Of a stretch of 64,000 nt of DNA, positions 1 to 64,000 are shown one piece after another (the stretch's first letter is position 1; each line of letters opens with the position of its first letter). The notes under the pieces were generated by a model. It was not told where the DNA came from and did not search any database. It saw only the letters and a list, made by a program, of their open reading frames with translations. The stretch is taken from assembly GCF_019599465.1 (NCBI RefSeq), contig NZ_RKLR01000001.1, positions 558,001 to 622,000 on the forward strand, in the 5' to 3' direction. The stretch comes from Haloarcula rubra. Lineage in GTDB: Archaea; Halobacteriota; Halobacteria; Halobacteriales; Haloarculaceae. The position numbers were made by a program, and so were the translations under genes.

Positions 1-6
1 ACGGGT

Positions 7-954
7 ATGGACGTCACTGAAGCGCGCGACGTGACGAGTCAGGTCCTCGACGAAGTCGGCCGTGCAGTCGTCGCCGAACGGGAGTTCTTCGAGACGGTCC
101 TCCTCGGCGTCGTCGGCAAGGGCCACGTCCTGCTGGAGGACGTGCCCGGCACCGGCAAGACGCTCACCGCCCGGAGCGTCGCGACGGCCCTCGGCCTCTC
201 GTTCTCCCGGGTACAGTTCACGCCCGACCTCCTCCCGGCGGACATCACCGGGACACACGTGTTCGACGAACAGACCCGCGAGTTCGAGTTCAACCGCGGA
301 CCCATCTTCGCGAACGTGGTGCTCGCCGACGAGATAAACCGCGCCCCGCCGAAGACCCAGTCGGCACTCTTAGAGGCGATGGAGGAGGGACAGGTCACCG
401 TCGACGGCGACACGTACGCCCTCCCGGACCCGTTCTTCGTCATCGCCACGCAGAACCCCGTCGACATGGAGGGGACCTTCGAACTGCCCGAAGCGCAGGT
501 CGACCGGTTCCTCGCGAAGAGTTCCATCGGCTACCCGGACGACCGGGGCGAAGTCGAACTCCTCCGTCGGCGGGCCGGCCGGACCGAGCAGAGCCCCAGC
601 GTCGAGGCGGTGCTGGACAGCGACCGGGTGGAAGCACTCCGAGCCGTCCCCGAGACGGTCACCGTCGACGACGACCTGCTGGCGTACATGGCCGGCATCG
701 CTCGCTCGACCCGAGAGGACTACCGCGTCGAGGTGGGCGTCTCACCGCGCGGGACCCAGCGCCTCTTCGAGGCCGCTCGCGCGATGGCGACCATCGAGGG
801 CCGCGAGTTCGTCGCCCCGGACGACGTCAAGCGGGTCGCCCAGCCGGTGCTGGCCCACCGACTCGTCCTCACGCCGGACGCCCGCGTCGAGCAAGTCGAG
901 AAACGCGACGTGCTGGCGGACGTACTCGACGACGTCCCCGTCCCGACGGCCTGA
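7..954 (+). CDS. MoxR-family AAA+ ATPase
   Basis: A 315-residue AAA+ ATPase of the MoxR branch, cytoplasmic chaperone-like enzymes that help mature or insert partner proteins. The Walker A motif VPGTGKT is at residues 46-52 and the Walker B motif LADEI at 106-110, followed by NRAPPKTQSALLEAMEEG, typical of the family. A C-terminal lid domain follows and the length is normal. MoxR genes usually sit beside DUF58 and transglutaminase genes; none follows here, because the next gene is convergent, so any partners would lie upstream of the window. The ATG lies only 7 bases into the window, so its promoter cannot be judged. Confidence 0.93.
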   Translation: MDVTEARDVTSQVLDEVGRAVVAEREFFETVLLGVVGKGHVLLEDVPGTGKTLTARSVATALGLSFSRVQFTPDLLPADITGTHVFDEQTREFEFNRGPIFANVVLADEINRAPPKTQSALLEAMEEGQVTVDGDTYALPDPFFVIATQNPVDMEGTFELPEAQVDRFLAKSSIGYPDDRGEVELLRRRAGRTEQSPSVEAVLDSDRVEALRAVPETVTVDDDLLAYMAGIARSTREDYRVEVGVSPRGTQRLFEAARAMATIEGREFVAPDDVKRVAQPVLAHRLVLTPDARVEQVEKRDVLADVLDDVPVPTA

Positions 955-998
955 GCGCGGGCCCGGGCGACGAGTTGTGTTCCGTCCGTCGGCGCTCA
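952..998. terminator. inverted repeat spanning two convergent stop codons
   Basis: TGAGCGC at 952-958 is matched by its reverse complement GCGCTCA at 992-998. The TGA of the MoxR gene and the TGA of the facing lipoprotein gene are the first bases of the two arms. Seen directly; a role as a bidirectional terminator is inferred. Confidence 0.35.
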
Positions 999-1730
999 CT
1001 CGAGGGGCCGACACTCCAGAAGCGTCCCGTTCCGCGGGGCGGTCTCCTCGTCGGCCGCTCGCCGCACGACCCGCTCGTCGACGTAGTACCGGACGCTCCA
1101 CCAGTAGTCCCCGTGGAAGTTCGTCGCCTTCACCGAGAGTTCGACCGTGGTGCCATCGACGTCGACGTACAGCGTGTCGGTGTCGCCGCGGCCCGCCGGC
1201 CCGTCGAAGTGGTCGGCGGTGGCGTCCAGCATGTCGAGATACTGCTCGTCCGGCGATTCGACGTGTAGCTGCGCCGAACCGGTCTCGGCCGCCTCGCGGA
1301 GCGTCTCGGTCAGCGGCGCGTTGTCGATGCTGGCCACCGGGACGGGAGTTATGCCCTCGGGCGCCTCGCCGGTCTCTGCCTCCAGTAGCAGCGTCGGCCT
1401 GTACACCCCACCGCTGCCCGAGTAGGAGACGACCCAGCCGTCACCGCGTCGCGTCGGCGGGTCGGTCACGCTCCCGTGCAGGGCGTAGGCGTCCAGCCGC
1501 GTCTCGGGCTCGTAGTCGACGACGACCTCCCGGTAGTAGGTCCCCTCGTAGCGCTCGACGAACGACTCGACCGTGCTCGCGTCCAACTGCTCGGGCCACT
1601 CGACACCGAGGTTCTGGGAGGTCGGGCAGTCTTCGGGCAGGTCGGCGCCGGCGCTCGGGGCCGATGACAGGCACCCGGCCACGGCGAGCGGGGCGGCACC
1701 GAGCGCGGTGAGGAGGCGTCGGCGTCGCAT
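996..1730 (-). CDS. secreted lipoprotein, unknown function
   Basis: A 244-residue predicted lipoprotein. The N-terminus MRRRRLLTALGAAPLAVAGC has an arginine-rich start, a hydrophobic stretch and a lipobox LAVAGC ending at Cys20, so it is probably exported by the Tat route and lipid-anchored outside the membrane. The rest is acidic with no family I recognise. An in-frame start six codons upstream exists, but the one chosen puts the signal peptide at the very N-terminus. Its 3' end faces the MoxR gene with a 41-base gap. Confidence 0.75.
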   Translation of the reverse strand: MRRRRLLTALGAAPLAVAGCLSSAPSAGADLPEDCPTSQNLGVEWPEQLDASTVESFVERYEGTYYREVVVDYEPETRLDAYALHGSVTDPPTRRGDGWVVSYSGSGGVYRPTLLLEAETGEAPEGITPVPVASIDNAPLTETLREAAETGSAQLHVESPDEQYLDMLDATADHFDGPAGRGDTDTLYVDVDGTTVELSVKATNFHGDYWWSVRYYVDERVVRRAADEETAPRNGTLLECRPLE

Positions 1731-1848
1731 GGTCACCGATGGGTCCACGGCCTGTAAGTGCCTTCTGGACGTTCAAAACGCGGTTTGTGCGACAGTTGGT
1801 CGGTCACCCGGACCGCCCGACCCCGGCCGACGGGGGCTGGCGTCCCGC

Positions 1849-3387
1849 TCACTCCGGGTCGCCGTAGCCGCCACCGCCGGGCGTCTCGACCCGGACGGTC
1901 GTCCCGGCCTCTACCTCCCTCGTCACCTTCGCTGGCACTCGCTCCCCGTCGATTTCGTTGCGCCCCGGCGCGCCGTCGTCGCCACCGGCCAGCCCCCACG
2001 GCGCCGTCCGGCGTCGCTCGGTCAGCAGGGAGACGGTGGCCGCCTCCTCGACCGTGAGTTCGCGGACGAGGCCGTCGCCGCCGCGGTGTCGGCCCGCGCC
2101 GCCGCTCCCGTCGCGCAGGCCGTACGCCTCGACGCGGAGGGGGTAAGCAGCTTCCAGCGCCTCGACCGGCGTGTTCAGGGTGTTCGTCATCCCGACCTGC
2201 ACGCCCGAGGGGCCGTCGGCGTCGACGCTCGCGCCCATGCCGCCGCCGACCGTCTCGTAGTAACTGAACCCCGGCCCGCCGACGACGACGTTGTTCATCG
2301 TCCCCTGTCCGGCCGCCGGCACGCGGTCGGGCACCGCCTCCGCCAGCGCCCGGAACACCACGTCGGTCACCCGCTGACTCGTCTCGACGTTGCCGCCGAC
2401 CACCGCGGCCGGTGGCTCGGGGTTCAACAGCGACCCCGGCGGTGCGTGGACCCGAACGGGGTCGTAACACCCGCCGTTCGGCGGCACGTCGGGGTCGGTG
2501 ACCGCCCGGACGACGAAGTAGACGGCGCTCTTCGCGACCGAGAGCGGCGCGTTCACGTTGCCGTCGACCTGCGGGGACGTGCCGGCGAAGTCCACGTCCA
2601 GCGTCGCGCCGTCGACGGTCACCGTCACCTCGATGGGGACGTCGGCGTCGGTGACGCCGTCACCCTCCAACACGTCGCTGGCGGTGTAGGTGCCGTCGGG
2701 GAACTCGCGGAGTTCCGCCTCGACGCGCTGTCGGGAGTAGTCGCGCACGGCGTCGAACGCCGTCAGCAGACGGTCGCCGTGGTCCTCGAGCAACTCCGCG
2801 ACTCGCTCGGCCCCGCGCTCGTTGGCCCCGAGTTGCGCACGGAGGTCAGCCCGGCGTTCCGCCGGGTTGCGGACGTTCGCTTCGAGGAGGGTCCAGACGC
2901 TCTCGCGTCGCTCGCCGCCGGCGACGAGTCTCGTCGGCGGGATGCGCAGGCCCTCCTGCTGGATGTCACGGGCGCCCGCGGGCATACTCCCGGGCGCCAT
3001 CCCGCCCACGTCGGCGTGGTGGGCGCGCGAGACGGCGTAGCCGAGTATCTCGCCCGCCGGACAGACCGGGGAGACGAGCGTCACGTCCGGCAGGTGGGTC
3101 CCGCCGGTGAACGGGTCGTTCAGGACGAACACGTCGCCCGGGTCGGGGTCCCGGTCGAGGACGGCGTCGACGGCTTCGGGCATCGCGCCCAGATGGACCG
3201 GGATGTGTTCGGCCTGTGCGACGAGGTGGCCGTCGGCGTCGAACAGCGCCGTCGAACAGTCCCGGCGCTCGGTGATGTTCGGGGAGAACGCGCCCCGAAT
3301 CAGGACCTGTCCCATCTCCTCGGCGACGCTCTCTAGCTGGTTGCGCAGGATTTCGAGTTCCACCGCGTCGAGGTCGTGGGCCGTCAT
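1849..3387 (-). CDS. hyuB: hydantoinase/oxoprolinase subunit B
   Basis: A 512-residue protein of the HyuB family, partner of HyuA in ATP-dependent N-methylhydantoinase, 5-oxoprolinase or acetone-carboxylase-like enzymes. The N-terminal half carries the family signature (residues near 85-100 read LNDPFTGGTHLPDVT) and the C-terminus is glycine-rich (GGGGYGDPE). The substrate cannot be deduced. It is downstream of hyuA on the same strand. Its ATG overlaps the stop of a 58-codon ORF that separates the two subunits, and its first ten codons are exactly duplicated inside that ORF, which is unusual for this normally tight pair. Confidence 0.9.
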   Translation of the reverse strand: MTAHDLDAVELEILRNQLESVAEEMGQVLIRGAFSPNITERRDCSTALFDADGHLVAQAEHIPVHLGAMPEAVDAVLDRDPDPGDVFVLNDPFTGGTHLPDVTLVSPVCPAGEILGYAVSRAHHADVGGMAPGSMPAGARDIQQEGLRIPPTRLVAGGERRESVWTLLEANVRNPAERRADLRAQLGANERGAERVAELLEDHGDRLLTAFDAVRDYSRQRVEAELREFPDGTYTASDVLEGDGVTDADVPIEVTVTVDGATLDVDFAGTSPQVDGNVNAPLSVAKSAVYFVVRAVTDPDVPPNGGCYDPVRVHAPPGSLLNPEPPAAVVGGNVETSQRVTDVVFRALAEAVPDRVPAAGQGTMNNVVVGGPGFSYYETVGGGMGASVDADGPSGVQVGMTNTLNTPVEALEAAYPLRVEAYGLRDGSGGAGRHRGGDGLVRELTVEEAATVSLLTERRRTAPWGLAGGDDGAPGRNEIDGERVPAKVTREVEAGTTVRVETPGGGGYGDPE

Positions 3388-3542
3388 CGTGTCGCCTCCG
3401 CCGTACCGGCCGCGAGGCCGCTGCCGAGCGGCCGGCCGTTTTCACCCATGTTTTTCGAGGCGAGGTGCCGGAGCGTAGCGACGGCACCCAACGACGAAAA
3501 AGATGGTTCGACCGCGTCGAGGTCGTGGGCCGTCATCGTGTC
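3362..3542. repeat. 32-bp direct repeat copying the hyuB 5' end
   Basis: The 32 bases at 3362-3393 recur exactly at 3511-3542, 149 bases away; after one mismatch the match continues for six more bases. The repeat covers the last bases before hyuB and its first codons (MTAHDLDAVE in translation). The 117 bases between the copies resemble neither subunit gene. The arrangement looks like an insertion flanked by, or created by, duplication of the hyuB start. Confidence 0.85.
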
Positions 3543-3560
3543 TCCTCCGTCAGCAGTCAT
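3384..3560 (-). CDS. 58-aa ORF between hyuA and hyuB
   Basis: Reading from the ATG at 3560, an ORF of 58 codons starts inside the hyuA stop (ATGA overlap) and ends with a TGA inside the hyuB ATG (second ATGA overlap). The first 18 residues read MTADGGDTMTAHDLDAVE, so residues 9-18 equal the first ten of HyuB; the remainder is unrelated and low in information. It may be only a read-through spacer keeping translation coupled across an insertion. I do not claim a function for the peptide. The double overlap is directly visible; expression is unproven. Confidence 0.4.
   Translation of the reverse strand: MTADGGDTMTAHDLDAVEPSFSSLGAVATLRHLASKNMGENGRPLGSGLAAGTAEATR
3451..3501. repeat. imperfect palindrome inside the hyuA-hyuB insert
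   Basis: TTTTTCG at 3451-3457 pairs with CGAAAAA at 3495-3501, and inside it GTGCCG (3465-3470) pairs with CGGCAC (3482-3487). This nested stem occupies much of the unique sequence between the two direct-repeat copies. It could be a remnant of a small non-autonomous element or an RNA hairpin; neither is demonstrated. Confidence 0.5.
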
Positions 3561-5545
3561 CGGTCACCCTCCAGTCGGAGCGTCCCGCGGTCGTCGGCAA
3601 TCAGCGTCCAGTTCGGCGGGACGACGACAGTACTCTCGCCGCCCTCGACGATGGCGGGGCCGTCGCGTTCCGTTCCGGGACCGAGCGCCGCCCAGTCGAG
3701 GACCGGCGACTCGTGCCACCGGTCGCCGAACGAGACGTCGCGGGCGCCGGTCCGGGCGGGGCCGTCGCTCGCTGTGTGGGCGAGAGGCGGCATCTCGTGG
3801 CCGACGGTGGCTGTCGCCCGCAGGGTCACCAGTTCGACGGCGGCGTCGGGCAGGCGGTAGCCGTGGGCCCGTTCGTGGACCGCGTGGAACCGCGCGCGGA
3901 GGCTCGCTCGGTCGAAGTCCCCGATTTCGACGCCGAGTTCGTGACTCTGGCCGGCGTAGCGGCAGTCGGCCTCGACGGTGACCGTCGCCGCGTCGGGGTC
4001 GCTCGTCTCGGCCAGCACCTCGGCTTCGAGGTCCTCGACGACGGACTCGATGGCCGCGACGTCCACCTCGTCCAGCCGAGTGCGGTAGGTGCGGACGGCG
4101 TCGTGTTGCTCGTCGGCCGCCAGCAGGCCCAGCGCAGAGAGGACGCCGCTGGCCCGGGGGACGACCACCGTCGAGACGCCCAGTCTGTCGGCCAGCGCCG
4201 CCGCATGCATCGGGCCAGCGCCGCCGAACGCCGCCATCGCGAACTCGCGGGGGTCGTGGCCGCGTTCGGCCGTGACGCTCCGAATCGTTCTGGTCATCGT
4301 CGCGTTGGCGACGCGGTAGACGCCGCGAGCGGCCGCCAGCGGACCCTCCAGCCCCGCATCGGCCGCGAGGTCCGACAGGGCCGTTCGGGCGGCGTCGGCG
4401 TCGAGTTCGAGGTCCGACCCGAGGGTGGTGTCGGCGCCGAGATACCCCAACAGGAGCGCCGCGTCGGTCACCGTCGGGTCGGTCCCGCCCTGCCCGTAGC
4501 AGGCCGGGCCGGGGTCGGCCCCCGCCGAGCGAGGGCCCACGCGGAGCGCACCGCCGGCGTCGACCCACGCGATAGACCCGCCGCCGGCACCGACCGTCTC
4601 CACGTCGACCATCGGTACCCGGACCGGACGCCCGCCAACGTCTGCCTGCGTGGTCCGCTCTACCTCGCCCTCGCGAACGAGCGAGACGTCGCTGGAGGTC
4701 CCGCCCATGTCGAAGGTGACGAGGCCGGCGGCGTCGTCGGGTTCGAAGGCGCTCGTGCCGACGACGCCCGCGGCCGGGCCCGAGAGCGCCGTCGTCACCG
4801 CGTGTCCCCGGACGGTGTCGGCGTCGGCGATGCCGCCGTTCGACTGCATCACCCGCGGTTCGGGGAGGCCGCGGTCGGTCGCGCCGTCGACCAGTCGGCC
4901 GAGATAGGCGTCGATGACCGGCGTGACGTAGGCGTCGGCCACCGTGGTCGCGGTGCGTTCGTACTCCCGGAAGGCCGCCAACACCTCGTGGCTGGCCGAC
5001 ACCGACGCGTCGAGTTCCGCACGGAGTATCTCGGCGACGCGGCGCTCGTTCTCGGGGTGTGCGTACGCGTGGAGGAAGGACACCGCAACGGCGTCGGCCT
5101 CGATGGCGTCGGCGAGGTCCCGGACCTCGCGTTCGTCCACGGGCGTCTCGATGCCCTCGACGGTCGCCCGTTCGGCGAGTTCGTACCGACGGTCGGCGGG
5201 GACCAGCGGGTCCGGTCTGGCGACGGACTGGTCGTACAGGTCCGGGCGGTCCTGTCGCCCGATGGCCAGCACGTCGCCGAACCCCTCGGTGGTCACGAGC
5301 GCCGTCTCTGCGCCGTCGGCCTCCAGCAGGGCGTTCGTCGCCACGGTCATCGCGTGACGGAACCGGTCCACCTCGCCCGGGTCGACGCCGCCCGCCTCAC
5401 AGGCGGCGGCGACGCCCGAGAGCACGCCCTCGTGTTGCGGTGTCGTCGAGGGTACCTTCGCCGTCGTCATCCCGTCGTCGGCGACGAGGACGACGTCGGT
5501 GAACGTCCCCCCGACGTCGACGCCCAACCGTACCGAATCGTCCAT
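3557..5545 (-). CDS. hyuA: hydantoinase/oxoprolinase subunit A
   Basis: A 662-residue HyuA-family protein, the ATP-binding subunit partnering HyuB. The N-terminus carries the glycine-rich motif GVDVGGTFTDVVL at residues 8-20, typical of the actin-like ATPase fold of this family, and further family segments such as LVTFDMGGTSSDVSL and AFGGAGPMHAAALA are present. Length is normal. The complex should open a cyclic amide or hydantoin ring, or carboxylate a ketone, using ATP; substrate unknown. It is the first gene of the pair, starts 36 bases after the GtrA stop on the same strand, and has an AT-rich stretch (gcaaaaacgg) just upstream. Confidence 0.9.
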   Translation of the reverse strand: MDDSVRLGVDVGGTFTDVVLVADDGMTTAKVPSTTPQHEGVLSGVAAACEAGGVDPGEVDRFRHAMTVATNALLEADGAETALVTTEGFGDVLAIGRQDRPDLYDQSVARPDPLVPADRRYELAERATVEGIETPVDEREVRDLADAIEADAVAVSFLHAYAHPENERRVAEILRAELDASVSASHEVLAAFREYERTATTVADAYVTPVIDAYLGRLVDGATDRGLPEPRVMQSNGGIADADTVRGHAVTTALSGPAAGVVGTSAFEPDDAAGLVTFDMGGTSSDVSLVREGEVERTTQADVGGRPVRVPMVDVETVGAGGGSIAWVDAGGALRVGPRSAGADPGPACYGQGGTDPTVTDAALLLGYLGADTTLGSDLELDADAARTALSDLAADAGLEGPLAAARGVYRVANATMTRTIRSVTAERGHDPREFAMAAFGGAGPMHAAALADRLGVSTVVVPRASGVLSALGLLAADEQHDAVRTYRTRLDEVDVAAIESVVEDLEAEVLAETSDPDAATVTVEADCRYAGQSHELGVEIGDFDRASLRARFHAVHERAHGYRLPDAAVELVTLRATATVGHEMPPLAHTASDGPARTGARDVSFGDRWHESPVLDWAALGPGTERDGPAIVEGGESTVVVPPNWTLIADDRGTLRLEGDR

Positions 5546-5581
5546 ACGTCGTCTCGGAGTGCCCGGTGCAAAAACGGTTGC

Positions 5582-5992
5582 CTAGTTCCACGTCCAGTTC
5601 GAGTCCAGCACGTAGCGGTACAGCCCCGTCGCCGCGATGGCCACGGCGTTGGCGACGAGGTACTCCAGCCCGCCCCACCGCACCAGCGCGTACAGCGCGC
5701 CCAGTTGCAGCGGGATAGCCGTCCCGCGGACGAGGTTCGTCTTCCCCATCCCCACGAGGTACTCGCGCATCGACGTGTGGCGCGAGCGGTGGAACGTCCA
5801 CGCGTTGTTGAGGACGTACTGGAACAGTATGGTCGCCTCGATGGCCACGAACGCGCTCACGAGGTAGTTGACGCGCCCGACGTCGACGAACGTCCAGAGC
5901 AGCGCCGTCTGGACGGCCGCCGCTGTCAGGCCGACGAGGAAGAACCGAACGAGTCGCTGTCGTCGCGGCGACGTGGCGACGGCGAACGACAT
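5582..5992 (-). CDS. GtrA-like four-helix membrane protein
   Basis: A 136-residue membrane protein of the GtrA/DPMS family with about four hydrophobic segments (near residues 15-35, 42-60, 85-105 and 110-128) and the family-type ends YVLNNAWTFHR and YRYVLDSNWTWN. GtrA-like proteins are thought to help flip polyprenol-linked sugars. It starts 7 bases after the sulfatase stop on the same strand, so the two are probably cotranscribed, which suggests surface-glycan work. Haloarchaeal members are seldom characterised, so the exact role is open. Confidence 0.8.
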   Translation of the reverse strand: MSFAVATSPRRQRLVRFFLVGLTAAAVQTALLWTFVDVGRVNYLVSAFVAIEATILFQYVLNNAWTFHRSRHTSMREYLVGMGKTNLVRGTAIPLQLGALYALVRWGGLEYLVANAVAIAATGLYRYVLDSNWTWN

Positions 5993-5998
5993 GGTGCG

Positions 5999-7423
5999 CT
6001 ACTTATAACCGAGAGCCTTTAAGCGTGCCGCTATCTCGTCAGACGTCTGTCCGCCATCGCCGCTCTCGTCGGCGTCTGCGGCGGATTCGAGGCGGTCGAC
6101 GTGGTCGGCGACGGCCGCCGAGAGGCGGTCCAGCACCGGGGGTGGTGCGGTCCCCTCGGTGGCGTCCGCACAGAGGTCGACCTGTTCGTCCGGGTCCTCG
6201 CGCCGGTCGTACAGTTCCCGGTGGCCCGACTCGGTGTGTTCGACGTACGTCCAGCGGGCGTCGCGGGCGCTCACGAGCAACTCGCCGTCGTCCAGGCGGC
6301 GCGGAATCGGCTGGCTCGTCACGCTCTCGCCCCGCACGGCGACCGACACGACCGGGCTCCGGGACTCGATGGTCTCGCCGTCCAGCGCCGGGGCCACCGA
6401 CTCGCCCTCCCACGCTGGCGCGGCGTCGACGCCGAGGAGGTCACACACCGTCGGTGCGACGGTGTCGAGGCCGACGGGTTCGTGGACCGTCCCGCCCTCG
6501 CCGTCGGGGTGGGTCACCACGTACGGCACCTCGACGAGTTCGCCGTACAGTTTCGGGTAGTGGGCGAGGTGGCCGTGGTCGAGGAACTCCTCGCCGTGGT
6601 CGCCGGCGACGACGACGGCGGTGTCGTCGGCCAATCCCTCGGCGTCCAGCGTATCGAGCAGACGGCCGACGCTCTCGTCGACCTGTCTGACCGTCCCGTC
6701 GTACAGCGTCCGGAGCGTCCCGAGCGTTCGCTCGTCGACGTCCCACCCGAGGCCGGTCCGGAGGTGGGCGCCGAGCATCCGGAACAGGCCGAAGTGGGTG
6801 TCCGAGACCTCCCGGAGGTGTCGGGGCGCCGGGACGTACGGCGTGTGGGTGTCCATGTAGTGGACCCAGAGGAAGAACCCGGTGTCCGTCCCCTCGAGGA
6901 ACTCGGTCGCGCGCTGTTCGAGGTCACCCATCCGGGAGACGTCGGCGAAGGGGCGGGCGTCGGAGCCACCGCTGAGGACCGTCGCGGCCCTGCGGAACGG
7001 CGACGTGGCTAACTGGACCCACGCCTGCACCGTCGGGTGGGCCGCGAGGTACTTGCTGTAGCCGCCGCTCTCGACGAACGGTTCGAACTCGTCGAACCCG
7101 CGGTCGTACCCCCAGTGGTCCGTGAGGAACCCGTTGGCGGCGTTGAAGCCGGCCGTGTCGAGGCCCGCCTCGGAGAGCCGCTCGGCCAGCGTCGGCGTCG
7201 ACGCCACGCCGATGTCGGCCCCCTCGTCGAAGACCGGCCGAGAGCCGTGGACGCTCGGGAACGAGAAGGGCGTCCAGTTGCCGTGTGCCATGGCGTTCTC
7301 GAAGACGACACCGTCCTCGGCGAGTCCGTCCAGTACCGGTGAGACGCTGTCGTCGCCGCCCAGCGCGTCGGCCCGGAGCGAGTCGACGGTGACGAGGACG
7401 ACGTTGTCGACGGCGTCCGGCAC
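5999..7423 (-). CDS. sulfatase / alkaline-phosphatase-superfamily hydrolase
   Basis: A 474-residue protein of the sulfatase branch of the alkaline phosphatase superfamily. It opens with VVLVTVDSLRADAL, in which the aspartate and the following serine sit where the metal ligand and the nucleophile position of these enzymes lie; VVVAGDHGEEFLDHGH supplies the distal metal ligands. There is no signal peptide, so it may act on cytoplasmic or membrane-side substrates. The start is GTG at 7423. It leads the GtrA gene, suggesting polysaccharide or glycolipid modification. The serine rather than cysteine means it would need serine-type formylglycine maturation or be a phosphoryl or phosphodiester enzyme. 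Confidence 0.85.
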   Translation of the reverse strand: MPDAVDNVVLVTVDSLRADALGGDDSVSPVLDGLAEDGVVFENAMAHGNWTPFSFPSVHGSRPVFDEGADIGVASTPTLAERLSEAGLDTAGFNAANGFLTDHWGYDRGFDEFEPFVESGGYSKYLAAHPTVQAWVQLATSPFRRAATVLSGGSDARPFADVSRMGDLEQRATEFLEGTDTGFFLWVHYMDTHTPYVPAPRHLREVSDTHFGLFRMLGAHLRTGLGWDVDERTLGTLRTLYDGTVRQVDESVGRLLDTLDAEGLADDTAVVVAGDHGEEFLDHGHLAHYPKLYGELVEVPYVVTHPDGEGGTVHEPVGLDTVAPTVCDLLGVDAAPAWEGESVAPALDGETIESRSPVVSVAVRGESVTSQPIPRRLDDGELLVSARDARWTYVEHTESGHRELYDRREDPDEQVDLCADATEGTAPPPVLDRLSAAVADHVDRLESAADADESGDGGQTSDEIAARLKALGYK

Positions 7424-7788
7424 CTACACCACCCCTGTGACTGTCCGTACCGCTTCCGTCGAGGTGGCCGCGTCAGGACCGCTGTCGCGACCGCATCGTC
7501 GCGAATCGTGCATACGTTCTCAACTCGGCACTCGGTACTGAAGGTTCTGGTTGCGGTTTCGCGCCGACGACGGAAAGAAACCCGTCGACCCGGCGAGACG
7601 GCCCGTGAAGCGACCTGCGCCGTCCTCGGTCACGGTTCAAACGAGATTGAACCTTTCAGCGAGCCTTTAGTACGACCGTGCCAACGAGTCGAGTGCATGC
7701 CAACGACCTGCCCTCCAGACACGGTCCGCTCGCCGGACGGTGTCCCCCGGTCGAACCGCGATGGAACCGGTCGCTGGGAGGTGCGTGG
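7424..7788. promoter_or_regulatory. 365-bp spacer with an inverted repeat
   Basis: This region lies between divergent genes. It contains a perfect inverted repeat, GGTTCAA at 7634-7640 and TTGAACC at 7647-7653, separated by six bases and about 135 bp before the surface-protein start, with a CCTTTAGTAC stretch just after it that could act as a TATA region. No convincing coding sequence is visible; in-frame starts upstream of 7789 lack a signal peptide at the N-terminus. Confidence 0.4.
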
Positions 7789-9150
7789 ATGACGACGCGG
7801 TCGCTCGCGCTCGTCGGCCTCCTCCTCTCGGCCACAGTAGTCGGCGTCGGTCCGACGCTGGCCGCCCAGAGCGCGACCGTCGACGACGATAGCCTCCCGC
7901 TGGCGTCGGCCGAGCGACAGGTCGTCACCGGCGAGACGAGCGTCACGCCGGGGTCGGAACTGACCGTCCGCCTCCGGTCGACGGACTCCGACGCGCCGTT
8001 CCTCCGCCAGCAGAGCGCTCGCGTCGCCGAGGACGGCAGTTTCGCCGCCGTCTTCGACATGAGTAGCACCCCGCCCAACACGACCTACCGACTGACCGTG
8101 CTCTACGACGGCCAGACCCTCACCGAACGCGAGGAACGGATCGTCGCCTGTGACGGCGACTGCGCCGACCCGGTCCCGGAGACGCCGACCCCGACGCCGG
8201 CACCCAGCGGCGACGCCGCCGTGCAGGTGACACAGGGCGACGTCGCCGAGATCCCGGTCGCGATGGACGGCACCGAGACGGCGGTGTTCTCTATCGGCGG
8301 CGACGACGTCAACTACCTCGTCAACGCGTCGCTGACCGACGGCGACGGCGACGGCACCGTGACGGTCCGGTTCGACACCGCGAACGCCGGGACGGACGGC
8401 GAGACGCTGTCGACCGCCGACGCCGACGACTCGCTGACGGTCACGCACGAGGAACCCGACCTGCCGTCGACGCTCGACCCCGCCGCCTACGAGTACCGCG
8501 TCTTCTACGGCGACGGCACGGGCGACGGCGCCGACGCCGTGGGGACGCTCCTCGTCGAGTCCGACGACGCACCCGACGAGCAGTTCGACGTCGACGAGGC
8601 CCCCGAGTTCGGCTTCGAGCGGAGCGTCTACCGGGCCCGACAGGGTGAGACGGCCCGGCTGACCGTCGTCCTCGCGGACGCCGAGGCCGCGACGGTGTCC
8701 ATCGGCGGGCGCGAGAGCGGCTACGAGATAAACGCGACCGTCCGCGACGGCGACGGCGACGGCACCGTGACGCTCCTGTTCGACACGGCGGCGGCCGGCC
8801 ACGACGGGCCGACGCTCGGGACCGCCGCCGACGCCGACTCGGTGGCGGTCGAACCCGGGTCGGAGGTAGCGCTGGACACGCGCCTCGACGCGACCGACTA
8901 CGACCTCACGCTGTACCGTGGGGCTGGCGTGAGCGACGACGTGGCCGACATCGGGACCCTCTCCGTGCAGGCCGGCGAGGAATTCACGAGCGACCGCGGG
9001 CCGACGGCGACCATCGTGGATGGTCCGACGGACAGGAACGACACGCAGTCCCTCTCTGGGCTCCCGCTGGGCCCCGGGAGCATCGCACTCGGTGTCGGCG
9101 GCCTCGTCGCCATCGCCGGCCTCGGCATCGTCCTCCGGCCTCTCTTGTAA
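7789..9150 (+). CDS. exported surface protein with two tandem repeats and C-terminal anchor
   Basis: A 453-residue predicted surface protein. Starting at MTTRSLALVGLLL gives a clean Sec signal peptide cut after about residue 26. Two related segments of about 110 residues (roughly 145-255 and 285-395) share the pattern IGG...NA...DGDGDGTVT..FDT and end with a GTL strand, resembling the Ig-like BGTF-type repeats of haloarchaeal surface proteins. A threonine/proline-rich linker (TPTPTPAPSG) precedes them. A hydrophobic C-terminal helix of about 22 residues anchors it. No sortase or PGF-type motif is seen. Likely an S-layer-associated or adhesive protein. Confidence 0.75.
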   Translation: MTTRSLALVGLLLSATVVGVGPTLAAQSATVDDDSLPLASAERQVVTGETSVTPGSELTVRLRSTDSDAPFLRQQSARVAEDGSFAAVFDMSSTPPNTTYRLTVLYDGQTLTEREERIVACDGDCADPVPETPTPTPAPSGDAAVQVTQGDVAEIPVAMDGTETAVFSIGGDDVNYLVNASLTDGDGDGTVTVRFDTANAGTDGETLSTADADDSLTVTHEEPDLPSTLDPAAYEYRVFYGDGTGDGADAVGTLLVESDDAPDEQFDVDEAPEFGFERSVYRARQGETARLTVVLADAEAATVSIGGRESGYEINATVRDGDGDGTVTLLFDTAAAGHDGPTLGTAADADSVAVEPGSEVALDTRLDATDYDLTLYRGAGVSDDVADIGTLSVQAGEEFTSDRGPTATIVDGPTDRNDTQSLSGLPLGPGSIALGVGGLVAIAGLGIVLRPLL

Positions 9151-9221
9151 CCGACGTGGCGCTGTCGTTTTTCGCCGGATGCTCGCGAGCGACCGCCCGC
9201 CGAGTCGGCGGCCCGCCGCCG

Positions 9222-9848
9222 TCAGTTCGGGCCCGCGTCCCGTCGTCCCAGCGTGAGTGCGACGACCGCCAGTAGCGTGAGACAGCCGAAGAAGAAGAGC
9301 AGACCGGGTTCGGCCACCTCGAAGACGAACCACGCTATCGACCCCGCAGGGTCCGTCTGCGGCGCGTTCGGGCTCGCTGGGCCGAGGACGCCGCCAGCGG
9401 CGTGGTTGGCGATGGACTCGGCCCCCCACTGGACGAACAGACTCGCGAGGCCCAACAGGCCGACGCCGGCGACCACGTCGGTCAGCGACTGCCGGAGTCG
9501 GGGCCGCAGGTCGTGGTTCCCGACCAGCACGATGGGGTCGCTGGCGGGGCCGTAGACGGTCATCTCGTTGCCCTTCTCCGAGTACACCGTGTCGATGGAC
9601 TCGACGAGGCCCGCCGCTTCGAGGTTCGAGAGGTGGTAGTGGACGTTCTGGACGGAGGTGTCACACCGCCGCGCTATCTCCGAAGCCGTCCCGGGCTGGT
9701 CGAACAGGGTCCGATACAGCGCCCGGCCCGTGTCCGAGGAGAGCGCGTCCAACACCTCGTCGGTGTCGGCGTCGTCGACGTCGAGCACGCGCGGTCGCTC
9801 GTCGGGCGTCCCCGTTCGTTCCTGTATCCGGTCGATGAGTCCCGACAT
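9222..9848 (-). CDS. membrane-anchored ArsR-like winged-helix regulator
   Basis: A 208-residue protein with an N-terminal winged helix of the ArsR type (about residues 30-105; the recognition region reads GTASEIARRCDTSVQNVHYH) followed by two transmembrane segments near 120-140 and 170-200. Such proteins bind DNA while tethered to the membrane, coupling a membrane or envelope signal to transcription. It faces the surface-protein gene end to end and lies 62 bp downstream of the subtilase gene on the same strand. Targets are unknown. Upstream, an AT-rich GATTTTAAGC stretch around 9895-9905 may be its promoter. Confidence 0.8.
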   Translation of the reverse strand: MSGLIDRIQERTGTPDERPRVLDVDDADTDEVLDALSSDTGRALYRTLFDQPGTASEIARRCDTSVQNVHYHLSNLEAAGLVESIDTVYSEKGNEMTVYGPASDPIVLVGNHDLRPRLRQSLTDVVAGVGLLGLASLFVQWGAESIANHAAGGVLGPASPNAPQTDPAGSIAWFVFEVAEPGLLFFFGCLTLLAVVALTLGRRDAGPN

Positions 9849-9909
9849 CGTCTCTACGACGACGTGGTAGGCCCACCAGTATAGCCGTTTGGCAGGCTTA
9901 AAATCGCGT

Positions 9910-11247
9910 TTAACCGCCGGCCGTCTCGTTCTCGGCGGCCCTGACGGCGGCCCGCGGGTCGACCAACCCGTGTCCCGACGCGTAGTCGGCCCCCGGAGGC
10001 CCGACGTCGCGGGCGGTCAGTTCCAGCAGGAGTTCGACGTGGCGCGGCGACAGCGACTCGTCAGCCTCGAGGAGGAGCGCCGCCATCGCGCCGACGTAGG
10101 GGGCCGCCGCCGACGAGCCGACGAAGCCGCTCTCGGTCAGGTCGGCGAACCGGCGGTCCGGCGCCACCACGTCGACGCCGGGCCGGCCGTCCAGCGTCGG
10201 ACCGCGCGAACTGAACGGTTCGACGCGGTCGACCCGCGTGTCGTACGCGCCGACGGTGAAGACGCCACGTGCGGTGCCCGGCGCGACGACGCTCCCACTG
10301 GCCCGCGCCCGCGAGAACTCGTGGGTCGGCGAGACGAGGCGGAGGCGTGCGCCGGTCGGGTCGGTGGGCCCGCGGACCACGAGGAAGTACCGCCCCGGCG
10401 AGACGTCGGCGACGATGCGCTCGTTGGGCACGTCGTCGGCCGGGTACGGCTGTGAGCGGGCGACCAGTCGTGTCGCCGTCCCGTTGGTCCAGTACAGTTC
10501 GGCCGTGTAGTCCTCGTCGGCGTGGGCGCGGTCCCACGAGAGCCAGACGGTCACGTCCGTCCCGCCGCCGATAGCGGTGCGTCGCACGGGCGTCCCGTCG
10601 TCGCGGTCGAACACCACGGTCCCGTTCTCGCTCCCGGCGGCGTCGTAGGTGCCCCGCCAGTGGGCGGCGGCGAGGTTGCCCGCCGGCGCGACGAACACCG
10701 TCCCCGCGTCGGCCGCTCGCTGAGCGACGCGTGCGGCCTCGCCGCTCCCGTCGCCGGGGTGGCCGTAGAACGACACCGGCGCGACGATCACGTCGACGCC
10801 CTCGCGCCTGAGCCACCGGACGGCCTGCCGGTAGCCGTCGATGCCGTCGACGCGGGCCAGATACAGCGTCGCGTCCGGCGCCGTCCGGGCGACCACCGTC
10901 GCCGCGGCCGTGCCGTGAGCGGTCTGACCGTCGTCGACGGTCCCCGTCCCGAACGCACGCGCGGCCCGTACCGAGCGAGTCAGCGGTGCCCGGTCGGTGT
11001 CGAACCCCGTCACGTCGACGACGCCGACGGAGACGTTCTCGCCGGTCAGGCCCCGCTCGTGGAGACTGGCCAACCCCCGCCCGCCCGTCGCCACCTCGTC
11101 GGCGTCGGTCGGTGGGGTCGTCACAGGTCGGTCGGACGTGGGCGGTGCCGGGCTGGTCGGCACCGTCGTCGCGAGCGCCCCCAGCACGGCCGTGAGCGCG
11201 AGGACTGCGAGCGCCGTCGCGGCGAGCGCGGCGCGTCGGTCAGCCAT
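9910..11247 (-). CDS. subtilisin-like serine protease (S8)
   Basis: A 445-residue subtilase with an N-terminal membrane or signal helix (MADRRAALAATALAVLALTA). The triad is recognisable: Asp in SVGVVDVTGFD, His in AHGTAAATVV, Ser in VGSSAAAPYVGAMAALL, and the oxyanion Asn in APAGN. The serine motif GSSAAAP is slightly changed from the usual GTSMAAP. An insert of about 100 residues between the oxyanion and serine motifs resembles a beta-rich pre-peptidase domain. The chosen ATG overlaps the last codons of the upstream lipoprotein gene by 8 bases, indicating translational coupling; an upstream in-frame start would lack a leading signal helix. Confidence 0.85.
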   Translation of the reverse strand: MADRRAALAATALAVLALTAVLGALATTVPTSPAPPTSDRPVTTPPTDADEVATGGRGLASLHERGLTGENVSVGVVDVTGFDTDRAPLTRSVRAARAFGTGTVDDGQTAHGTAAATVVARTAPDATLYLARVDGIDGYRQAVRWLRREGVDVIVAPVSFYGHPGDGSGEAARVAQRAADAGTVFVAPAGNLAAAHWRGTYDAAGSENGTVVFDRDDGTPVRRTAIGGGTDVTVWLSWDRAHADEDYTAELYWTNGTATRLVARSQPYPADDVPNERIVADVSPGRYFLVVRGPTDPTGARLRLVSPTHEFSRARASGSVVAPGTARGVFTVGAYDTRVDRVEPFSSRGPTLDGRPGVDVVAPDRRFADLTESGFVGSSAAAPYVGAMAALLLEADESLSPRHVELLLELTARDVGPPGADYASGHGLVDPRAAVRAAENETAGG

Positions 11248-12007
11248 CGGCCACCTCCACGTCGGCGCGTGTGTCGGGAACCCACGCCGGCCGTGAGACG
11301 GCGACGGCACCGGTCCGGGCCAGTCGGTAGCCGTACGAGTAGGTCCGCGTCTGCCGGCCCCACTTGTTGCGCTCGACGATGACCAGCGTCGCCGAGAACG
11401 CCGTCACCCGGCCGTCGGCGGTCACGACGGCTCGCGCCTCGTAGCGGACCGTGTCCGCCTCCAGTGGCTCGCCGTCCGGCGGGGTGTAGGTGGTGGTCGA
11501 GAGGACGTACCGCTCGGGTGTGCCGGACTCGACGGCGGCGACGCGGTACTGGCCGGCCGCCAGCCACCGTTCGAGGCGGGCCGTACGGTACCGCGCCGTC
11601 GGCCCCACGCCATCGACGCGGTCAGTTCGGCCGGTGGCGGGGACGTGCCGGAACCCACCGCCGTCCACGACCCACCGCTCGACGCGTCGCTCGGTCCCGT
11701 CACTGCCCGTGACCGTCCGCCGCCAGAGCGTGCCGTTCCCGTCGGTCAGCGTCCGCGTGCGGGCGGTCCGGTTCGGCTCGCCCGGCACGCTGCTCCGGCG
11801 CACCCACGTCGTCGCGAGGTCGACGCCGACGCCGTCGAGCGACCGTTCGTGGGCCCGGACGAGCGCCGTCGCGTTCGCGATACCGTCGTCGACGCCCGGC
11901 GGCGCTGCTCCGGTCGTCTCGGCGCGCTCCGTCCCCGGGGCACCGAAGCCGACACAGCCGGTCGCGACGACGAGGAGGCCGACCACCGCCACCCGAAGCG
12001 ACGCCAT
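11240..12007 (-). CDS. lipoprotein of unknown function, coupled to a subtilase
   Basis: A 255-residue predicted lipoprotein. MASLRVAVVGLLVVATGCVGF gives a short hydrophobic segment and lipobox VATGC at Cys18. The remainder is beta-rich and resembles haloarchaeal lipoproteins of the DUF7537 kind, though I hold that family name loosely. The stop codon lies 8 bases inside the downstream subtilase gene, so the two are an operon; the lipoprotein could be a substrate, inhibitor or targeting partner. Its promoter lies in the 111-bp divergent spacer shared with the next lipoprotein. Confidence 0.7.
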   Translation of the reverse strand: MASLRVAVVGLLVVATGCVGFGAPGTERAETTGAAPPGVDDGIANATALVRAHERSLDGVGVDLATTWVRRSSVPGEPNRTARTRTLTDGNGTLWRRTVTGSDGTERRVERWVVDGGGFRHVPATGRTDRVDGVGPTARYRTARLERWLAAGQYRVAAVESGTPERYVLSTTTYTPPDGEPLEADTVRYEARAVVTADGRVTAFSATLVIVERNKWGRQTRTYSYGYRLARTGAVAVSRPAWVPDTRADVEVADG

Positions 12008-12118
12008 CGTCCGGGTCGTCGACCCCCGGGACCTAATGTCCACGGCTGGCTCAAAGCGCGATTGTAGTGTCGTGTCGCGGCCGGTAGGTTTAGGCCATCC
12101 CACTCGAACTCGCATCCG

Positions 12119-13084
12119 ATGCCCTCCACTAGTCGCCGCGCGTTCCTCGGTGCGACGGCCGCCGGCCTCGCCGGCCTCGCGGGCTGTGACTCGCTCGGGT
12201 CGAGCGAGCCGACCGTCGAGTTGACGCTGCACGTCGACCGACTCGACCGCCCGCTGGCCGAGACGTTGCTCTGGACCCCGCCCGAGCGCGACGACCACCC
12301 CGTCCAGCGGACCAGACGCCGAGCGGTGGCCGCCGCCGTCGACGGCGAGCGGGTCAGCACCTACGGGTACGGCGTCGTCCCCGACGGCGAGTACGTCGAG
12401 CGCGACGGCCGCTACTACCTCCTGCACGACGTGATTACCGGCAGCGAACGCATCGAGCGGTCGGTGCTGCGTCTGTCGTGGGTCGGCCGCGTCGACTCCG
12501 AAGCGACGCCCGAGGGGACGCCGCGGGAGGCCCTGCCGGAGTACGACCAGAACGCGGTGATGCCGGCGTTCTTCGCGGCCAGAGTGCGGGAGTTCGACGG
12601 CGGCGCCCCGTGGAGCCTCGTCGAACAGGGCGGGTTCGTCTATCGGCACCTCGACGAGGCCGAGAGCGAACTGGCGCCCGACCCCGAACACGACTACGTC
12701 GTCGTCCACGGGACGGTGCTGGAAGTCTCGGTGACACAGGAGCGCCTCGTCGAACCCGAGCACACGGGCTTCGCGACGGCGGTGGCCGACAGCGCCGCGG
12801 CCTTCGACGAGGTGGCCGACGCCGCCGCCGTGGAACTGCGCCTCGCGCCCGACGACCTCGGTCCCGACGCCCGGGACCTGTTCGAGCGCGTCCGGGGCGT
12901 GGAGCAGTACAGCGAGACGAAGCCCCTCTCGGCGGCCTTCGAGTCGCTGGTCGGGGCGCTCCGGCTGCGCGACGCGCTCGACTGTTCCCCGGAGAACTGT
13001 CGCCCGAGGATGTACGAGACGGAGTATCTCGCCTACGACGGCGAGTACTACGATTGCGCGCTCTACATCAACGTCACCGAGTAG
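12119..13084 (+). CDS. Tat-exported lipoprotein, unknown function
   Basis: A 321-residue protein starting MPSTSRRAFLGATAAGLAG, a twin-arginine signal (SRRAFLG) with lipobox LAGLAGC at Cys23. The mature part is acidic, with four cysteines of its own near the C-terminus region (DCSPENCRP and YDCALY). No family is recognised. It is transcribed away from the other lipoprotein/subtilase pair and its last 22 bases overlap a small membrane-protein ORF on the other strand. Confidence 0.75.
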   Translation: MPSTSRRAFLGATAAGLAGLAGCDSLGSSEPTVELTLHVDRLDRPLAETLLWTPPERDDHPVQRTRRRAVAAAVDGERVSTYGYGVVPDGEYVERDGRYYLLHDVITGSERIERSVLRLSWVGRVDSEATPEGTPREALPEYDQNAVMPAFFAARVREFDGGAPWSLVEQGGFVYRHLDEAESELAPDPEHDYVVVHGTVLEVSVTQERLVEPEHTGFATAVADSAAAFDEVADAAAVELRLAPDDLGPDARDLFERVRGVEQYSETKPLSAAFESLVGALRLRDALDCSPENCRPRMYETEYLAYDGEYYDCALYINVTE

Positions 13085-13248
13085 GGGCGTCGCGCTCGCC
13101 CCAGACGAGCGGCCACGGCGATGGCGACGCCGACCACCGGCGTGAGGACGGCAGCCGTCGTCAGCGTCGCGGCGGCGGCGGTGACGGCCAGCGAGACCAG
13201 CGTGACGACCATCCGGAGACGGAGGGCACGGTCGGGAGACCAGTCCAT
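13063..13248 (-). CDS. 61-aa membrane ORF resembling an HtpX-type N-terminus
   Basis: A 61-residue ORF, MDWSPDRALRLRMVVTLVSL onward, with one long or two short hydrophobic segments and an arginine-rich tail. The opening is reminiscent of haloarchaeal HtpX-like M48 proteases, which begin with a short charged stretch and a membrane helix, but the protease domain is absent. It is either a small membrane protein or a truncated remnant. It overlaps the convergent lipoprotein gene by 22 bases and sits 46 bp downstream of the lipid-kinase gene. Codon composition looks coding; confidence is limited by length. Confidence 0.4.
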   Translation of the reverse strand: MDWSPDRALRLRMVVTLVSLAVTAAAATLTTAAVLTPVVGVAIAVAARLGRARRPYSVTLM

Positions 13249-13294
13249 GCCGGGTCGTCGAGAGAGCGGCGGAACAAATCGGGCGGCGTCCGCG

Positions 13295-14197
13295 TCAGGT
13301 CGGATTCGGCTCGTAGGACGGCCCCACGCGGAGGTCGAGCGTTCGCTCGGCCACCGTGACGTCCAGCGTCTCGTGTTCGGCGAGCTCGCCGTCGCGGCTG
13401 AAGGTGACCGGGTCGCCGTGACCCTCGATGGAGATGTCTCGGGCGCGGACGTGCGTGACGCCCTCCGTGTCGCGCGCGAGCAGTCGGTGGCCGATGGCCT
13501 CGGCGACGAGGTTGCCGGCCGGCATCCGCTCGACGATGGCGACGTCCAGCAGGCCGTCCTCCATGTCGGCCTGTCCGCCACGTTCCACGAACTTGCGGGC
13601 GTTGCCCACGAGGAGACACGTCGCCTCGCCGGACCACGTGAACGGCCCGTCCTCGCCGACGGCCTCGATAGAGAGGTCCAGTCCCTCGAACTCGAACGCC
13701 TCCTGTGCGCCGGTGATGAGGAAGGCGAGCGTCCCGAAGCGACCCTTCAGGTCGCCCGAGGTGGCGACGCTGGCGTCCGCCGGGAGGCCGGCGATACAGG
13801 AGACGAGAAACGGTTCCCCGTCGGCGACGCCGACGTCGACGGTCCGCGTCTCGCCGGTGTCGGCCACCTCGACGCCGTGCTGGAGGTCCGTGACGCCGAT
13901 GGTCCCCGCGAGCAGGTTCGCCGTCCCGGCGGGGACGACGCTGAGCGTCACCTCGTCGAGGTGGTCGGCGTCGTGGAGGCCACGGACCACCTCGTTGATG
14001 GTGCCGTCGCCGCCACAGACCGCGACTTCGGCGACGTCGTCCGCGCCCGCCCGCCGACCGAACGCGACGGCGTCGCCGGCACCCTGCGTCTCCTCGACGG
14101 CGAACCCGCGGGCCCGCATCAGTCGCTCGACGTAGTCGGCGTGCTCACCGTCACCGCTCACGGGGTTGACGATGCACCGACGGAACCCGTCTTGCAT
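13295..14197 (-). CDS. diacylglycerol/lipid kinase family protein
   Basis: A 300-residue member of the DAGK catalytic-domain (YegS/LCB5) family, which phosphorylates lipid hydroxyl groups at the membrane with ATP. The signature CGGDGTINEVVRGL is at about residues 60-75, preceded by RCIVNPVSG near the N-terminus and followed by VVPAGTANLLAGTIG. Length matches the family. The chosen ATG at 14197 gives the standard N-terminus; the open frame extends much further upstream but is non-coding in character. It is divergent from a GNAT gene. The lipid substrate in an archaeon is unknown. Confidence 0.88.
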   Translation of the reverse strand: MQDGFRRCIVNPVSGDGEHADYVERLMRARGFAVEETQGAGDAVAFGRRAGADDVAEVAVCGGDGTINEVVRGLHDADHLDEVTLSVVPAGTANLLAGTIGVTDLQHGVEVADTGETRTVDVGVADGEPFLVSCIAGLPADASVATSGDLKGRFGTLAFLITGAQEAFEFEGLDLSIEAVGEDGPFTWSGEATCLLVGNARKFVERGGQADMEDGLLDVAIVERMPAGNLVAEAIGHRLLARDTEGVTHVRARDISIEGHGDPVTFSRDGELAEHETLDVTVAERTLDLRVGPSYEPNPT

Positions 14198-14299
14198 ATC
14201 CGGACCGTGAGGCTTCCGGCACTTAGTTGCCCGGTTGTCGGTGCCCACCCTGCCGCAGTCACAGCCTACAACCCCGTCCGTGCCGTCGGGACGATAGAG

Positions 14300-14848
14300 A
14301 TGAGCGACCTGCGCATCCGCCGGTACGACCCACGGGACGCAGACGCGGTGTGGGACCTCCACGAGTGGGCGATGGGGGAGACGGGGACCGACCCCGACGA
14401 CGTACCCGGCACCGAGGACCTGCGGGACGTCGAGGCGTCGTATCTCGACACCGGCGGGACATTCCTCGTCGGCGTCCTCGACGGCGACGACGCCGCGGCG
14501 TCGCCCGACGCCGACCGTTCCCCGCCGTCCGTCCACGACGGCGTCGTCGTGGCGATGGGCGGCCTCCTCCCGAACGAGGCGGGCCACGCCGACGAGCGCA
14601 CCGTCCCGGGCGCGGCGGAACTCCACCGGATGCGGGTCGCACCGACCCACCAGCGCCGCGGTTACGGGCACGCACTGCTCGCCCGACTGGAAGCCGCGGC
14701 CGCCGACCTCGGCTACGAGACGCTCCTGGCGACGACGGCACGCACCCAACCCGCGGCCGTCGAGTTCTATCGCGACGAGGGGTACGAGCGAGTCGGCGAG
14801 TCGACGGTCGCGGGCTACGAACTCGTCCACTTCGAGAGACGACTGTGA
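14300..14848 (+). CDS. GNAT acetyltransferase
   Basis: A 182-residue GNAT-fold N-acetyltransferase. The acetyl-CoA binding segment RMRVAPTHQRRGYGHALLARL has the V.P..RRGYG pattern, and the C-terminal AVEFYRDEGYERVGE is typical. The substrate cannot be inferred. It starts 102 bp from the divergent lipid kinase and ends three bases before the facing PH-like gene. Confidence 0.85.
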   Translation: MSDLRIRRYDPRDADAVWDLHEWAMGETGTDPDDVPGTEDLRDVEASYLDTGGTFLVGVLDGDDAAASPDADRSPPSVHDGVVVAMGGLLPNEAGHADERTVPGAAELHRMRVAPTHQRRGYGHALLARLEAAAADLGYETLLATTARTQPAAVEFYRDEGYERVGESTVAGYELVHFERRL

Positions 14849-14851
14849 GCC

Positions 14852-15235
14852 TCAGCCACGTGTTCGTTCGAGAATCGCGTCACGGACCGCTCTGGCGTCC
14901 TCGCGGCTTCCGCGCCCGAAGTGGACCGTGTTCGGGTTGACGGGGTCGCTCAGGAGGCCGCCCGCGTCCACGTCGACGCCGGTCTGCTCTATCTGGAGGT
15001 AGCCGATAGTGATGCCCTCGGAGTAGTCGACGCCGACGATCTCGGCGGTCGGAATCCGTCGGTCGTCGAACCGTGACCGCGAGACGCGCTCGACGACCAC
15101 TTCGTCCTCGTAGACGGCCACCGTGCCGTCTTGAAACCGTCCGACGACGACGGCATCGTCGTGGTCCCGGTCGGAGACCACGGCCTCGTCGCTCGCCTCG
15201 CTACCGTCGTCGCGGCGCCACGGAAGCCGGACCAT
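14852..15235 (-). CDS. small PH-like-domain protein, hypothetical
   Basis: A 127-residue acidic protein. The central part (DGTVAVYEDEVVVERVSRS through VGVDYSEGITIGYLQI) has the alternating strands of a bacterial-type PH domain, ending in an amphipathic helix (REDARAVRDAILERTRG). No signal peptide or membrane segment is present. The ATG at 15235 was chosen because the upstream extension is cysteine-rich and unlike coding sequence. Function unknown; PH-like domains of this sort are often found in small proteins read beside membrane genes. Confidence 0.6.
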   Translation of the reverse strand: MVRLPWRRDDGSEASDEAVVSDRDHDDAVVVGRFQDGTVAVYEDEVVVERVSRSRFDDRRIPTAEIVGVDYSEGITIGYLQIEQTGVDVDAGGLLSDPVNPNTVHFGRGSREDARAVRDAILERTRG

Positions 15236-15281
15236 TGCTGTCTGGTAGCACACTGCATCGCAAAAGCGTTCGCCCGCCGAC

Positions 15282-16448
15282 TCAGGACAGGTCGAACTTC
15301 TCGGCGGCGGTCTGCATGTCCTTGTCGCCGCGGCCACAGAGGTTGACGAGGATGGTGTCGTGGCGGTCCTCCTCGGCGAGTTTGATGGCGAGCGCGATGG
15401 CGTGGCTGGGTTCGAGCGCCGGGATGATGCCCTCGGCCTCGCTGAGTTCGCGGAAGGCCGCGAGCGCTTCCTCGTCCGTGATACCGTGGTACTCCGCCCG
15501 GCCGAGCGACTGGAGGGCCGCGTGTTCCGGGCCGACGGCCGGGTAGTCGAGACCGGCGCTGACCGAGTGGTTCTCCGTGTCCTCGTCGATGACGCGGGTC
15601 TTCATCCCCTGGAAAATCTGGGGGTCGTCGTTCTTCGTCGCCGACAGCGGTGCGGAGTGCTGGCCGGAGTCGAGTCCCTTGCCCGCCGGTTCCGCGCCGT
15701 ACAGCGCCACGTCGTCCTCCTTGAACGCGTGGAACAGGCCGATGGCGTTCGACCCGCCGCCGACGCAGGCGACGCAGGCGTCGGGCAGGTCGCCGTGCAG
15801 GTCCTGTATCTGCTCGCGGGCCTCCCGCCCGATGACCGACTGGAACTCGCGAACCATCCGCGGGAACGGGTCCGGGCCGACGGCGCTCCCGACGAGGTAG
15901 TGGGTCTCTTCGGTGTGCTCGACTAGGTCCTCCATCGCCGCGTCGACGGCCTCCGCGAGGCCCTCGTTGCCCCGCGTGACTTCCTCGACGTCGGCCCCCA
16001 TCAGGCGCATGCGGAAGACGTTCATCTCCTGGCGCTGCATGTCGCGCCGACCCATGTACACCGTCGTATCGAGGTCCAGCAACGCGCCGACCATCGCCGT
16101 CGCGGTGCCGTGCTGGCCGGCCCCAGTCTCCGCGATGAGACGGTCCTTCCCGGCCTTCTTCGCCAGCAGCGCCTGCCCGAGCGTGTTGTTGAGTTTGTGC
16201 GCGCCCCCGTGGAGCAAGTCCTCGTGCTTGAAGTAGATGTTCGCGTCGTAGCGCTCGCTCAACGTCTCGGCGTGGAACACCGGTGTCGGCCGGCCGCCGA
16301 AGTGCTCCAGCAGGTAGTCCAGTTCCTCGCGGAACGCCTCGTCGTCCCGCATCTCCTCGAACGCCGCGGCCAGTTCCGCGAGCGGTTCTTCGAGCGGTTC
16401 CGGGACGTGTCGACCTCCGAACTCCTCGAACTCTCCAGGTGAGGACAT
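15282..16448 (-). CDS. trpB: tryptophan synthase beta subunit, isolated
   Basis: A 388-residue TrpB, the PLP enzyme joining indole and serine to make tryptophan. GGAHKLNNTLGQ carries the Schiff-base lysine at about residue 85, AETGAGQHGTA the catalytic glutamate region, and VGGGSNAIG the phosphate-binding loop. Length is normal for the TrpB1 class. No trpA, trpC or other trp gene is in the window, so this copy stands alone. A TATA-like GCTTTTAGC about 27 bases upstream on the coding strand predicts a leaderless message; the alternative GTG start three codons upstream is less likely. Confidence 0.93.
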   Translation of the reverse strand: MSSPGEFEEFGGRHVPEPLEEPLAELAAAFEEMRDDEAFREELDYLLEHFGGRPTPVFHAETLSERYDANIYFKHEDLLHGGAHKLNNTLGQALLAKKAGKDRLIAETGAGQHGTATAMVGALLDLDTTVYMGRRDMQRQEMNVFRMRLMGADVEEVTRGNEGLAEAVDAAMEDLVEHTEETHYLVGSAVGPDPFPRMVREFQSVIGREAREQIQDLHGDLPDACVACVGGGSNAIGLFHAFKEDDVALYGAEPAGKGLDSGQHSAPLSATKNDDPQIFQGMKTRVIDEDTENHSVSAGLDYPAVGPEHAALQSLGRAEYHGITDEEALAAFRELSEAEGIIPALEPSHAIALAIKLAEEDRHDTILVNLCGRGDKDMQTAAEKFDLS

Positions 16449-16555
16449 GCGAGACACTGACGACCCGGCAAGCTAAAAGCTACTGCCGATTCCAGACCGG
16501 TGCATTGCATATCAATGTCGGGTTTTAACAAACTGCTTTCCTAACGAATGTTGTC

Positions 16556-18082
16556 ATGTCAGACCTCGGCAAGGGTTTGGACAGACGGAGCGTCCTCGAA
16601 GGTGTCGGCGCGTTACTCGGCGGCGCCGCGGTCGGTCCGCAGTTGGTCAGTGCGGGGACCGCGGACCGGTACATCGTGCTGACACAGGGGGCGAGCGTCC
16701 CTGCCCGTCTCGAGGACGCGGGCTTTTCGGTCACACGTGAACTCGCCGGTGGCAGTGTCCTCCTCGCGGCCGGGACCGGCGACCCGGCGAGCGTCCGCGG
16801 CGTCGAGAGCGCGGTACGAGACGTGCGACTCCGACTCGAACGGCCGGCGAAGGCGGTCCCGCGACCCGACGCCGCGGCCGACACGAGAGACGAGTCGCTG
16901 TACCAGCACCAGTGGGACAAGCAGACGACCGACGCCGCCGAGGCACACGACGTGACGACGGGCGAGGGTGCCACTATCGCCGTCGTCGATACCGGGACGG
17001 ACATCGACCACCCGGACCTCGCGCCCAACGTCACGCCGGGGGCGCTGTTCAGGCGCGTGGCCGGGACTGGGTCCCGGGACGGCGTCTTCACCGGTACCGG
17101 CGTCGACGTACGACTTCCCTCGGACCCGCTGACCGACGCCGACGCGGTGACGAACGCCGACGGGACGGTCGTCGGGTACGAGCCGTCGGCGTTCGAGGTC
17201 GACCAGTCGCGCGACGCCTCCGACGACGTCGAGGGGCACGGGTCACACGTCTCGGGCATCGCCGCCGCCTCCGTCGGCGAGGCGGTCGTCGGCGACAGCA
17301 CGGGTATCGCCGGGACGGCGCCGGACGCCACTATCGTCCCCCATCGCGTGTTCTACTGGGAGCGTCGAGACGTTACCTACGAGGGCGAGAACGGCGAGCG
17401 GACGGAGGAACTGGTCGTCACGTCGACGACGACGGCCGACATTCTCGCGGCCGTCGACTTCGCGGCGAACACGCTGGGCGTCGACGCGATGAACCTCTCA
17501 ATCGGGACGCCGCCGCTCCCGCCGCGACTCAACAGCGACGGGTTCCGGCAGGCCTACCGAAAGGTGATTCAGGACGCCGTCTCGGCGGGGAGCGTCGTGG
17601 TCGTCAGCGCCGGCAACAGCGGCACCGAACTCGACCGGGGCGGCGTGTTCACCGTCCCCAACAGCGTACCCGGTGCGACCAGCGTCGCGGCCACCGGGCC
17701 GAACGACGAGCGCGTGTTCTACTCGAACTACGGGGCCAACGAGATTACGCTGGCCGCGCCCGGCGGCGGGTACGAGACGCTGGCGAAGACGCTCTCACAG
17801 GAGACGGCGTGGCCCTTCCCGACCAACCTCGTCCTCTCGACGACGCCGCCGGACGTCTACGGCGCCGCCTACGCGTACTTCGCGGGCACCTCGATGGCCG
17901 CCCCGCAGGTGGCCGGCGCAGCGGCGCTGGTGGCCGCAGTGAACCCCGACCTCACCGCCAGTCAGGTCGAGTCCGTCCTCACGAACACGACGAAAGACGC
18001 CACCGGGCAGGAGGTAGACGACCTCGGCGCAGGTGTGTTGGACGTGGCCGCAGCGGTCGAGGCTGCCGACGACCGACGGTAG
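16556..18082 (+). CDS. halolysin-like subtilase, Tat-exported
   Basis: A 508-residue secreted serine protease. LDRRSVLEGVGALLGGAAVG is a Tat signal peptide; a propeptide-like region spans about 35-115. The triad is Asp145 (AVVDTGTDIDHPD), His228 (EGHGSHVSG) and the Ser of FAGTSMAAPQVAGAAAL, with the oxyanion Asn in SAGNSG. It lacks the C-terminal extension of classical halolysins, ending soon after the catalytic domain. A GTTTTAACA stretch at about 16523-16531 is a plausible TATA box. Transcribed divergently from trpB. Confidence 0.92.
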   Translation: MSDLGKGLDRRSVLEGVGALLGGAAVGPQLVSAGTADRYIVLTQGASVPARLEDAGFSVTRELAGGSVLLAAGTGDPASVRGVESAVRDVRLRLERPAKAVPRPDAAADTRDESLYQHQWDKQTTDAAEAHDVTTGEGATIAVVDTGTDIDHPDLAPNVTPGALFRRVAGTGSRDGVFTGTGVDVRLPSDPLTDADAVTNADGTVVGYEPSAFEVDQSRDASDDVEGHGSHVSGIAAASVGEAVVGDSTGIAGTAPDATIVPHRVFYWERRDVTYEGENGERTEELVVTSTTTADILAAVDFAANTLGVDAMNLSIGTPPLPPRLNSDGFRQAYRKVIQDAVSAGSVVVVSAGNSGTELDRGGVFTVPNSVPGATSVAATGPNDERVFYSNYGANEITLAAPGGGYETLAKTLSQETAWPFPTNLVLSTTPPDVYGAAYAYFAGTSMAAPQVAGAAALVAAVNPDLTASQVESVLTNTTKDATGQEVDDLGAGVLDVAAAVEAADDRR

Positions 18083-18116
18083 GTGCCCTGTGCGGCCTCG
18101 ACCGAACACCTACCGT
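18076..18116. terminator. 10-bp inverted repeat carrying both convergent stops
   Basis: ACGGTAGGTG (18076-18085) and CACCTACCGT (18107-18116) are perfect reverse complements with a 21-base loop. The TAG codons of the subtilase and of the RNase H-like gene each lie inside one arm. This is a good candidate for a bidirectional terminator; seen in sequence, function inferred. Confidence 0.55.
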
Positions 18117-18562
18117 TCGTGTCCCGCCCGCGCCAACCGGTGGGCGCGCTCGTTCTCCCCGCGGTCGACCGCCCGGTAGGTGACGACCGGCACGTCGGCG
18201 ACGCACTCGCGGATGGCGTCCACGCGACGGCGAGCGATGCGGTTCCTCGGGGTCGCTGGTTCTGTGGGGTCGACGGCGCGGAGCACCGCGTCGGCGTCGC
18301 CGTGGACGTGCAGCGAGGCCACTGTCGTCGGGTAGGCCCCGACGGCCCGCACGGCCTCCAGCAACGCCCGGTACTCCAGATGGGCGCTGGAGACGAACGC
18401 GTCGACGGCCAGTGACCGCTCGACCACCGTCGTCGCCCCGTCTTCGACGAGGAACCCCACCGCGGCCGACGTGGGCGTCCCGTCGTCCGACTCGTAGAGC
18501 ACGCTCGCGTCGAAGTACAGCAGGAGTGAGGGGCTGGTCGGTGCCTCGTCGGCCGGCGGCAT
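18110..18562 (-). CDS. RNase H-like protein
   Basis: A 150-residue protein with the RNase HI fold. The first aspartate is in LLLYFDASVLY, the glutamate in AHLEYRALLEAV and the second aspartate in VHGDADAVLRAV. Where RNase HI has the last catalytic aspartate (pattern N..AD.LA) this protein reads NERAHRLARAG, so a histidine seems to replace it. It may be a haloarchaeal RNase H with an altered site or a non-nuclease paralogue. The ATG at 18562 gives the most natural N-terminus. It ends against the subtilase. Confidence 0.75.
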   Translation of the reverse strand: MPPADEAPTSPSLLLYFDASVLYESDDGTPTSAAVGFLVEDGATTVVERSLAVDAFVSSAHLEYRALLEAVRAVGAYPTTVASLHVHGDADAVLRAVDPTEPATPRNRIARRRVDAIRECVADVPVVTYRAVDRGENERAHRLARAGHER

Positions 18563-18609
18563 ACCGTCGTCTCGGACCGACCGGGGGAAAGGCCCGTCGG
18601 TCGCCGCGG

Positions 18610-19821
18610 TCAGTCCTCTGCCGTCGTCGGTGTGAACGACCGGCCGTCGGCGTAGATACTGGTGACGAGGAACGCACCGGCGACGAGCGGAATGACGGCA
18701 CAGGCCGCGTACACCGGCGCGAACCCGACGGACTCGACGACCGGCAGCGACACCATCGGGCCGAGGGCGCCGCCGAAGTCGCCGAGGACGTTGTTCGTCG
18801 CGGTGGCTCGCCCCATCCGCTCGCTCGGCGTGAGGTCCGCCAGCAGGGCGACCAGCGGTCCGCTCGCACCCCCCTGTCCGGCGCCGACGAGGAGACAGGC
18901 CCCGACGAACGTCGGCAGGGTGTCGGCGACGGCCAGCAGGAGGAAGCCGGCGAACGAGACGACGAGGAAACCGAGCAACACGGGAACCCGACGGCCCTCG
19001 CGGTCGCTCAGTGTCCCGCCGCCGAGCATGAGGCCCGCGGCGGCCACGACGGTCACGGCCATCAGGATGCCCGAGAGCCCCTGCGGGCCGTACCCCAGCG
19101 TCGTGAGGTTCCGCGCCTCCACGACGAGGACCAGCGTCGCGAACAGCGCCCCGAGGTAGGCGAAGTAGAGACCGAAGTTGACGAACCCGACCGTCAGCGC
19201 CGGCTTGCTCGTGTCGACGTCCAGCGGCGAGACGCCGCGTTCGGTGCCGTCGACGTGGGTCTCGGGGACGAGTCGGTAGGCGACGGCGCTCGCGAGCAGT
19301 GCGAACGCCGCCGCGACGACGAACGCCGTCTCGACGCTGTAGGCCTCGCTGACGACGCCGCCCAGAACGAGGCCGACCGGGAACCCGAGGGTGATACCGC
19401 CCCGCACCACGCCCATGTTCGCCCCGCGGGAGTCGGCCTCGCTCACGTCGGCGGCGATGGTGTAGGCGGTGGCGAAGACGAGCGCGCTCCCGATACCCCA
19501 GAGGACGCGAGCGAGGAGGAACCACGCCTCGGGGAGGGGCGCGTCGATGGCGACGACGTAGCCCAACGTCGCGATACCCTCGACGAAGAGGCCGACGACG
19601 AACGGCGTCCGAGTCCCGACGCGGTCGATGAGCGACCCGGCCGGCGCGTTGGCGACGATGCGCGTAAAGCGATTGGCGCTGAGGATGAGACCGACGAGGA
19701 ACGGCGAGATACCGAGGATGGCACCGAGGTTCGGCAGTATCGGGAAGACGACGCCGCCGCCGAACCCGACGAAGAACGTGCTCACGATGACGGCGAGGAC
19801 GACGGTCCGGGAGCGAGTCAT
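18610..19821 (-). CDS. MFS transporter
   Basis: A 403-residue major facilitator protein with about twelve hydrophobic segments. The ATG at 19821 (MTRSRTVVLAVIVSTFFVGF) was chosen because it places the first transmembrane helix at the N-terminus. A loop sequence SLIDRVGTRTPFV between helices 2 and 3 corresponds to the MFS motif A, and SDREGRRVPVLLG is the second-half counterpart. The substrate is unknown; drug or sugar efflux types are both possible. No regulator is adjacent. Confidence 0.88.
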   Translation of the reverse strand: MTRSRTVVLAVIVSTFFVGFGGGVVFPILPNLGAILGISPFLVGLILSANRFTRIVANAPAGSLIDRVGTRTPFVVGLFVEGIATLGYVVAIDAPLPEAWFLLARVLWGIGSALVFATAYTIAADVSEADSRGANMGVVRGGITLGFPVGLVLGGVVSEAYSVETAFVVAAAFALLASAVAYRLVPETHVDGTERGVSPLDVDTSKPALTVGFVNFGLYFAYLGALFATLVLVVEARNLTTLGYGPQGLSGILMAVTVVAAAGLMLGGGTLSDREGRRVPVLLGFLVVSFAGFLLLAVADTLPTFVGACLLVGAGQGGASGPLVALLADLTPSERMGRATATNNVLGDFGGALGPMVSLPVVESVGFAPVYAACAVIPLVAGAFLVTSIYADGRSFTPTTAED

Positions 19822-20072
19822 CGCGGCGTCACACTCACCAGCGCGGGGGCCACCGCTCGGTCCATACCGTCGTTCGGTCGCCTCAGCCAATTATGCGTGT
19901 CGCTGTCGGGCCGACTGCCCGAACGCTCCGGGACGGACCGATGGCTCCCAGCGTCCGGTATACGCTGTCTCTATCTGTAAACAAGGCGGTCGAACGACAG
20001 TGCTGTCCGTCCGGCCGTCCAGACGCCGACCGCCATGTGGGGCCCGACGGGGCGAGAACACCGACTACCGCG

Positions 20073-20402
20073 CTAGAGGTCCAGTTGCGGGCCGGGCTTC
20101 CAGGTGTTGCCTTCGAGGACGACGAGGTCGTAGCGTTCGAGGACCTGCATGGCGTCGACGACGGCCTCGGCGTCGAAGGTCGCGTTCATGTCGGCGGGCA
20201 ACTGGTCCGCGATGGCGCTCCGGGTGCCGCCGTCGATGCGGACGACTGTCTCGAGTAGCGTCTCGAAGTCGGCCAACACGGGGGTCAGAGAGACGCCCCC
20301 GGACGTATCGGTCTCGAGTTTCGACATGACCTCGTCGTAGCTTCCCGTTATCTCCATCGAGACGGCGACCGTCTCGTCGTCGGTGTCGGTTTCGTCTGCC
20401 AT
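20073..20402 (-). CDS. small winged-helix-like protein, hypothetical
   Basis: A 109-residue acidic protein. The C-terminal two thirds (FDAEAVVDAMQVLERYDLVV preceded by RSAIADQLP and followed by a WKPGP strand) looks like a winged helix, but I do not recognise the family. An N-terminal stretch rich in Asp and Thr precedes it. It is the first gene left of an 860-bp AT-rich gap. The start codon is preceded by GAAATACG and ATATATG stretches that could provide a TATA box. Confidence 0.6.
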   Translation of the reverse strand: MADETDTDDETVAVSMEITGSYDEVMSKLETDTSGGVSLTPVLADFETLLETVVRIDGGTRSAIADQLPADMNATFDAEAVVDAMQVLERYDLVVLEGNTWKPGPQLDL

Positions 20403-21262
20403 TGGCAGAGATATATGTGGGCTATCGGAAATACGTTTCCGTATCTGTGGTATCGAGAGCAGAACACTTCGTTTTGGTTTCAGACGGAGTAGGAACAGCG
20501 ATATCGGTTGCGCTCGTCGGAGAATCGGTCGCCGGTCGCGGCCGGACTGTGAACGACACTCCGTCACTGCAGTCGAGTTCTGTCTACACCGGCCGAGTCT
20601 CGCCGCGACGGCACAGGTCCGGAGTCGTCGGGAGCACTGTACGTCAGCGTGTGGCGGACACCGAACCGACGTCGCTGGAGGTGATTTTCTAGCTCTATTA
20701 CCAGCACCTGCTATCGTATTTCCCGAATACAGATATAGAGTTCTGTTTTTGAATTCATACACCAACAGGAAGAGTCGATAGGGAATCGATGCAACGTGAG
20801 GTGGAAATCCGCAGAACGTCGCCCAGGCACCTGCGAACTACACGTACGACGAGAGAGTGGCCGACGAGAGAATCGAACAGAGTTTTCACCGAACCAGCCA
20901 CGGTATCTGGCGTCGAGCTCGCCTACACCTACCCTAAATACCGAATATATGTCATCCAATATCCCATAGCCCACCACAGGATTAGATATTCTATATCGAA
21001 GTATAGAATACATCTCTATTTCTCGACTTTTCTAGCCCAAATCTTTCCTATCGCTTCCAAAATCGCCTTTCGTCGGGTTCTCCGTCCTCGGCGGTTGGTA
21101 AGAGTACCGTCGCCACTGTCTGCGTCGACAGATTCGTGTCTCGGTCCGAGCACTCGACTCGACGCCGCCGGCTTCGGCGGTCGAGGAGCGGTCAGGACGT
21201 CGGCGGCCCAGAGCGAGACCGTGAGTATCCTGCTCGCAGCGCGATGGACAGGTGCGATACCC
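20403..21262. other. 860-bp AT-rich spacer without a convincing gene
   Basis: The longest gene-free stretch in the window, clearly richer in A/T than its surroundings, especially 20690-20800 and 20930-21070. Short open frames exist on both strands but none has haloarchaeal codon bias or a recognisable product. It contains the perfect 9-bp inverted repeat at 20987-21010. It lies at the left edge of the carbohydrate block, and may hold regulatory sites, a small RNA or decayed foreign DNA. Confidence 0.6.
20987..21010. repeat. 9-bp perfect inverted repeat, TATTCTATA/TATAGAATA
   Basis: TATTCTATA (20987-20995) and TATAGAATA (21002-21010) flank six bases. It is one of the strongest A/T-rich dyads in the window and resembles an operator overlapping a TATA element, but no gene start follows closely on either strand. 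It lies about 250 bp downstream of the glycerol kinase stop. Confidence 0.5.
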
Positions 21263-22804
21263 TCACGTTCGGTGCGTGTCTGTCGCCCAGTCGAGCGAGC
21301 GCTCGACGGCGGACTCCCAGCGGTCGTACTTCCGGGCCGCCGTCTCGGCGTCCAGCGACGGTTCGAACTGGCGGTCGACCTGCCAGTTCCACCGGAGTTC
21401 GTCGAGGGAGCCCCAGTAGTCGACGGCGAGGCCGGCCGCGTACGCCGCCCCGAGCGCCGTCGTCTCGTCGACTACCGGACGGACGATGTCCGTCTGGACG
21501 ACGTCAGACTGCAGTTGACAGAAGAAGTCGTTCTTCACCGCACCGCCGTCGACGCGTAGCGACGGCGTCGCCACCCCGGCGTCTGCCGCCATGGCGGTCG
21601 TCACGTCGCGGGTCTGATAGGCGATCGACTCCAGCGTCGCTCGGACGACGTGTGCTTTGCGGGTGCCACGGGTCAGCCCGACGATGGTCCCGCACGCGCG
21701 GCAGTCCCAGTGCGGCGCGCCCAGTCCGTCGAAGGCCGGCACCACGTAGACGCCGTCGGTCGAGTCGACGGAACGGGCCAGTTCTGCGGTCTGGGCGTCG
21801 TTGGTGAGCAGTCCGACGTCGCCCAACCACCTGATGGCTGCGCCCGCAGTGAACACCGACCCCTCCAGCGCGTACTGGACCGGCTCTCCCGACAGTTGAA
21901 AGCCGACGGTCGTCAACAGTCCGTGCTCGGACTCGACGGCGTCCTCGCCCGTGTGCATCAGGCAGAACGACCCGACGCCGTAGGTGTTCTTCGTGTCGCC
22001 GGGGTCGAAACAGGTCTGGCCGAGCAGCGCTGCCTGCTGGTCGCCCAGCGCACCGGCGACGGGAACCTCGGCCCCGAGGAAGCCGTCGGCGTCGGTGTAG
22101 CCGTAGTACGCCTCGTCGGAGGACGGGCGGACCGTCGGAAGCATCGACCGTGGTACGTCGAACTCCTCTAGGAGTGCGTCGTCCCACTCGAGGTCACGGA
22201 CGTCGTACAGCATCGTCCGCGAGGCGTTGGTGACGTCCGTGACGTGGTTGCCGGTGAGCTTGTAGACGAGCCACGCGTCGACGGTCCCGAACAGGAGGTC
22301 CCCCGCTTCGGCGCGGTCACGGACGTCGTCGGCCCGGGTCCGGTCGAGTTTCAGCGGGTCGGCGTTGTCGAGTATCCACTCGACTTTGGTCGCGGAGAAG
22401 TACGGGTCACACTCGAGGCCAGTCGTCTCGCGGATTCGGTCGGCCACGGCAGTGTCCCGCATCGCCGAGACACGGTCGACCGTTCGACGGTCCCGCCAGA
22501 CGAGTGCGTTGTACACCGGCCTCCCGGTTTCGGCGTCCCAGACGACGGTCGTCTCACGCTGATTCGCGACGCCGATAGCGCCGAGTTGTGTGGCGTCCAG
22601 CCCCGCGTCGTTCAGCGCAGTCGTCACGACGGCTTTCGTGTTGTTCCATATCTCCACGGGGTCGTGTTCGACCCATCCCGGTTCCGGGTGTATCTGTTCG
22701 TGTCGTCTGTACGCGCTGGCGACTACCCGCCCGTCGTGGTCGAAGACCATGAACCGGGTCCCCGCCGTCCCCTGGTCGATAGCGCCGACGTATGTCGTAG
22801 CCAT
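21263..22804 (-). CDS. glpK: glycerol kinase
   Basis: A 513-residue FGGY-family glycerol kinase, making sn-glycerol 3-phosphate from glycerol and ATP in the cytoplasm. GAIDQGTAGTRFMVFD at the N-terminus is the phosphate-binding motif (the usual SS pair is AG here), and GSFCLMHTG, DGLGAPHWD and LRVDGGAVKNDFFCQLQSD match the family. Length is normal. The usual glpABC dehydrogenase genes are not adjacent. It is divergent from gfcR across 238 bp; a GATTTTATAC element about 70 bases upstream implies a leader of roughly 40 bases. Confidence 0.95.
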   Translation of the reverse strand: MATTYVGAIDQGTAGTRFMVFDHDGRVVASAYRRHEQIHPEPGWVEHDPVEIWNNTKAVVTTALNDAGLDATQLGAIGVANQRETTVVWDAETGRPVYNALVWRDRRTVDRVSAMRDTAVADRIRETTGLECDPYFSATKVEWILDNADPLKLDRTRADDVRDRAEAGDLLFGTVDAWLVYKLTGNHVTDVTNASRTMLYDVRDLEWDDALLEEFDVPRSMLPTVRPSSDEAYYGYTDADGFLGAEVPVAGALGDQQAALLGQTCFDPGDTKNTYGVGSFCLMHTGEDAVESEHGLLTTVGFQLSGEPVQYALEGSVFTAGAAIRWLGDVGLLTNDAQTAELARSVDSTDGVYVVPAFDGLGAPHWDCRACGTIVGLTRGTRKAHVVRATLESIAYQTRDVTTAMAADAGVATPSLRVDGGAVKNDFFCQLQSDVVQTDIVRPVVDETTALGAAYAAGLAVDYWGSLDELRWNWQVDRQFEPSLDAETAARKYDRWESAVERSLDWATDTHRT

Positions 22805-22869
22805 GGTTGCTTACTTTTCGACGAGCGTCCTGTTCGGTCGCCGCATAGCAGGGAATAACAGAAGCCGAG

Positions 22870-22881
22870 CGTATAAAATCA
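22870..22881 (-). promoter_or_regulatory. probable glpK TATA box
   Basis: On the minus strand this segment reads GATTTTATAC, a good haloarchaeal TATA element. It lies about 70 bases from the glpK ATG. The sequence before the ATG has no Shine-Dalgarno-like purine run. Confidence 0.5.
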
Positions 22882-23005
22882 ATTATTTCCGCTTATTCCT
22901 ACCCGATACAATGTGCGCGGCCGTGACTACGATAGGTGATTCAGCCGGCGGTCGCCGTCGAATCCAACGGCTATCTTTCATGCCCGTCACATTAGCACGT
23001 ATTAA

Positions 23006-23017
23006 TTATAATTATAA
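23006..23017. promoter_or_regulatory. palindromic TATA region before gfcR
   Basis: TTATAATTATAA is a perfect 12-bp palindrome centred 31 bases before the gfcR ATG, where the TATA box is expected. A dimeric regulator could bind here, so autoregulation by GfcR is a reasonable guess; the sequence alone shows only the palindrome and its position. Confidence 0.5.
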
Positions 23018-23042
23018 CCACAGGAACCGGAGTTGTCCGTAG

Positions 23043-23669
23043 ATGAAGTACATCGACAAGCTGATCGATAGCGCAGAGGAGATGACCCAGAACGGCCTCT
23101 CGCAGGGGGAAGTAGCCGACGAACTGAACGTCTCGCGCGAGACAGCGAGTTGGCTCGTCGCCCAGAGCGGGCCCCGGACCACCGAGGGGGCCGACGCCGA
23201 GAGTCCGACCGACGTCCACGTCGATTGGAGCGCAATCGGCCGAGACGGCCACCGCCTGAGTTATCTCGGCGCCATCATGGCGGACCTGCTCTCGAAACAG
23301 GGCGACGACGTCGACCTCACGGTCGGCATCGGCAAGTCCGGCGGGCCACTGGCGACGGTGGTGAGTCAGGAACTCGGTACCGACCTCAGCGTCTACATGC
23401 CCGGCAAGTACCAGTGGAACGACGACGAGAACGGGACGGTCAGCGGGTCGTTCTCACGGAGTTTCGCGACCATCGAGGGCCGGGACTGCTACGTCGTCGA
23501 CGACAACGTCGACACTGGCCGGACGATGACGGAGACCATCGAACAGATTCGGGACCACGGCGGGACCCCCCGAGCGAGCGCCGTGATAACCGACAAACTC
23601 GGCCGAGACGAGATAGAGGGCGTCCCGATACACGCCCTCGTCAAAATCGTCCAGATGACCGACGAGTGA
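23043..23669 (+). CDS. gfcR: GfcR-type PRTase-like transcription regulator
   Basis: A 208-residue protein joining an N-terminal helix-turn-helix (about residues 1-45, with GLSQGEVADELNVSRETASW) to a phosphoribosyltransferase-like domain with the PRPP loop CYVVDDNVDTGRTM. This architecture is GfcR, described in Haloferax as the activator of sugar degradation and glycolytic genes, formerly misannotated as orotate phosphoribosyltransferase PyrE. Here it adjoins glpK, treT and a run of sugar-phosphate genes, so local control of that block is likely. The palindromic TATA region at 23006-23017 precedes it. Confidence 0.9.
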   Translation: MKYIDKLIDSAEEMTQNGLSQGEVADELNVSRETASWLVAQSGPRTTEGADAESPTDVHVDWSAIGRDGHRLSYLGAIMADLLSKQGDDVDLTVGIGKSGGPLATVVSQELGTDLSVYMPGKYQWNDDENGTVSGSFSRSFATIEGRDCYVVDDNVDTGRTMTETIEQIRDHGGTPRASAVITDKLGRDEIEGVPIHALVKIVQMTDE

Positions 23670-23687
23670 GTCCGGCCCGGGAGTGCG

Positions 23688-24947
23688 TTATCCCGCTCGA
23701 CCGCCCTCGGTGACCGTCGCGAGTAGCGTGAGGTAGTCCTCGACCAAACGTGGGGTGAGGAACCGTTCGCGGACCGTCTCACGGCCTCGGTCGCCGAGGC
23801 TCGCACGGAGTTGGTCGTCCTCTAACAGTCCCGTGACTCGGTCGGCAGTGCCGGCGATGTCCATCGGTTCGACGAGGTAGCCGTTCACGCCGTCGTCGAT
23901 CTGCAGTGGGATACCACCGACGTCCCCCCCGACGACCGGCGTCCCCTTCCAGAGCGCCTCCGAGACGGTCAGCGCGAACCCTTCGCGCAGGGACTTCTGG
24001 AGGACGACGTCGGCGTACCGCTGGAGCGCGTTGATACCGGCGTCCGGGAGGTTCGTCAGGAGGTGGACGTCCGGCGAGTCTGCCGCTGCCGCTTCGACTT
24101 TCCGGTACACCTCGATACCCTCGGGGTCGTCGTCGGGCATCGACCCGACCAGCGCGAGTTGTGTGTCGGGTACCGATTCGGTCACATCGTGGTAGGCGTC
24201 GATGACGCCCAGCGGGTCCTTCCAGGGGTCGAACCGGGAGATCTGCAGCATCAACGGTCGGTCGGTGTCGAACGGGAAGCTCTCGGGGTCGGCCGCTTCG
24301 GCGGCCGCACCCGAGAGTTCGTCCAGCGGTCGGTTCTTCTCCGTGAGGGGGTCGATAGCGGGGTGGACGGCCACCTTCTCGACGCCCGAAATCGCGTCGC
24401 CGTACTCCGGGAGAGTGAATATCGCACGGTCGATGGGGTCCAGATACGACTGGACGAACTCGAGGTACGCCGGCGTCGCGTCCGTGAGGTCGATGTGGCA
24501 CCGCCAGACAAGCACCGTCTCGGGGAACGTCTCTGCCAGCGTCGGAGCCATACCGAGCGACTGTGGGTCGTGGAGCACGACGACGTCGTACCGGTCGGTC
24601 AGGGCCTGTGCGTTCTCGACGGTGACGGTCCGGTACGTCTCGCGCATCGACTCGGTGAACTCGCTGCGGTCACCCTGAAGGCCGTTGTGAATCGCCTTCG
24701 TCACGTCGTAGAACTCGTCCGGAGCGTCCATGACCAACCAATCCGTGTCGACACCCACGTCGTTCAGCAGTGGCACCAGCGAGTGGAGTATCTCCGCGAC
24801 ACCGCCGCCACTCGCCGTCGTGTTGACGTGTGCGACCCGGACGTCGCCGAGTTCCGACGCCGCCTCGTGTATCGCGTCACGCTGCTGCTCTCTGACGTAC
24901 GGGTCGTACGCCGCGATGGACTGGGACTCCGTGCGTGCGTTGTGCAT
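23688..24947 (-). CDS. treT: trehalose synthase of the TreT type (GT4)
   Basis: A 419-residue GT4 glycosyltransferase. VAHVNTTASGGGVAEILHSL is the nucleotide-sugar-side N-terminal loop typical of TreT, ISRFDPWKDPLGVIDAY the central motif, and SLREGFALTVSEALWKGTPV carries the E..7..E motif that binds the donor. TreT joins NDP-glucose and free glucose to trehalose in one step. The ATG at 24947 is preferred to a GTG six codons upstream. It lies third in a same-strand row after the mutase and the HAD gene, in keeping with osmolyte synthesis; other retaining GT4 activities cannot be excluded. Confidence 0.85.
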   Translation of the reverse strand: MHNARTESQSIAAYDPYVREQQRDAIHEAASELGDVRVAHVNTTASGGGVAEILHSLVPLLNDVGVDTDWLVMDAPDEFYDVTKAIHNGLQGDRSEFTESMRETYRTVTVENAQALTDRYDVVVLHDPQSLGMAPTLAETFPETVLVWRCHIDLTDATPAYLEFVQSYLDPIDRAIFTLPEYGDAISGVEKVAVHPAIDPLTEKNRPLDELSGAAAEAADPESFPFDTDRPLMLQISRFDPWKDPLGVIDAYHDVTESVPDTQLALVGSMPDDDPEGIEVYRKVEAAAADSPDVHLLTNLPDAGINALQRYADVVLQKSLREGFALTVSEALWKGTPVVGGDVGGIPLQIDDGVNGYLVEPMDIAGTADRVTGLLEDDQLRASLGDRGRETVRERFLTPRLVEDYLTLLATVTEGGRAG

Positions 24948-25030
24948 TACTTGGTAACAGTTCACATTCGGGGCACATTACGATTTGGGTGCTCCGGCGG
25001 GCGTTCGGTACCTCCTCATCGATAGGTCGG

Positions 25031-26287
25031 CTACGTGTCTGCCGCGAACCGGTTCAGTGCATACACCGTCCGGAGGATATCCCCGGCGTGGCCTTCGTCG
25101 AAGACGAGACCGTCAGTGGCCTCGACGTGGTCGAGGACACTCTGTGAAGCGTGTTCCGGGGCGGCTGCGAGTCCCGCGTCCTGTTCCTGCACCCAGCGCA
25201 TGACCCGCAGGTCGCTCTTGGAGTCACCCATGACGATGGCGAACGGGTCCTCGATACCGAGCACGTCGAACGCCGCCTCGACGCCGACGACCTTGCTCAG
25301 TTCGAGACTACCGATTTCGGCCGCGTCACCCTCGTAGTACCCGACGTCGATTCGGTCGAGGACGGCCGCTACCTCGGCCGAAACGTCGGCCGCGTCGGCG
25401 TCCGGCAGTTCCCCTGCCCGCTCCAGTACCGACCGAATCTCCGGGTCCTGGTCGGCGTAGTAGGCGCGCGCCCAGTCGCCGACCGTCTGCGGGTCGACAC
25501 CGCTGGCCTCGTCGAGGGCGGCGAGAGCGTCACCCAACAGGTCGAGTTCGTAGACCAATGCCTCGTCGATAACCGCCACCGCGTCGTCGGACCCCGTCTC
25601 GAAGTTGGGTTTCATCGTGATGTTGAACTCGTTGCCCTGCAAGTGACAGCCGTGACGGAGTCGCTCCGGTGCGTCCGAGAGGACGCGTGCGCGAACGTCG
25701 TCGAAGACGGCCCGTATCCCCTCGTCCAGTCGCTCGTAGAGCAGTTGCTTCGTCTGGGCGCCGTGTCGCGGCGTGAAGACGCCGGTGCCCGTCTCGTACA
25801 CGATGCTGAGGTCCCCCGAGTGGACGATTCGACTGCCCAGCCCCTGAATCGCGAAGCCTTTGACGTTCTCTAAGGTCTGGCCGGTACAGATGACGATGGG
25901 CATCCCCTCCTCGTGGAACTTCGTGAGGAGGTTGAGCGTGTCGCTGGGAATCTCGTTGTCGGTGCTCCCCGTCGACCGGAGCGTCTCGTCGACGTCGAGG
26001 ACGAACACGTTCACCGAGCGACCGTACTTGTTGTACAGGTCCAACCCGGTGAACGCCTGTTCCTGGCGCGCCCGAGTCGCGAGGTCCGCGAACGTCTCCC
26101 CCGCCTCGGGGAACGCCTCCGCTATCTCCGCTTTCCGCTCGTCGAGTTCCGTGTTTATCTCCTTCCAGCGGTCCAGCGCGACGGGTGACTCGACGAGCGG
26201 GAACAGGTCGACGAGGTTCTGCAGAGCGCGAACGGTGTCGGTGTCGTGCGTGTCGTACAGTTCGTAGAGTTGGTCGTACCGCTCCAT
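25031..26287 (-). CDS. HAD-superfamily sugar phosphatase, unknown substrate
   Basis: A 418-residue HAD hydrolase with a helical N-terminal region of about 110 residues. Motif I is VFVLDVDETLRSTG (DxD nucleophile pair), motif II is IVICTGQTLENV and motif IV is VMGDSKSDLRVM, a Cof-type (IIB) arrangement found in sugar phosphatases. Located between the phosphohexomutase and TreT genes, it might release free glucose, the acceptor TreT needs, from glucose 6-phosphate, or dephosphorylate another intermediate. The long N-terminal extension is not part of the usual HAD fold. It has its own leaderless-type promoter. Confidence 0.75.
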   Translation of the reverse strand: MERYDQLYELYDTHDTDTVRALQNLVDLFPLVESPVALDRWKEINTELDERKAEIAEAFPEAGETFADLATRARQEQAFTGLDLYNKYGRSVNVFVLDVDETLRSTGSTDNEIPSDTLNLLTKFHEEGMPIVICTGQTLENVKGFAIQGLGSRIVHSGDLSIVYETGTGVFTPRHGAQTKQLLYERLDEGIRAVFDDVRARVLSDAPERLRHGCHLQGNEFNITMKPNFETGSDDAVAVIDEALVYELDLLGDALAALDEASGVDPQTVGDWARAYYADQDPEIRSVLERAGELPDADAADVSAEVAAVLDRIDVGYYEGDAAEIGSLELSKVVGVEAAFDVLGIEDPFAIVMGDSKSDLRVMRWVQEQDAGLAAAPEHASQSVLDHVEATDGLVFDEGHAGDILRTVYALNRFAADT

Positions 26288-26309
26288 ACCCGGGATAGAA
26301 CGGTGAGAT

Positions 26310-26317
26310 GTATAAAC
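26310..26317 (-). promoter_or_regulatory. leaderless promoter TATA box of the HAD gene
   Basis: On the minus strand the segment reads GTTTATAC, centred about 26 bases before the ATG at 26287. That is the spacing expected for a transcript beginning at or next to its start codon, so the HAD and treT genes can be expressed independently of the upstream mutase. Confidence 0.6.
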
Positions 26318-26405
26318 AGAGGTGTCAGACAATCTAATGGTCAGAGTGGCGGCACCTCGCCGGACGGTCCGGTAGCGCTCGGGCGAGACACCGTTCGAGC
26401 GGCCG

Positions 26406-27776
26406 TCAGACAAGGGGCTCGACGATGTCACGACCGGCGTCGAGCAACTCCTCGACGTGGCTCTCGCTGTCTGCTTCGGCGTACACTCGGAGTTTCGGTT
26501 CGGTCCCGGACGGTCGCACCAGCAGCCACGACCCGTCGGCGAGGAATATCTTGAACCCGTCTTTCGTATCGACCCGGTCGACCGAGACGCCGAGTATGGT
26601 CTCTGGCAGCGACCCGTCCAGTTCGTCGAGGACCGCCGCTTTCCGGTCGTCCGGGCAGTCGACGCTGATTCGGTCCTGATAGATGTCGCCGTGCGCCGCG
26701 GTAATCGCGTCGACGCGGTCGTCCAACGGCCGCTCGGTGTGCGCGGCAGCGACGACCAGTGCGATGAGGACGCCGTCCTTGTTCCGCAGGTGGCGGGTGA
26801 TGCCGAACCCGCCGGACTCCTCGCCGCCACAGAGCGCCCCCGCGTCCTGCATGCCCTGTGCCACCCACTTGAAGCCGACCGGGACCTCGACCGTCTCTTC
26901 GCCGTGGGCCGCTGCAATCTTGTCGACGAGGAACGTGGTCGAGACGGTTCTGACTGCGGGGCCGCCGTCTGATTCGAGCAGGTACTCGTAGAGCGCGGCG
27001 TAGAGGAGGTTCGGGTCGAGGAATCCACGACCGGGCGTGACGACGGCGAGGCGGTCGGCGTCGCCGTCGTTGGCGAACCCCAACTCGGCGTCGCCCTCCG
27101 TCACGCGCTCGACGAGGGTGTCGAGTTTATCGGCCGTCGGTTCGGGGGAGCCACCGCCGAACGTGGGGTCTAACTCACATCGGAGTCGCTGGACGTCCGC
27201 ACCCGCCTCCGCGAGCAACGCGTCGGTGACGTCGCGGCCGCTCCCGTGCATTGCGTCGTAGGCGACGGACAACCCAGTGATGTCGGCCTCCGTGAACGCC
27301 AGCGCGTGCCGAATGTACTCGGGGACGAGGTTCTCCTCGCTGACGGTGCCGTGTTCTGCCTCCGGACGCAGGTCGGGTTCGGCGAGAAGTGATTCCAGCC
27401 TGTCTGTAATCGCCTCGCCCGCAGGCGAGCCGTCGGGTGAGAGGAATTTCACGCCGTTGTACTCCGGCGGGTTGTGGCTCGCGGTCACGACGAGGCCGCC
27501 GTCTAACTGGCGGTCTTTGAGCGTCCAGGCCAGTACTGGGGTCGGACAGTCACGTTCGCTCACGACGACGTCGAGACCGTTGCCAGCCAGCACCTCGGTG
27601 AGTGCCCTCGCGAAGCGGGGCGACGTTTCACGGGCGTCGTACCCGACACCCACCGTCGTCGCGTCCTGTTCGCGGAAGTACTCGGCCGCCGCCTGTGCCA
27701 CGATTCGAACGCGTTCTTCAGTGAACGTATCGAGCGTTGCGCGCCAACCGTCGGTACCGAAGACTATCTCGTTCAT
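26406..27776 (-). CDS. phosphoglucomutase/phosphomannomutase family
   Basis: A 456-residue alpha-D-phosphohexomutase interconverting hexose 6- and 1-phosphates. The phosphoserine loop is VVTASHNPPEYNG (residues about 95-107), the metal loop DGDADRLAV, the sugar loop GGEESGGFG and the phosphate-binding loop RPSGTEPKLRVY. All four are intact. Whether glucose or mannose is preferred cannot be told; beside TreT and a sugar nucleotidyltransferase, making glucose 1-phosphate is the natural reading. A TAAAGTATTA element about 30 bases upstream suggests a leaderless message. Confidence 0.93.
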   Translation of the reverse strand: MNEIVFGTDGWRATLDTFTEERVRIVAQAAAEYFREQDATTVGVGYDARETSPRFARALTEVLAGNGLDVVVSERDCPTPVLAWTLKDRQLDGGLVVTASHNPPEYNGVKFLSPDGSPAGEAITDRLESLLAEPDLRPEAEHGTVSEENLVPEYIRHALAFTEADITGLSVAYDAMHGSGRDVTDALLAEAGADVQRLRCELDPTFGGGSPEPTADKLDTLVERVTEGDAELGFANDGDADRLAVVTPGRGFLDPNLLYAALYEYLLESDGGPAVRTVSTTFLVDKIAAAHGEETVEVPVGFKWVAQGMQDAGALCGGEESGGFGITRHLRNKDGVLIALVVAAAHTERPLDDRVDAITAAHGDIYQDRISVDCPDDRKAAVLDELDGSLPETILGVSVDRVDTKDGFKIFLADGSWLLVRPSGTEPKLRVYAEADSESHVEELLDAGRDIVEPLV

Positions 27777-28286
27777 GCGAGATTCTACGTAGTGGTGGAG
27801 TAATACTTTATCTCCGTCGACAGGGAGGGCCGACACACGTCCGAACGTTCGAGGTGCGTTGCAATCTCCAGTGCGACCACCCGTCACGGACGACCCGAAT
27901 CACGGACGCGTACGTCGCGACCGTGGCCGAGGATGGCGACGGCAACGGGCCGTGATAACGGGCCTGCCGAGCTAGACGATAGATAATGATAGATGCCGTT
28001 CAGAATAAAGAATACCGTCAAGAACGGACAGTTTCGTGGAGTCGCCGTACGTGGTAATGTTGGGCAGACAACACTACCGAATCTAATAACGTAGGTACTT
28101 CTGTTATAATATCACCAGCACTAATATCAAATGTCTGTAATGATGGGAGGTGCGAGTCGAATACCCCACCCCTGCTGTGACGCTGTTCGGACGCACTGTG
28201 GTCGCTCTACAGACGATTCGAGAAGGGAGAGTCTGTTCCGGGAGCGTCGAGAGCGGCGGTGCGAGGACGAGGTCGTCGCACCGTCG
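27777..28286. other. 510-bp spacer with a 26-bp imperfect hairpin
   Basis: Between the mutase promoter and the end of the fructose-bisphosphatase gene. 28053-28078 holds GGTAATGTTG and CAACACTACC around six bases (nine of ten pairs), downstream of the fbp stop on its strand. 27960-28130 is AT-rich. A short plus-strand reading frame around 27840-27955 (ending ...VATVAEDGDGNGP) has coding-like codon use but no identifiable start and may be a gene fragment. Nothing else is recognisable. Confidence 0.5.
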
Positions 28287-29132
28287 CTACTCGTCGAGTG
28301 TCCTCTCGACGCGGTCGATGAGGTCCGTGTTCCCGAGGAACGTCGGCGTGCGTGCGTGCAGACTGTCCGGTTCGACGTCGAGAATCGACTGCGTGCCGTC
28401 CGTCGACCCGCCGCCGGCCGCTTCGACCAGGTGAGCGAGCGGTGCGGACTCGAAGTGGACGCGGAGTTTGCCGTCGGGGTTCGGAGTGGTCCGCGGATAG
28501 CCGAACAGACCGCCGTACTCGAGCACCTGCGCGAGGTCCGCGACCGTCGCACCGCCGTACCGGAGTTTCATCTCCTGTTCGAGTTCCGTTGCGAACGCGT
28601 TGAACGTCGCGCTCCGGTTGCTCGATATCCCTGCCAGCCCCACTACGGTCGCCTTCGACGGGAGTTCGAACTGGCCCCAGCGTTCGCTGTGGCCGTCCCG
28701 GAGCAGGTACTCCTGGACTTCCTCCCGGTCGTTACGTGCGACGGTCATGGTCGTGTAGGGACCGTACAGCACCATTATCGAGGCGACGAGTTCACGTCCG
28801 GACGCGGGGAGTTCCGCGTCGTAGACGCCGACGATAGTGCCGACGGAGTTGTTCGACGCGATGTTTGACGACCCGTCGAGTGGGTCGATGGCGACGGTGT
28901 AGCCGTCGCCACAGTCGGTGACCGTCTCTCGTTCCTCGCTGGCGTACTCCCCGACGCCTTCGATGGGGGCGAGCGAATCGTAGAACAGCGAGTCCGCCCA
29001 GACGTCGGCGCCGATCTGGTCCTCGCCACTCGGGTTCGTCCCACCGCTCGCGCCCGCGTAGTTCGCGACGTTGTCGCTCACGTAGTGGGCGGTGTTCCTG
29101 ACCTCTCGGGCGATATTTTCGAGTGTGTTCAT
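28287..29132 (-). CDS. fbp: fructose-1,6-bisphosphatase, class I
   Basis: A 281-residue class I FBPase, hydrolysing fructose 1,6-bisphosphate to fructose 6-phosphate in gluconeogenesis. The metal-binding motif [12 protein letters not shown] is clear, with [15 protein letters not shown] ahead of it and [14 protein letters not shown] later. It is somewhat shorter than bacterial or eukaryotic enzymes (about 330 residues), as usual in archaea. Unlike many genes here it has a good Shine-Dalgarno, GGAGGAG ending about 6 bases before the ATG, and an AAAATATATC promoter element near 29200, so its mRNA has a leader. Confidence 0.9.
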
Positions 29133-29137
29133 CGGTG

Positions 29138-29144
29138 CTCCTCC
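29138..29144 (-). promoter_or_regulatory. Shine-Dalgarno of the class I fbp gene
   Basis: The minus strand reads GGAGGAG followed by CACCG and the ATG at 29132. Most neighbouring genes look leaderless, so this strong site is notable and fixes the start codon. Confidence 0.6.
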
Positions 29145-29332
29145 GTCAAATTGTCATCTAAGCTATACATAGTGTATTGTTAACAGACACCACAGATATA
29201 TTTTCCCATTACCGATAGGCATCACCTCGGTTCGGAGACCACTCGTCGGCCGTCTGTGCCACCGTGTGGAGCGACGGACGCCCGGACTGCGGCCGTCGCT
29301 CGCCGCGCCGTCGACGCCGTCCGGGTGGGTGC

Positions 29333-30184
29333 TCAGAACTCGATGACACCGTTCTCGGTGACGACCGAGTCGAGGAGGTCGGTCGGTGTCGCGTCGTACC
29401 CCGGGTTCGCTACGTCGAACCCGTCCGCCGGTTCACGCATCACTTCTGCGGGTGACCGGAAGTTGTTCTCGAAGTTGAATCCGCTACCGATGAACTTCGC
29501 GGACGAAGCGACGACCGTCACGGGGACACCGGCGTCGGCGGCCGTCGCGACGATAGGGTAGGTCCCGACGCGGTTGTAGACGGTGTCGTCGACGAGGCAG
29601 TTCATGCCGACGAGGACGCGGTCGCACTCGGAGAGGTAGTGTCCCGCGGCGCCGTCGACGATGAGCGTCACGTCGACGTCGTCTCGGCCCGCCAGCTGCC
29701 GGGCCGTCCGACGCCCGAGAAACCGTGGTCGCGATTCGGTCACGAACAGGTCGAGCTGCTTGCCCGACTCGAGCGCGTGTTCCAGCGTCGCCATCACCGT
29801 CGAAGAGTTCTCGTGTGTCAACACGACGTCGCCGTCCGCTACGAGCGTCGCCGCCTTCTCTGCGGCCCCCTCTTTACTCGATTCGATCTCGGTGACGACC
29901 TCCTCGATGGCGGCGAGCAGTTGTTCCTTCGCGGCGTCGACGGTCTCCGGGGACGATTCGGAGAGCGCCGTCACGATACGTTGCTGTGACGTGTACAGCG
30001 GTGCGTGCGAGCGGTTCGTCTGCCGCAACACGCTACTGTTTCGCTCGACCGACCGGACGAAGTCTTCGACGGTATGGTACTCCCGGTCGGTCAACTCCCG
30101 GAGCGCTTCGGCGGCTTTGACGGCGACTATCGAGGAGCTTTGTGTCTGCATCTCCTCTATCTGGGTCACTGTTTCGTCTATCAT
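29333..30184 (-). CDS. eIF2B / ribose-1,5-bisphosphate isomerase-like protein
   Basis: A 283-residue protein of the eIF2B alpha/R15P isomerase family, with helical N-terminal half and a Rossmann-like C-terminal half (TVYNRVGTYPIVATAADAGV, LFVTESRPRFLGRRTA). In ribose-1,5-bisphosphate isomerases the active-site cysteine lies in a T-H-C-N-S segment; here the matching stretch reads VVLTHENSSTVM, with glutamate instead. The aspartate segment corresponds to LVDDTVYNRVG. It may therefore bind a sugar phosphate without isomerising it, or do a different reaction. Divergent from the aldolase gene. The ATG at 30184 is preferred over an upstream GTG. Confidence 0.75.
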   Translation of the reverse strand: MIDETVTQIEEMQTQSSSIVAVKAAEALRELTDREYHTVEDFVRSVERNSSVLRQTNRSHAPLYTSQQRIVTALSESSPETVDAAKEQLLAAIEEVVTEIESSKEGAAEKAATLVADGDVVLTHENSSTVMATLEHALESGKQLDLFVTESRPRFLGRRTARQLAGRDDVDVTLIVDGAAGHYLSECDRVLVGMNCLVDDTVYNRVGTYPIVATAADAGVPVTVVASSAKFIGSGFNFENNFRSPAEVMREPADGFDVANPGYDATPTDLLDSVVTENGVIEF

Positions 30185-30321
30185 GGGTGTTACTGTGACA
30201 CCCACGCATATTGCTGTTGGCCTTCCTCAGACGGGTTCTCTCCGGAACGGAGTCCCCCGGGGTTCGAGCTGGCTGTGGGATTTATTACGTCCGCAGTGCA
30301 AATGTCGTCCGGTGAACACGT

Positions 30322-31314
30322 ATGTCATTTCACGGTGGAACCGAACTCGCGTCGGTGTACGACGATGCGCTCGAATCGGGGTTCGGCCTGATTGCGAGCA
30401 ACATCGCAGAACCCAACACGATGATGGGGCTGATGGAGGGCGCGTCGCGGGTCGACTCGGACCTCCTCCTGCAGATGAGCAACGGTGCCTGTACGTTCGC
30501 GGGGAACGGCGACCCGATTGCGGGCCTGCAAGCGATGGGCACCTACATCGACCTGATAGCGGACCAGTACGACGTCGGCGTGTTTCTCAACATGGACCAT
30601 CAGACCGACCTCGAGACGATACGGCGGCAGGTCGAGTTGGGGATTCCCTCCTCGATTATGATCGACGCCTCCCACGAACCGTTCGAGGAGAACGTCGAAC
30701 GGAGCCGGACGGTCGTCGAACTGATCGAGGACGCCGACGCGGACATCCTCGTCGAGGCCGAACTCGGCAAAATCAAGGGCGTCGAAGACGAAATCGTGGC
30801 CGAGGAGGCCTTCTACACGGACCCCGAACAGGCCGTGGAGTTCGTCGACCGGACGGGGTGTGACCTGCTCGCGATATCGGTCGGGACACAGCACGGCGTC
30901 GCCAAGGGGAGAGACATCGAACTGCGGCCGGACCTCGCGGCCGACATCAGGACCGCACTGCGTGACCACGGCCTCGATACGCCCCTCGTGTTGCACGGCT
31001 CCTCCGGTGTGCAACCGGACCAGTTACGACAGATGCTCCAGCACGGTATCTGCAAGGTCAACAAGGACACTCGCTACCAGTACGAGTACACCCGAACCGC
31101 CTTCGACCTCTACCGCAGTCACGCCGACGAAATCGTGCCACCGGACGACGTCGACGCCGACCGCGATACGTTCTTCAACGACGTCGCGTGGTCGCCGAAC
31201 AAGGACTACTTCGACCCGCGAGTCGCCGGCCGGCAGATTCGGGAGCGCGTGGCCGAGGTGTACGCCGACCTGGCGACCGCTGCCGGCAGTGCCGGGCGGA
31301 GCAAGTTCACGTAG
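30322..31314 (+). CDS. fba: class II fructose-bisphosphate aldolase
   Basis: A 330-residue zinc-dependent class II aldolase, joining dihydroxyacetone phosphate and glyceraldehyde 3-phosphate (or the reverse). [10 protein letters not shown] has the catalytic Asp-His region (family pattern LD H), [15 protein letters not shown] the metal glutamate region, and [15 protein letters not shown] and [17 protein letters not shown] the remaining zinc histidines. Length is typical. A GATTTATTACG element lies about 35-45 bases upstream. With the divergent eIF2B-like gene it shares a 137-bp regulatory spacer. Confidence 0.92.
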
Positions 31315-31388
31315 GAGGCGACCGGCCGACCGTGGTATTGCCGACTCGACCCCGCGAGACGGTCGTCGGAACTCCCCGGGCGACCCCG

Positions 31389-32348
31389 TTACTGCTCGTC
31401 GTCGGGGAGCGGGCTCACGAGCGCGTCCGAGACGCGCAGGTCCGAAATCTCGACGCCGGCGTCGAGAATCGTCTCGTCCAGTTTGGCGTTCTCCACCGTG
31501 GCGTTCGGGAACACGAGCGCTCTGTCGAGCGTCGCGTCGACCACTTTCGCACCCTCCATGACGTGGACGGTGTCGCCGATGTCGGCGTTCTCGACCGTCG
31601 CGCCGGGATGGACGAGCGACTCGCCGTCGAGTTGCCACTCGACGGCCTCGAAGTACGACGCCGGCGTCCCGATGTCGAACCACGTGTCGTCGAACGTGTA
31701 CGCGTAGACCGACTCCTCGGACTGGAGCCAGTCGATGTACCACCCCGGTTCGTCGGGGTTGTTCTCTGCCGAGAGGTACTCCGAGAAGCGAACCGAGTCG
31801 GCGGGGAACGTATAACAGGCGATGGAGACCAGCGTGCTCTTTGGCTCGTCGGGCTTCTCCTGGAAGTCGACGACTCGGTCACCGTCCAGTTCGACCAGCC
31901 CGTAGGATTTGGCTTTCTCGCGGGAGCCGACGTCGTAGGCGGCGAGGACTGGGGCGTCTTTCTCCTCGAAGTAGTCGAGGAACTCGCCGAGGTCGAAGCC
32001 GATGAGGTTGTCGCCCCCGATGACGAACAGGTCGTCGTCGATACCCTCGCGCTCGCGGAGTTGGGCGAGTGCGCCGACGACACCGAACTTCTCGTCCTCG
32101 TCGCGGGTTTGCTCGACCGAGAGCTGTGTCTTCTGGTAGTTCATCGCGTCGATGTGTGCCTCGAAGTCGTCGGCGAAGGCCTCGTTCGTACTCAGGAATA
32201 TCGTGTCGATGCGATCGTCCGCCTCCAGTGCCTCGATGATTCTGTCGATGACGGTCGTCTCACCGACCGGGAGGAGCATCTTCGGCCGGTTCCGAGTAAT
32301 CGGCCACAGTCGTGTCGCGAACCCGCCGGCTAGTACTATCGCGTCCAT
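31389..32348 (-). CDS. sugar-1-phosphate nucleotidyltransferase
   Basis: A 319-residue nucleotidyltransferase. MDAIVLAGGFATRLWPITRN has the GG.ATRL.P nucleotide-binding signature, PKMLLPVGETTVID the following lysine segment, and VIGGDNLIGFD the metal-binding aspartate. About 65 C-terminal residues (GATVENADIGDTVHV and onward) form hexapeptide left-handed beta-helix repeats. It would make UDP- or dTDP-glucose (or a mannose equivalent) from the sugar 1-phosphate; in this setting NDP-glucose for TreT is likely. An ATG three codons upstream is a second possible start. Confidence 0.88.
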   Translation of the reverse strand: MDAIVLAGGFATRLWPITRNRPKMLLPVGETTVIDRIIEALEADDRIDTIFLSTNEAFADDFEAHIDAMNYQKTQLSVEQTRDEDEKFGVVGALAQLREREGIDDDLFVIGGDNLIGFDLGEFLDYFEEKDAPVLAAYDVGSREKAKSYGLVELDGDRVVDFQEKPDEPKSTLVSIACYTFPADSVRFSEYLSAENNPDEPGWYIDWLQSEESVYAYTFDDTWFDIGTPASYFEAVEWQLDGESLVHPGATVENADIGDTVHVMEGAKVVDATLDRALVFPNATVENAKLDETILDAGVEISDLRVSDALVSPLPDDEQ

Positions 32349-32911
32349 GGTTGTCATTCACACGCAAAGCACAAAGCTATCGGGGGTGTCGCTGCGGGCG
32401 GTGTCCCGTGCGGAGACACACACGGCGCAACACGACGGGGACAGCCAGAAAGCCCCACCCGAAACTGGCTTCCCTACCGGGCAGCGTAGCGACGTGGCGT
32501 CGTCGCCGCTTCCCGCCGACCGCTCGGCAGACCGACGGTCGCCCGGTGGCAATCCCACCGACGTCGGCCGAGAGACGTACCACAACGAGGGCGCACTGTG
32601 TACGTTCTGCTCCAATACATTCTTACTCGGTCCGTATTTGTTCTCCAAAAACCACGTATTTCATCCGTTTGGTGGATTTTTGGCTATATAAGAGGTCTGA
32701 AATTAGCTATATGGTACTAGTTTCGAATCAATAGGTGTTGTAGGGTATATTTTATAGTTAGAATGTATTTCGAGAGGTAGATCTGTCTCCAGAGCCGACT
32801 GTCCTCGTCACGGCCAGAGGGTCGGTACAGGCATCCCAGACGGGCGACGGCCGACGCGTCCTGACGACTACGCACCCGTCTCTTTTTGTCGAGCCGTCGA
32901 TAGCCACTGGT
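32349..32911. promoter_or_regulatory. 563-bp spacer with stem-loop and strong TATA elements
   Basis: The right edge of the carbohydrate block. An imperfect dyad, CCAAAAACCAC (32645-32655) against GTGGATTTTTGG (32672-32683), is followed at once by CTATATAAG (32684-32692), one of the best TATA elements in the window, and by GGTATATTTTATAG near 32743-32756. Only ORFs of a few codons follow within promoter distance, so a small RNA or long leader for the next gene is possible. No protein gene is supported here. Confidence 0.5.
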
Positions 32912-34210
32912 ATGGAGTTCCCCACCCGCGACGACGTCGACCACCTCGTCAACGCGCAGCCGCTCCCGTCGTTCGCGCGGGTCCGGTACGAGCCGTCGAC
33001 CGAGACGGTCCCTGACCCCGCCGGCGCGGCACGGAAAGAACTCAACACGCTCGCCGTCGAGGACCTGGACGACGGTGCCACCGTCGCCGTCGCCGTCGGT
33101 AGCCGTGGCATCCACGCCATCGACGCCATCACCGAGACGGTCGTCGCCTCGCTCGCCGACCGCGGGTTCGACCCCGTCATCGTGCCCGCCATGGGGAGCC
33201 ACGGCGGGGCGACGGCCGACGGCCAGCGAGCGGTGTTGCAGTCGCTGGGTATCGACGAGGAGCGCGTGGGAGCGCCGATAGACGCCCGGATGGACACGGA
33301 GCAGGTGGGCTCGGTGACCGTCGGCGACACCGAGATGCCGGTATCCCTCTCGACCGCGGCGCTCGAGGCCGACGCCGTCCTCGTCGTCAACCGCGTCAAG
33401 GCGCACACGAACTTCTCCGGCCCGATAGAGAGCGGGCTGACGAAGATGACCGTCGTCGGACTGGGCAAACAGCGGGGCGCGAAGGCGTTCCACGCGACGG
33501 CCATCGAGGAGGGGTACGTCGAGACGCTGCGACCCGCGCTCTCGGTCGTCGAGGACGCCCTGCCGTTGCTCGGAGGCATCGCCCTCGTCGAGAACTTCGA
33601 GGAGGAGCTAGCCGCCGTCGAGGGCGTCCCAGCCGGGTCGTTCCTCGAGCGCGAACCCGACCTGCTGGAACTGGCCGACGACGAGATGCCGACCTTGCCC
33701 GTCGACGAGGTGGACCTGCTCGTCGTAGACGAACTCGGTAAGGAGATATCCGGCGCCGGGATGGACACCAACGTCATCGGGCGCTATCGCGTCCTCAACG
33801 CCCCGGACCCCGAACACCCGTCTATCAAACTCGTCTACGCTCGCGGCCTCACCGAGGCGACGAAGGGCAACGGGAACGGCATCGGACTGGCCGACCTGAC
33901 CCGCGCGGCCGCCGTCGACCAACTCGACCTGCAGAAGACGTACGCGAACGCCCTCACCAGCGGGTCGCTCGCGAAGGCGAAACTCCCGGTCGTCGCGCCC
34001 GACGACGAGTTCGCGGTGCGGACCGCGCTCTCTGCGCTCGGCGGCTACGACCCCGACACCGTCCGGGTCCTCTGGATACAGAACACCGAGGCCCTCGGCG
34101 AGTTGTACGTCTCCGAGGCCGTCGTGCCTGACCTGCCCGACGCCGCGACGGTCGTCGGCCGAGCGTCACTGACGTTCGACGACGGGACGGCCGCTTTTAC
34201 CGAACAGTAG
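32912..34210 (+). CDS. LarA-like (DUF2088) protein
   Basis: A 432-residue protein similar to the DUF2088/LarA lactate racemase family. The N-terminal half has VAVGSRGIHAIDAI and PAMGSHGGATADGQR, the latter carrying a histidine-containing loop characteristic of the family, and VNRVKAHTNFSGPIESGLTK follows. LarA enzymes use a nickel-pincer cofactor made by LarB/C/E; none of those is present here. Located just before an enoyl-CoA hydratase/isomerase gene on the same strand. It could be a racemase or epimerase of a hydroxy acid, or a cofactor-free relative; I cannot decide. Confidence 0.7.
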   Translation: MEFPTRDDVDHLVNAQPLPSFARVRYEPSTETVPDPAGAARKELNTLAVEDLDDGATVAVAVGSRGIHAIDAITETVVASLADRGFDPVIVPAMGSHGGATADGQRAVLQSLGIDEERVGAPIDARMDTEQVGSVTVGDTEMPVSLSTAALEADAVLVVNRVKAHTNFSGPIESGLTKMTVVGLGKQRGAKAFHATAIEEGYVETLRPALSVVEDALPLLGGIALVENFEEELAAVEGVPAGSFLEREPDLLELADDEMPTLPVDEVDLLVVDELGKEISGAGMDTNVIGRYRVLNAPDPEHPSIKLVYARGLTEATKGNGNGIGLADLTRAAAVDQLDLQKTYANALTSGSLAKAKLPVVAPDDEFAVRTALSALGGYDPDTVRVLWIQNTEALGELYVSEAVVPDLPDAATVVGRASLTFDDGTAAFTEQ

Positions 34211-34264
34211 CCGAGCCCACCGCCCGGGCCCAGCTATTTGTGCCGACGAAGCGAGACGGGTGAC

Positions 34265-35053
34265 ATGCGTGACTACGCGGACGTCAGCTACGCCGTGACC
34301 GACGGCATCGCGACCATCACCATCGAGCGACCCGACGTGTACAACGCCTTCACCCGGACCACCGTCCTCGAACTGAACGACGCCGCGCGGACCGCGGAGG
34401 CCGACGCGGACGTCTACGCGGTGGTGCTGACCGGCGCCGGCGACGGCTTCTGTTCGGGCGCGGACACCACCGAGATGCCCGACTGGGACGACCAGTCGCC
34501 CGAGGAGTACGGCGCCTACCTCTGGCTCATCCAGCAGTTCGTCTGGCGGCTCCGGACGATGGCGACCCCCTCTATCGCCGCCGTGAACGGCCCCGCTATC
34601 GGGGCTGGCTGTGACTTCGCACTGGCCTGTGACCTGCGCGTCGTCGGCGACGAAGGCGTCATGCGCGAGGGGTTCGTCGACGTCGGGTTGGTGCCCGGCG
34701 ACGGCGGTGCGTGGCTGTTGCCCCGTCTCGTCGGCGAGTCCAGAGCCCGCGAGTACCTCCTGACGGGTCGTGACATCACGCCAGCGGACGCCGTCAACAT
34801 CGGGCTGGCCGTCGAGCGTGCCGACGACGCACTCGCGGCGGCCGGCGACCTCGCCGCCGAGATTCGGGACAAGCCGGCGACGGCGGTCCAGCACACGAAC
34901 CGCCTCGTCGACCCTCAGCAGAGCTTCGACGAGTACTGTCGGCAAGCGGCGGAGTACCAGTGGGACTGCGTGGTCGACGACGAACACAAAGAAGCGGTGG
35001 CGGCGTTCAACGAGGGCCGCGAACCCGAGTTCGACCGCGCGTACGACGACTGA
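34265..35053 (+). CDS. enoyl-CoA hydratase/isomerase family
   Basis: A 262-residue crotonase-fold protein. The oxyanion-hole segments are FCSGADTTEM and NGPAIGAGCDFALACD, both intact. The two catalytic glutamates of enoyl-CoA hydratase are not conserved: the first is replaced by Asp (GCDFA) and the second region reads REGFVDVGLVPGDGGAWLLP, with an Asp as in PaaG/ECI-type isomerases. An isomerase or ring-opening activity is therefore more likely than simple hydration. The ATG at 34265 gives the normal N-terminus. It follows the LarA-like gene by 54 bp and faces an acyl-CoA dehydrogenase. Confidence 0.87.
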   Translation: MRDYADVSYAVTDGIATITIERPDVYNAFTRTTVLELNDAARTAEADADVYAVVLTGAGDGFCSGADTTEMPDWDDQSPEEYGAYLWLIQQFVWRLRTMATPSIAAVNGPAIGAGCDFALACDLRVVGDEGVMREGFVDVGLVPGDGGAWLLPRLVGESRAREYLLTGRDITPADAVNIGLAVERADDALAAAGDLAAEIRDKPATAVQHTNRLVDPQQSFDEYCRQAAEYQWDCVVDDEHKEAVAAFNEGREPEFDRAYDD

Positions 35054-35065
35054 GACAGAGCGCGG

Positions 35066-36205
35066 CTACCGTTCCGAGACGGTCGGGAGGCCGTCGTCTT
35101 TCAGCGCCCGCGCGACGGTGTTCAACTGCATCTCGTCGGTGCCGGCGGCGATGCGCCGGCCCCGGGCCAGCCGATAGAGGTACTCGAGCGGGTGGCCCTG
35201 CTGGTAGGCCCGCGCGCCGACTATCTGGACCGCCTCGCTGACGACGGCCTCGACCATCCGCGAGCAGTGGAGCTTCGCCGTCGACGTGCGGAGGCGGGAC
35301 GGCGGTCGGTCCTGTCCCACGGCGCCCGCAGCGGACTGGTACACCAGCGCGGCGGCCGTCTCGACCTGTCGGTACATCTCTGCGAGTTTCCACTCGATGC
35401 CCTGAAAGTCGCCGATGGGCTGGCCGAACTGCTCGCGCTCGCTCGCGTACGCCAGCGCCCGTTCCAGCGCCGCCTCGGCCCACGCCACCGTCAGGACCGA
35501 ACTACCCAGTCGCTCCCAGTTGAGCGCGACCAGCTGTTCTTTGAACGCGTCTTCGCCCCGCGTGAGGACGTGGCTCTCCGGGACGACCACGTCGTCGATG
35601 GTGAAGTGCGTCTGGGCGTAGCCGGCCATGTTCGTGTACACGGTCTCGATTTCGACGCCGGGGTCGTCGTACGGGAGGACCACCGAACCCAGCCCCTCCG
35701 GGAACCGGACCCACGTCACCGCGGCGTCGCCGAAGGGGACGCCGCCGACCCACGTCTTCTCGCCGTTGCAGACCAACTGGCTGTCCTCCTCCGTGACGGC
35801 CGTCGTCATCGACGCCACGTCGGACCCGGCCTCGGGTTCCGAGATGGCGATGGAGACGAAACTCTCGCCCGCAGTCACGTCGGGAAGGTACGCCTCCTTG
35901 ACCGCCTCGGACCCGAACAGGTCGATGGCCCGGGGCCCGACCATGCTCTGCATGTAGGTGAACCACCCCGTGTCCGGACACTCGCGACCGACCGCCTCGG
36001 TCAGGAGCATCGCGGCGACGTCGGAGCGCCCCTGTCCGCCGTATTCTTCCGATATCGACGGACAGTAGAGGTCCGCCTCGGCCAGTCGGCGGAGGTTGGC
36101 CCACGGCGGGTCGCCGTCCCACGTGTATGCGTCGTCGGCGAACTCGGCGGCGACCGACTCGGCGCGCTCGGCGAACTCGCGCTGGTCCGTGCTAAGCGTT
36201 CCCAT
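35066..36205 (-). CDS. acyl-CoA dehydrogenase, IVD-like active site
   Basis: A 379-residue flavoprotein removing hydrogens from C2-C3 of an acyl-CoA. SIAISEPEAGSDVASM is the FAD/substrate signature and SEREQFGQPIGDFQGIEWKLAEM the second one. At the C-terminal site where most family members have the catalytic Glu (pattern YEGT) this one reads RIAAGTDEMQ, but Glu231 in LNWERLG sits where isovaleryl-CoA-type enzymes place their base. It probably acts on branched or long chains. A CATTTATC element 25-30 bases upstream of the ATG indicates a leaderless mRNA. Confidence 0.9.
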   Translation of the reverse strand: MGTLSTDQREFAERAESVAAEFADDAYTWDGDPPWANLRRLAEADLYCPSISEEYGGQGRSDVAAMLLTEAVGRECPDTGWFTYMQSMVGPRAIDLFGSEAVKEAYLPDVTAGESFVSIAISEPEAGSDVASMTTAVTEEDSQLVCNGEKTWVGGVPFGDAAVTWVRFPEGLGSVVLPYDDPGVEIETVYTNMAGYAQTHFTIDDVVVPESHVLTRGEDAFKEQLVALNWERLGSSVLTVAWAEAALERALAYASEREQFGQPIGDFQGIEWKLAEMYRQVETAAALVYQSAAGAVGQDRPPSRLRTSTAKLHCSRMVEAVVSEAVQIVGARAYQQGHPLEYLYRLARGRRIAAGTDEMQLNTVARALKDDGLPTVSER

Positions 36206-36521
36206 CGTACGACCTTCAGACGGCGGCGAGATAAATGTCGTCCCGGGACGCAGGCCGGCGAAAGTCGTACACCGAGAGACAGTACACACGCGTGTAACTC
36301 TCAGATGCGGGCGAGGCGACGACCGGTCGGACCCCGTGCGGCCGCTGACGGCCAACGACGTGATTGAGGCGGTGGACCGTTCGTGACGGGGAATACACAG
36401 GCTCCGGCCGTCGGCACAGCGCGTGGGAACGGTCTGCCCGGTAGGTGGAGACGGCTCTCTGCAGGCGGACGTTGCATACCCATGCAACAGACAGGCGTCG
36501 GTGCCGCACGGAGTGGCCGAC
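36206..36521. promoter_or_regulatory. 316-bp divergent spacer with a GTTGCAT dyad
   Basis: Contains the acyl-CoA dehydrogenase TATA box (about 36229-36236) and, on the other side, the perfect inverted repeat GTTGCAT-ACCC-ATGCAAC at 36471-36488, ending 33 bases before the GTG start of the zinc-ribbon gene. The dyad lies where an operator overlapping or next to a promoter would be. Nothing else is recognised. Confidence 0.5.
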
Positions 36522-36833
36522 GTGACAGACGCTCAGACGGCGACCGAAATCGAATCGGGCGAGACGGTGTACGACGAGGACGGGCAGATAGTCGGCACTG
36601 TCTGCGAATCGACCGCGGATGGATTCGCCGTCGACACGATCGACGGGGTACACACGGCCGAAGAGTCGTTCGACGCCGACGAGGAACTCCCCGGACAGGA
36701 GTTCGGCGAGGGTTACCTGATGTGGCGGTGTGAGGAGTGTGGCGAGATGGGCGAACTGGACGACGGGCTACCGGGGCGGTGTCCCGCCTGTGCGGCGTCG
36801 AGCGAACACGTCGTCAAAGCGCTCGAAGACTGA
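36522..36833 (+). CDS. small PRC-barrel-like protein with C-terminal zinc ribbon
   Basis: A 103-residue acidic protein. The first half (ETVYDEDGQIVGTVCESTADG) resembles a PRC-barrel strand pattern; the second half carries CEEC and CPAC, spaced as in rubredoxin-like zinc ribbons. It resembles the haloarchaeal DUF7130 rubredoxin-like family. The start is GTG at 36522; upstream in-frame sequence looks non-coding. A hairpin followed by T residues lies 60 bp after the stop. Function unknown. Confidence 0.7.
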   Translation: MTDAQTATEIESGETVYDEDGQIVGTVCESTADGFAVDTIDGVHTAEESFDADEELPGQEFGEGYLMWRCEECGEMGELDDGLPGRCPACAASSEHVVKALED

Positions 36834-36893
36834 CCGACGGCGCGTCGACCGTCGACCCGGCCGTCGTCGGCGTGACTGCCCGACGGCCCGCTA

Positions 36894-36921
36894 GCTTGCC
36901 TGTGCAAGCACCCGGATTTTT
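36894..36921 (+). terminator. hairpin plus T-run after the zinc-ribbon gene
   Basis: GCTTGC (36894-36899) and GCAAGC (36904-36909) form a six-base stem with a four-base loop, and a run of five T follows at 36917-36921. This is a reasonable intrinsic-type terminator for the preceding gene, although archaeal termination mainly depends on the T-run. Confidence 0.5.
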
Positions 36922-36945
36922 CCTCGGCAGCGGCAACCGGCGGGC

Positions 36946-37695
36946 ATGAACGTCCGTCCTGCGACCGACAGCGACAGCGAAGACATCGAGACGACCGCTC
37001 GGCGGTCGTTCCGGGCCTCGTACGCGCTCAGCCCACAGGAGATAACGGCGATTGTCGACGCCGAGTTCGTACCCGAGGAACTCACGGCACGCATCGACGG
37101 GAGCGACGAGCGCCTGTTCGTCGCGACCGACGCCGGGACCGCTCGGGACGACGTCGACGCGGCCGGGGTCGCCGAACTCGACGCCGACGGGACGCTCCGG
37201 TGGTTGCACGTTCACCCGGACGCCCGGAGACAGGGCGTCGGGACGGCGCTGGTCGAACGCGTCCGAGACGAGCAGCCGACACAGTCGCCCCGATTCACCG
37301 CTCGGGTCCTCGAGAGCGCGAACGAGGCCGAACAGTTCCTCGACCAGTTCGGTCTCTCCCGCGTCGAGAGCCAGACGGAGGAACTGGGCGGCGAGCGGTT
37401 CGACGTGGCGACCTTCGCGCCCGAGGGAGGGACACAGGACGCCGCCGAACCGAGCGTCAGCGTCGGGGACGAGGTGGTCGTCGACGGCGACCCGGTGCCG
37501 GTCAGGCACGAGGCCGAACGGGCCGGGACACAGGCGCCGTTCTATCCGCTCGGCGGCGCGGACGAGACGCCAGTCGGGTTCGTCTGTTCGCAGTGTGGCT
37601 CGACCGACGTGACCGGCGACGGCCTCGACCGGCTGGAGTGCGACGACTGCGGGAACACCCACCGGCCGGACGACTGGGACCCGGCGTATCTGTAG
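36946..37695 (+). CDS. GNAT acetyltransferase fused to a zinc ribbon
   Basis: A 249-residue protein with a GNAT domain (about residues 1-165; acetyl-CoA motif LHVHPDARRQGVGTALVERV) and a separate C-terminal zinc ribbon with CSQCGS and CDDCGN near residues 212-235. The ribbon may bind a protein or nucleic-acid partner and direct the acetylation. The adjacent upstream gene also ends in a zinc ribbon. Substrate unknown. Confidence 0.8.
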   Translation: MNVRPATDSDSEDIETTARRSFRASYALSPQEITAIVDAEFVPEELTARIDGSDERLFVATDAGTARDDVDAAGVAELDADGTLRWLHVHPDARRQGVGTALVERVRDEQPTQSPRFTARVLESANEAEQFLDQFGLSRVESQTEELGGERFDVATFAPEGGTQDAAEPSVSVGDEVVVDGDPVPVRHEAERAGTQAPFYPLGGADETPVGFVCSQCGSTDVTGDGLDRLECDDCGNTHRPDDWDPAYL

Positions 37696-37737
37696 CGGAC
37701 CGGTGTGCGACGGCCTCGGTCGGACAGACCGACGCTA
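37693..37737. terminator. nested inverted repeat between convergent stops
   Basis: The two TAG stop codons begin the arms TAGCG (37693-37697) and CGCTA (37733-37737); inside lies TCGGTC (37716-37721) with GACCGA (37727-37732). Probably a shared terminator for the GNAT and AI-2E-type genes. Confidence 0.4.
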
Positions 37738-38976
37738 TCCTGTCGACGGATCACCGTCGGTCGTCCCCCCATCCGAAACCGCGGTGCCGTCGCTATCGGA
37801 CTGTGGCGCCGTGGCGTCGGGGACGTCGTCCCGCTCGTCCTGTGGGTCCGTTCCGGAGTCGGTGTCGAGAGAGACGGACGGCAGCGGCCGCTCCCCGTCG
37901 AGCAGTTCCGGCAGGACCAGCCGTACCGCTTCGAGGGCGAGGACGAACACGATGGGCAGGAGGAAGAACCCGTACCAGCCGAACACGACGGGACCGACCA
38001 GATAGGCGAACAGGAGGGCGAGCATGTCCAGCCGACGACTCGAGACGTACGGCTGGACGAGTGCCTGCGGAAGCAAGTCGAGGACGAGGACGTACACGAG
38101 GGCGACGGCGCCGACGAACGGCAGTTCGCCGGGGCCGGTGAGGGCCTGCACCGCAAGGCTCGCGACGACCGGCACGTAGACGAGTTTGCCGACGACGACC
38201 GGGACGAGGCTCGCCGCCCCGGTCAGGAGGCCGAGCGTCAGGACCATCGGCACCGCCAGCCCGTCGGGCGCGAGGAGGTTCGTCGTCCAGTAGGTGGCCA
38301 CCGCGACGACGGCCATGATGACGGCAAAGAGGAAGTTGCCGAAGAACACCGATTCGAGGTCCTCGTCGACGGCCGCGGCGTAGGCGTACGCCGTCGTCTC
38401 CACCCCGCCGACGAGTTCGACGAAGGCGTCCCGGAGCCCCGCGTCCCGCGAGAGCAGGGCGTAGGAGAGAGTCACTGCGAGCGCGAGCGTCATCACCGTC
38501 CCGAACACGCCCTGTATCGCCCCCAGCAGGACGTCGCCGTTCGACAGGAGCGCCCCGTTCTGTCCGCCGAGGACCGACAGCGGGTCGGTGACCAGCGTCC
38601 GCAGTTGGGTTCGCTGGGCCGCGGAGAGCGCCTCGACCGTCTCCAGCGTCCCGGCGAGTCGGCCGACGCCGGGGCCGTTCAGCAGGCGCTGGAGCCGTCG
38701 CAGGGTCTGGGCGACCAGCGAGACCAGCACCAGCAACGTCGGGACGAGGACGACCAGCACCGTGACCGTCGCCGCGACCCGGTCACTGTCGACGACGGCC
38801 CCGATACGGTCGCATATCGGCCGCGTCGCGTAGTAGCCGAACACCCCGAGGACCAGCATCGCGGTGACGTGTGTGGCAGCGAACGCGAGGACGCCGGCGA
38901 GGCCGACGACGAGGAGCCACCAGCCGAGACGGCTCTGGCTCGTCGGGCTACCGTGGGGTCTGTCGGTGTCGTGCAT
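37735..38976 (-). CDS. AI-2E family transporter
   Basis: A 413-residue membrane protein of the AI-2E exporter (UPF0118/PerM) family, with about eight transmembrane segments, the usual layout of two helices, a soluble stretch (about residues 75-140), and a cluster of C-terminal helices. PYVSSRRLDMLALLFAYLVG near the end matches the family. The tail of about 45 residues is hydrophilic and acidic. The ATG at 38976 is chosen because upstream sequence is arginine/cysteine-rich and non-coding. Archaeal members may export small metabolites or ions; substrate unknown. Confidence 0.88.
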   Translation of the reverse strand: MHDTDRPHGSPTSQSRLGWWLLVVGLAGVLAFAATHVTAMLVLGVFGYYATRPICDRIGAVVDSDRVAATVTVLVVLVPTLLVLVSLVAQTLRRLQRLLNGPGVGRLAGTLETVEALSAAQRTQLRTLVTDPLSVLGGQNGALLSNGDVLLGAIQGVFGTVMTLALAVTLSYALLSRDAGLRDAFVELVGGVETTAYAYAAAVDEDLESVFFGNFLFAVIMAVVAVATYWTTNLLAPDGLAVPMVLTLGLLTGAASLVPVVVGKLVYVPVVASLAVQALTGPGELPFVGAVALVYVLVLDLLPQALVQPYVSSRRLDMLALLFAYLVGPVVFGWYGFFLLPIVFVLALEAVRLVLPELLDGERPLPSVSLDTDSGTDPQDERDDVPDATAPQSDSDGTAVSDGGTTDGDPSTG

Positions 38977-39255
38977 GTGTGAGTCTCTGGGCGTCGCCGG
39001 AGTGCGCTGGCGTCGTCCGACCGCCGCTGTCGGCGTCGCCCGGGTCACCCGGCAGTCCGTGGTCGTCCGTTCGGCCCGCCGCGCCCACAGCGTTGTGCAG
39101 GCACACGAAAGCATTGCGGCGGGCGAGGCCGTTCGGTGGCCCGCGAGCGACCGGCTGAAGGGGTGGGCTTAGGTTGGAGGCGTCCCTCAGGTGCACCCAA
39201 CAGTGAGCCGAGCACAGCGCGCCGTGGCCGCGGCGGCCCCGACGGACCGGCGACG

Positions 39256-39786
39256 ATGATTCAGATTCGCCACGCGCTCGACTCCGACGCCGAGGGCATC
39301 CGCAGAGTCGCCCGTCGCGCGTGGCACGACGCCTACGACGCCCTCGACCCCGACGTCATCGACGCGACCATCGAGGAGTGGTACGCCGGGCCGGTCGGCA
39401 GCGCACTCCACGGCTGGGCCGAGGACATCCCGGTCAGCGACCTCGACGTCGAAGCGACGATGCTCGTCGCCCGCGACGACGAACAGGTCGTCGGGTTCGC
39501 ACAGGGAGTCGCTTACGGGCCGGTCGGTACCGTCCTCCGGCTGTACGTCGACCCCACGCGGCACCGAAAGCGGGTCGGCACGCGGCTCTACGAGCGCCTG
39601 CGAGAGATTTTCGCCGAGCAAGGCGTCGAGCGCGTCCGCGCGCTGGACCTGGCCGACAACGACGCCAGTCGGGAGTTCTTCCGGAAACTGGGCTTCGAGC
39701 AGACGGCGACCCGGACCGTCACCATCGGTGGCGACCCGTACGACGAGGCCGTCTACACGCGCGAGTTAGACGAGACGGCCGAGTGA
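39256..39786 (+). CDS. GNAT acetyltransferase
   Basis: A 176-residue GNAT protein with LRLYVDPTRHRKRVGTRLYE as the acetyl-CoA loop and SREFFRKLGFEQTATR at the C-terminus. The ATG at 39256 gives a standard start (MIQIRHALDSDAEGIRRVAR). A hairpin, ACTGG-GCTAG-CCAGT at 39786-39800, follows the stop directly. Substrate unknown. Confidence 0.87.
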   Translation: MIQIRHALDSDAEGIRRVARRAWHDAYDALDPDVIDATIEEWYAGPVGSALHGWAEDIPVSDLDVEATMLVARDDEQVVGFAQGVAYGPVGTVLRLYVDPTRHRKRVGTRLYERLREIFAEQGVERVRALDLADNDASREFFRKLGFEQTATRTVTIGGDPYDEAVYTRELDETAE

Positions 39787-39800
39787 CTGGGCTAGCCAGT
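39786..39800 (+). terminator. short hairpin after a GNAT gene
   Basis: ACTGG and CCAGT flank GCTAG, starting at the last base of the stop codon. The stem is only five bases, so this is a weak call. Confidence 0.3.
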
Positions 39801-39834
39801 GTCCTGAAAAACCGACGGGAGGGCCCGACTGCGG

Positions 39835-39960
39835 CTATCCCGGTGTGGGGGCGCCGGGCCCCGTCGGTGACTCGTCCTCGTCCGGGTCGCCGCGATTGAG
39901 AATCGCGTCCCGGACGCGTTCGAACGCCGACCTGTCCGTCCGGGTGATGCGGGGAGGCAT
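39835..39960 (-). CDS. possible 41-aa protein
   Basis: An ORF of 41 codons, opening MPPRITRTDRSAFERVRDAI and ending in an acidic, proline-rich tail. The middle forms an amphipathic helix, and third positions are nearly all G or C. It lies in a 385-bp gap between an acetyltransferase and a methyltransferase gene. The length leaves real doubt, and no family is recognised. Confidence 0.35.
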   Translation of the reverse strand: MPPRITRTDRSAFERVRDAILNRGDPDEDESPTGPGAPTPG

Positions 39961-40171
39961 ACCGCACGTGAGTGTTAGTTGTTGACACACTTCGGTCTGG
40001 CGGCTAGGGCACCGACCCGAGACAGTCGCGACGGCCCCGCCGCCCCAGCGCTCCGGTCGGCCGATAGTCGGCGCGTCGAGGCGTCTGGACCGAGTGGCAT
40101 GGTCGAGGACCGTCCACGATGGCCGAGGAGACGACCCACACCCACATCACCCGGCCCCCCGTACGGCCACC

Positions 40172-40777
40172 ATGCCCACCTGGGACGAACGGTTCCGCCG
40201 CGGCGAGTATCCGACCGACCCCGACCCGCACCCAGTACTCGAGCGCTACCTGCCCACGTTCCCCGACGGCCGGGCGCTGGACGTGGCCACCGGCACCGGC
40301 CGGAACGCGGTCCGACTGGCCGAGGCGGGGTACCACGTCGACGCCGTCGACCAGTCCCGCGAGGGGCTGACGATTACGAGGCGGAACGCACGCGCGGCCG
40401 GTGTCGCCGACCGCGTCTCGCCCATCCAAGCGGACATCCCGACGTACACGTTCCCCGAGGCGACCTACGCCGTCGTGACCGTCAGCTTCTACCGCGTCGT
40501 GGACCGCCTGCCCGACGTCGTCGATTCGCTGGTCGAGGGCGGCTGTCTGTTCGTCCAGCACCACCTGCGGACGACCGACGACGTCGACGGCGGTCCGAGT
40601 ACCGACCGCTACCGGTTCGCGGCCAACGAACTGCTCCGGGCGGGACTCGGACTGACCGTGTTGCACTACGACGAACGGACCAACAGCGACGGCGGAACGC
40701 GAACGGCGACGGCCCAACTGGTCGCACGGAACTCCACCGGGCAGCGTCAGTCGTATCCGGACATCGGGCCGAGGTGA
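40172..40777 (+). CDS. class I SAM-dependent methyltransferase
   Basis: A 201-residue methyltransferase resembling the TehB/UbiE type. PTWDERFRRGEYPTDPDP is the common N-terminus of the family, ALDVATGTGRNAVRLAEAGY the SAM-binding motif I and VDAVDQSREGL motif II. The ATG at 40172 is chosen on this basis. The C-terminal end (NSTGQRQSYPDIGPR) seems unrelated to the fold and its stop codon lies within the IS605-like right-end sequence, so the gene may have been trimmed by an insertion. Confidence 0.83.
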   Translation: MPTWDERFRRGEYPTDPDPHPVLERYLPTFPDGRALDVATGTGRNAVRLAEAGYHVDAVDQSREGLTITRRNARAAGVADRVSPIQADIPTYTFPEATYAVVTVSFYRVVDRLPDVVDSLVEGGCLFVQHHLRTTDDVDGGPSTDRYRFAANELLRAGLGLTVLHYDERTNSDGGTRTATAQLVARNSTGQRQSYPDIGPR

Positions 40778-40820
40778 CATCCTCCCCGCCGTAAACGGCG
40801 GTATTCTCTCCTCGCAGAAA
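40771..40820. mobile_element. IS200/IS605-like right-end hairpin, solitary relic
   Basis: The sequence around GACATCCTCCCCGCC at 40776-40790, with the perfect hairpin CCGCCG-TAAA-CGGCGG at 40786-40801, closely resembles the right end that follows tnpB genes in haloarchaeal IS200/IS605 elements. No tnpA or tnpB is present within the window. In intact elements this end also forms the 3' part of the guide RNA used by TnpB. The resemblance is from memory of the family, not a search. Confidence 0.5.
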
Positions 40821-40887
40821 GACAGTGGGGGATTGTCGGGCGTCTGCACGCCGGACGCCGTGTGCCGAAGTTGCAACTGAGTCCGTA

Positions 40888-40910
40888 GTTAATGTTAACT
40901 TGATTATACT
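40888..40910 (+). promoter_or_regulatory. FBP aldolase/phosphatase promoter with dyad
   Basis: ATTATACT at 40903-40910 is a clear TATA element about 30 bases before the ATG at 40937. Just upstream, GTTAA-TG-TTAAC (40888-40899) is an inverted repeat in the position of the B recognition element, where an activator or repressor could act. Confidence 0.5.
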
Positions 40911-40936
40911 TTTGTGCGTCACGGCCGTGGTTTCGG

Positions 40937-42082
40937 ATGAGGTACACCATGCGAACCGTATCCGTCATCAAGGCTGACGTCGGGAGCAACGCGGGCCACT
41001 TGCGGCCGACGCCCGAACTGGTCGCCGCGGTCGAAGACGTGTTGGCGGACGAGGGGGCGTTCCTGGACGACTACTTCGTGTTCACCGTCGGCGACGACGT
41101 CGACATCGTGATGAGCCACACGCGCGGGGAGGACGACGACGAGGTCCACCGCCTCGCGTGGGACGCGTTCGAGGCCGGCACCGAAGTCGCCAAAGAGCAG
41201 GGCCTCTACGGCGCGGGACAGGACCTCCTCGAAGACGCCTTCGCCGGCAACGTCCGTGGCCTCGGCCCCGGCGTGTGCGAACTCACTTTCGAGGAACGGG
41301 AAGCGGAACCGTTCCTCGTGTTCGGGGCCGACAAGACCGAGCCCGGGGCGTTCAACCAGCCGCTGTACACCGCCTTCGCGGACCCGCGGTACACGACCGG
41401 GTTGCTGCTCAAGGACACGATTCACGAGGGGTTCACTTTCCAGGTGATGGACCTGGAACACACCGACGACGGCGAGCGACGCATCCAGCTAGACGTCCCC
41501 GAGGACGGCTGGGACCTCACGGCGCTGCTGATGGAACCGCATCGGTTCGGCATCGAGAAGATCTACTCGCGCGCGACGGGCGCAGAGGTAGCCGCCGTCT
41601 CGACGCAGAAGCTCAGGAACGTCGCGGGCGAGTACGTCGGCAAGGACGACCCCGTCGCGCTCGTCCGGACGCAGGCGGACTTCCCGTCGCCCGGCGAGGT
41701 GCTCCAGCCGTACGCCACGCCGCCGTTCGTCGCTGGGGCGATGCGCGGGTCCCACCACGGCGTGTTCTACCCCATCGAGAGCGGCGCCGGCGAGATCCCA
41801 TCCTACTTCGACGGCCCGCCGCTGGTGAAGGCCATCGGGATGGTCCTGAACGACGGCGAGTTCTCCGAGCCGGTGTACCCCTTCGACGCCTCGTTCTGGG
41901 ACTCGGTCAGGGAGGACGCCGCGACGCGCTTCCGCGAGTTCCGCGAGCGACAGGGCGCCTTCGGCCCGGGCACCGTCGAGACGTCCGAACTGGAGTACGG
42001 CGGCTGGACCGACATCATGGCGTCGCTGGAGGACCGCTGGACCGTCGCGTCCGAGCAGTCGCCGTCGGCGACCGACGACTGA
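40937..42082 (+). CDS. fructose-1,6-bisphosphate aldolase/phosphatase (class V)
   Basis: A 381-residue bifunctional FBP aldolase/phosphatase of the archaeal type, which condenses triose phosphates and then dephosphorylates the bisphosphate, making gluconeogenesis one-way. TVSVIKADVGS, VGDDVDIVMSHTRGE, YGAGQDLLED, NVRGLGPGV and FGADKTEPGAFN match the family metal and substrate loops, and GEYVGKDDPVALVR carries the Tyr and Schiff-base Lys pair of the aldolase reaction. ATG 40937 fits the TATA spacing; ATG 40949 (MRTVSVIKADVG) is an alternative. A class I FBPase and a class II aldolase also occur in this window. Confidence 0.93.
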   Translation: MRYTMRTVSVIKADVGSNAGHLRPTPELVAAVEDVLADEGAFLDDYFVFTVGDDVDIVMSHTRGEDDDEVHRLAWDAFEAGTEVAKEQGLYGAGQDLLEDAFAGNVRGLGPGVCELTFEEREAEPFLVFGADKTEPGAFNQPLYTAFADPRYTTGLLLKDTIHEGFTFQVMDLEHTDDGERRIQLDVPEDGWDLTALLMEPHRFGIEKIYSRATGAEVAAVSTQKLRNVAGEYVGKDDPVALVRTQADFPSPGEVLQPYATPPFVAGAMRGSHHGVFYPIESGAGEIPSYFDGPPLVKAIGMVLNDGEFSEPVYPFDASFWDSVREDAATRFREFRERQGAFGPGTVETSELEYGGWTDIMASLEDRWTVASEQSPSATDD

Positions 42083-42129
42083 GGGCGTCGACCCGGCGAG
42101 GAGTCCGGCACCGTCGCCGGGGGGCCTCA
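42080..42129. terminator. weak inverted repeat over convergent stops
   Basis: TGAGG (42080-42084) and CCTCA (42125-42129) are complementary and contain the two stop codons of the facing genes. Three of the five pairs follow simply from TGA facing TCA, so the support is weak. Confidence 0.25.
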
Positions 42130-43419
42130 CCCGTCCCCGGCACCGGCGGCCTCGTCGAGACGGGCGGCGACGAACGACGTCGCTTCCGGGACGCCCCGTG
42201 CGTACATCGCGGTGCGCGTGAACGCCGCGTACGCCTCGGGACCGTCCTGATACCCCTCCTGCATCTCCTGAATCGTGCCGCGCTGTCTGTACAGCGCCGG
42301 TTGCAGGAGGGCGCCGGTCAACGGTGACTGCGACTGGTCCACCGCGGTCTGGAGCGCCCGCTCGGCGTCCATTGCGGCCTCCCGAACGAGCGACGCGGTC
42401 ACCTCCTCGGGGTACTCGCGGTTTCTGACACCCGTGACGATGGCCCGGAGGACTTCGGCCGCTACGAGCGCGCGGCCCGTCTCGACGACGGCCAGCGCGT
42501 ACTGGTCGTCGTCGTGTAACTCGCGGACCTCCTCCCGGAGATACCGAAACAACCGGGTCGACTCGACGAAGAGCTCTCGGTCGGCGCCGCTCAGTTCGCG
42601 GCCGAACGCGTCCTCCCAGTCGTCGACGTACGGGTCGAGTCCGTCGGTCGTCTCCGAGAGCGACCACCTGAGTCGACGTGCAGCGCCCCCGAGCGCCCCG
42701 GCGTGGGACGTCGTGTCGGCACCGATGACGGCGTCACGGAGCCGCGTCACGTCGGCGATGGCCGCGTCGGCTCGCTCGACGGCCTGGACGGCCTCACCGG
42801 CTCCGAACGGGTCCGCGACCGGGTCCGACGGGTACGCCGCTTGCGGCCGGACGAACCCACGCGCAGACTCGACGAGCCCTTCGAGCGGTGCGTGAGCGAC
42901 GGCCGCCGTGAGCGGGTCCCCGGCACGGTAGGTCTGGGCCGCCCACAGGTCGCCGATGGTATCGCGAACCTCGCGTCGACGGGTTGCGAGGGCGGCCGCG
43001 TCGTCGGCGCCCGTCGCCGCCCTGTAGGCGGCCTCGGCCGTCGCCGCGTCCGCTCGGTAGCGCCGCCAGTCCTCGAGCCAGTCCAGCGCCCACTCGCCGT
43101 CCGGCGGGGACTCGGAGGGCCGCTCCTCGGGGTCGGGTCGGACGTGGTCGAGTTCCTGCCGGACCGCCTCGTTCGGTATCTCGGGGTCCGACGGTATCCG
43201 GTCGAGCAACATCTCGGCGCGCTCGCGGTGGCGCGTCGCACAGGCGTCGAGGGCGTCGCCGGGGAACGGTGTCGCCGGGAACGCCACCAGGTCGAGGTTC
43301 GCGGCCAGCGCCGCCGTATCCACGTTCGGGCCGTCCTCGCTGGTCCACGGTGGCGACGAACAGCCCGCCAGTCCGGTCAGCCCGACTCCACAGGCCGCCA
43401 GCAGGTCGCGCCGTCTCAC
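42127..43419 (-). CDS. Tat-exported helical lipoprotein, unknown
   Basis: A 430-residue protein starting MRRRDLLAACGVGLTGLAGC, a twin-arginine-type signal with lipobox LAGC at Cys20. The mature part is almost wholly helical and acidic, rich in Ala, Arg and Glu, with no recognised family. Its ATG overlaps the stop of the upstream lipoprotein gene by four bases (ATGA), so the two should be made together. Confidence 0.7.
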   Translation of the reverse strand: MRRRDLLAACGVGLTGLAGCSSPPWTSEDGPNVDTAALAANLDLVAFPATPFPGDALDACATRHRERAEMLLDRIPSDPEIPNEAVRQELDHVRPDPEERPSESPPDGEWALDWLEDWRRYRADAATAEAAYRAATGADDAAALATRRREVRDTIGDLWAAQTYRAGDPLTAAVAHAPLEGLVESARGFVRPQAAYPSDPVADPFGAGEAVQAVERADAAIADVTRLRDAVIGADTTSHAGALGGAARRLRWSLSETTDGLDPYVDDWEDAFGRELSGADRELFVESTRLFRYLREEVRELHDDDQYALAVVETGRALVAAEVLRAIVTGVRNREYPEEVTASLVREAAMDAERALQTAVDQSQSPLTGALLQPALYRQRGTIQEMQEGYQDGPEAYAAFTRTAMYARGVPEATSFVAARLDEAAGAGDG

Positions 43420-44051
43420 GAGCCATCACTCCCGTTGCGGGCGACGACGTCGGCCGTGAACGGGACCGGTTCGTCGGGTCCCCGGCAGTGACTGGACATC
43501 CCGGTGCCGTGGCCCGACGTCTGCTCCCCGGTGAACGGGAATCTGATAGCGATACCGACCGAGTCCGTATCGTCGGTCGAACAGGCGACGTCGGCCGGCC
43601 GCCGCGCCTGACAGAAGTGGCCGTGTGGGTCGCCGTCCCGGTCCTGTTGCATCGACGTAATGCGAATCTCGTGACAGGCGTCGACCGCCGTCGTGAACAG
43701 GTAGACGGCGTGGGTCTCGAAATCCGTCTCGCCCACGAACGAGCGTAACTCACGGGCTTCGGGGACGGACCCGAACGTCGCCTCCTCGAACGACGCTCGG
43801 GTGACAAGGTGGTCGCTGCCGCGGAGGGCGCGCTCCGCGTCGTCGGTCTCGGTGGGAATCGTGTCTCGGCGGGTGTACAGGACCGCACCGTCGGTGTTCC
43901 GGACGTGTTTCGCCTCGTAGTCCTCAACAGTACGGCCGTCGTCGCCGTCGACGGTGGGTGGCGGGGCGGCGTCGGTATCGAACTGGCACCCGGCGAGGGC
44001 CGCGGCGGCACCGCTGGAGAGGGCAGTGAGAATTCGTCTACGGGAGGGCAT
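43416..44051 (-). CDS. Tat-exported lipoprotein, unknown
   Basis: A 211-residue protein beginning MPSRRRILTALSSGAAAALAGC; the signal peptide ends in a lipobox ALAGC at Cys22. Three further cysteines in the mature part could pair or bind metal. No family is recognised. It is the first gene of a two-gene operon with the helical lipoprotein (4-bp overlap). Confidence 0.7.
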   Translation of the reverse strand: MPSRRRILTALSSGAAAALAGCQFDTDAAPPPTVDGDDGRTVEDYEAKHVRNTDGAVLYTRRDTIPTETDDAERALRGSDHLVTRASFEEATFGSVPEARELRSFVGETDFETHAVYLFTTAVDACHEIRITSMQQDRDGDPHGHFCQARRPADVACSTDDTDSVGIAIRFPFTGEQTSGHGTGMSSHCRGPDEPVPFTADVVARNGSDGS

Positions 44052-44360
44052 GGCTGAGTCCAGTTAGCGCAGCGACAAACGCTTTGTGCCGCCGACGAAA
44101 CTGGTCGTCAGCGCCGGCGTCGGCAGGCCGGTCGAGACCACCATCGAACAGACCGACACTGCCGCCGACGTCACCGACCGTCTCGCGTCCATCCGCCCAC
44201 TACGGACCCTCTCGCGCACAGAGGGCACCAGTGACGCATTGAACGCCCGGCGGCCGCCCGAATCCGGCTTGCCCTACGCGGTATTTGTCCACATCTTCAC
44301 GGCTGAAATGCAAGATTATATGCTGTGATTTAAGTACGAAAAGAAAACCACACTGTAGTA
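44052..44360. promoter_or_regulatory. 309-bp spacer with the pil operon promoter
   Basis: Separates the lipoprotein operon from the divergent pil operon. ATTATATG near 44312-44320 and GATTTAAG near 44326-44334 are candidate TATA elements; the second is about 30 bases before the pilB ATG. The plus-strand reading frame from about 44086 to 44328 has no recognisable product. Confidence 0.45.
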
Positions 44361-46577
44361 ATGAGCGGAGTGGGGAGACAGGGTGGAACGGCAGCAGTTC
44401 CCGCACCGGTACCGCCGGACGACGCCGACGCGTGGTACGCGCCGGACGTCCGCGAACAGGACGAGATTTATCCGGGCGTCGTCGTCACCGTCCGCCGGGC
44501 GGACGGCTTCAGGTACGAAGTCCGGGACCCCGTCCTCGGGCCGGCCGGGGCCGAGACGCTGGCCACCGTCGAGTCGTACTTCGACGGCGCGAACATCGAG
44601 CGGCCACGCACACGCGAAGGCGCCATCGAACGGATGGACAGTGGGTTCGACCCGAAACACCGCCGCGTCATCGACCGACTGGTCGACTGTTCGCCGGCGG
44701 TCCGGCGCCGGGTCGCCTACCACGCGCTGTGCTCGCTGGCGTGTCTCGGCGAGTTGACGCCGTACGCGCTGGACGACCGCATCGACGTCGCCGACGTCAC
44801 CGACGACGGCGTCGTGGTCCACACCGAGGACTACGCGCCGGTCGACACCGACCTCGGGGCCGACCCGGACTACATCGGCCGCTTCGCCAGCGAACGGGTC
44901 GGCCGCCACACGGTCCGGTTCCACGAGTTCGAGGTGCCCGTCGTCGTCTACCGCGAACATCTGCTCGGGAGCGACCCGTTCACGACGAAGTACGCCGTCC
45001 GGGAACCGGACCTGCTCCCCGGCGACGAGGAACTCATCGAGGCGTGCAAAGAGCGCGTCTGGGAGACGAACGTCGACGGCCTCGTCGAGGACAGCGTCGG
45101 GTTCGTCCGCGAGCGTGCCCGGTCGCTGCTGGCCCGACAGTTGACGGTGCGCAACACGACCGAGTGGCTGGACGCCGCTCGGTATCGTGTCCGTGCGGCA
45201 CTCGCCGAACTGGACCTCGCGGTCCCACCCGTCGACCGGCGCTTCGCCGACGACCGACTGGACGACCTACTGTACTACGTCCTGCGCGATCTGGTGGGCC
45301 ACGGGAAACTCACCGTCCCCATCCGGGACCACACGCTCGAGGACATCGAGGCCAACCGCGTCGGCGAACGGGTGAAGGTCCTCCCACGCACCGACCTCGG
45401 CCACGACGGCCGCGTCCCGACAAACCTCTCGTTCGACTCCGAGAGCGCGTTCGTCAACGTCGTCACGCAACTCGCGGCCGACGACGGCACGGAACTCAAC
45501 GCCTCGAACCCGAGCGCGAAGGTGAACATCGACCCCGACGGCGGCGTCCACGACAGCGAGGAGACCATCCGGTGTGCGGTGGCGCTCCCGACCATCAGCG
45601 AGGACGGCCCCCACATCTCGATTCGAAAGCAGTCCACCGACGCGATGACGCCGGTCGACCTCGTCGAACGAGACTCGCTGCCGACGGAACTGGTCGCACT
45701 ACTCTGGATGCTGTACGAGTCCCACGGCGTCGTCCTCTTCTCCGGGCCGACCGGGGCCGGCAAGACGACGCTCCTGAACGCCCACATGCCGTTCATCCCG
45801 TACCGGGACCGTCCCATCAGCATCGACGAGGGGTCCCGCGAGGTGCGGATTCCACACGAGACGGGCGTGTCGCTGACGACCCGCGACCACGAGCGAGACC
45901 ACCGGCGCGTGACGATGGCCGACCTCATGACCCAGTGCAACTACCTGAACCCCGACGTCGAGGTCATCGCCGAGATAAACACCCCGGCGTCGTTCGAGAC
46001 GTTCGCGGAGACGCTCAACACCGGCCACGGCGTCCTCGGTACCACCCACGCCGCTGACATCGAGACGCTCGTCAACCGCGTCATCGAGAAGGGCGTCCCG
46101 ACCTACCTGTTGGCGGAGATAGACGTCGTCGTCTTCCCACGCCACGTCGGCGGCGACCGTTACGTCGGCGAGGTGGTCGAGTTCGTCGACGACCCGGTGC
46201 ACGACGGCTGTGCGACCATCGAGAAGGACGGCGAGACGATTCACTACAACACGGTCTGCCGTCGCCGTCGGGACGGCACGTTCGAACTGGCCTACGACCA
46301 CCCGCAGTTGGGCGACGACCGACGACAGGTCGAGACTGACATCTTCGACCGACTCGCGACGCTCCGGGACGAACCCGTCGAGGCCGTCGAGGAGACGTTC
46401 CACCGCCGACACCGCTACGTCCAGTATCTGGTTCGCGAGGGCGTCACGGACTTCACGCAGTTGTTCGGCGTCCTCGCGGACCTGGAGACGAACGAGGCGG
46501 CGACGGTCGAACGCCTCCGCCGCACCGAGGGGACGGCAGAGCCACTCCATCTGGAGGTCGGTGGCGATGACGACTGA
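44361..46577 (+). CDS. pilB: type IV pilus assembly ATPase
   Basis: A 738-residue secretion ATPase of the PilB/GspE superfamily that powers pilin assembly from the cytoplasmic side. The C-terminal motor has Walker A VLFSGPTGAGKTTLLNAHMP (near residue 460), an Asp box (SIDEGSREVRIP), the Walker B region NPDVEVIAEINTP and a His box GHGVLGTTHA. The long N-terminal region of about 440 residues is typical of haloarchaeal PilB. It is the first gene of an operon with a TadC-like platform protein and five small membrane proteins. Confidence 0.92.
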   Translation: MSGVGRQGGTAAVPAPVPPDDADAWYAPDVREQDEIYPGVVVTVRRADGFRYEVRDPVLGPAGAETLATVESYFDGANIERPRTREGAIERMDSGFDPKHRRVIDRLVDCSPAVRRRVAYHALCSLACLGELTPYALDDRIDVADVTDDGVVVHTEDYAPVDTDLGADPDYIGRFASERVGRHTVRFHEFEVPVVVYREHLLGSDPFTTKYAVREPDLLPGDEELIEACKERVWETNVDGLVEDSVGFVRERARSLLARQLTVRNTTEWLDAARYRVRAALAELDLAVPPVDRRFADDRLDDLLYYVLRDLVGHGKLTVPIRDHTLEDIEANRVGERVKVLPRTDLGHDGRVPTNLSFDSESAFVNVVTQLAADDGTELNASNPSAKVNIDPDGGVHDSEETIRCAVALPTISEDGPHISIRKQSTDAMTPVDLVERDSLPTELVALLWMLYESHGVVLFSGPTGAGKTTLLNAHMPFIPYRDRPISIDEGSREVRIPHETGVSLTTRDHERDHRRVTMADLMTQCNYLNPDVEVIAEINTPASFETFAETLNTGHGVLGTTHAADIETLVNRVIEKGVPTYLLAEIDVVVFPRHVGGDRYVGEVVEFVDDPVHDGCATIEKDGETIHYNTVCRRRRDGTFELAYDHPQLGDDRRQVETDIFDRLATLRDEPVEAVEETFHRRHRYVQYLVREGVTDFTQLFGVLADLETNEAATVERLRRTEGTAEPLHLEVGGDDD

Positions 46578-48456
46578 CGGCCCGACGCTCGGACTGGTCG
46601 ACAGGGGGCTGTACGCCCTGTTCGGCCACCACGCCGACGACGAGGCACACGCGACCACCAGAGAGCGGTATCGGGCCGCGAACCCCGATACCGGGTTCGA
46701 CCTCTACGTCGCGCGGGTGTACGGGGTCGCGTGGGTCGCACTCGTCGCTGGGGCGTTCGTGACCGGGACGCTGGCGCTGGCGCTGCCACCAGGCACCTTC
46801 GACAGCGTGGTGGCGCTAGCCAGTCGAAGCCTCCCCGTGCTCGACAGACTCACGCTCCCGAGCGTCCCGCGCGTCGCCGTCGCGCTGTCGGTCGCTATCC
46901 TCACCGGGGTCGGCCTCCGGTCGCTCGTGTTCGTGGCCGGGAACCGCTATCTCACGTGGGTCGCGACGGCGCGCCGGGCCGACATCGCGGCGACACTGCC
47001 CGGCGCCGTGCGGTACCTTCGGGTGCTCGCGTCCGGCACCCACGACCGGCGGGCGATGCTCCGGGCCGTCGCCCGACAGGAGGCGTACGGCGAGACGGCC
47101 GTCGCCTTCCGCCGGGCGCTCAACCACGGGACGCTGACCGGGAGTCTCGACGCCGGCCTCGAACGGGTCGCCAGCGAGACGCCCTCCCGTGACCTGCTCG
47201 CGCCCTTCCTCCTGAAGTTCCGCGAACACGCGAACCAGAGCGCGGACGCACTGGAAGGGTATCTGGAGATGGAGGGGCGACTGCTCTCGCACGAACAGAG
47301 CCGCCGGCACGAGCGAGCGACCGGCTACCTCGAACTGCTCGCGGAACTGTTCGTCGTCCTGCTGGTGGTTCCGGCGCTGGTCGTCCTCATCGTGACGGTG
47401 ATGGGCGTGCTCGCACCGGGACTGTCCCGGCCGGTCCCGACGCCCGTCGGTGCGGTGTCGGTCCGCAGCGGCATCGTCTACGGGAGCGCGGCCTTCGTCC
47501 TCGCCACGGGGTTGCTCGCGGCGTTCGTCGTCACGACGCTACGACCACGGAACACCGCCGCCCCGAGTTACGAGCGACCGAGTGGGGTGCTGGCGACGCT
47601 TCGGACGGTCCCCTCGAACCCCGCCAGCGCCCTCACGGTCTGTCTCCCGTTCGGTGGCGTCCTCGCCGTCGGGTGCTGGCTGCTCGGCTACCGGCCCGTG
47701 AACGTCCTGTTGCTCTCGTACGTCGGCGTGGGCCTCCCGGTCGGCGTCGTCGCCGTCCGCCGTGCGCGGCGCGACGACGCGAAGGACCGAGAGATGCAGG
47801 ACTTCGTCCACGCCGTCGCCGGCCACGTCGCACTGGGTCGGCCGTTCCCCGAGTCGGTCCGGCGCGTGGCCGACGACGTGCAACTCGGTGCGCTCGCCGA
47901 GAACGTGGAGTCGCTCGCGTTCACGCTCTCACTGGGCGACAGTCCGACGGCGGCGGCCGACGACCGGCGGGCGGCGGCGCTCGACCGGTTCGTCGACCGA
48001 GTGGGGACGCCGATGGCGGAGCAAACTATCGGGCTGGTGGTTGGCGCGTTGGACGCCGGCAGCGACGCCGAAGACGTCTTCGAGACACTCCAGACCGAAA
48101 TCGGGAAGTTGTACCACCAGCGCAAGTCGCTCCGCTCGGCGTTGATGGTGTACGTCGCCGTGGGCTGGACGACGGCACTACTGGTCGTCGGTATCACCGT
48201 CGCCGTCAACGTCTACGTCCTCTCGGAGTTCGCGCAACTGTCGTCGGTCGCCAGCGGGCAGACCGTCGCCTTCGACCCGTCGGTCATCGACCCCGCCCGG
48301 GAGCGGTACCGGTTCTACGTCGTCACGCAGGCGACGATGCTCGCCTGTGGCTGGTTCGCCGGCACCGCGAGCCGAGGGGTCTACGAGGCGCTGTTGCACT
48401 CCAGCGCACTGGTGCTCGCCGCCTACGTCGTGTTCGCGGGGGTGGGCCTGCTGTGA
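46567..48456 (+). CDS. pilC: type IV pilus membrane platform protein
   Basis: A 629-residue polytopic protein related to TadC/PilC, with two T2SF-type cytoplasmic modules (about residues 115-250 and 405-560), each followed by hydrophobic helices. The motif region LPGAVRYLRVLASGTHDRRA and its second-half counterpart FVHAVAGHVALGRPFPESVR show the internal duplication. It anchors the ATPase at the membrane. The ATG at 46567 overlaps pilB by 11 bases. Confidence 0.9.
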   Translation: MTTDGPTLGLVDRGLYALFGHHADDEAHATTRERYRAANPDTGFDLYVARVYGVAWVALVAGAFVTGTLALALPPGTFDSVVALASRSLPVLDRLTLPSVPRVAVALSVAILTGVGLRSLVFVAGNRYLTWVATARRADIAATLPGAVRYLRVLASGTHDRRAMLRAVARQEAYGETAVAFRRALNHGTLTGSLDAGLERVASETPSRDLLAPFLLKFREHANQSADALEGYLEMEGRLLSHEQSRRHERATGYLELLAELFVVLLVVPALVVLIVTVMGVLAPGLSRPVPTPVGAVSVRSGIVYGSAAFVLATGLLAAFVVTTLRPRNTAAPSYERPSGVLATLRTVPSNPASALTVCLPFGGVLAVGCWLLGYRPVNVLLLSYVGVGLPVGVVAVRRARRDDAKDREMQDFVHAVAGHVALGRPFPESVRRVADDVQLGALAENVESLAFTLSLGDSPTAAADDRRAAALDRFVDRVGTPMAEQTIGLVVGALDAGSDAEDVFETLQTEIGKLYHQRKSLRSALMVYVAVGWTTALLVVGITVAVNVYVLSEFAQLSSVASGQTVAFDPSVIDPARERYRFYVVTQATMLACGWFAGTASRGVYEALLHSSALVLAAYVVFAGVGLL

Positions 48457-49199
48457 GCCCCGACACGGGGGACCGACCCGCGCGTCGCCGGGCACAGTCA
48501 CACGTCGTCGGCGTGGTTCTCTTGCTCGGTATCACCGCCGTCGCGCTCGGCAGTCTGACTGCCGTCGTGGGCAGCGTCGTCGACGGGCAGACGGCGGCCG
48601 CCGACGAAGCCCGCGTCGCGAGCGCGCTGGAGGAACGACTGCGGCCGGTCGAGCAAACCGGCTGGAACCGCGTTCGCGTCCGGTTCAGCGAAGGACGGTT
48701 GACGACGGTCGAGCGTGACCTCCGGATTCTCGGCCCGGGCGGTGTCCAGCGCCGCATCGACGTCGGCGGACTCGTGTACACGTCCGGAACGAGCCGTGTT
48801 GCCTTCGTAGGTGGTAGCATAGTTCGCGGGACGCCGGGCAACGCGTGGCAGGTCCGGGCACCACCGGTGACGGTCACCCGTGACGAGCGTACGCTCGTCG
48901 TCGGCGCCCCGACGTTGAACGAGAGCGGAGCGACCGTGAGCGGGAGCGGCGGCGTGACCGCACGGATTCGAACCAACGTCACACACGAGCACGACCGACT
49001 CGCCAGCGCCGACTACGCGGTCGCAATCGAGAGCGCGACCCCGGAGCCGATGGCGCGGTACTTCCGGCGAGTCGGCGCACGGACCAGCGTCAGGGACGTC
49101 GACGGGGACGGCGTCCCGAGCGTCGTCGCCAACGTCGACGGGAGACAGACGCTCCACCTCGTCGTTCACGAGATGCACGCGGAGGTGGCCGGTGGATAA
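48453..49199 (+). CDS. pilin-like secreted protein (DUF7289-type)
   Basis: A 248-residue protein with the N-terminus RRRAQSHVVGVVLLLGITAVAL, a hydrophobic helix directly after a short basic segment and an A-Q-S-H motif, typical of haloarchaeal pilin-like companion proteins processed by prepilin peptidase. The rest is beta-rich and exported. Start is GTG at 48453, overlapping the pilC stop (GTGA). Confidence 0.8.
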   Translation: MSPDTGDRPARRRAQSHVVGVVLLLGITAVALGSLTAVVGSVVDGQTAAADEARVASALEERLRPVEQTGWNRVRVRFSEGRLTTVERDLRILGPGGVQRRIDVGGLVYTSGTSRVAFVGGSIVRGTPGNAWQVRAPPVTVTRDERTLVVGAPTLNESGATVSGSGGVTARIRTNVTHEHDRLASADYAVAIESATPEPMARYFRRVGARTSVRDVDGDGVPSVVANVDGRQTLHLVVHEMHAEVAGG

Positions 49200-49635
49200 C
49201 CGCGGCCTGAGCACCGTCGTCGAGAAGGTGCTCTCGACGGGCGTCGTGTTGCTGTACGTCGCGCTCCTGACGACGACGCTGTACGGCGGGGCGGTCCCGG
49301 CGTACCGAGGCGCCGTCGGTGCGGAACTGGGTGACCGAACGCTCGCGGAGGCGACCGCACGGGTAGAGCAGGCCGTCCCACCGTCGGCGCGGGCCGTGGA
49401 CGCGACCTACCGCGTCGACCTGCCAGCGACCATCGAGGGAGCGGCCTACGAGATACAGACCGATGGCGAGGCACTGGTACTCGTCCACCCCGACGCGGAC
49501 GTCGGTGGCCGAGGCCAGCCAGCCCTCCCCGACCGAGTGAAGTCACTCGGCGGAACGTGGCACAGCGGCGAGGAGACAGTGGTGACCGTCGACGGTGGCG
49601 GTGGGGCCGTCACGGTCCGACTGGAGGCGGCATGA
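49192..49635 (+). CDS. small exported membrane-anchored protein (DUF7266-type)
   Basis: A 147-residue protein, MDNRGLSTVVEKVLSTGVVL onward, with one N-terminal hydrophobic segment and an acidic exported domain. The GTG start at 49192 overlaps the previous gene by 8 bases. It matches the second companion gene in haloarchaeal pil operons, likely a minor pilin. Confidence 0.75.
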   Translation: MDNRGLSTVVEKVLSTGVVLLYVALLTTTLYGGAVPAYRGAVGAELGDRTLAEATARVEQAVPPSARAVDATYRVDLPATIEGAAYEIQTDGEALVLVHPDADVGGRGQPALPDRVKSLGGTWHSGEETVVTVDGGGGAVTVRLEAA

Positions 49636-50498
49636 GTCAGTCGTCGGAGGGGGCCACGGCGACGGCCCCGCAGACGCCCAGCGCGAAGGACGCGGCGCCG
49701 AACGACACGAACGCGCCACTGAGCGCCACGAATCCGGCGACGAACAGCGGGCCGCTCTGGGCGAGGGGGTGCACGGCGTGGCGACGGGCCACCAGCGGCA
49801 AAACGGAACTGAGAGGCGAGTCGACACCTCCGACGCGACGGGCACAGACGACGCTCCCGGCAGTCGGTATCGCACTCGTCCTCCTGACCGTCGTCACCGC
49901 GCTGGGACTGGCGATGGCCGAGTCGGCCATCGCCGGCGCGGACCGGACACCGGACGAGCGCCGGGCCGCGGCCGCCACGGCGGACCGACTCGTCGACGCC
50001 GACGGTCCCCTGACCGACCGGGCGAACGTCCTGAACCAGTCACGGGTCGCGGCGTTCGACGCGACGGCGCTCCGTAGGGCATCGCCGCCCGCACGGGAGT
50101 ACGCCGTCACCGTCGAACTCGGTGGCCGTCGACTCGCGGCCACCGGTGACTCGACGGGCGGGACGACCATCCGTCGACTCGTCCTCGTCGAACGGCGGAC
50201 GCGAGCGACGGTCGACCCCGACGGGAGGAGGGTCACGCTCCCACGCCGGGCCGAGAACGCGACGGTGACCATCACCCCGCCACCGGGCACGAGCGTCTGG
50301 ACGGTCAGGGCCAACGACAGGGTCCTCTTGCACGACGACGGTGGGCTCCGAGGGACGTTCACCGTCGGCTTGCCGGCCTACGAGACGACGCGCCTCACGT
50401 TCCAGACGGCGGGCCAGTTGCCCGACGGGAGCGTCAGGGTCGCCTACAACGCGCCGCGAACGACCAAAGCCACGCTGGCGGTGACCGTCGATGTATAG
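49632..50498 (+). CDS. pilin-like protein with a long N-terminal extension
   Basis: A 288-residue protein. The family-type pilin start, RRAQTTLPAVGIALVLLTVV, begins only at about residue 68; before it lies a polar Thr/Pro/Asn-rich stretch not usual for this family. The reading frame has no alternative start nearer the pilin motif, and the ATG at 49632 overlaps the previous stop (ATGA), which supports it. On the opposite strand the same stretch encodes a hydrophobic helix ending at 49637. Prepilin processing after a 70-residue leader would be unusual. Confidence 0.75.
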   Translation: MSQSSEGATATAPQTPSAKDAAPNDTNAPLSATNPATNSGPLWARGCTAWRRATSGKTELRGESTPPTRRAQTTLPAVGIALVLLTVVTALGLAMAESAIAGADRTPDERRAAAATADRLVDADGPLTDRANVLNQSRVAAFDATALRRASPPAREYAVTVELGGRRLAATGDSTGGTTIRRLVLVERRTRATVDPDGRRVTLPRRAENATVTITPPPGTSVWTVRANDRVLLHDDGGLRGTFTVGLPAYETTRLTFQTAGQLPDGSVRVAYNAPRTTKATLAVTVDV

Positions 50499-50895
50499 GG
50501 CCCAACTGCCGCTGTCGCTCGTCGAGGTGGCGCTCGGCGCCGTCCTGATTCTGGGGGTCGCGCTCGGGTTCGCGCTCGGGACGCCCGCCCCGGAGACGCG
50601 GGCTCCGCAACTGGAGGCCTACGCGGCGGACACCGCGACGATACTCGCGAACGAGCCGCCGCGCCACGACGGGGCGACGCGGCTACGCGAGGTCGTCGCC
50701 AGCGAACGGGCCTTCGAGCGCGAACGGGACGCGCTCGAACGACGCGTCGCGCGTATCCTGCCCGAGAACGTCCTCTTCCACGTCGAGACGCCGCACGGGT
50801 CCGTCGGGACGCCAGTACCGAGGCGGTTCACGACCGGAACGGCGACAGTCCCGACCGGGTTCGGGACAGTCCGAATCGAGGTGTGGTACGCGTGA
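50491..50895 (+). CDS. small exported membrane-anchored protein (DUF7262-type)
   Basis: A 134-residue protein with an N-terminal hydrophobic helix (LPLSLVEVALGAVLILGVAL) containing a glutamate where type IV pilins carry Glu5-like residues, followed by a helical and then beta-rich domain. It overlaps the previous gene by 8 bases. Likely a minor pilin. Confidence 0.77.
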   Translation: MYRAQLPLSLVEVALGAVLILGVALGFALGTPAPETRAPQLEAYAADTATILANEPPRHDGATRLREVVASERAFERERDALERRVARILPENVLFHVETPHGSVGTPVPRRFTTGTATVPTGFGTVRIEVWYA

Positions 50896-51413
50896 GCAGG
50901 CGTGGCCAACTGGTACTCGTCGCCGCGGCGCTGGTCGCCGTGGCGCTCGCCCCCGTCGTCCTCGCGTACCTGCAACTCGGCTACCACGACGACGTGCGTG
51001 CGACGGCCGAGTACGACGACCCGACGACGGATACGCTCCGAGTGCTCGACCGGGCCGTCGCGACGGCGAGCAGAGACGTCCCGGGCGACTACGCGTGGTC
51101 GCGTCGCACCGCCGCCGTCACGCACGTCCGCGACGAGTTGCGACCGACGGTCGCGCGTCTCGAAACCGCTCGCGTCGAACGCGGGACGGTCACCGGGATA
51201 GCGTACAACGCGAGCGTCGCGACCACGTGGGCCGACGCGTCCTGTCCGAGCGGCCCGGCCCGACAGTTCGGGGACTGCATCGCCGACCGCGGCGTCGTCG
51301 TTCAGGACCGCACCGACCGCACGCACGTCCTCGCCGTCGCCGTCGACGTGACCACGACCACCGAGCGAGGGACGACGGCCGTGACCGTGGTCGTCGACGC
51401 GACGGGGCACTAG
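50892..51413 (+). CDS. small exported membrane-anchored protein (DUF7261-type)
   Basis: A 173-residue protein with SRRGQLVLVAAALVAVALAP at the N-terminus, a basic RRGQ segment and hydrophobic helix as in haloarchaeal minor pilins. Two cysteines (SCPSGP and GDCIA) may form a disulphide outside the cell. The GTG at 50892 overlaps the previous stop (GTGA); an upstream GTG is possible but less well coupled. It ends the pil operon. Confidence 0.77.
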   Translation: MSRRGQLVLVAAALVAVALAPVVLAYLQLGYHDDVRATAEYDDPTTDTLRVLDRAVATASRDVPGDYAWSRRTAAVTHVRDELRPTVARLETARVERGTVTGIAYNASVATTWADASCPSGPARQFGDCIADRGVVVQDRTDRTHVLAVAVDVTTTTERGTTAVTVVVDATGH

Positions 51414-51469
51414 CCACTGAACGGACCGGTTCACTAACAATGGAGGCGCCTAATGTACGAACGACAGGC

Positions 51470-52264
51470 ATGGACCCCGACACCGAAGACTTCGAGGACG
51501 TCCAGTTCCTCACCGGCTCCCCACAGCGCTACGCCGTGCTGTCGTCGCTGTGTGCGTCGGCGGCACGTCCCTGCGAACTCTGTGACGAAATCGACGCCAC
51601 GCGGACAACGATTCAGCGTATTCTGGCGGGGTTCCGCGAACGGCAGTGGGTGGTGAAGCGCGAGCGCGAGTACCGCCCGACGGTGACCGGTCGGCGCGTC
51701 TGCCAGCAGTACCGGTCGCTCCTCGGGGAGGTGGAGCGAGCGCGGGAGTTCGGACCGCTGACTACGCACCTCGACGCCATCGCGGACGACCTGCCGACCG
51801 AAGCACTCGAGAACGGCCGCCTGACCGCCGGGTCGGACGGGAACCCGCTGGCTGCGGTCAATCGGTTCACGGAGTGGTTCCGGGGAGTGGGCAGCGACGT
51901 CCGCGCACTCTCGCCCATCGTCGCGCAACCGTTCAACGAGGTGGGTGCGGAGTTGCTGGCCGCGGGGACGTCCATCGAGTTCGTCATCGACCAGACGGTG
52001 CTCGAACAGTCCGAACAGGAGTACGGCAACGCGCTCGAACACGGGCTGGACCACGACCAGATATCGATATACGTCCACGAGGAGCCGCTCACGTTCGGCC
52101 TCGTCGTCGACGAGACGAACCGCTGTTGTCTGGCGGCGTACGACGACCACAACAACGTCAGAGCGGTGCTAGAGACGAGCGGTGAAGACGTCGCCGACTG
52201 GGCGAGGAGCGTGTTCGAACAGCGTCGCGAGCGGTCGAAGCCGCTCTCCGTACTGTACTCCTGA
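51470..52264 (+). CDS. winged-helix regulator with FilR1-like ligand domain
   Basis: A 264-residue regulator with an N-terminal winged helix (RPCELCDEIDATRTTIQRIL, residues about 20-75) and a C-terminal domain of about 140 residues resembling the FilR1-like sensor domain of haloarchaeal regulators. It is 56 bp downstream of the pil operon on the same strand and may control it. A second ATG ten codons upstream (51440) is possible. A perfect inverted repeat follows its stop. Confidence 0.8.
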   Translation: MDPDTEDFEDVQFLTGSPQRYAVLSSLCASAARPCELCDEIDATRTTIQRILAGFRERQWVVKREREYRPTVTGRRVCQQYRSLLGEVERAREFGPLTTHLDAIADDLPTEALENGRLTAGSDGNPLAAVNRFTEWFRGVGSDVRALSPIVAQPFNEVGAELLAAGTSIEFVIDQTVLEQSEQEYGNALEHGLDHDQISIYVHEEPLTFGLVVDETNRCCLAAYDDHNNVRAVLETSGEDVADWARSVFEQRRERSKPLSVLYS

Positions 52265-52659
52265 AAAGACGTCAGTCGATGGAGTGCAACCCTGACTGAC
52301 GTCGGCGGGGGGAAGGCCGAAGCGGAATCGCAATCGTGAGCGCGCCACGGACACCAGCGTGAGCGCTCACCTGAGGTGGAGGGGTTCTCCCCGTCGAAGT
52401 ATCCGGGGTGGTACATCCTATACTTATCTTCTGATAGATGTTACAGCCCCTGTAACACCCGGCGATGGGGCCGGGTTTCCCGTGGCGTCTGTACGTACAT
52501 GCCCGGCGCGCCTGTAGCAGGCATTCATACTTGAGGTCCCGGACACCCCGGTCATCGGCGTCGCCAGATGCTGCGACGAACTGGCGGCGGTCACCGAGTC
52601 GGCCGTCGCGCTGACCGTCGCGGGCGACAGTTAAGTACCCGGCAGCCGTGCTTCCGTAT
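52265..52659. promoter_or_regulatory. 395-bp spacer with three dyads
   Basis: Besides the repeat at 52268-52303 this spacer carries GTGAGCGCTCAC (52359-52370), a perfect 12-bp palindrome with an extra half site near 52336, and TGTTACAG-CCC-CTGTAACA (52439-52457). A CTATACTTATC stretch near 52419 is AT-rich. No coding sequence with a convincing start is seen. The TATA-like CCGTATATG is right at the start of the next gene. Confidence 0.5.
52268..52303 (+). terminator. 10-bp perfect inverted repeat after the regulator
   Basis: GACGTCAGTC (52268-52277) and GACTGACGTC (52294-52303) flank 16 bases, starting four bases after the stop codon. It could terminate the message or bind the regulator itself. 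No T-run follows. Confidence 0.5.
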
Positions 52660-52893
52660 ATGTCACCGCCCGGGCGTGAGGTCCAGTACACTGAATCGGA
52701 CGTCATCGAGGTGTTCAAAGACCGGGACGACTACGCCGAACCCCTGACCGCGTCGGAAGTCGCCGACCGACTCGGCTGTTCCCGCCGCACCGCCCTGAAC
52801 AAACTCCACAGTCTCGAATCGGAGACGGACATCACGAGCAAGAAGGTCGGCGGTCGCTCGCGCGTCTGGTGGATTCCGGTCCGGACCGACTGA
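52660..52893 (+). CDS. small winged-helix DNA-binding protein
   Basis: A 77-residue protein consisting of little more than a helix-turn-helix (LTASEVADRLGCSRRTALNK, about residues 30-50) and a wing (SKKVGGRSRVWWIP). Many haloarchaea encode such one-domain regulators. It ends five bases before the facing MinD-partner gene. Targets unknown. Confidence 0.8.
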   Translation: MSPPGREVQYTESDVIEVFKDRDDYAEPLTASEVADRLGCSRRTALNKLHSLESETDITSKKVGGRSRVWWIPVRTD

Positions 52894-52898
52894 GAGCG

Positions 52899-53432
52899 TC
52901 AGAAGTCCCACTCGTCGGCTCTGGCCCGCGCCTCTTCGCGGGCCTGCTCTCGAATCGCCGTTATCTTCGCTTCGTCCTCCAAGAACGCTTCGACGGCGCT
53001 GTGCTCGTCGGCCGTCTCGCTCGCCTTCTGCCCCCGGTCGTCCGGGGCCGCACGCCGCGTACTGTCCGCCAGCGCGGGGTCGCCGCCGAGTCGTTCGGCC
53101 GGCATCCCCGGCGGGACCCGGAGGTCGTCGGCCTCGTGAGCGGCGGCGAGGTCGTCCGGGCCCAGTTCGAACACCGAGACGTGATACGGGCCGGGAACGG
53201 CGAGGTCGGCCAGCGCCGGCGGACCGCCCCGGTCGGTCCCGGTGTGGTAGGCCAGCACCGGGACGCCGTCCTCGAAGGTGACGACGCCGCGGCCCTCGGC
53301 GTCTAGCAGCAGCGTCTCCTGGGACTCGAATATCGCGTAGCCGGTCACCGTCCGGTCGAGGACGTCCGCGAGCGTCTCGCGCGGGTCGCTCACGACGCGG
53401 GACTTACGGAGCGTTCCGCGGGGGAGTCTCAT
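52899..53432 (-). CDS. partner of the MinD-like ATPase, unknown
   Basis: A 177-residue acidic protein with a beta-rich N-terminal half (TVTGYAIFESQETLLLDAEG, GVVTFEDGVPVLAYHTGTD) and a charged helical C-terminus. No family recognised. Its ATG overlaps the minD stop by four bases. A similar pairing is reported for MinD2 of Haloferax, which influences motility and polar arrays; I recall this loosely, so treat it as a hint. Confidence 0.7.
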   Translation of the reverse strand: MRLPRGTLRKSRVVSDPRETLADVLDRTVTGYAIFESQETLLLDAEGRGVVTFEDGVPVLAYHTGTDRGGPPALADLAVPGPYHVSVFELGPDDLAAAHEADDLRVPPGMPAERLGGDPALADSTRRAAPDDRGQKASETADEHSAVEAFLEDEAKITAIREQAREEARARADEWDF

Positions 53433-54196
53433 GGCGTCTCCGGGATGACCGCACTGCGGAAGCGGTCGGCGACGTCGCCGGACTCGGCGTGGTCGACCGA
53501 GAGCGCGTCGGCCGCGCGGTGGTACGCTGCGGCGGCCGCACAGTCGGGGGCGTGAGCCAGCAGCGGCCGACCCGCCCGACGGGCCTCACGGGCGCGCTCC
53601 GTCTCCGGGACGGCGGCCAGCGTCGGGCCGTCGAAGTAGCGCTCGGTCTTCTCGGCGACGTCGTCGATGCGCTCGTCCTCCCGAACCTTGTTGAACAGGA
53701 GGCCGGCGACGCCGGTGCCGTAGGACGTGGCGTACTCCTGCACCTTGAGGCCGTCCGAGATGGCGGGAATCGTCGGCTGGAGGACGACCACGATGCGGTC
53801 GGCCATCACGACCGGCAGGACGGCTGCCCGGCTATCGAGCGCCGGCGGCGAGTCGAGCAAGATGACGTCCGTCTCGGCCGCGAGCGTCGCGACCACCTCC
53901 CGTAGCCGGGCCGGGTCGGCGTCCCGGAAGCCGTCGAGGCTCGTCCCGCAGGGGACGACGGTCATGCCGAACCGCTCGTACGTCGCGTCGGCGACGGCGG
54001 CGTCCGCCGCCAGTACGTCGTGGAGCGTCGTCTCTGCGTCCGAGAGGCCGGCGTGAAAGAGGAGGTTCGCCATCCCGGTGTCGGCGTCGACGACGGTCAC
54101 GTCGTAGCGCTCGGCGAGCGCCATCCCCAGCGCGACCGTACTCGTGGTCTTGCCAGTGCCGCCCTTCCCACTGGCCACCGCGAACACTTCGACCAT
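53429..54196 (-). CDS. MinD/ParA-family ATPase
   Basis: A 255-residue P-loop ATPase with the deviant Walker A ASGKGGTGKTTSTVALG (residues 8-24), in which the first Lys marks the MinD/ParA group, switch I VDADTGMANL and LLDSPPALDS. A membrane-targeting C-terminal helix is not obvious. MinD-like proteins position cellular machinery. It leads the overlapping partner gene and is separated from the cobamide genes by 57 bp. Confidence 0.9.
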   Translation of the reverse strand: MVEVFAVASGKGGTGKTTSTVALGMALAERYDVTVVDADTGMANLLFHAGLSDAETTLHDVLAADAAVADATYERFGMTVVPCGTSLDGFRDADPARLREVVATLAAETDVILLDSPPALDSRAAVLPVVMADRIVVVLQPTIPAISDGLKVQEYATSYGTGVAGLLFNKVREDERIDDVAEKTERYFDGPTLAAVPETERAREARRAGRPLLAHAPDCAAAAAYHRAADALSVDHAESGDVADRFRSAVIPETP

Positions 54197-54253
54197 GCTC
54201 CGTACTGCCCGCTCGCTCGCATATAAAGTTCGTGGGACAGAGCGGTGAAAAAA

Positions 54254-55729
54254 CTACCACTCGACAGGGAGCGGTCCGGGGTCGACGTGGTCGGCGACGA
54301 GCGCCGCGGCCCGGTCGTAGGGGTCGGCGCGGTCTGCCGTCGCACCCGCTGGCCGCTCGATACCGGCGTCCTCGAACGCATTTCGCACGAAGGTATCTCT
54401 CGCCGCGTCGTTCACGAAGAGGTCGTGGAGGTACGTCCCGAGGGCGGTGGCCGTGGCCGCGCCGCCGCCGTCGAACGGCCGCGAGACGTCGGCGGTCGGT
54501 TCGGAGTCGCCCATGTGAATCTCGTACCCTTCGACCGGTCCGGTGGCACCGGCCAGCGGGCCGGCACCGTCCAGATACCGCGTGACGTGTTCGACCGTCT
54601 TCTCGGCGGAGAAGGTAGTCCGGACCGGGAGGACGCCGAACCCCTCGACGCGGTCGGCGTCGCCGGTCCCCTCGACGTCGGCGTGCAGAATCGCCTCGCC
54701 GAGCATCTGGTAGCCGCCACAGAGGCCGACGATTGGGCCGTCGAACGCGGCGAGGGCGTCGCCGAACCCGGCCTCGCGGAGCGCCAGCAGGTCGTCGACG
54801 GTGTTCTTGCTCCCGGGGAGCACCACCGCGTCGGCGTCGGCGAGCGAGTCCGAGAGCGGGACGTAGGCGACCCGGACGCCGGGGGCGGCCGCGAGTGGCT
54901 GGAGGTCCGTGAAGTTCGAGATGTGTGGGAGGCGCGGCACCGCGACGGTGACGCTCCGGTCGTCGGGGACGCCGTCGTCGGCACCCCGGACCGACCGCTC
55001 GCCGACGGGTGGCAGGGCGACGCTGTCCTCCTCCGGCAGGCCGGGGTCGTCGTACGGGAGGACGCCCAGTACGGGGACGCCGGTACGCTCCTCGAAGGCG
55101 TCGAGTCCGGGGTCGAGCAACGAGCGGTCGCCCCGGAACTTCGTGACGACCGCGCCGACGATTCGCTCGCGCACGTCGTCGGGGACGAGTTCGAGGGTGC
55201 CGACGAGCGAGGCGAACACGCCGCCGCGTTCGATGTCAGCGACGAGCAGGACGTCGGCGTCGGCGAAGCGGGCCGTCTCGACGTTCGCGAGGTCGCGGTC
55301 GTGGAGGTTGATTTCGGCGATGGAGCCAGCCCCCTCCGCGACGACGACGTCGTGGGCGGCGGCGAGTCGGGTGTGGGCCGCGCGGGCGGCGTCGCGGGCG
55401 GCCTCCCAGTGGCCGTCGTAGTACTCGCCGGCCGCGACGTTCGCGACGGCCTCGCCGTCGAGAATCAACTGGGACTCGCCGTCGCCGCGGGGTTTGAGTA
55501 GCACGGGGTTGTGGTCCGTCGTCGCCGGGACGCGGGCGGCGCGGGCCTGCACGTACTGCGAGACGCCGACTTCCCCGCCGGGCGTCGCGCGGGCGTTCGT
55601 GCTCATGTTCTGGGCCTTGAACGGCGCGACGGAGACGCCGCGGTCGGCCAGCAGGCGACAGAGGCCGGCCGCGACCGTACTCTTGCCCACGTGTGAAGCG
55701 GTTCCGGCGACGAGGACGGTGTCGGCCAT
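54254..55729 (-). CDS. cbiP: cobyric acid synthase
   Basis: A 491-residue CobQ/CbiP glutamine amidotransferase amidating side chains b, d, e and g of adenosylcobyrinic acid diamide. [18 protein letters not shown] is the P-loop, KAQNMSTNA the family motif, and [17 protein letters not shown] the glutaminase cysteine loop, with a later His/Glu segment ([10 protein letters not shown]). ATG at 55729 gives the standard N-terminus. It ends the cobamide gene group; its upstream neighbour on the same strand is cobA, across a gene read the other way. Confidence 0.95.
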
Positions 55730-55805
55730 CGACCTGCTCTCGGGCCCCCACGACAATGAGTGGTTCGTCGGCGGGCTTTTCCGGTCGCCGGTCGAAGCCG
55801 ACAGC

Positions 55806-56075
55806 GTGTCCGACGACCGAGTGCGTGCCGTCTACGACCACCTCGCCGCGACCGGCGAGCGCCCCGTCGAGCGGACCGCGAGTCGGTGGCTCGGCGAGGC
55901 GGAGGCTGTCGCGCGTGACGTGGTGGAGGGGGACCTCGACCCGGCGGTGCGGCGACGACGATTAGAGACGGTTGCCGACCTGCTGGACAACGTCGCCGAG
56001 ACGGGCGACGAGATAGCCGACGACCACGTCGCGGCGGCACGGGTCCACCTCGAGGCGTTGCGCTCGGAGTCGTAG
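55806..56075 (+). CDS. 89-aa helical protein, unknown
   Basis: An ORF with a GTG start at 55806 giving 89 acidic, mostly helical residues ([19 protein letters not shown] to the end ...LEALRSES). Its C-terminal half has strong coding codon bias and the frame is open further upstream, where the sequence is antisense to cbiP. It is the only plus-strand gene inside the cobamide cluster, divergent from cbiP. No family recognised. Confidence 0.6.
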
Positions 56076-56086
56076 TCGTCCGACCG

Positions 56087-56737
56087 TCAGTACTCGGTGC
56101 CCTTCCGCGCCGGGTGGCCAGCGTCCAGCGGGTGTTTCACTTTCCCGACTTCCGTGACGAGGTCGGCGTACTCGAAGACGTACTCCGGGCGCTCGTGACC
56201 CCCGGTGAGGACGAGTTCGACGTCCTCGGGCTTGTCCTCGGCGAGCGAGACGACGTCCGCGGGGTCGACAAGACCGCGGTTGGCGGCGTACAGTATCTCG
56301 TCGAGGACGAGCATGTTGACGCCGTCCTCGGGCGGCCCCTCGGGGTCGAGCGGTTCGGAGAGGTCGGCCTCGCCGCTGGCGTCGAGAATCTCACGGGCGC
56401 GAGCGAGTGCGCCCTGTGCGCGGGCCGCGTGTTCGTCGTCGTCGCTCCCGTCCACGAAGCCGTGCCAGCCGTAGTGGCCGGCGTTCTCGTAGGAGAAGCC
56501 CGGCAGGGCGGCGATGGCGTTGTACTCGCCGCGGACGTCCTCGACGGTCCCGGTGCCGCCCTTCATGAACTGCAGCAGGTGGACGCGGTAGCCGTGGCCG
56601 ACGGCGCGGGTCGCCATCCCCAGCGCCGCCGTCGTCTTCCCCTTGCCGTCGCCCCACCACACCTGCACGAGGCCGAACTCCGCTGGTGCCTCCGGTGTGA
56701 TGGGTTCGGCGGACGGACCGGCGGTGTTGTCGCTCAT
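56087..56737 (-). CDS. cobA: cob(I)alamin adenosyltransferase (BtuR/CobA type)
   Basis: A 216-residue ATP:corrinoid adenosyltransferase. VQVWWGDGKGKTTAALGMAT is the P-loop, LLQFMKGG, LVLDEILYAANRG and LVLTGGHERPEYV are the other family motifs. It attaches the 5'-deoxyadenosyl group to the cobalt. An ATG three codons upstream directly abuts the cbiZ stop. Downstream of cbiZ in the same operon. Confidence 0.94.
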   Translation of the reverse strand: MSDNTAGPSAEPITPEAPAEFGLVQVWWGDGKGKTTAALGMATRAVGHGYRVHLLQFMKGGTGTVEDVRGEYNAIAALPGFSYENAGHYGWHGFVDGSDDDEHAARAQGALARAREILDASGEADLSEPLDPEGPPEDGVNMLVLDEILYAANRGLVDPADVVSLAEDKPEDVELVLTGGHERPEYVFEYADLVTEVGKVKHPLDAGHPARKGTEY

Positions 56738-56746
56738 ACCCGCCAT

Positions 56747-57433
56747 TCAGGGGGCGCGAACATCGGTCTGACGGTCGGTGACCACGCCGTACTCGGCCTC
56801 CTCGACGCCGGGCGGGCCGTCGTCGTAGCGGGCGTCGAGACTCGCGAGGACGGCGTCGCGCACGCAGGCCCGCGCCGCCGCCCCCACCTCGGTCGCGCTC
56901 CCGGTGAACTCCGCTCGGTCGGCGGCGGGCACCGACCCGACGAGGACGGCGTCGGAGGTGGTCCCGGGAACCCCGGCGGCGTCTAGGAGCGTCGCCGCCT
57001 TCGCCTCGACGGCCGTCGCGAGCAGGGTGGCGAGTGCGCCGTCGTCGAGCGCCCGGTCGGCGCCGACCACGAGGTTGACAGTTCCCGGGCGCCAGTCGCG
57101 GGCCCCGTCGCCGTCCGTGGCGTCGGGGGCCATCGGCAACACGGCCGGGTTCGACAGCCCCGCCGTCGCCAGTACCCTGACCGGCCCACTCGCCGCACAG
57201 CGCGCGTGGGCCACGTCGACGCCGGTCAGCAGGGTCGGTCCCGACGGAAAGCCCGCCGCGGCGAGTCGCTCCGCGCGGTAGGCGTCCAGGTCCGTCCGCT
57301 CGAACCCCGTCGGCACCGTGACGTTGTAGACGGCGTCGGCGTCGCGGTAGCCGCCGTCCCACGCCGTCGAGAGCCAGCGGGCCCCCTCGCGCCGGGCCTG
57401 TACGACGCCGTCCCGGCGGGTCGTCTCAAACAT
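56747..57433 (-). CDS. cbiZ: adenosylcobinamide amidohydrolase
   Basis: A 228-residue CbiZ protein, which cuts the aminopropanol or other linker from salvaged cobinamides to give cobyric acid that can be rebuilt into the cell's own cobamide. Recognised by the TLLTGVDVAHARC region, VRVLATAGLSNPAVL and TVNLVVGADRALDDGAL. The ATG overlaps the cobD end by 8 bases. Its presence shows that this organism salvages cobinamides. Confidence 0.9.
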   Translation of the reverse strand: MFETTRRDGVVQARREGARWLSTAWDGGYRDADAVYNVTVPTGFERTDLDAYRAERLAAAGFPSGPTLLTGVDVAHARCAASGPVRVLATAGLSNPAVLPMAPDATDGDGARDWRPGTVNLVVGADRALDDGALATLLATAVEAKAATLLDAAGVPGTTSDAVLVGSVPAADRAEFTGSATEVGAAARACVRDAVLASLDARYDDGPPGVEEAEYGVVTDRQTDVRAP

Positions 57434-58472
57434 CCAGCGCCTCCAGCAGTCGGTCGTCGTCGGCCGGGGTGCGGACCGCCACCCGGACGTGGCTGTCGAG
57501 GCCCCGGAAAGTGCGGGCGTCCCGGAGCGCGATACCGCGTTCGCGGGCGGTCAGGAGGACGTCGTCGACGCTCGCGTCGGTCACCTCGAACAGGAGGAAG
57601 GGTGCGTCGGAGGGGTACACGTCGAAGCGCGTGGCGAGACGCTCACGCATCCGTGCGCGCTCCGTGTCGACCCGCTCCCGTGTCCGTTCGACGAAGTCGT
57701 CGTCCCGGTAGCAGTGCGCGCCCAGCGCCGCCGCGGGTTCGCTCATCGACCACGCGCGCCGGGCGGTCGCCAGTCGGTCCCGGGCCGCCCCGCTGGCGAC
57801 GGCGTAGCCCGTCCGAACGCCCGGGAGGCCGAACAGTTTGGTCAGCGAGCGCGCGACGACGACCCCCTCGCGGCCGGCCAGCGACGGCTCGTCGGTGAAC
57901 CCGAGGAACGCCTCGTCGACGAGCAGCGTGGTGTCGGCCGCCCGACAGCGGTCGGCGAACGCGCGCAGGGCCGCGGCGTCGTAGCTCTCGCCAGTGGGGT
58001 TGTTCGGGTTGCAGACGACGGCCATCGCGTGGGGCGCGGGGTCGCTGTCGAGGAGTGCGTCGTGGCGGACGAACGACGGCTCGCCGCCCTGCAGGCGCAC
58101 CTCGCGAGCGTACTCGCCGAAACTCGGTGTCGGGACGAGGACGCTCTCGCCGGCCCGGACCGTGGTCTGGATGGCGAGCCGGATGGCTTCGAGGCCGCCC
58201 GCGGTGGGGATGACCTGCTGTGGGTCGCAGTCGACGAACTCGGCGGCGGCCGTCCGGAACCCCGCGTAGTCGTCCGCCGGGTACGACCGCGACGACGCGA
58301 AGGCCGCGCTGAACACCCGGGCGGCCCCGGTCGGCACCGCCGGGTTCGTGTTCGCGCTGAAGTCGAGCAGGTTCGGGTCGTCGCTGCTGCCGTGCGGGAC
58401 GCGCCCGTCGGCGTCGACGTGTGGGTCCGACTCGCTCGCGGCGCGCAACGCCTCGACGGTGTCCGGGTCCAT
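57426..58472 (-). CDS. cobD: threonine-phosphate decarboxylase
   Basis: A 348-residue fold-type I PLP enzyme like CobD, making (R)-1-amino-2-propanol O-2-phosphate for the nucleotide loop from L-threonine phosphate. LLDFSANTNPAVP near the N-terminus is family-specific, VCNPNNPTGESY and LLVDEAFLGFTD bind PLP, and ARSLTKLFGLPGVRTGY carries the Schiff-base lysine. It overlaps cbiZ and starts 41 bp after cobY. Confidence 0.92.
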   Translation of the reverse strand: MDPDTVEALRAASESDPHVDADGRVPHGSSDDPNLLDFSANTNPAVPTGAARVFSAAFASSRSYPADDYAGFRTAAAEFVDCDPQQVIPTAGGLEAIRLAIQTTVRAGESVLVPTPSFGEYAREVRLQGGEPSFVRHDALLDSDPAPHAMAVVCNPNNPTGESYDAAALRAFADRCRAADTTLLVDEAFLGFTDEPSLAGREGVVVARSLTKLFGLPGVRTGYAVASGAARDRLATARRAWSMSEPAAALGAHCYRDDDFVERTRERVDTERARMRERLATRFDVYPSDAPFLLFEVTDASVDDVLLTARERGIALRDARTFRGLDSHVRVAVRTPADDDRLLEALDV

Positions 58473-58513
58473 GGAGTCCCCAAAGGAGAGGACCGACGAG
58501 AAAGTTTCGCGGC

Positions 58514-59068
58514 TCAGAGGAACTGTTCGGCGACGCGGGCGTCAGCGAGGGTGTTGACGTTGACCGCCACGCGCACGTCGTCGGTCAGCCACGCGTCCTC
58601 GCCGGCGTCGCCGACGACGTTGACGCCGGTGGGTGCGACCGCACGCCCGTCTCGCTCGAAGGTGGTGTCGTCGCTCACACCGAGTTCCCGCTTGCGAGCG
58701 GCGGGGACCAGCACCGACAGCGACCCACCCTCGTGGGCAGCGAGCACCCGGTCGAGTATCGCACCGTCGAGCAGGGGGAGGTCCGCCGCGACGGTCAGGA
58801 CGGGCGTCGAGAGTTGGGGGTCGCCCAGCGCCGCGTCGAGGTCCGCGACGTAGCCGTCGCCGGGCGTCGCGACGGTCGGGACGGCGAGGTGTCTGCGCGT
58901 CTCCGGTGCGTTCGGCGACGTGGCGGCGTAGACGGCGTCGACACCGCTGTCGGCGAGGGCGTCAAGGACCCGGTCGACCATCGGGACGCCGCCGACCCGG
59001 AACAGGGGTTTCTCGGCGTCGGCGTCGAGGCGCGTACCGCGCCCGCCACACATCACGAGAGCGTCCAC
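58514..59068 (-). CDS. cobY: GTP:adenosylcobinamide-phosphate guanylyltransferase
   Basis: A 184-residue nucleotidyltransferase, the archaeal CobY that replaces CobU. DALVMCGGRGTRLDADAEKP is the guanine-nucleotide loop and VLTVAADLPLLDG the metal-binding site. The GTG at 59068 starts inside the end of cobS (16-base overlap). The cluster has no separate cobinamide kinase, as expected where CbiB makes cobinamide phosphate directly. Confidence 0.93.
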   Translation of the reverse strand: MDALVMCGGRGTRLDADAEKPLFRVGGVPMVDRVLDALADSGVDAVYAATSPNAPETRRHLAVPTVATPGDGYVADLDAALGDPQLSTPVLTVAADLPLLDGAILDRVLAAHEGGSLSVLVPAARKRELGVSDDTTFERDGRAVAPTGVNVVGDAGEDAWLTDDVRVAVNVNTLADARVAEQFL

Positions 59069-59829
59069 GCGAGCACCCCCCAGTCGACCAGCGCCCACGT
59101 CGCCACGGCGGCGTGGAGCGCGACCACCCGGGCGAGTTCGTTGGTCGCACCGAACACGTCGCCGCCGACGCCGCCGAGCCGTCGGTCTGCCCACCGATTC
59201 AGCGAAAGGGCCACAGCGACGCTCGCGACGCTCGCGACGGCGGTCGCGGGGAGCGCGAGGAGCGCCGCGGGCACCGCGACGACGAGCGGGCCGGCGAGGT
59301 CCGACGGCCCCTGCCCGTCGAGTATGGTCGCGCCGAACCCCTCGTGACTCGGCGTGCCGAGACAGGCCAGCGTCGCCATCGCGAGTTTCGCGCCGACTTC
59401 GCTGGCGAGGACGACGGCGACGGCGGCGAGGAGCGGGAGTCGCGCCGCCGCGAGCGCTCCCAGCCCAAGTCCGAGCAGGCCCGTCCCGAGGGCGAGCACC
59501 GCGCCGACGCCGACGGTGGTGTCGCGCATCACCTCGCGACGTTCGGCCGGGTCGCCGTGGACGACGGCGGCGTCCCCGAGGTCGGCGAGGCCGTCGGCGT
59601 GGTTGACACCCGTGACCAGCACCACCGCGGCGAGGTACGCCGCGGCGACGACCGGGGCCGGAAGCAAGCCGACGGCGAGGAACGGCACGGCGACGAGGGC
59701 GCCGACGACGTACCCCGCCAGCGGGAAGGCGGCTGGCGTCGCAGTGAAGGCGTCCCACGCCGCCTCGCTGTGGCCGACGGGCAGACGGGAGAGGAAACCC
59801 AGCGCGCCGCGGAGGGCGCTCAGAACCAC
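59053..59829 (-). CDS. cobS: cobalamin synthase
   Basis: A 258-residue polytopic membrane enzyme joining GDP-cobinamide with alpha-ribazole (phosphate). LGFLSRLPVGH at the N-terminus and VTGVNHADGLADLGDA, the metal-binding core, identify it. The GTG at 59829 lies inside the end of cbiB (10-base overlap); no ATG is suitable. Confidence 0.93.
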   Translation of the reverse strand: MVLSALRGALGFLSRLPVGHSEAAWDAFTATPAAFPLAGYVVGALVAVPFLAVGLLPAPVVAAAYLAAVVLVTGVNHADGLADLGDAAVVHGDPAERREVMRDTTVGVGAVLALGTGLLGLGLGALAAARLPLLAAVAVVLASEVGAKLAMATLACLGTPSHEGFGATILDGQGPSDLAGPLVVAVPAALLALPATAVASVASVAVALSLNRWADRRLGGVGGDVFGATNELARVVALHAAVATWALVDWGVLAWTLS

Positions 59830-60737
59830 GTCGCCACCCCCGCCAGCGCGTACGAGAGGAGGCCGGCCACGGCGACCCCGCGAACGCCGCGTCGGGCCCG
59901 CGCGACCGTCGGGAGCGGCGCGTCGGCGTTCAGGACGTAGACGCCCGGCTTCTCCAGTCGGACGTCCAGCGCGGCCGCGGCGACGCCCATCGGCCACCCC
60001 GAGTTCGGCGACGGGACGCGGGCCAGCCACGAGCGAGCGCCTAGCAGCGAGCGCGGGTCCGCGAACGCGACGGCGAGCAAGAGCGCGCTCACGCGGGCCG
60101 GGAGCCACATCACGGCGTCGTCGAGTCGTGCGGCCGGGGTCCCGACGCGCTTCGAGCGGTAGCCCAGCATCGAGTCCATCGTGTTGACCGCCTTGACCCA
60201 CGCGGCGGCCCCGGCGGCCAGTGCGAGCGCCGAGAGTCCGACGTGCGGCGCGAGAACGGCCCCGAGGACGAACGCTCCGAGCGAGGCGACCAGTCCGTCG
60301 GCGAGGTTCTCGGCGGCGCTCTCGACGGCCGCGCCCCGCAGGAGGCCCGGCGAGAGGTCGCTCGCGTCCCGACCGGCCAGCGCGAGCAGTCCCTCGCGGG
60401 CGGCCGCGAGGTCCGTCTCGGTGTCGGCGACGACCGAGCGAGCGGCGTCCAGCAGGCGGCGGAGACTGGTCGCCAGAAAGAGGACGAGGCCGGCGAGGAG
60501 GACGCCGAGCGCCGGATGGGCCGTACTGCCCGTCGCGACGGTCGCGACGGCCACGAGCGCCGCGAACAGGGGCAGCGCCACCGCCGCGAGCGACCCCGCC
60601 ACGAGCGGCCGCGACCACTCGCGGTCCAGCGGCGCGACCAGCGACCCGAACCACGCGACGGGGTGGAGCCGCGTCGGTGGCTCGCCGACGACGGCCTCCA
60701 GCGTGGCGGCGACGAGGACGGCCACGGCAGTCAGCAC
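59820..60737 (-). CDS. cbiB: cobinamide(-phosphate) synthase CbiB
   Basis: A 305-residue membrane protein, CbiB, attaching the aminopropanol arm to cobyric acid. EAVVGEPPTRLHPVAWFG and ESAAENLADGLVASL are the family motifs, followed by AVNTMDSMLGYRS. The GTG at 60737 starts 7 bases inside the upstream HAD gene, so translation is coupled from that gene through cobS and cobY. Confidence 0.93.
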   Translation of the reverse strand: MLTAVAVLVAATLEAVVGEPPTRLHPVAWFGSLVAPLDREWSRPLVAGSLAAVALPLFAALVAVATVATGSTAHPALGVLLAGLVLFLATSLRRLLDAARSVVADTETDLAAAREGLLALAGRDASDLSPGLLRGAAVESAAENLADGLVASLGAFVLGAVLAPHVGLSALALAAGAAAWVKAVNTMDSMLGYRSKRVGTPAARLDDAVMWLPARVSALLLAVAFADPRSLLGARSWLARVPSPNSGWPMGVAAAALDVRLEKPGVYVLNADAPLPTVARARRGVRGVAVAGLLSYALAGVATWF

Positions 60738-61369
60738 AGCGACCCCTCCCGGAGTCGGGCGGCAATCTGCGACAGCGAACAGTCGTCGAGCAGAACCGAC
60801 GTCGCGCCGACGCGCCCGGCCCCGCCGTCCGTGCGAGCGTCGTCGCCGACGTGGACCAGGTCCGAGAGCGGGACGCCGAGCGCGTCGGCCGTCGCTTGGA
60901 AGATGCGCTCGTGGGGCTTGCGCCAGCCACAGTCGACGCTCGTGACGACGACGTCGGGCCCGAGGGCCGTCTCGGGGCCGAGGGCGGCCCGGTCGAGCGT
61001 GCGTTCGACCAGTCCCGGGACGCTGCAGTTCGAGCAGACGGCGACAGGGCCGCGGTCGTGGGCCGCCCGGAGCACGTCGCGAGCGCCGTCCCTGACGGTG
61101 ACCGGCGCGTCGAACGCCGCCAGCACAGCCTCGCGCGCAGCCTCGGGCGAGACGTCGACGCCGCGACTCGCCAGCGCGAGGCGGACGTGTTCGTCCAGAG
61201 GCGCCTCCCGGCCGCGTTCGTACTCGCGATGGGACTGCCGGTAGGCGGCCTCCCAATCGTCTGGGACGCGGACGTCCCGCGCGGCGAGGCTGTCGGCTAC
61301 GGCGTCCCACGGCGCGTCGGGCCGGTCGGCGTCGACGAGCGTCCCGAACAGGTCGAGGGAGAGTGCCAC
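60731..61369 (-). CDS. HAD-superfamily phosphatase, first gene of the cob operon
   Basis: A 212-residue HAD hydrolase with motif I LSLDLFGTLVD, motif II CSNCSVPG, the Lys in CGWRKPHERIF and motif IV VHVGDDARTDG. All catalytic positions are intact. It leads the overlapping cbiB-cobS-cobY run. Archaea lack a CobC in many cases, so this enzyme could supply the missing alpha-ribazole phosphate or adenosylcobalamin phosphate phosphatase; that is inference from position. Confidence 0.82.
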   Translation of the reverse strand: MALSLDLFGTLVDADRPDAPWDAVADSLAARDVRVPDDWEAAYRQSHREYERGREAPLDEHVRLALASRGVDVSPEAAREAVLAAFDAPVTVRDGARDVLRAAHDRGPVAVCSNCSVPGLVERTLDRAALGPETALGPDVVVTSVDCGWRKPHERIFQATADALGVPLSDLVHVGDDARTDGGAGRVGATSVLLDDCSLSQIAARLREGSLC

Positions 61370-61481
61370 GTCCGTGTGGTTACTGCAATCGCACTTGAAC
61401 TGTGCGGTGGGCAGGCCGAGCGAACGGGCCGGTGGCTCGCGACTCGGATACGTCGAAAACTGAGTCTGCCGACGTCGCGGC

Positions 61482-61730
61482 TTACAGGTCCGAGCGGAGT
61501 CGTATCTCGTCGTCGGTCACCGAATCTATCGACGCCTCCTGGAGTGGGTAGCCCTCGTCCTCGTCGGTGTCTTCCCAGCCGAGCGCGGTCTTGAGTTTCG
61601 TCGTGAGTCCGGGGTCGGGGTCGACGTAGGCCGTCCCGTACCGGTAGCCACTGACGATTCCGACGTCGGTGCCGTCGGCGGCGACGACGTCTTTGCCGAT
61701 GTCGTCGTTCGTGAGTTCGACTGTCGACAT
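61482..61730 (-). CDS. small PRC-barrel-like protein
   Basis: An 82-residue acidic protein, MSTVELTNDDIGKDVVAADG onward. The GKDVV..DG..VG.V pattern is that of PRC-barrel domains, used in haloarchaea in small soluble proteins of unclear function. Divergent from the Bat-like regulator gene. Confidence 0.7.
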   Translation of the reverse strand: MSTVELTNDDIGKDVVAADGTDVGIVSGYRYGTAYVDPDPGLTTKLKTALGWEDTDEDEGYPLQEASIDSVTDDEIRLRSDL

Positions 61731-61848
61731 TGCACTCGACCAGAAGGGCGTCCCGTACACCACGGTAGTGCTTGCACACGCAACGACGGTCGGGCGTGCC
61801 CGATCGACAGAAAGTTGTAAACGGCGGCCAGTCGCATATCGAACACCG

Positions 61849-62508
61849 ATGCCCACCATCGTATCCGGGACGGTGCCAGCCAGCGACCTCGCGCTCAGTC
61901 ACTCGCTGGAGGCGTTACCGGAGTTGCTGTTCGAAGTCGAGCGTATCGTGACCAGCGGTGACGACGCACTCATGCCGATGCTGTGGGTGAGGGGGGGTTC
62001 GCGGGCGGAGATAGAGTCGGCGCTGGACGAAGACCCGACCGTCGACGACGTCGACCTGCTCGGTGAGTTCGACGACGAGTGCCTGTTCAGGATGGAGTGG
62101 GTCAGCCGCATCGACCTCATCATGCAGATGCTCACCAACTCCGAGGCGACGGTCCTCGACGCCGTCGGAAAGAACGACCGCTGGAAGGTGCGGGTCCTCT
62201 ACCCCCGCCGGTCGCTGTTCTCGAAGACCCACGACTTCTGTGAGGAACACGGGGTCGAGTTCGACGTCTCCTCCATCCGCGAACTGGACGAGGAACCGGC
62301 GGGTCGCTACGGGTTGACCAGCGCACAGTACGAGGTGCTCTCGGAGGCGTCCCGACGGGGGTACTTCAAGGTCCCCCGAGAGGTGAGCCTCTCGGAACTC
62401 GCCGACGAACTCGACATCTCACACCAGGCGGCGTCCGAGCGTCTCAGGCGGGCGACGGACGCGCTCGTCGAGGACACGCTGTTCGTCGGGATGACCGAAC
62501 TGGAGTGA
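61849..62508 (+). CDS. Bat-like HTH-10 transcription regulator
   Basis: A 219-residue protein with an N-terminal sensor-like domain (about residues 1-150) of the bacterio-opsin-activator group and a C-terminal HTH-10 DNA-binding domain (GLTSAQYEVLSEASRRGYFK, then LADELDISHQAASERLRR). No GAF or PAS domain is seen. An AAAGTTGTAAACG stretch about 30 bases before the ATG is a possible TATA element for a leaderless message. Targets unknown. Confidence 0.87.
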   Translation: MPTIVSGTVPASDLALSHSLEALPELLFEVERIVTSGDDALMPMLWVRGGSRAEIESALDEDPTVDDVDLLGEFDDECLFRMEWVSRIDLIMQMLTNSEATVLDAVGKNDRWKVRVLYPRRSLFSKTHDFCEEHGVEFDVSSIRELDEEPAGRYGLTSAQYEVLSEASRRGYFKVPREVSLSELADELDISHQAASERLRRATDALVEDTLFVGMTELE

Positions 62509-62542
62509 CCGCGCCGAGGCGGCGAGGCCGCCGGCAGGTCAC
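62505..62542. terminator. nested hairpin over convergent stops
   Basis: GTGACC (62505-62510) pairs with GGTCAC (62537-62542), and GGCGGC (62518-62523) with GCCGCC (62527-62532). The two TGA stop codons lie in the outer arms. A convincing shared terminator candidate. Confidence 0.5.
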
Positions 62543-62868
62543 GCCCCGGTCGTGCCCGACCGGCGTCGTCGCCGGAGGTAGACGAGGAGTGCGAGGACAC
62601 CGACGGAGAGGACTCGCTTCGACGGCAGGCGACGGCCCGAACTCGTCTGTGTCTGGTCGCCGTCGTCCGCCGTCGACTCGGACCGAGCCGGTTCACTCGA
62701 CGGCTCCGAGTCCGTCTCGGCGTCGACGGCGTCGGCGGCCGCGTCCGACTGTGCGCCCTCGGCGAGGGCCTCGTGGACGGCCTCTTTGACCGGCCGTTTG
62801 AGCAACTGTTCGACGCTCGTCTGGACGCGGGCCCGCGGTCCGCGCTGCAGTGATGCTGAATCGCTCAT
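62539..62868 (-). CDS. small protein with C-terminal membrane anchor
   Basis: A 109-residue protein: an N-terminal amphipathic helix (VEQLLKRPVKEAVHEALAEG), a disordered acidic Ser/Asp/Glu region, and a C-terminal hydrophobic segment followed by an arginine-rich tail, which places most of it on the cytoplasmic side of the membrane. Haloarchaea have several such proteins of unknown function. The ATG at 62868 is the natural start. Confidence 0.7.
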   Translation of the reverse strand: MSDSASLQRGPRARVQTSVEQLLKRPVKEAVHEALAEGAQSDAAADAVDAETDSEPSSEPARSESTADDGDQTQTSSGRRLPSKRVLSVGVLALLVYLRRRRRSGTTGA

Positions 62869-63016
62869 CTGACAGACGAGGAGAGGGGTGGCACGACGAG
62901 GTGCGTGCTGCTTGCCAGCGCAAGTCACCGGACGGGTCCGGTGAACGGAGTCCCGTTTCGTGCTCGCGACCGTCGCGAGCGTCGCTATCCTGTCTCGCGT
63001 CCGGACGCGGCGAGCG

Positions 63017-63775
63017 CTACCAGTCGACCGCCGCGTTGACCACGACGCCGAGGAGGAGCACGACGGCGGCGAGATAGAGCGCGGTGACGAACAGGAGAAT
63101 CGCCCCGATGTAGCCGTAGGCCGCGTACTGCCCGACGGCCCCGGCATAGTAGTGGAAGGCCACGGGGATGGTGACCCAGCCGACGGCGGCGAGGACGGTC
63201 CCCGGGAGCACGTGCCGGACGGTCGTATCGACCGGCGAGAGGGCGTAGTAGATGGGGACGAACGTGACGACGAGGACCGCCAGTGCGGCGACCGCACCCA
63301 CCAACAGCGGGTGGGGAATCCGGAGGTCGGCGTAGGTGAGGCCGACGGCGGTCGCCGACAGGAGCGCGACCGCAGCGAGCAGCGACCCCATGACCAACAG
63401 GCTCCGGGCCAGTCGAGCGGGGAGCGAGACGTTCGAGACGCTCCCGTACACCTCCGTGAACGCGATACAGAGACCACGGAACACCTTGCTCCCGCTCCAG
63501 ACGGCGACTGCCAGCCCGAGTGCCCCGGCAGTGCTGTGCCCGCGGGTGTTGGCTAGCAACTGTTCGAACACCGCCTGCCAGTGCTCCGTGAGCGTCGACC
63601 GCAACAGGTCCAGCAGGGTCGCCGTCCCGCCGACGGCCGAGAGCAGGGCCAGCGAGACGACGAGCAACGGCACGATGGACGCGAGGCCGTAGTACGCGAT
63701 ACTCGCGGCCATGAACGGGACGTTCTCCTCGCGGACGGTCCCGACGACGTCGCGGCCGGTCTCGACGACGCTCAT
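63017..63775 (-). CDS. YihY/BrkB-family membrane protein
   Basis: A 252-residue protein with six hydrophobic segments, the family signature FMAASIAYYGLASIVPLLVV in the first one and PIYYALSPVDTTVRHVLPGT later. Formerly called ribonuclease BN; function in archaea is unknown. ATG 63775 gives the standard N-terminus. Confidence 0.88.
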   Translation of the reverse strand: MSVVETGRDVVGTVREENVPFMAASIAYYGLASIVPLLVVSLALLSAVGGTATLLDLLRSTLTEHWQAVFEQLLANTRGHSTAGALGLAVAVWSGSKVFRGLCIAFTEVYGSVSNVSLPARLARSLLVMGSLLAAVALLSATAVGLTYADLRIPHPLLVGAVAALAVLVVTFVPIYYALSPVDTTVRHVLPGTVLAAVGWVTIPVAFHYYAGAVGQYAAYGYIGAILLFVTALYLAAVVLLLGVVVNAAVDW

Positions 63776-63953
63776 CGACGGTCCCGTGTCGCCGAGCGAC
63801 AGCAGTCGTCGCCGGACAGCCAGACAGCGTACATGTGGGAGACGTGACGGCGAAGACGCAAGTAGGGCGGGCAAGCGCAGGCAAGCGCAGGGGGACCCCG
63901 ACCGGACAGATACGGGACCAACAGTCTTGTCGGAGGCCGCCATCACGAGCGGT

Positions 63954-64000
63954 ATGGCCGACACCTTCCGCTACGAGGGCGAGGTTCCGCCGGGCGAGAC
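63954..64000 (+). CDS. 5' end of a gene truncated by the window edge
   Basis: An ATG at 63954 opens a frame reading MADTFRYEGEVPPGE up to the last base. Coding-like codon use, but too short to name. It is divergent from the YihY-family gene. Confidence 0.5.
   Translation, partial: MADTFRYEGEVPPGE

Follow-up and report, generated by a model that had tools for sequence, protein, structure and literature searches.

What does a protein with the fold of an isomerase, and with neither of the catalytic residues of that isomerase, do among genes of gluconeogenesis? The question is raised by an intact open reading frame at positions 29333-30184 (minus strand) of a stretch of 64,000 nucleotides from Haloarcula rubra, the whole of which is called the window below. 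The frame encodes 283 amino acids from its ATG, and there is an in-frame GTG seven codons 5' of that start. Several answers had to be weighed: the product could be a ribose-1,5-bisphosphate isomerase (R15Pi) or a similar isomerase, an enzyme with a different chemistry, a translation-initiation factor, a decaying duplicate, or a sugar-phosphate sensor.

The protein belongs to the eIF2B/R15Pi superfamily, as the PF01008 profile matches it over the full length (E = 8.7e-52; 176.5 bits, the curated cut-off being 22.4). However, it does not reach the R15Pi equivalog TIGR00511 (156.2 bits vs. a cut-off of 314.1) or the profile of methylthioribose-1-phosphate isomerase, MtnA (TIGR00512, 92.2 bits vs. 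279), and it stays under all other listed NCBIfam cut-offs of the superfamily. With MtnA, an enzyme of the methionine salvage pathway that operates by Cys/Asp catalysis, it shares the PF01008 fold and this weak profile match. The genome contains three PF01008 genes: the window gene, a paralogue of the type of Haloferax HVO_2706, and a NUDIX-fused gene whose product fits the description of HVO_1934 in PMC8576121. None of the three qualifies as R15Pi, hence the genome is without this enzyme, which scores over the cut-off in 44 of 99 sampled Halobacteriales.

In the HMMER alignment with solved R15Pi structures, the THENS segment (residues 123-127; 29804-29818, minus strand) corresponds to THCHS, and Glu125 is opposite the catalytic Cys (Cys133 in Thermococcus kodakarensis R15Pi, Cys135 in Pyrococcus horikoshii R15Pi). 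This bears out the glutamate of the original prediction, which had, however, given the R15Pi segment as T-H-C-N-S. The GMNC segment (residues 193-196; 29597-29608, minus strand) corresponds to GADS, with Asn195 in the place of Asp202 of the T. kodakarensis enzyme and Asp204 of the P. horikoshii one, the catalytic aspartate. The further claim that the Asp region remains was therefore wrong, since Asn occupies this position in the window protein and in all 29 sampled members of what we call the GMNC clade. The catalytic-Cys position is less uniform in the clade, being Glu125 in 26 of 28 members and Ser in the other two.

To map the rest of the pocket, the ligand contacts of P. horikoshii R15Pi (PMC5789824) were located in 90 aligned haloarchaeal sequences, which fall into three classes. 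The catalytic-Cys position is Cys in R15Pi, Asp in the HVO_2706 type and Glu (in two cases, Ser) in the GMNC clade; the catalytic-Asp position is Asp in R15Pi, Asp, Ser or Thr in the HVO_2706 type and Asn in the clade. The residues that bind the 1-phosphate in R15Pi (Arg22, Gly23, Arg65, Gln166 and Lys215 in P. horikoshii numbering) are all changed in the window protein, to Gln, Ser, Asn, Leu and Arg, respectively. The same five residues prevail in the clade, while the HVO_2706 type mainly has His, Ser, Asn, Leu and Arg. On the 5-phosphate and sugar side, Ser127 (the last residue of THENS), Lys230 and Asn204 are invariant in all three classes, apart from a gap at Ser127 in one truncated row. 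Thus, the sugar-phosphate-binding regions, initially said to remain, do remain on this side, but not on the 1-phosphate side. The AMP-site residues are mixed even among haloarchaeal R15Pi, hence their conservation is uninformative as a test of R15Pi-like allostery.

From these residues, the protein is predicted to be unable to perform the R15Pi reaction. In P. horikoshii R15Pi, mutating the catalytic Cys or Asp abolishes turnover, and the C135S and D204N variants still hold substrate (PMC5789824); Asn195 is the residue carried by the latter mutant. It is very improbable, in our estimate, that the protein is a genuine R15Pi in which Glu acts for Cys, or a similarly altered isomerase of some other bisphosphate, for instance glucose-1,6-bisphosphate. 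The full-length homology, the common fold and the enzymes handling fructose-1,6-bisphosphate next door would agree with such an activity, but the profile score is half of what is required (156 vs. 314 bits), neither the catalytic pair nor the 1-phosphate site is preserved, and the pathway is missing: the absence of RuBisCO and AMP phosphorylase, first noted for the vicinity of the gene, extends to the entire genome, where a search found no RuBisCO and nothing over the AMP phosphorylase cut-off, in addition to the lack of R15Pi. Moreover, haloarchaea have a true R15Pi that is distinct from the present protein; it shares 48% identity with that of T. kodakarensis and has an active homologue in Haloterrigena (PMC9700705), and the haloarchaeal R15Pi sequences retrieved for comparison keep THCHS and GADS. 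What the window protein has in common with R15Pi (TIGR00511; T. kodakarensis, 3A11; P. horikoshii, 5YFJ; VNG_1853G/Htur_0571) is the superfamily, the fold, the 5-phosphate Ser and Lys and the sugar Asn, whereas the Cys/Asp catalytic pair, the 1-phosphate site and the pathway partners are all absent. An R15Pi with altered chemistry was thus rejected on the score, the catalytic residues and the pathway context.

The AlphaFold2 model of the protein, built with a 12-sequence alignment, has a mean pLDDT of 82.7 and a weak loop at residues 239-260. Foldseek ranked R15Pi structures first, followed by structures of aIF2B, eIF2B-alpha and MtnA; the top match was the R15Pi D204N mutant, with other R15Pi structures nearly equal in score. 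The TM score of the model was 0.88 to R15Pi (by query) and about 0.76 to eIF2B-alpha. The predicted fold does not tell a sensor from an enzyme.

In the maximum-likelihood tree, the members with Asn195 form one clade (support 100/100), nested in the HVO_2706 type beside the Haloarcula copies; the HVO_2706-type protein of the window's genome is sister to that of Haloarcula pellucida. The clade thus derives from a duplicated HVO_2706-type gene in or near the Haloarcula lineage. Judging by the aligned residues, the recent step from the parent was the pair of changes Asp to Glu and Asp to Asn, as the parent already had Asp at the Cys position, and the initial picture of an R15Pi with one swapped residue is hence misleading. 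The HVO_2706 type (a haloarchaeal 'eIF-2B domain protein' annotated as aIF2B-delta; the own-genome paralogue is found in L002/L068) resembles the window protein in identity (~63%), length, fold and the lost 1-phosphate site. It differs in having THD[FY]S, GM[D/S/T]C and His at residue 15, where the window protein has THENS, GMNC and Gln15, so that the latter is not of this type and falls in a clade of its own. Several genomes have Ser or Thr at the catalytic-Asp position of their HVO_2706-type protein (L077, L078, L086, L102 and L103), and this drift suggests that the parent family, too, is something other than an R15Pi-like enzyme.

Members of the clade are also found in Natrialbaceae, Haloferacaceae and two further families, suggesting transfer between families. 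The codon pattern for THENSSTV was detected in 24 of 392 Halobacteriales genomes, a single time in each, while the reversed control pattern gives no matches, and the pN/pS ratio in the clade (0.24-0.35) indicates purifying selection; thus, THENS is not a chance occurrence. GMNC was present at every translated THENS-bearing locus that gave a reading. It is hardly credible, then, that the gene is a decaying, functionless duplicate: the loss of the catalytic residues would be expected of one, but not such pN/pS values, an Asn fixed specifically in the clade, and retention across families after the apparent transfer. The window gene is a variant in a known superfamily. What stands out is no single unusual residue, but a whole clade that is linked, under selection and uniform in its remodelled pocket, and for which both the R15Pi and the aIF2B labels mislead.

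The linkage concerns genes of sugar metabolism. Divergently from the window gene, 137 bp away, lies a class II fructose-bisphosphate aldolase gene (NF041368; 30322-31314, plus strand), the only PF01116 gene in the genome and the partner that had been recognized at the outset; beyond it is a gene for a sugar-1-phosphate nucleotidyltransferase (31389-32357, minus strand). On the strand of the window gene, the order downstream is a class I fructose-1,6-bisphosphatase (FBPase; 28287-29132, after a gap of 200 bp), a phosphohexomutase of the phosphoglucomutase/phosphomannomutase family (26406-27887; the true start may be internal), a HAD-family hydrolase (25031-26230; approximate start) and a TreT-like trehalose synthase, a glycosyltransferase (23688-24965), all on the minus strand. 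The original prediction had overlooked the FBPase, phosphohexomutase, trehalose-synthase-like and nucleotidyltransferase neighbours, as well as the Asp-to-Asn change.

In other genomes, the neighbours of the clade are 4-alpha-glucanotransferase (malQ), a glycogen-synthase-like glycosyltransferase, DUF7510, nucleotidyltransferase, phosphohexomutase, and FBPase or aldolase, in combinations and orders that vary between genomes. At least one gluconeogenic or glucan gene was present within 6.4 kb at 23 of 27 clade loci, many of which are near-identical Haloarcula loci (and with one distant phosphohexomutase, at L035, left out of the count), compared with none of the 20 sampled HVO_2706-type loci. 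When the loci were collapsed to lineages, by our own grouping, and new loci were added, the linkage held in 10 of 15 clade lineages and in none of approximately 12 HVO_2706-type lineages (p about 4e-4). Among seven further pattern-bearing loci, L172 repeats the Haloarcula arrangement, L177 is L034, already counted, L178 has a HAD neighbour, and the remaining four (L173-L176, one Haloarcula sub-clade), all out of sample, have no linked sugar genes. L046, L036 and L064 likewise are without gluconeogenic or glucan neighbours. Thus, the linkage of the clade to sugar genes is real but not universal, universality being ruled out by L173-L176.

Several other genes recur in these neighbourhoods. A HAD-IIB-like protein of ~400 amino acids with a non-HAD N-terminal part is encoded beside the clade at window 25031-26230, L039:4122-5378, L040:8929-10173 and L062:8875-10191, and a relative adjoins the clade member in L178. 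DUF7510, a small haloarchaeal protein (L034:11657-12004 and homologues), is a constant member of the cluster with malQ, the glycogen-synthase-like gene and the nucleotidyltransferase (17 of 27 loci). A glycerol-kinase-like FGGY kinase is encoded upstream in the window (21263-22804), an FGGY kinase gene adjoins the Natronococcus clade member (L039:9107-10642), and a gene resembling FAD-dependent glycerol-3-phosphate dehydrogenase adjoins Haloarcula clade members (L048:8937-10157). The TreT-like gene of the window sits in a Haloarcula-group genome; TreT in this group has been reported from one strain only, Halomicroarcula F13, and from no Haloarcula (PMC8600319).

We also considered control of the cluster by TrmB. 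The TrmB motif, which we take to be TACT-N7/8-GAGTA, does not occur in the window; when it was relaxed, one site turned up elsewhere, which is at chance level. The table of TrmB targets in Haloarcula hispanica names an fbp gene and no eIF2B-like gene (PMC10817205), and this type of control was rejected.

The linkage bears on the possibility that the protein is an aIF2B-like subunit or variant acting in translation initiation via aIF2-alpha, perhaps in a hetero-oligomer with the HVO_2706-type paralogue, and that its location among sugar genes is incidental. The eIF2B fold, the annotation of the nearest paralogue as aIF2B-delta (PMC8576121) and the binding of aIF2-alpha by aIF2B-type proteins of other archaea (cited in PMC8576121) speak for such a role. 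On the other hand, a linkage that recurs in 10 of 15 lineages is no accident, the factor network of Haloferax shows just one or two interactions for HVO_2706 and HVO_1934 (PMC8576121), and deletion of HVO_2706 had no phenotype in 12 conditions (PMC3828320). In the literature on HVO_2706 we found nothing beyond the Haloferax translation-factor work. The translation-factor reading rests on annotation, and we consider it rather unlikely.

Class I FBPase, one of the linked enzymes, is encoded by three genes in this genome, which represent two subtypes (window 28287-29132; G000:C31:601984-602826; G000:C11:188465-189265). The one in the window is a diverged duplicate that shares 74% identity with the copy at C31 and 48% with the third; FBPases of its subtype are ~67-74% identical, those of the common haloarchaeal subtype, from which it is distinct, ~47-54%. 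Of six FBPases encoded beside clade members, five belong to the window subtype. In two genomes of a different family, G023 and G054, an FBPase gene of this subtype is next to the clade gene, on the same strand, and the resident FBPase gene has another location, suggesting that the clade gene and the neighbouring FBPase gene moved together.

A place among pathway enzymes could also mean that the protein is itself an enzyme, with Glu125 as a general base assisted by Asn195, for example a hexose-monophosphate isomerase or epimerase in the pathway from gluconeogenesis to glucan. Classical phosphoglucose isomerase uses a catalytic Glu, the fold family is that of aldose-ketose isomerases, and the strict conservation of Glu125 in most members (with Asn195 in all) would fit a catalytic role as well. 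The clusters, moreover, have aldolase, FBPase, phosphohexomutase, nucleotidyltransferase and glucan synthesis, that is, every step from triose phosphate to glucan except fructose-6-phosphate to glucose-6-phosphate. However, no step lacks an enzyme, as classical phosphoglucose isomerase (PF00342) occurs in nearly all genomes of the order, 287 of 293 Halobacteriales, and is encoded in the window's genome, so that its replacement by the clade protein was rejected. Known family members act on aldose-1-phosphates, while here the 1-phosphate site is replaced. The sub-clade with Ser for Glu (L063/L065) retains the adjacent FBPase, which makes a new chemistry based on Glu125 less likely, and we regard such an enzyme as unlikely.

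The remaining comparison is with eIF2B-alpha (human and yeast; PDB 7KMA, 7KMF), a regulatory subunit and known sugar-phosphate sensor. The eukaryotic setting, a heterodecamer with guanine-nucleotide-exchange activity, is to our knowledge absent from archaea. In eIF2B-alpha, the catalytic Cys is replaced and the 1-phosphate residues are missing, while those for the 5-phosphate and the sugar are kept (PMC5789824), and fructose-6-phosphate binds in this pocket with a Kd of 9.4 uM (PMC8187479). The numbering offsets between these two papers are constant, from which we infer that Ala129, Glu198, Asn208 and Lys234 of eIF2B-alpha correspond to Glu125, Asn195, Asn204 and Lys230 of the window protein. 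Besides the fold, the two thus share the replaced Cys, the lost 1-phosphate site, and the sugar Asn and phosphate Lys. Of the seven human contacts with fructose-6-phosphate, the equivalents of Gly196, Asn208 and Lys234 alone are kept, and the other four are changed (Ala129 to Glu, Tyr130 to Asn, Glu198 to Asn and Arg132 to Ser). The window protein does not have the acid that eIF2B-alpha retains at the Asp204/Glu198 position, where it carries Asn195; eIF2B-alpha has Ala at the Cys position, where the window protein carries an acid, as if the acidic side chain had in effect changed sides within the pocket.

In sequence terms, the catalytic residues and the 1-phosphate site are lost, the other ligand positions are kept, the clade is monophyletic and under purifying selection, and it is linked to sugar genes. 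We give about an even chance to the proposal that the window protein is an HVO_2706-type paralogue that acquired a new function after duplication, is probably non-catalytic and sugar-phosphate-binding, and serves as an eIF2B-alpha-like sensor for gluconeogenesis and alpha-glucan synthesis. Of the two functions first suggested, a sensor or an enzyme for another bisphosphate, the former is better supported, since the catalytic residues are gone, the phosphate and sugar residues of the eIF2B-alpha type are partly kept, and the gene travels with gluconeogenic and glucan genes; the latter is disfavoured by the replaced 1-phosphate residues.

We infer ligand binding, the identity of the ligand, the oligomeric state, the partner and the regulatory output along the following lines. 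Since the duplication, the protein has kept its R15Pi/eIF2B-alpha fold and one of the two halves of the ancestral pocket, and a sugar monophosphate of gluconeogenesis would bind in the ancestral active site, as in human eIF2B-alpha. The first candidate is fructose-6-phosphate, because FBPase recurs as the adjacent gene in independent lineages, and fructose-6-phosphate is both its product and a tight-binding ligand of eIF2B-alpha. Ligand occupancy would be passed through an oligomer to a partner, which may tune gluconeogenesis or alpha-glucan and trehalose synthesis (FBPase, aldolase or a glucan enzyme), or else translation. The bolder form of this proposal, that the clade, previously undescribed, uses an eIF2B-fold protein as a dedicated allosteric sensor of archaeal gluconeogenic flux (fructose-6-phosphate or similar) controlling FBPase, aldolase or glucan synthesis, is possible but doubtful.

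If true, it would be an independent prokaryotic parallel of sugar-phosphate sensing by eukaryotic eIF2B-alpha. Eukaryotic eIF2B-alpha senses sugar phosphates in a pocket derived from an isomerase, and the matter of interest is how an enzyme turned into a sensor. The archaeal paralogues show a stepwise change, from the isomerase (Cys/Asp) through an intermediate (Asp with Asp, Ser or Thr) to a derived Glu/Asn clade that is linked to genes of gluconeogenesis. As an experimental system they are compact, with one gene, which can be deleted, and with obvious candidates for the ligand.
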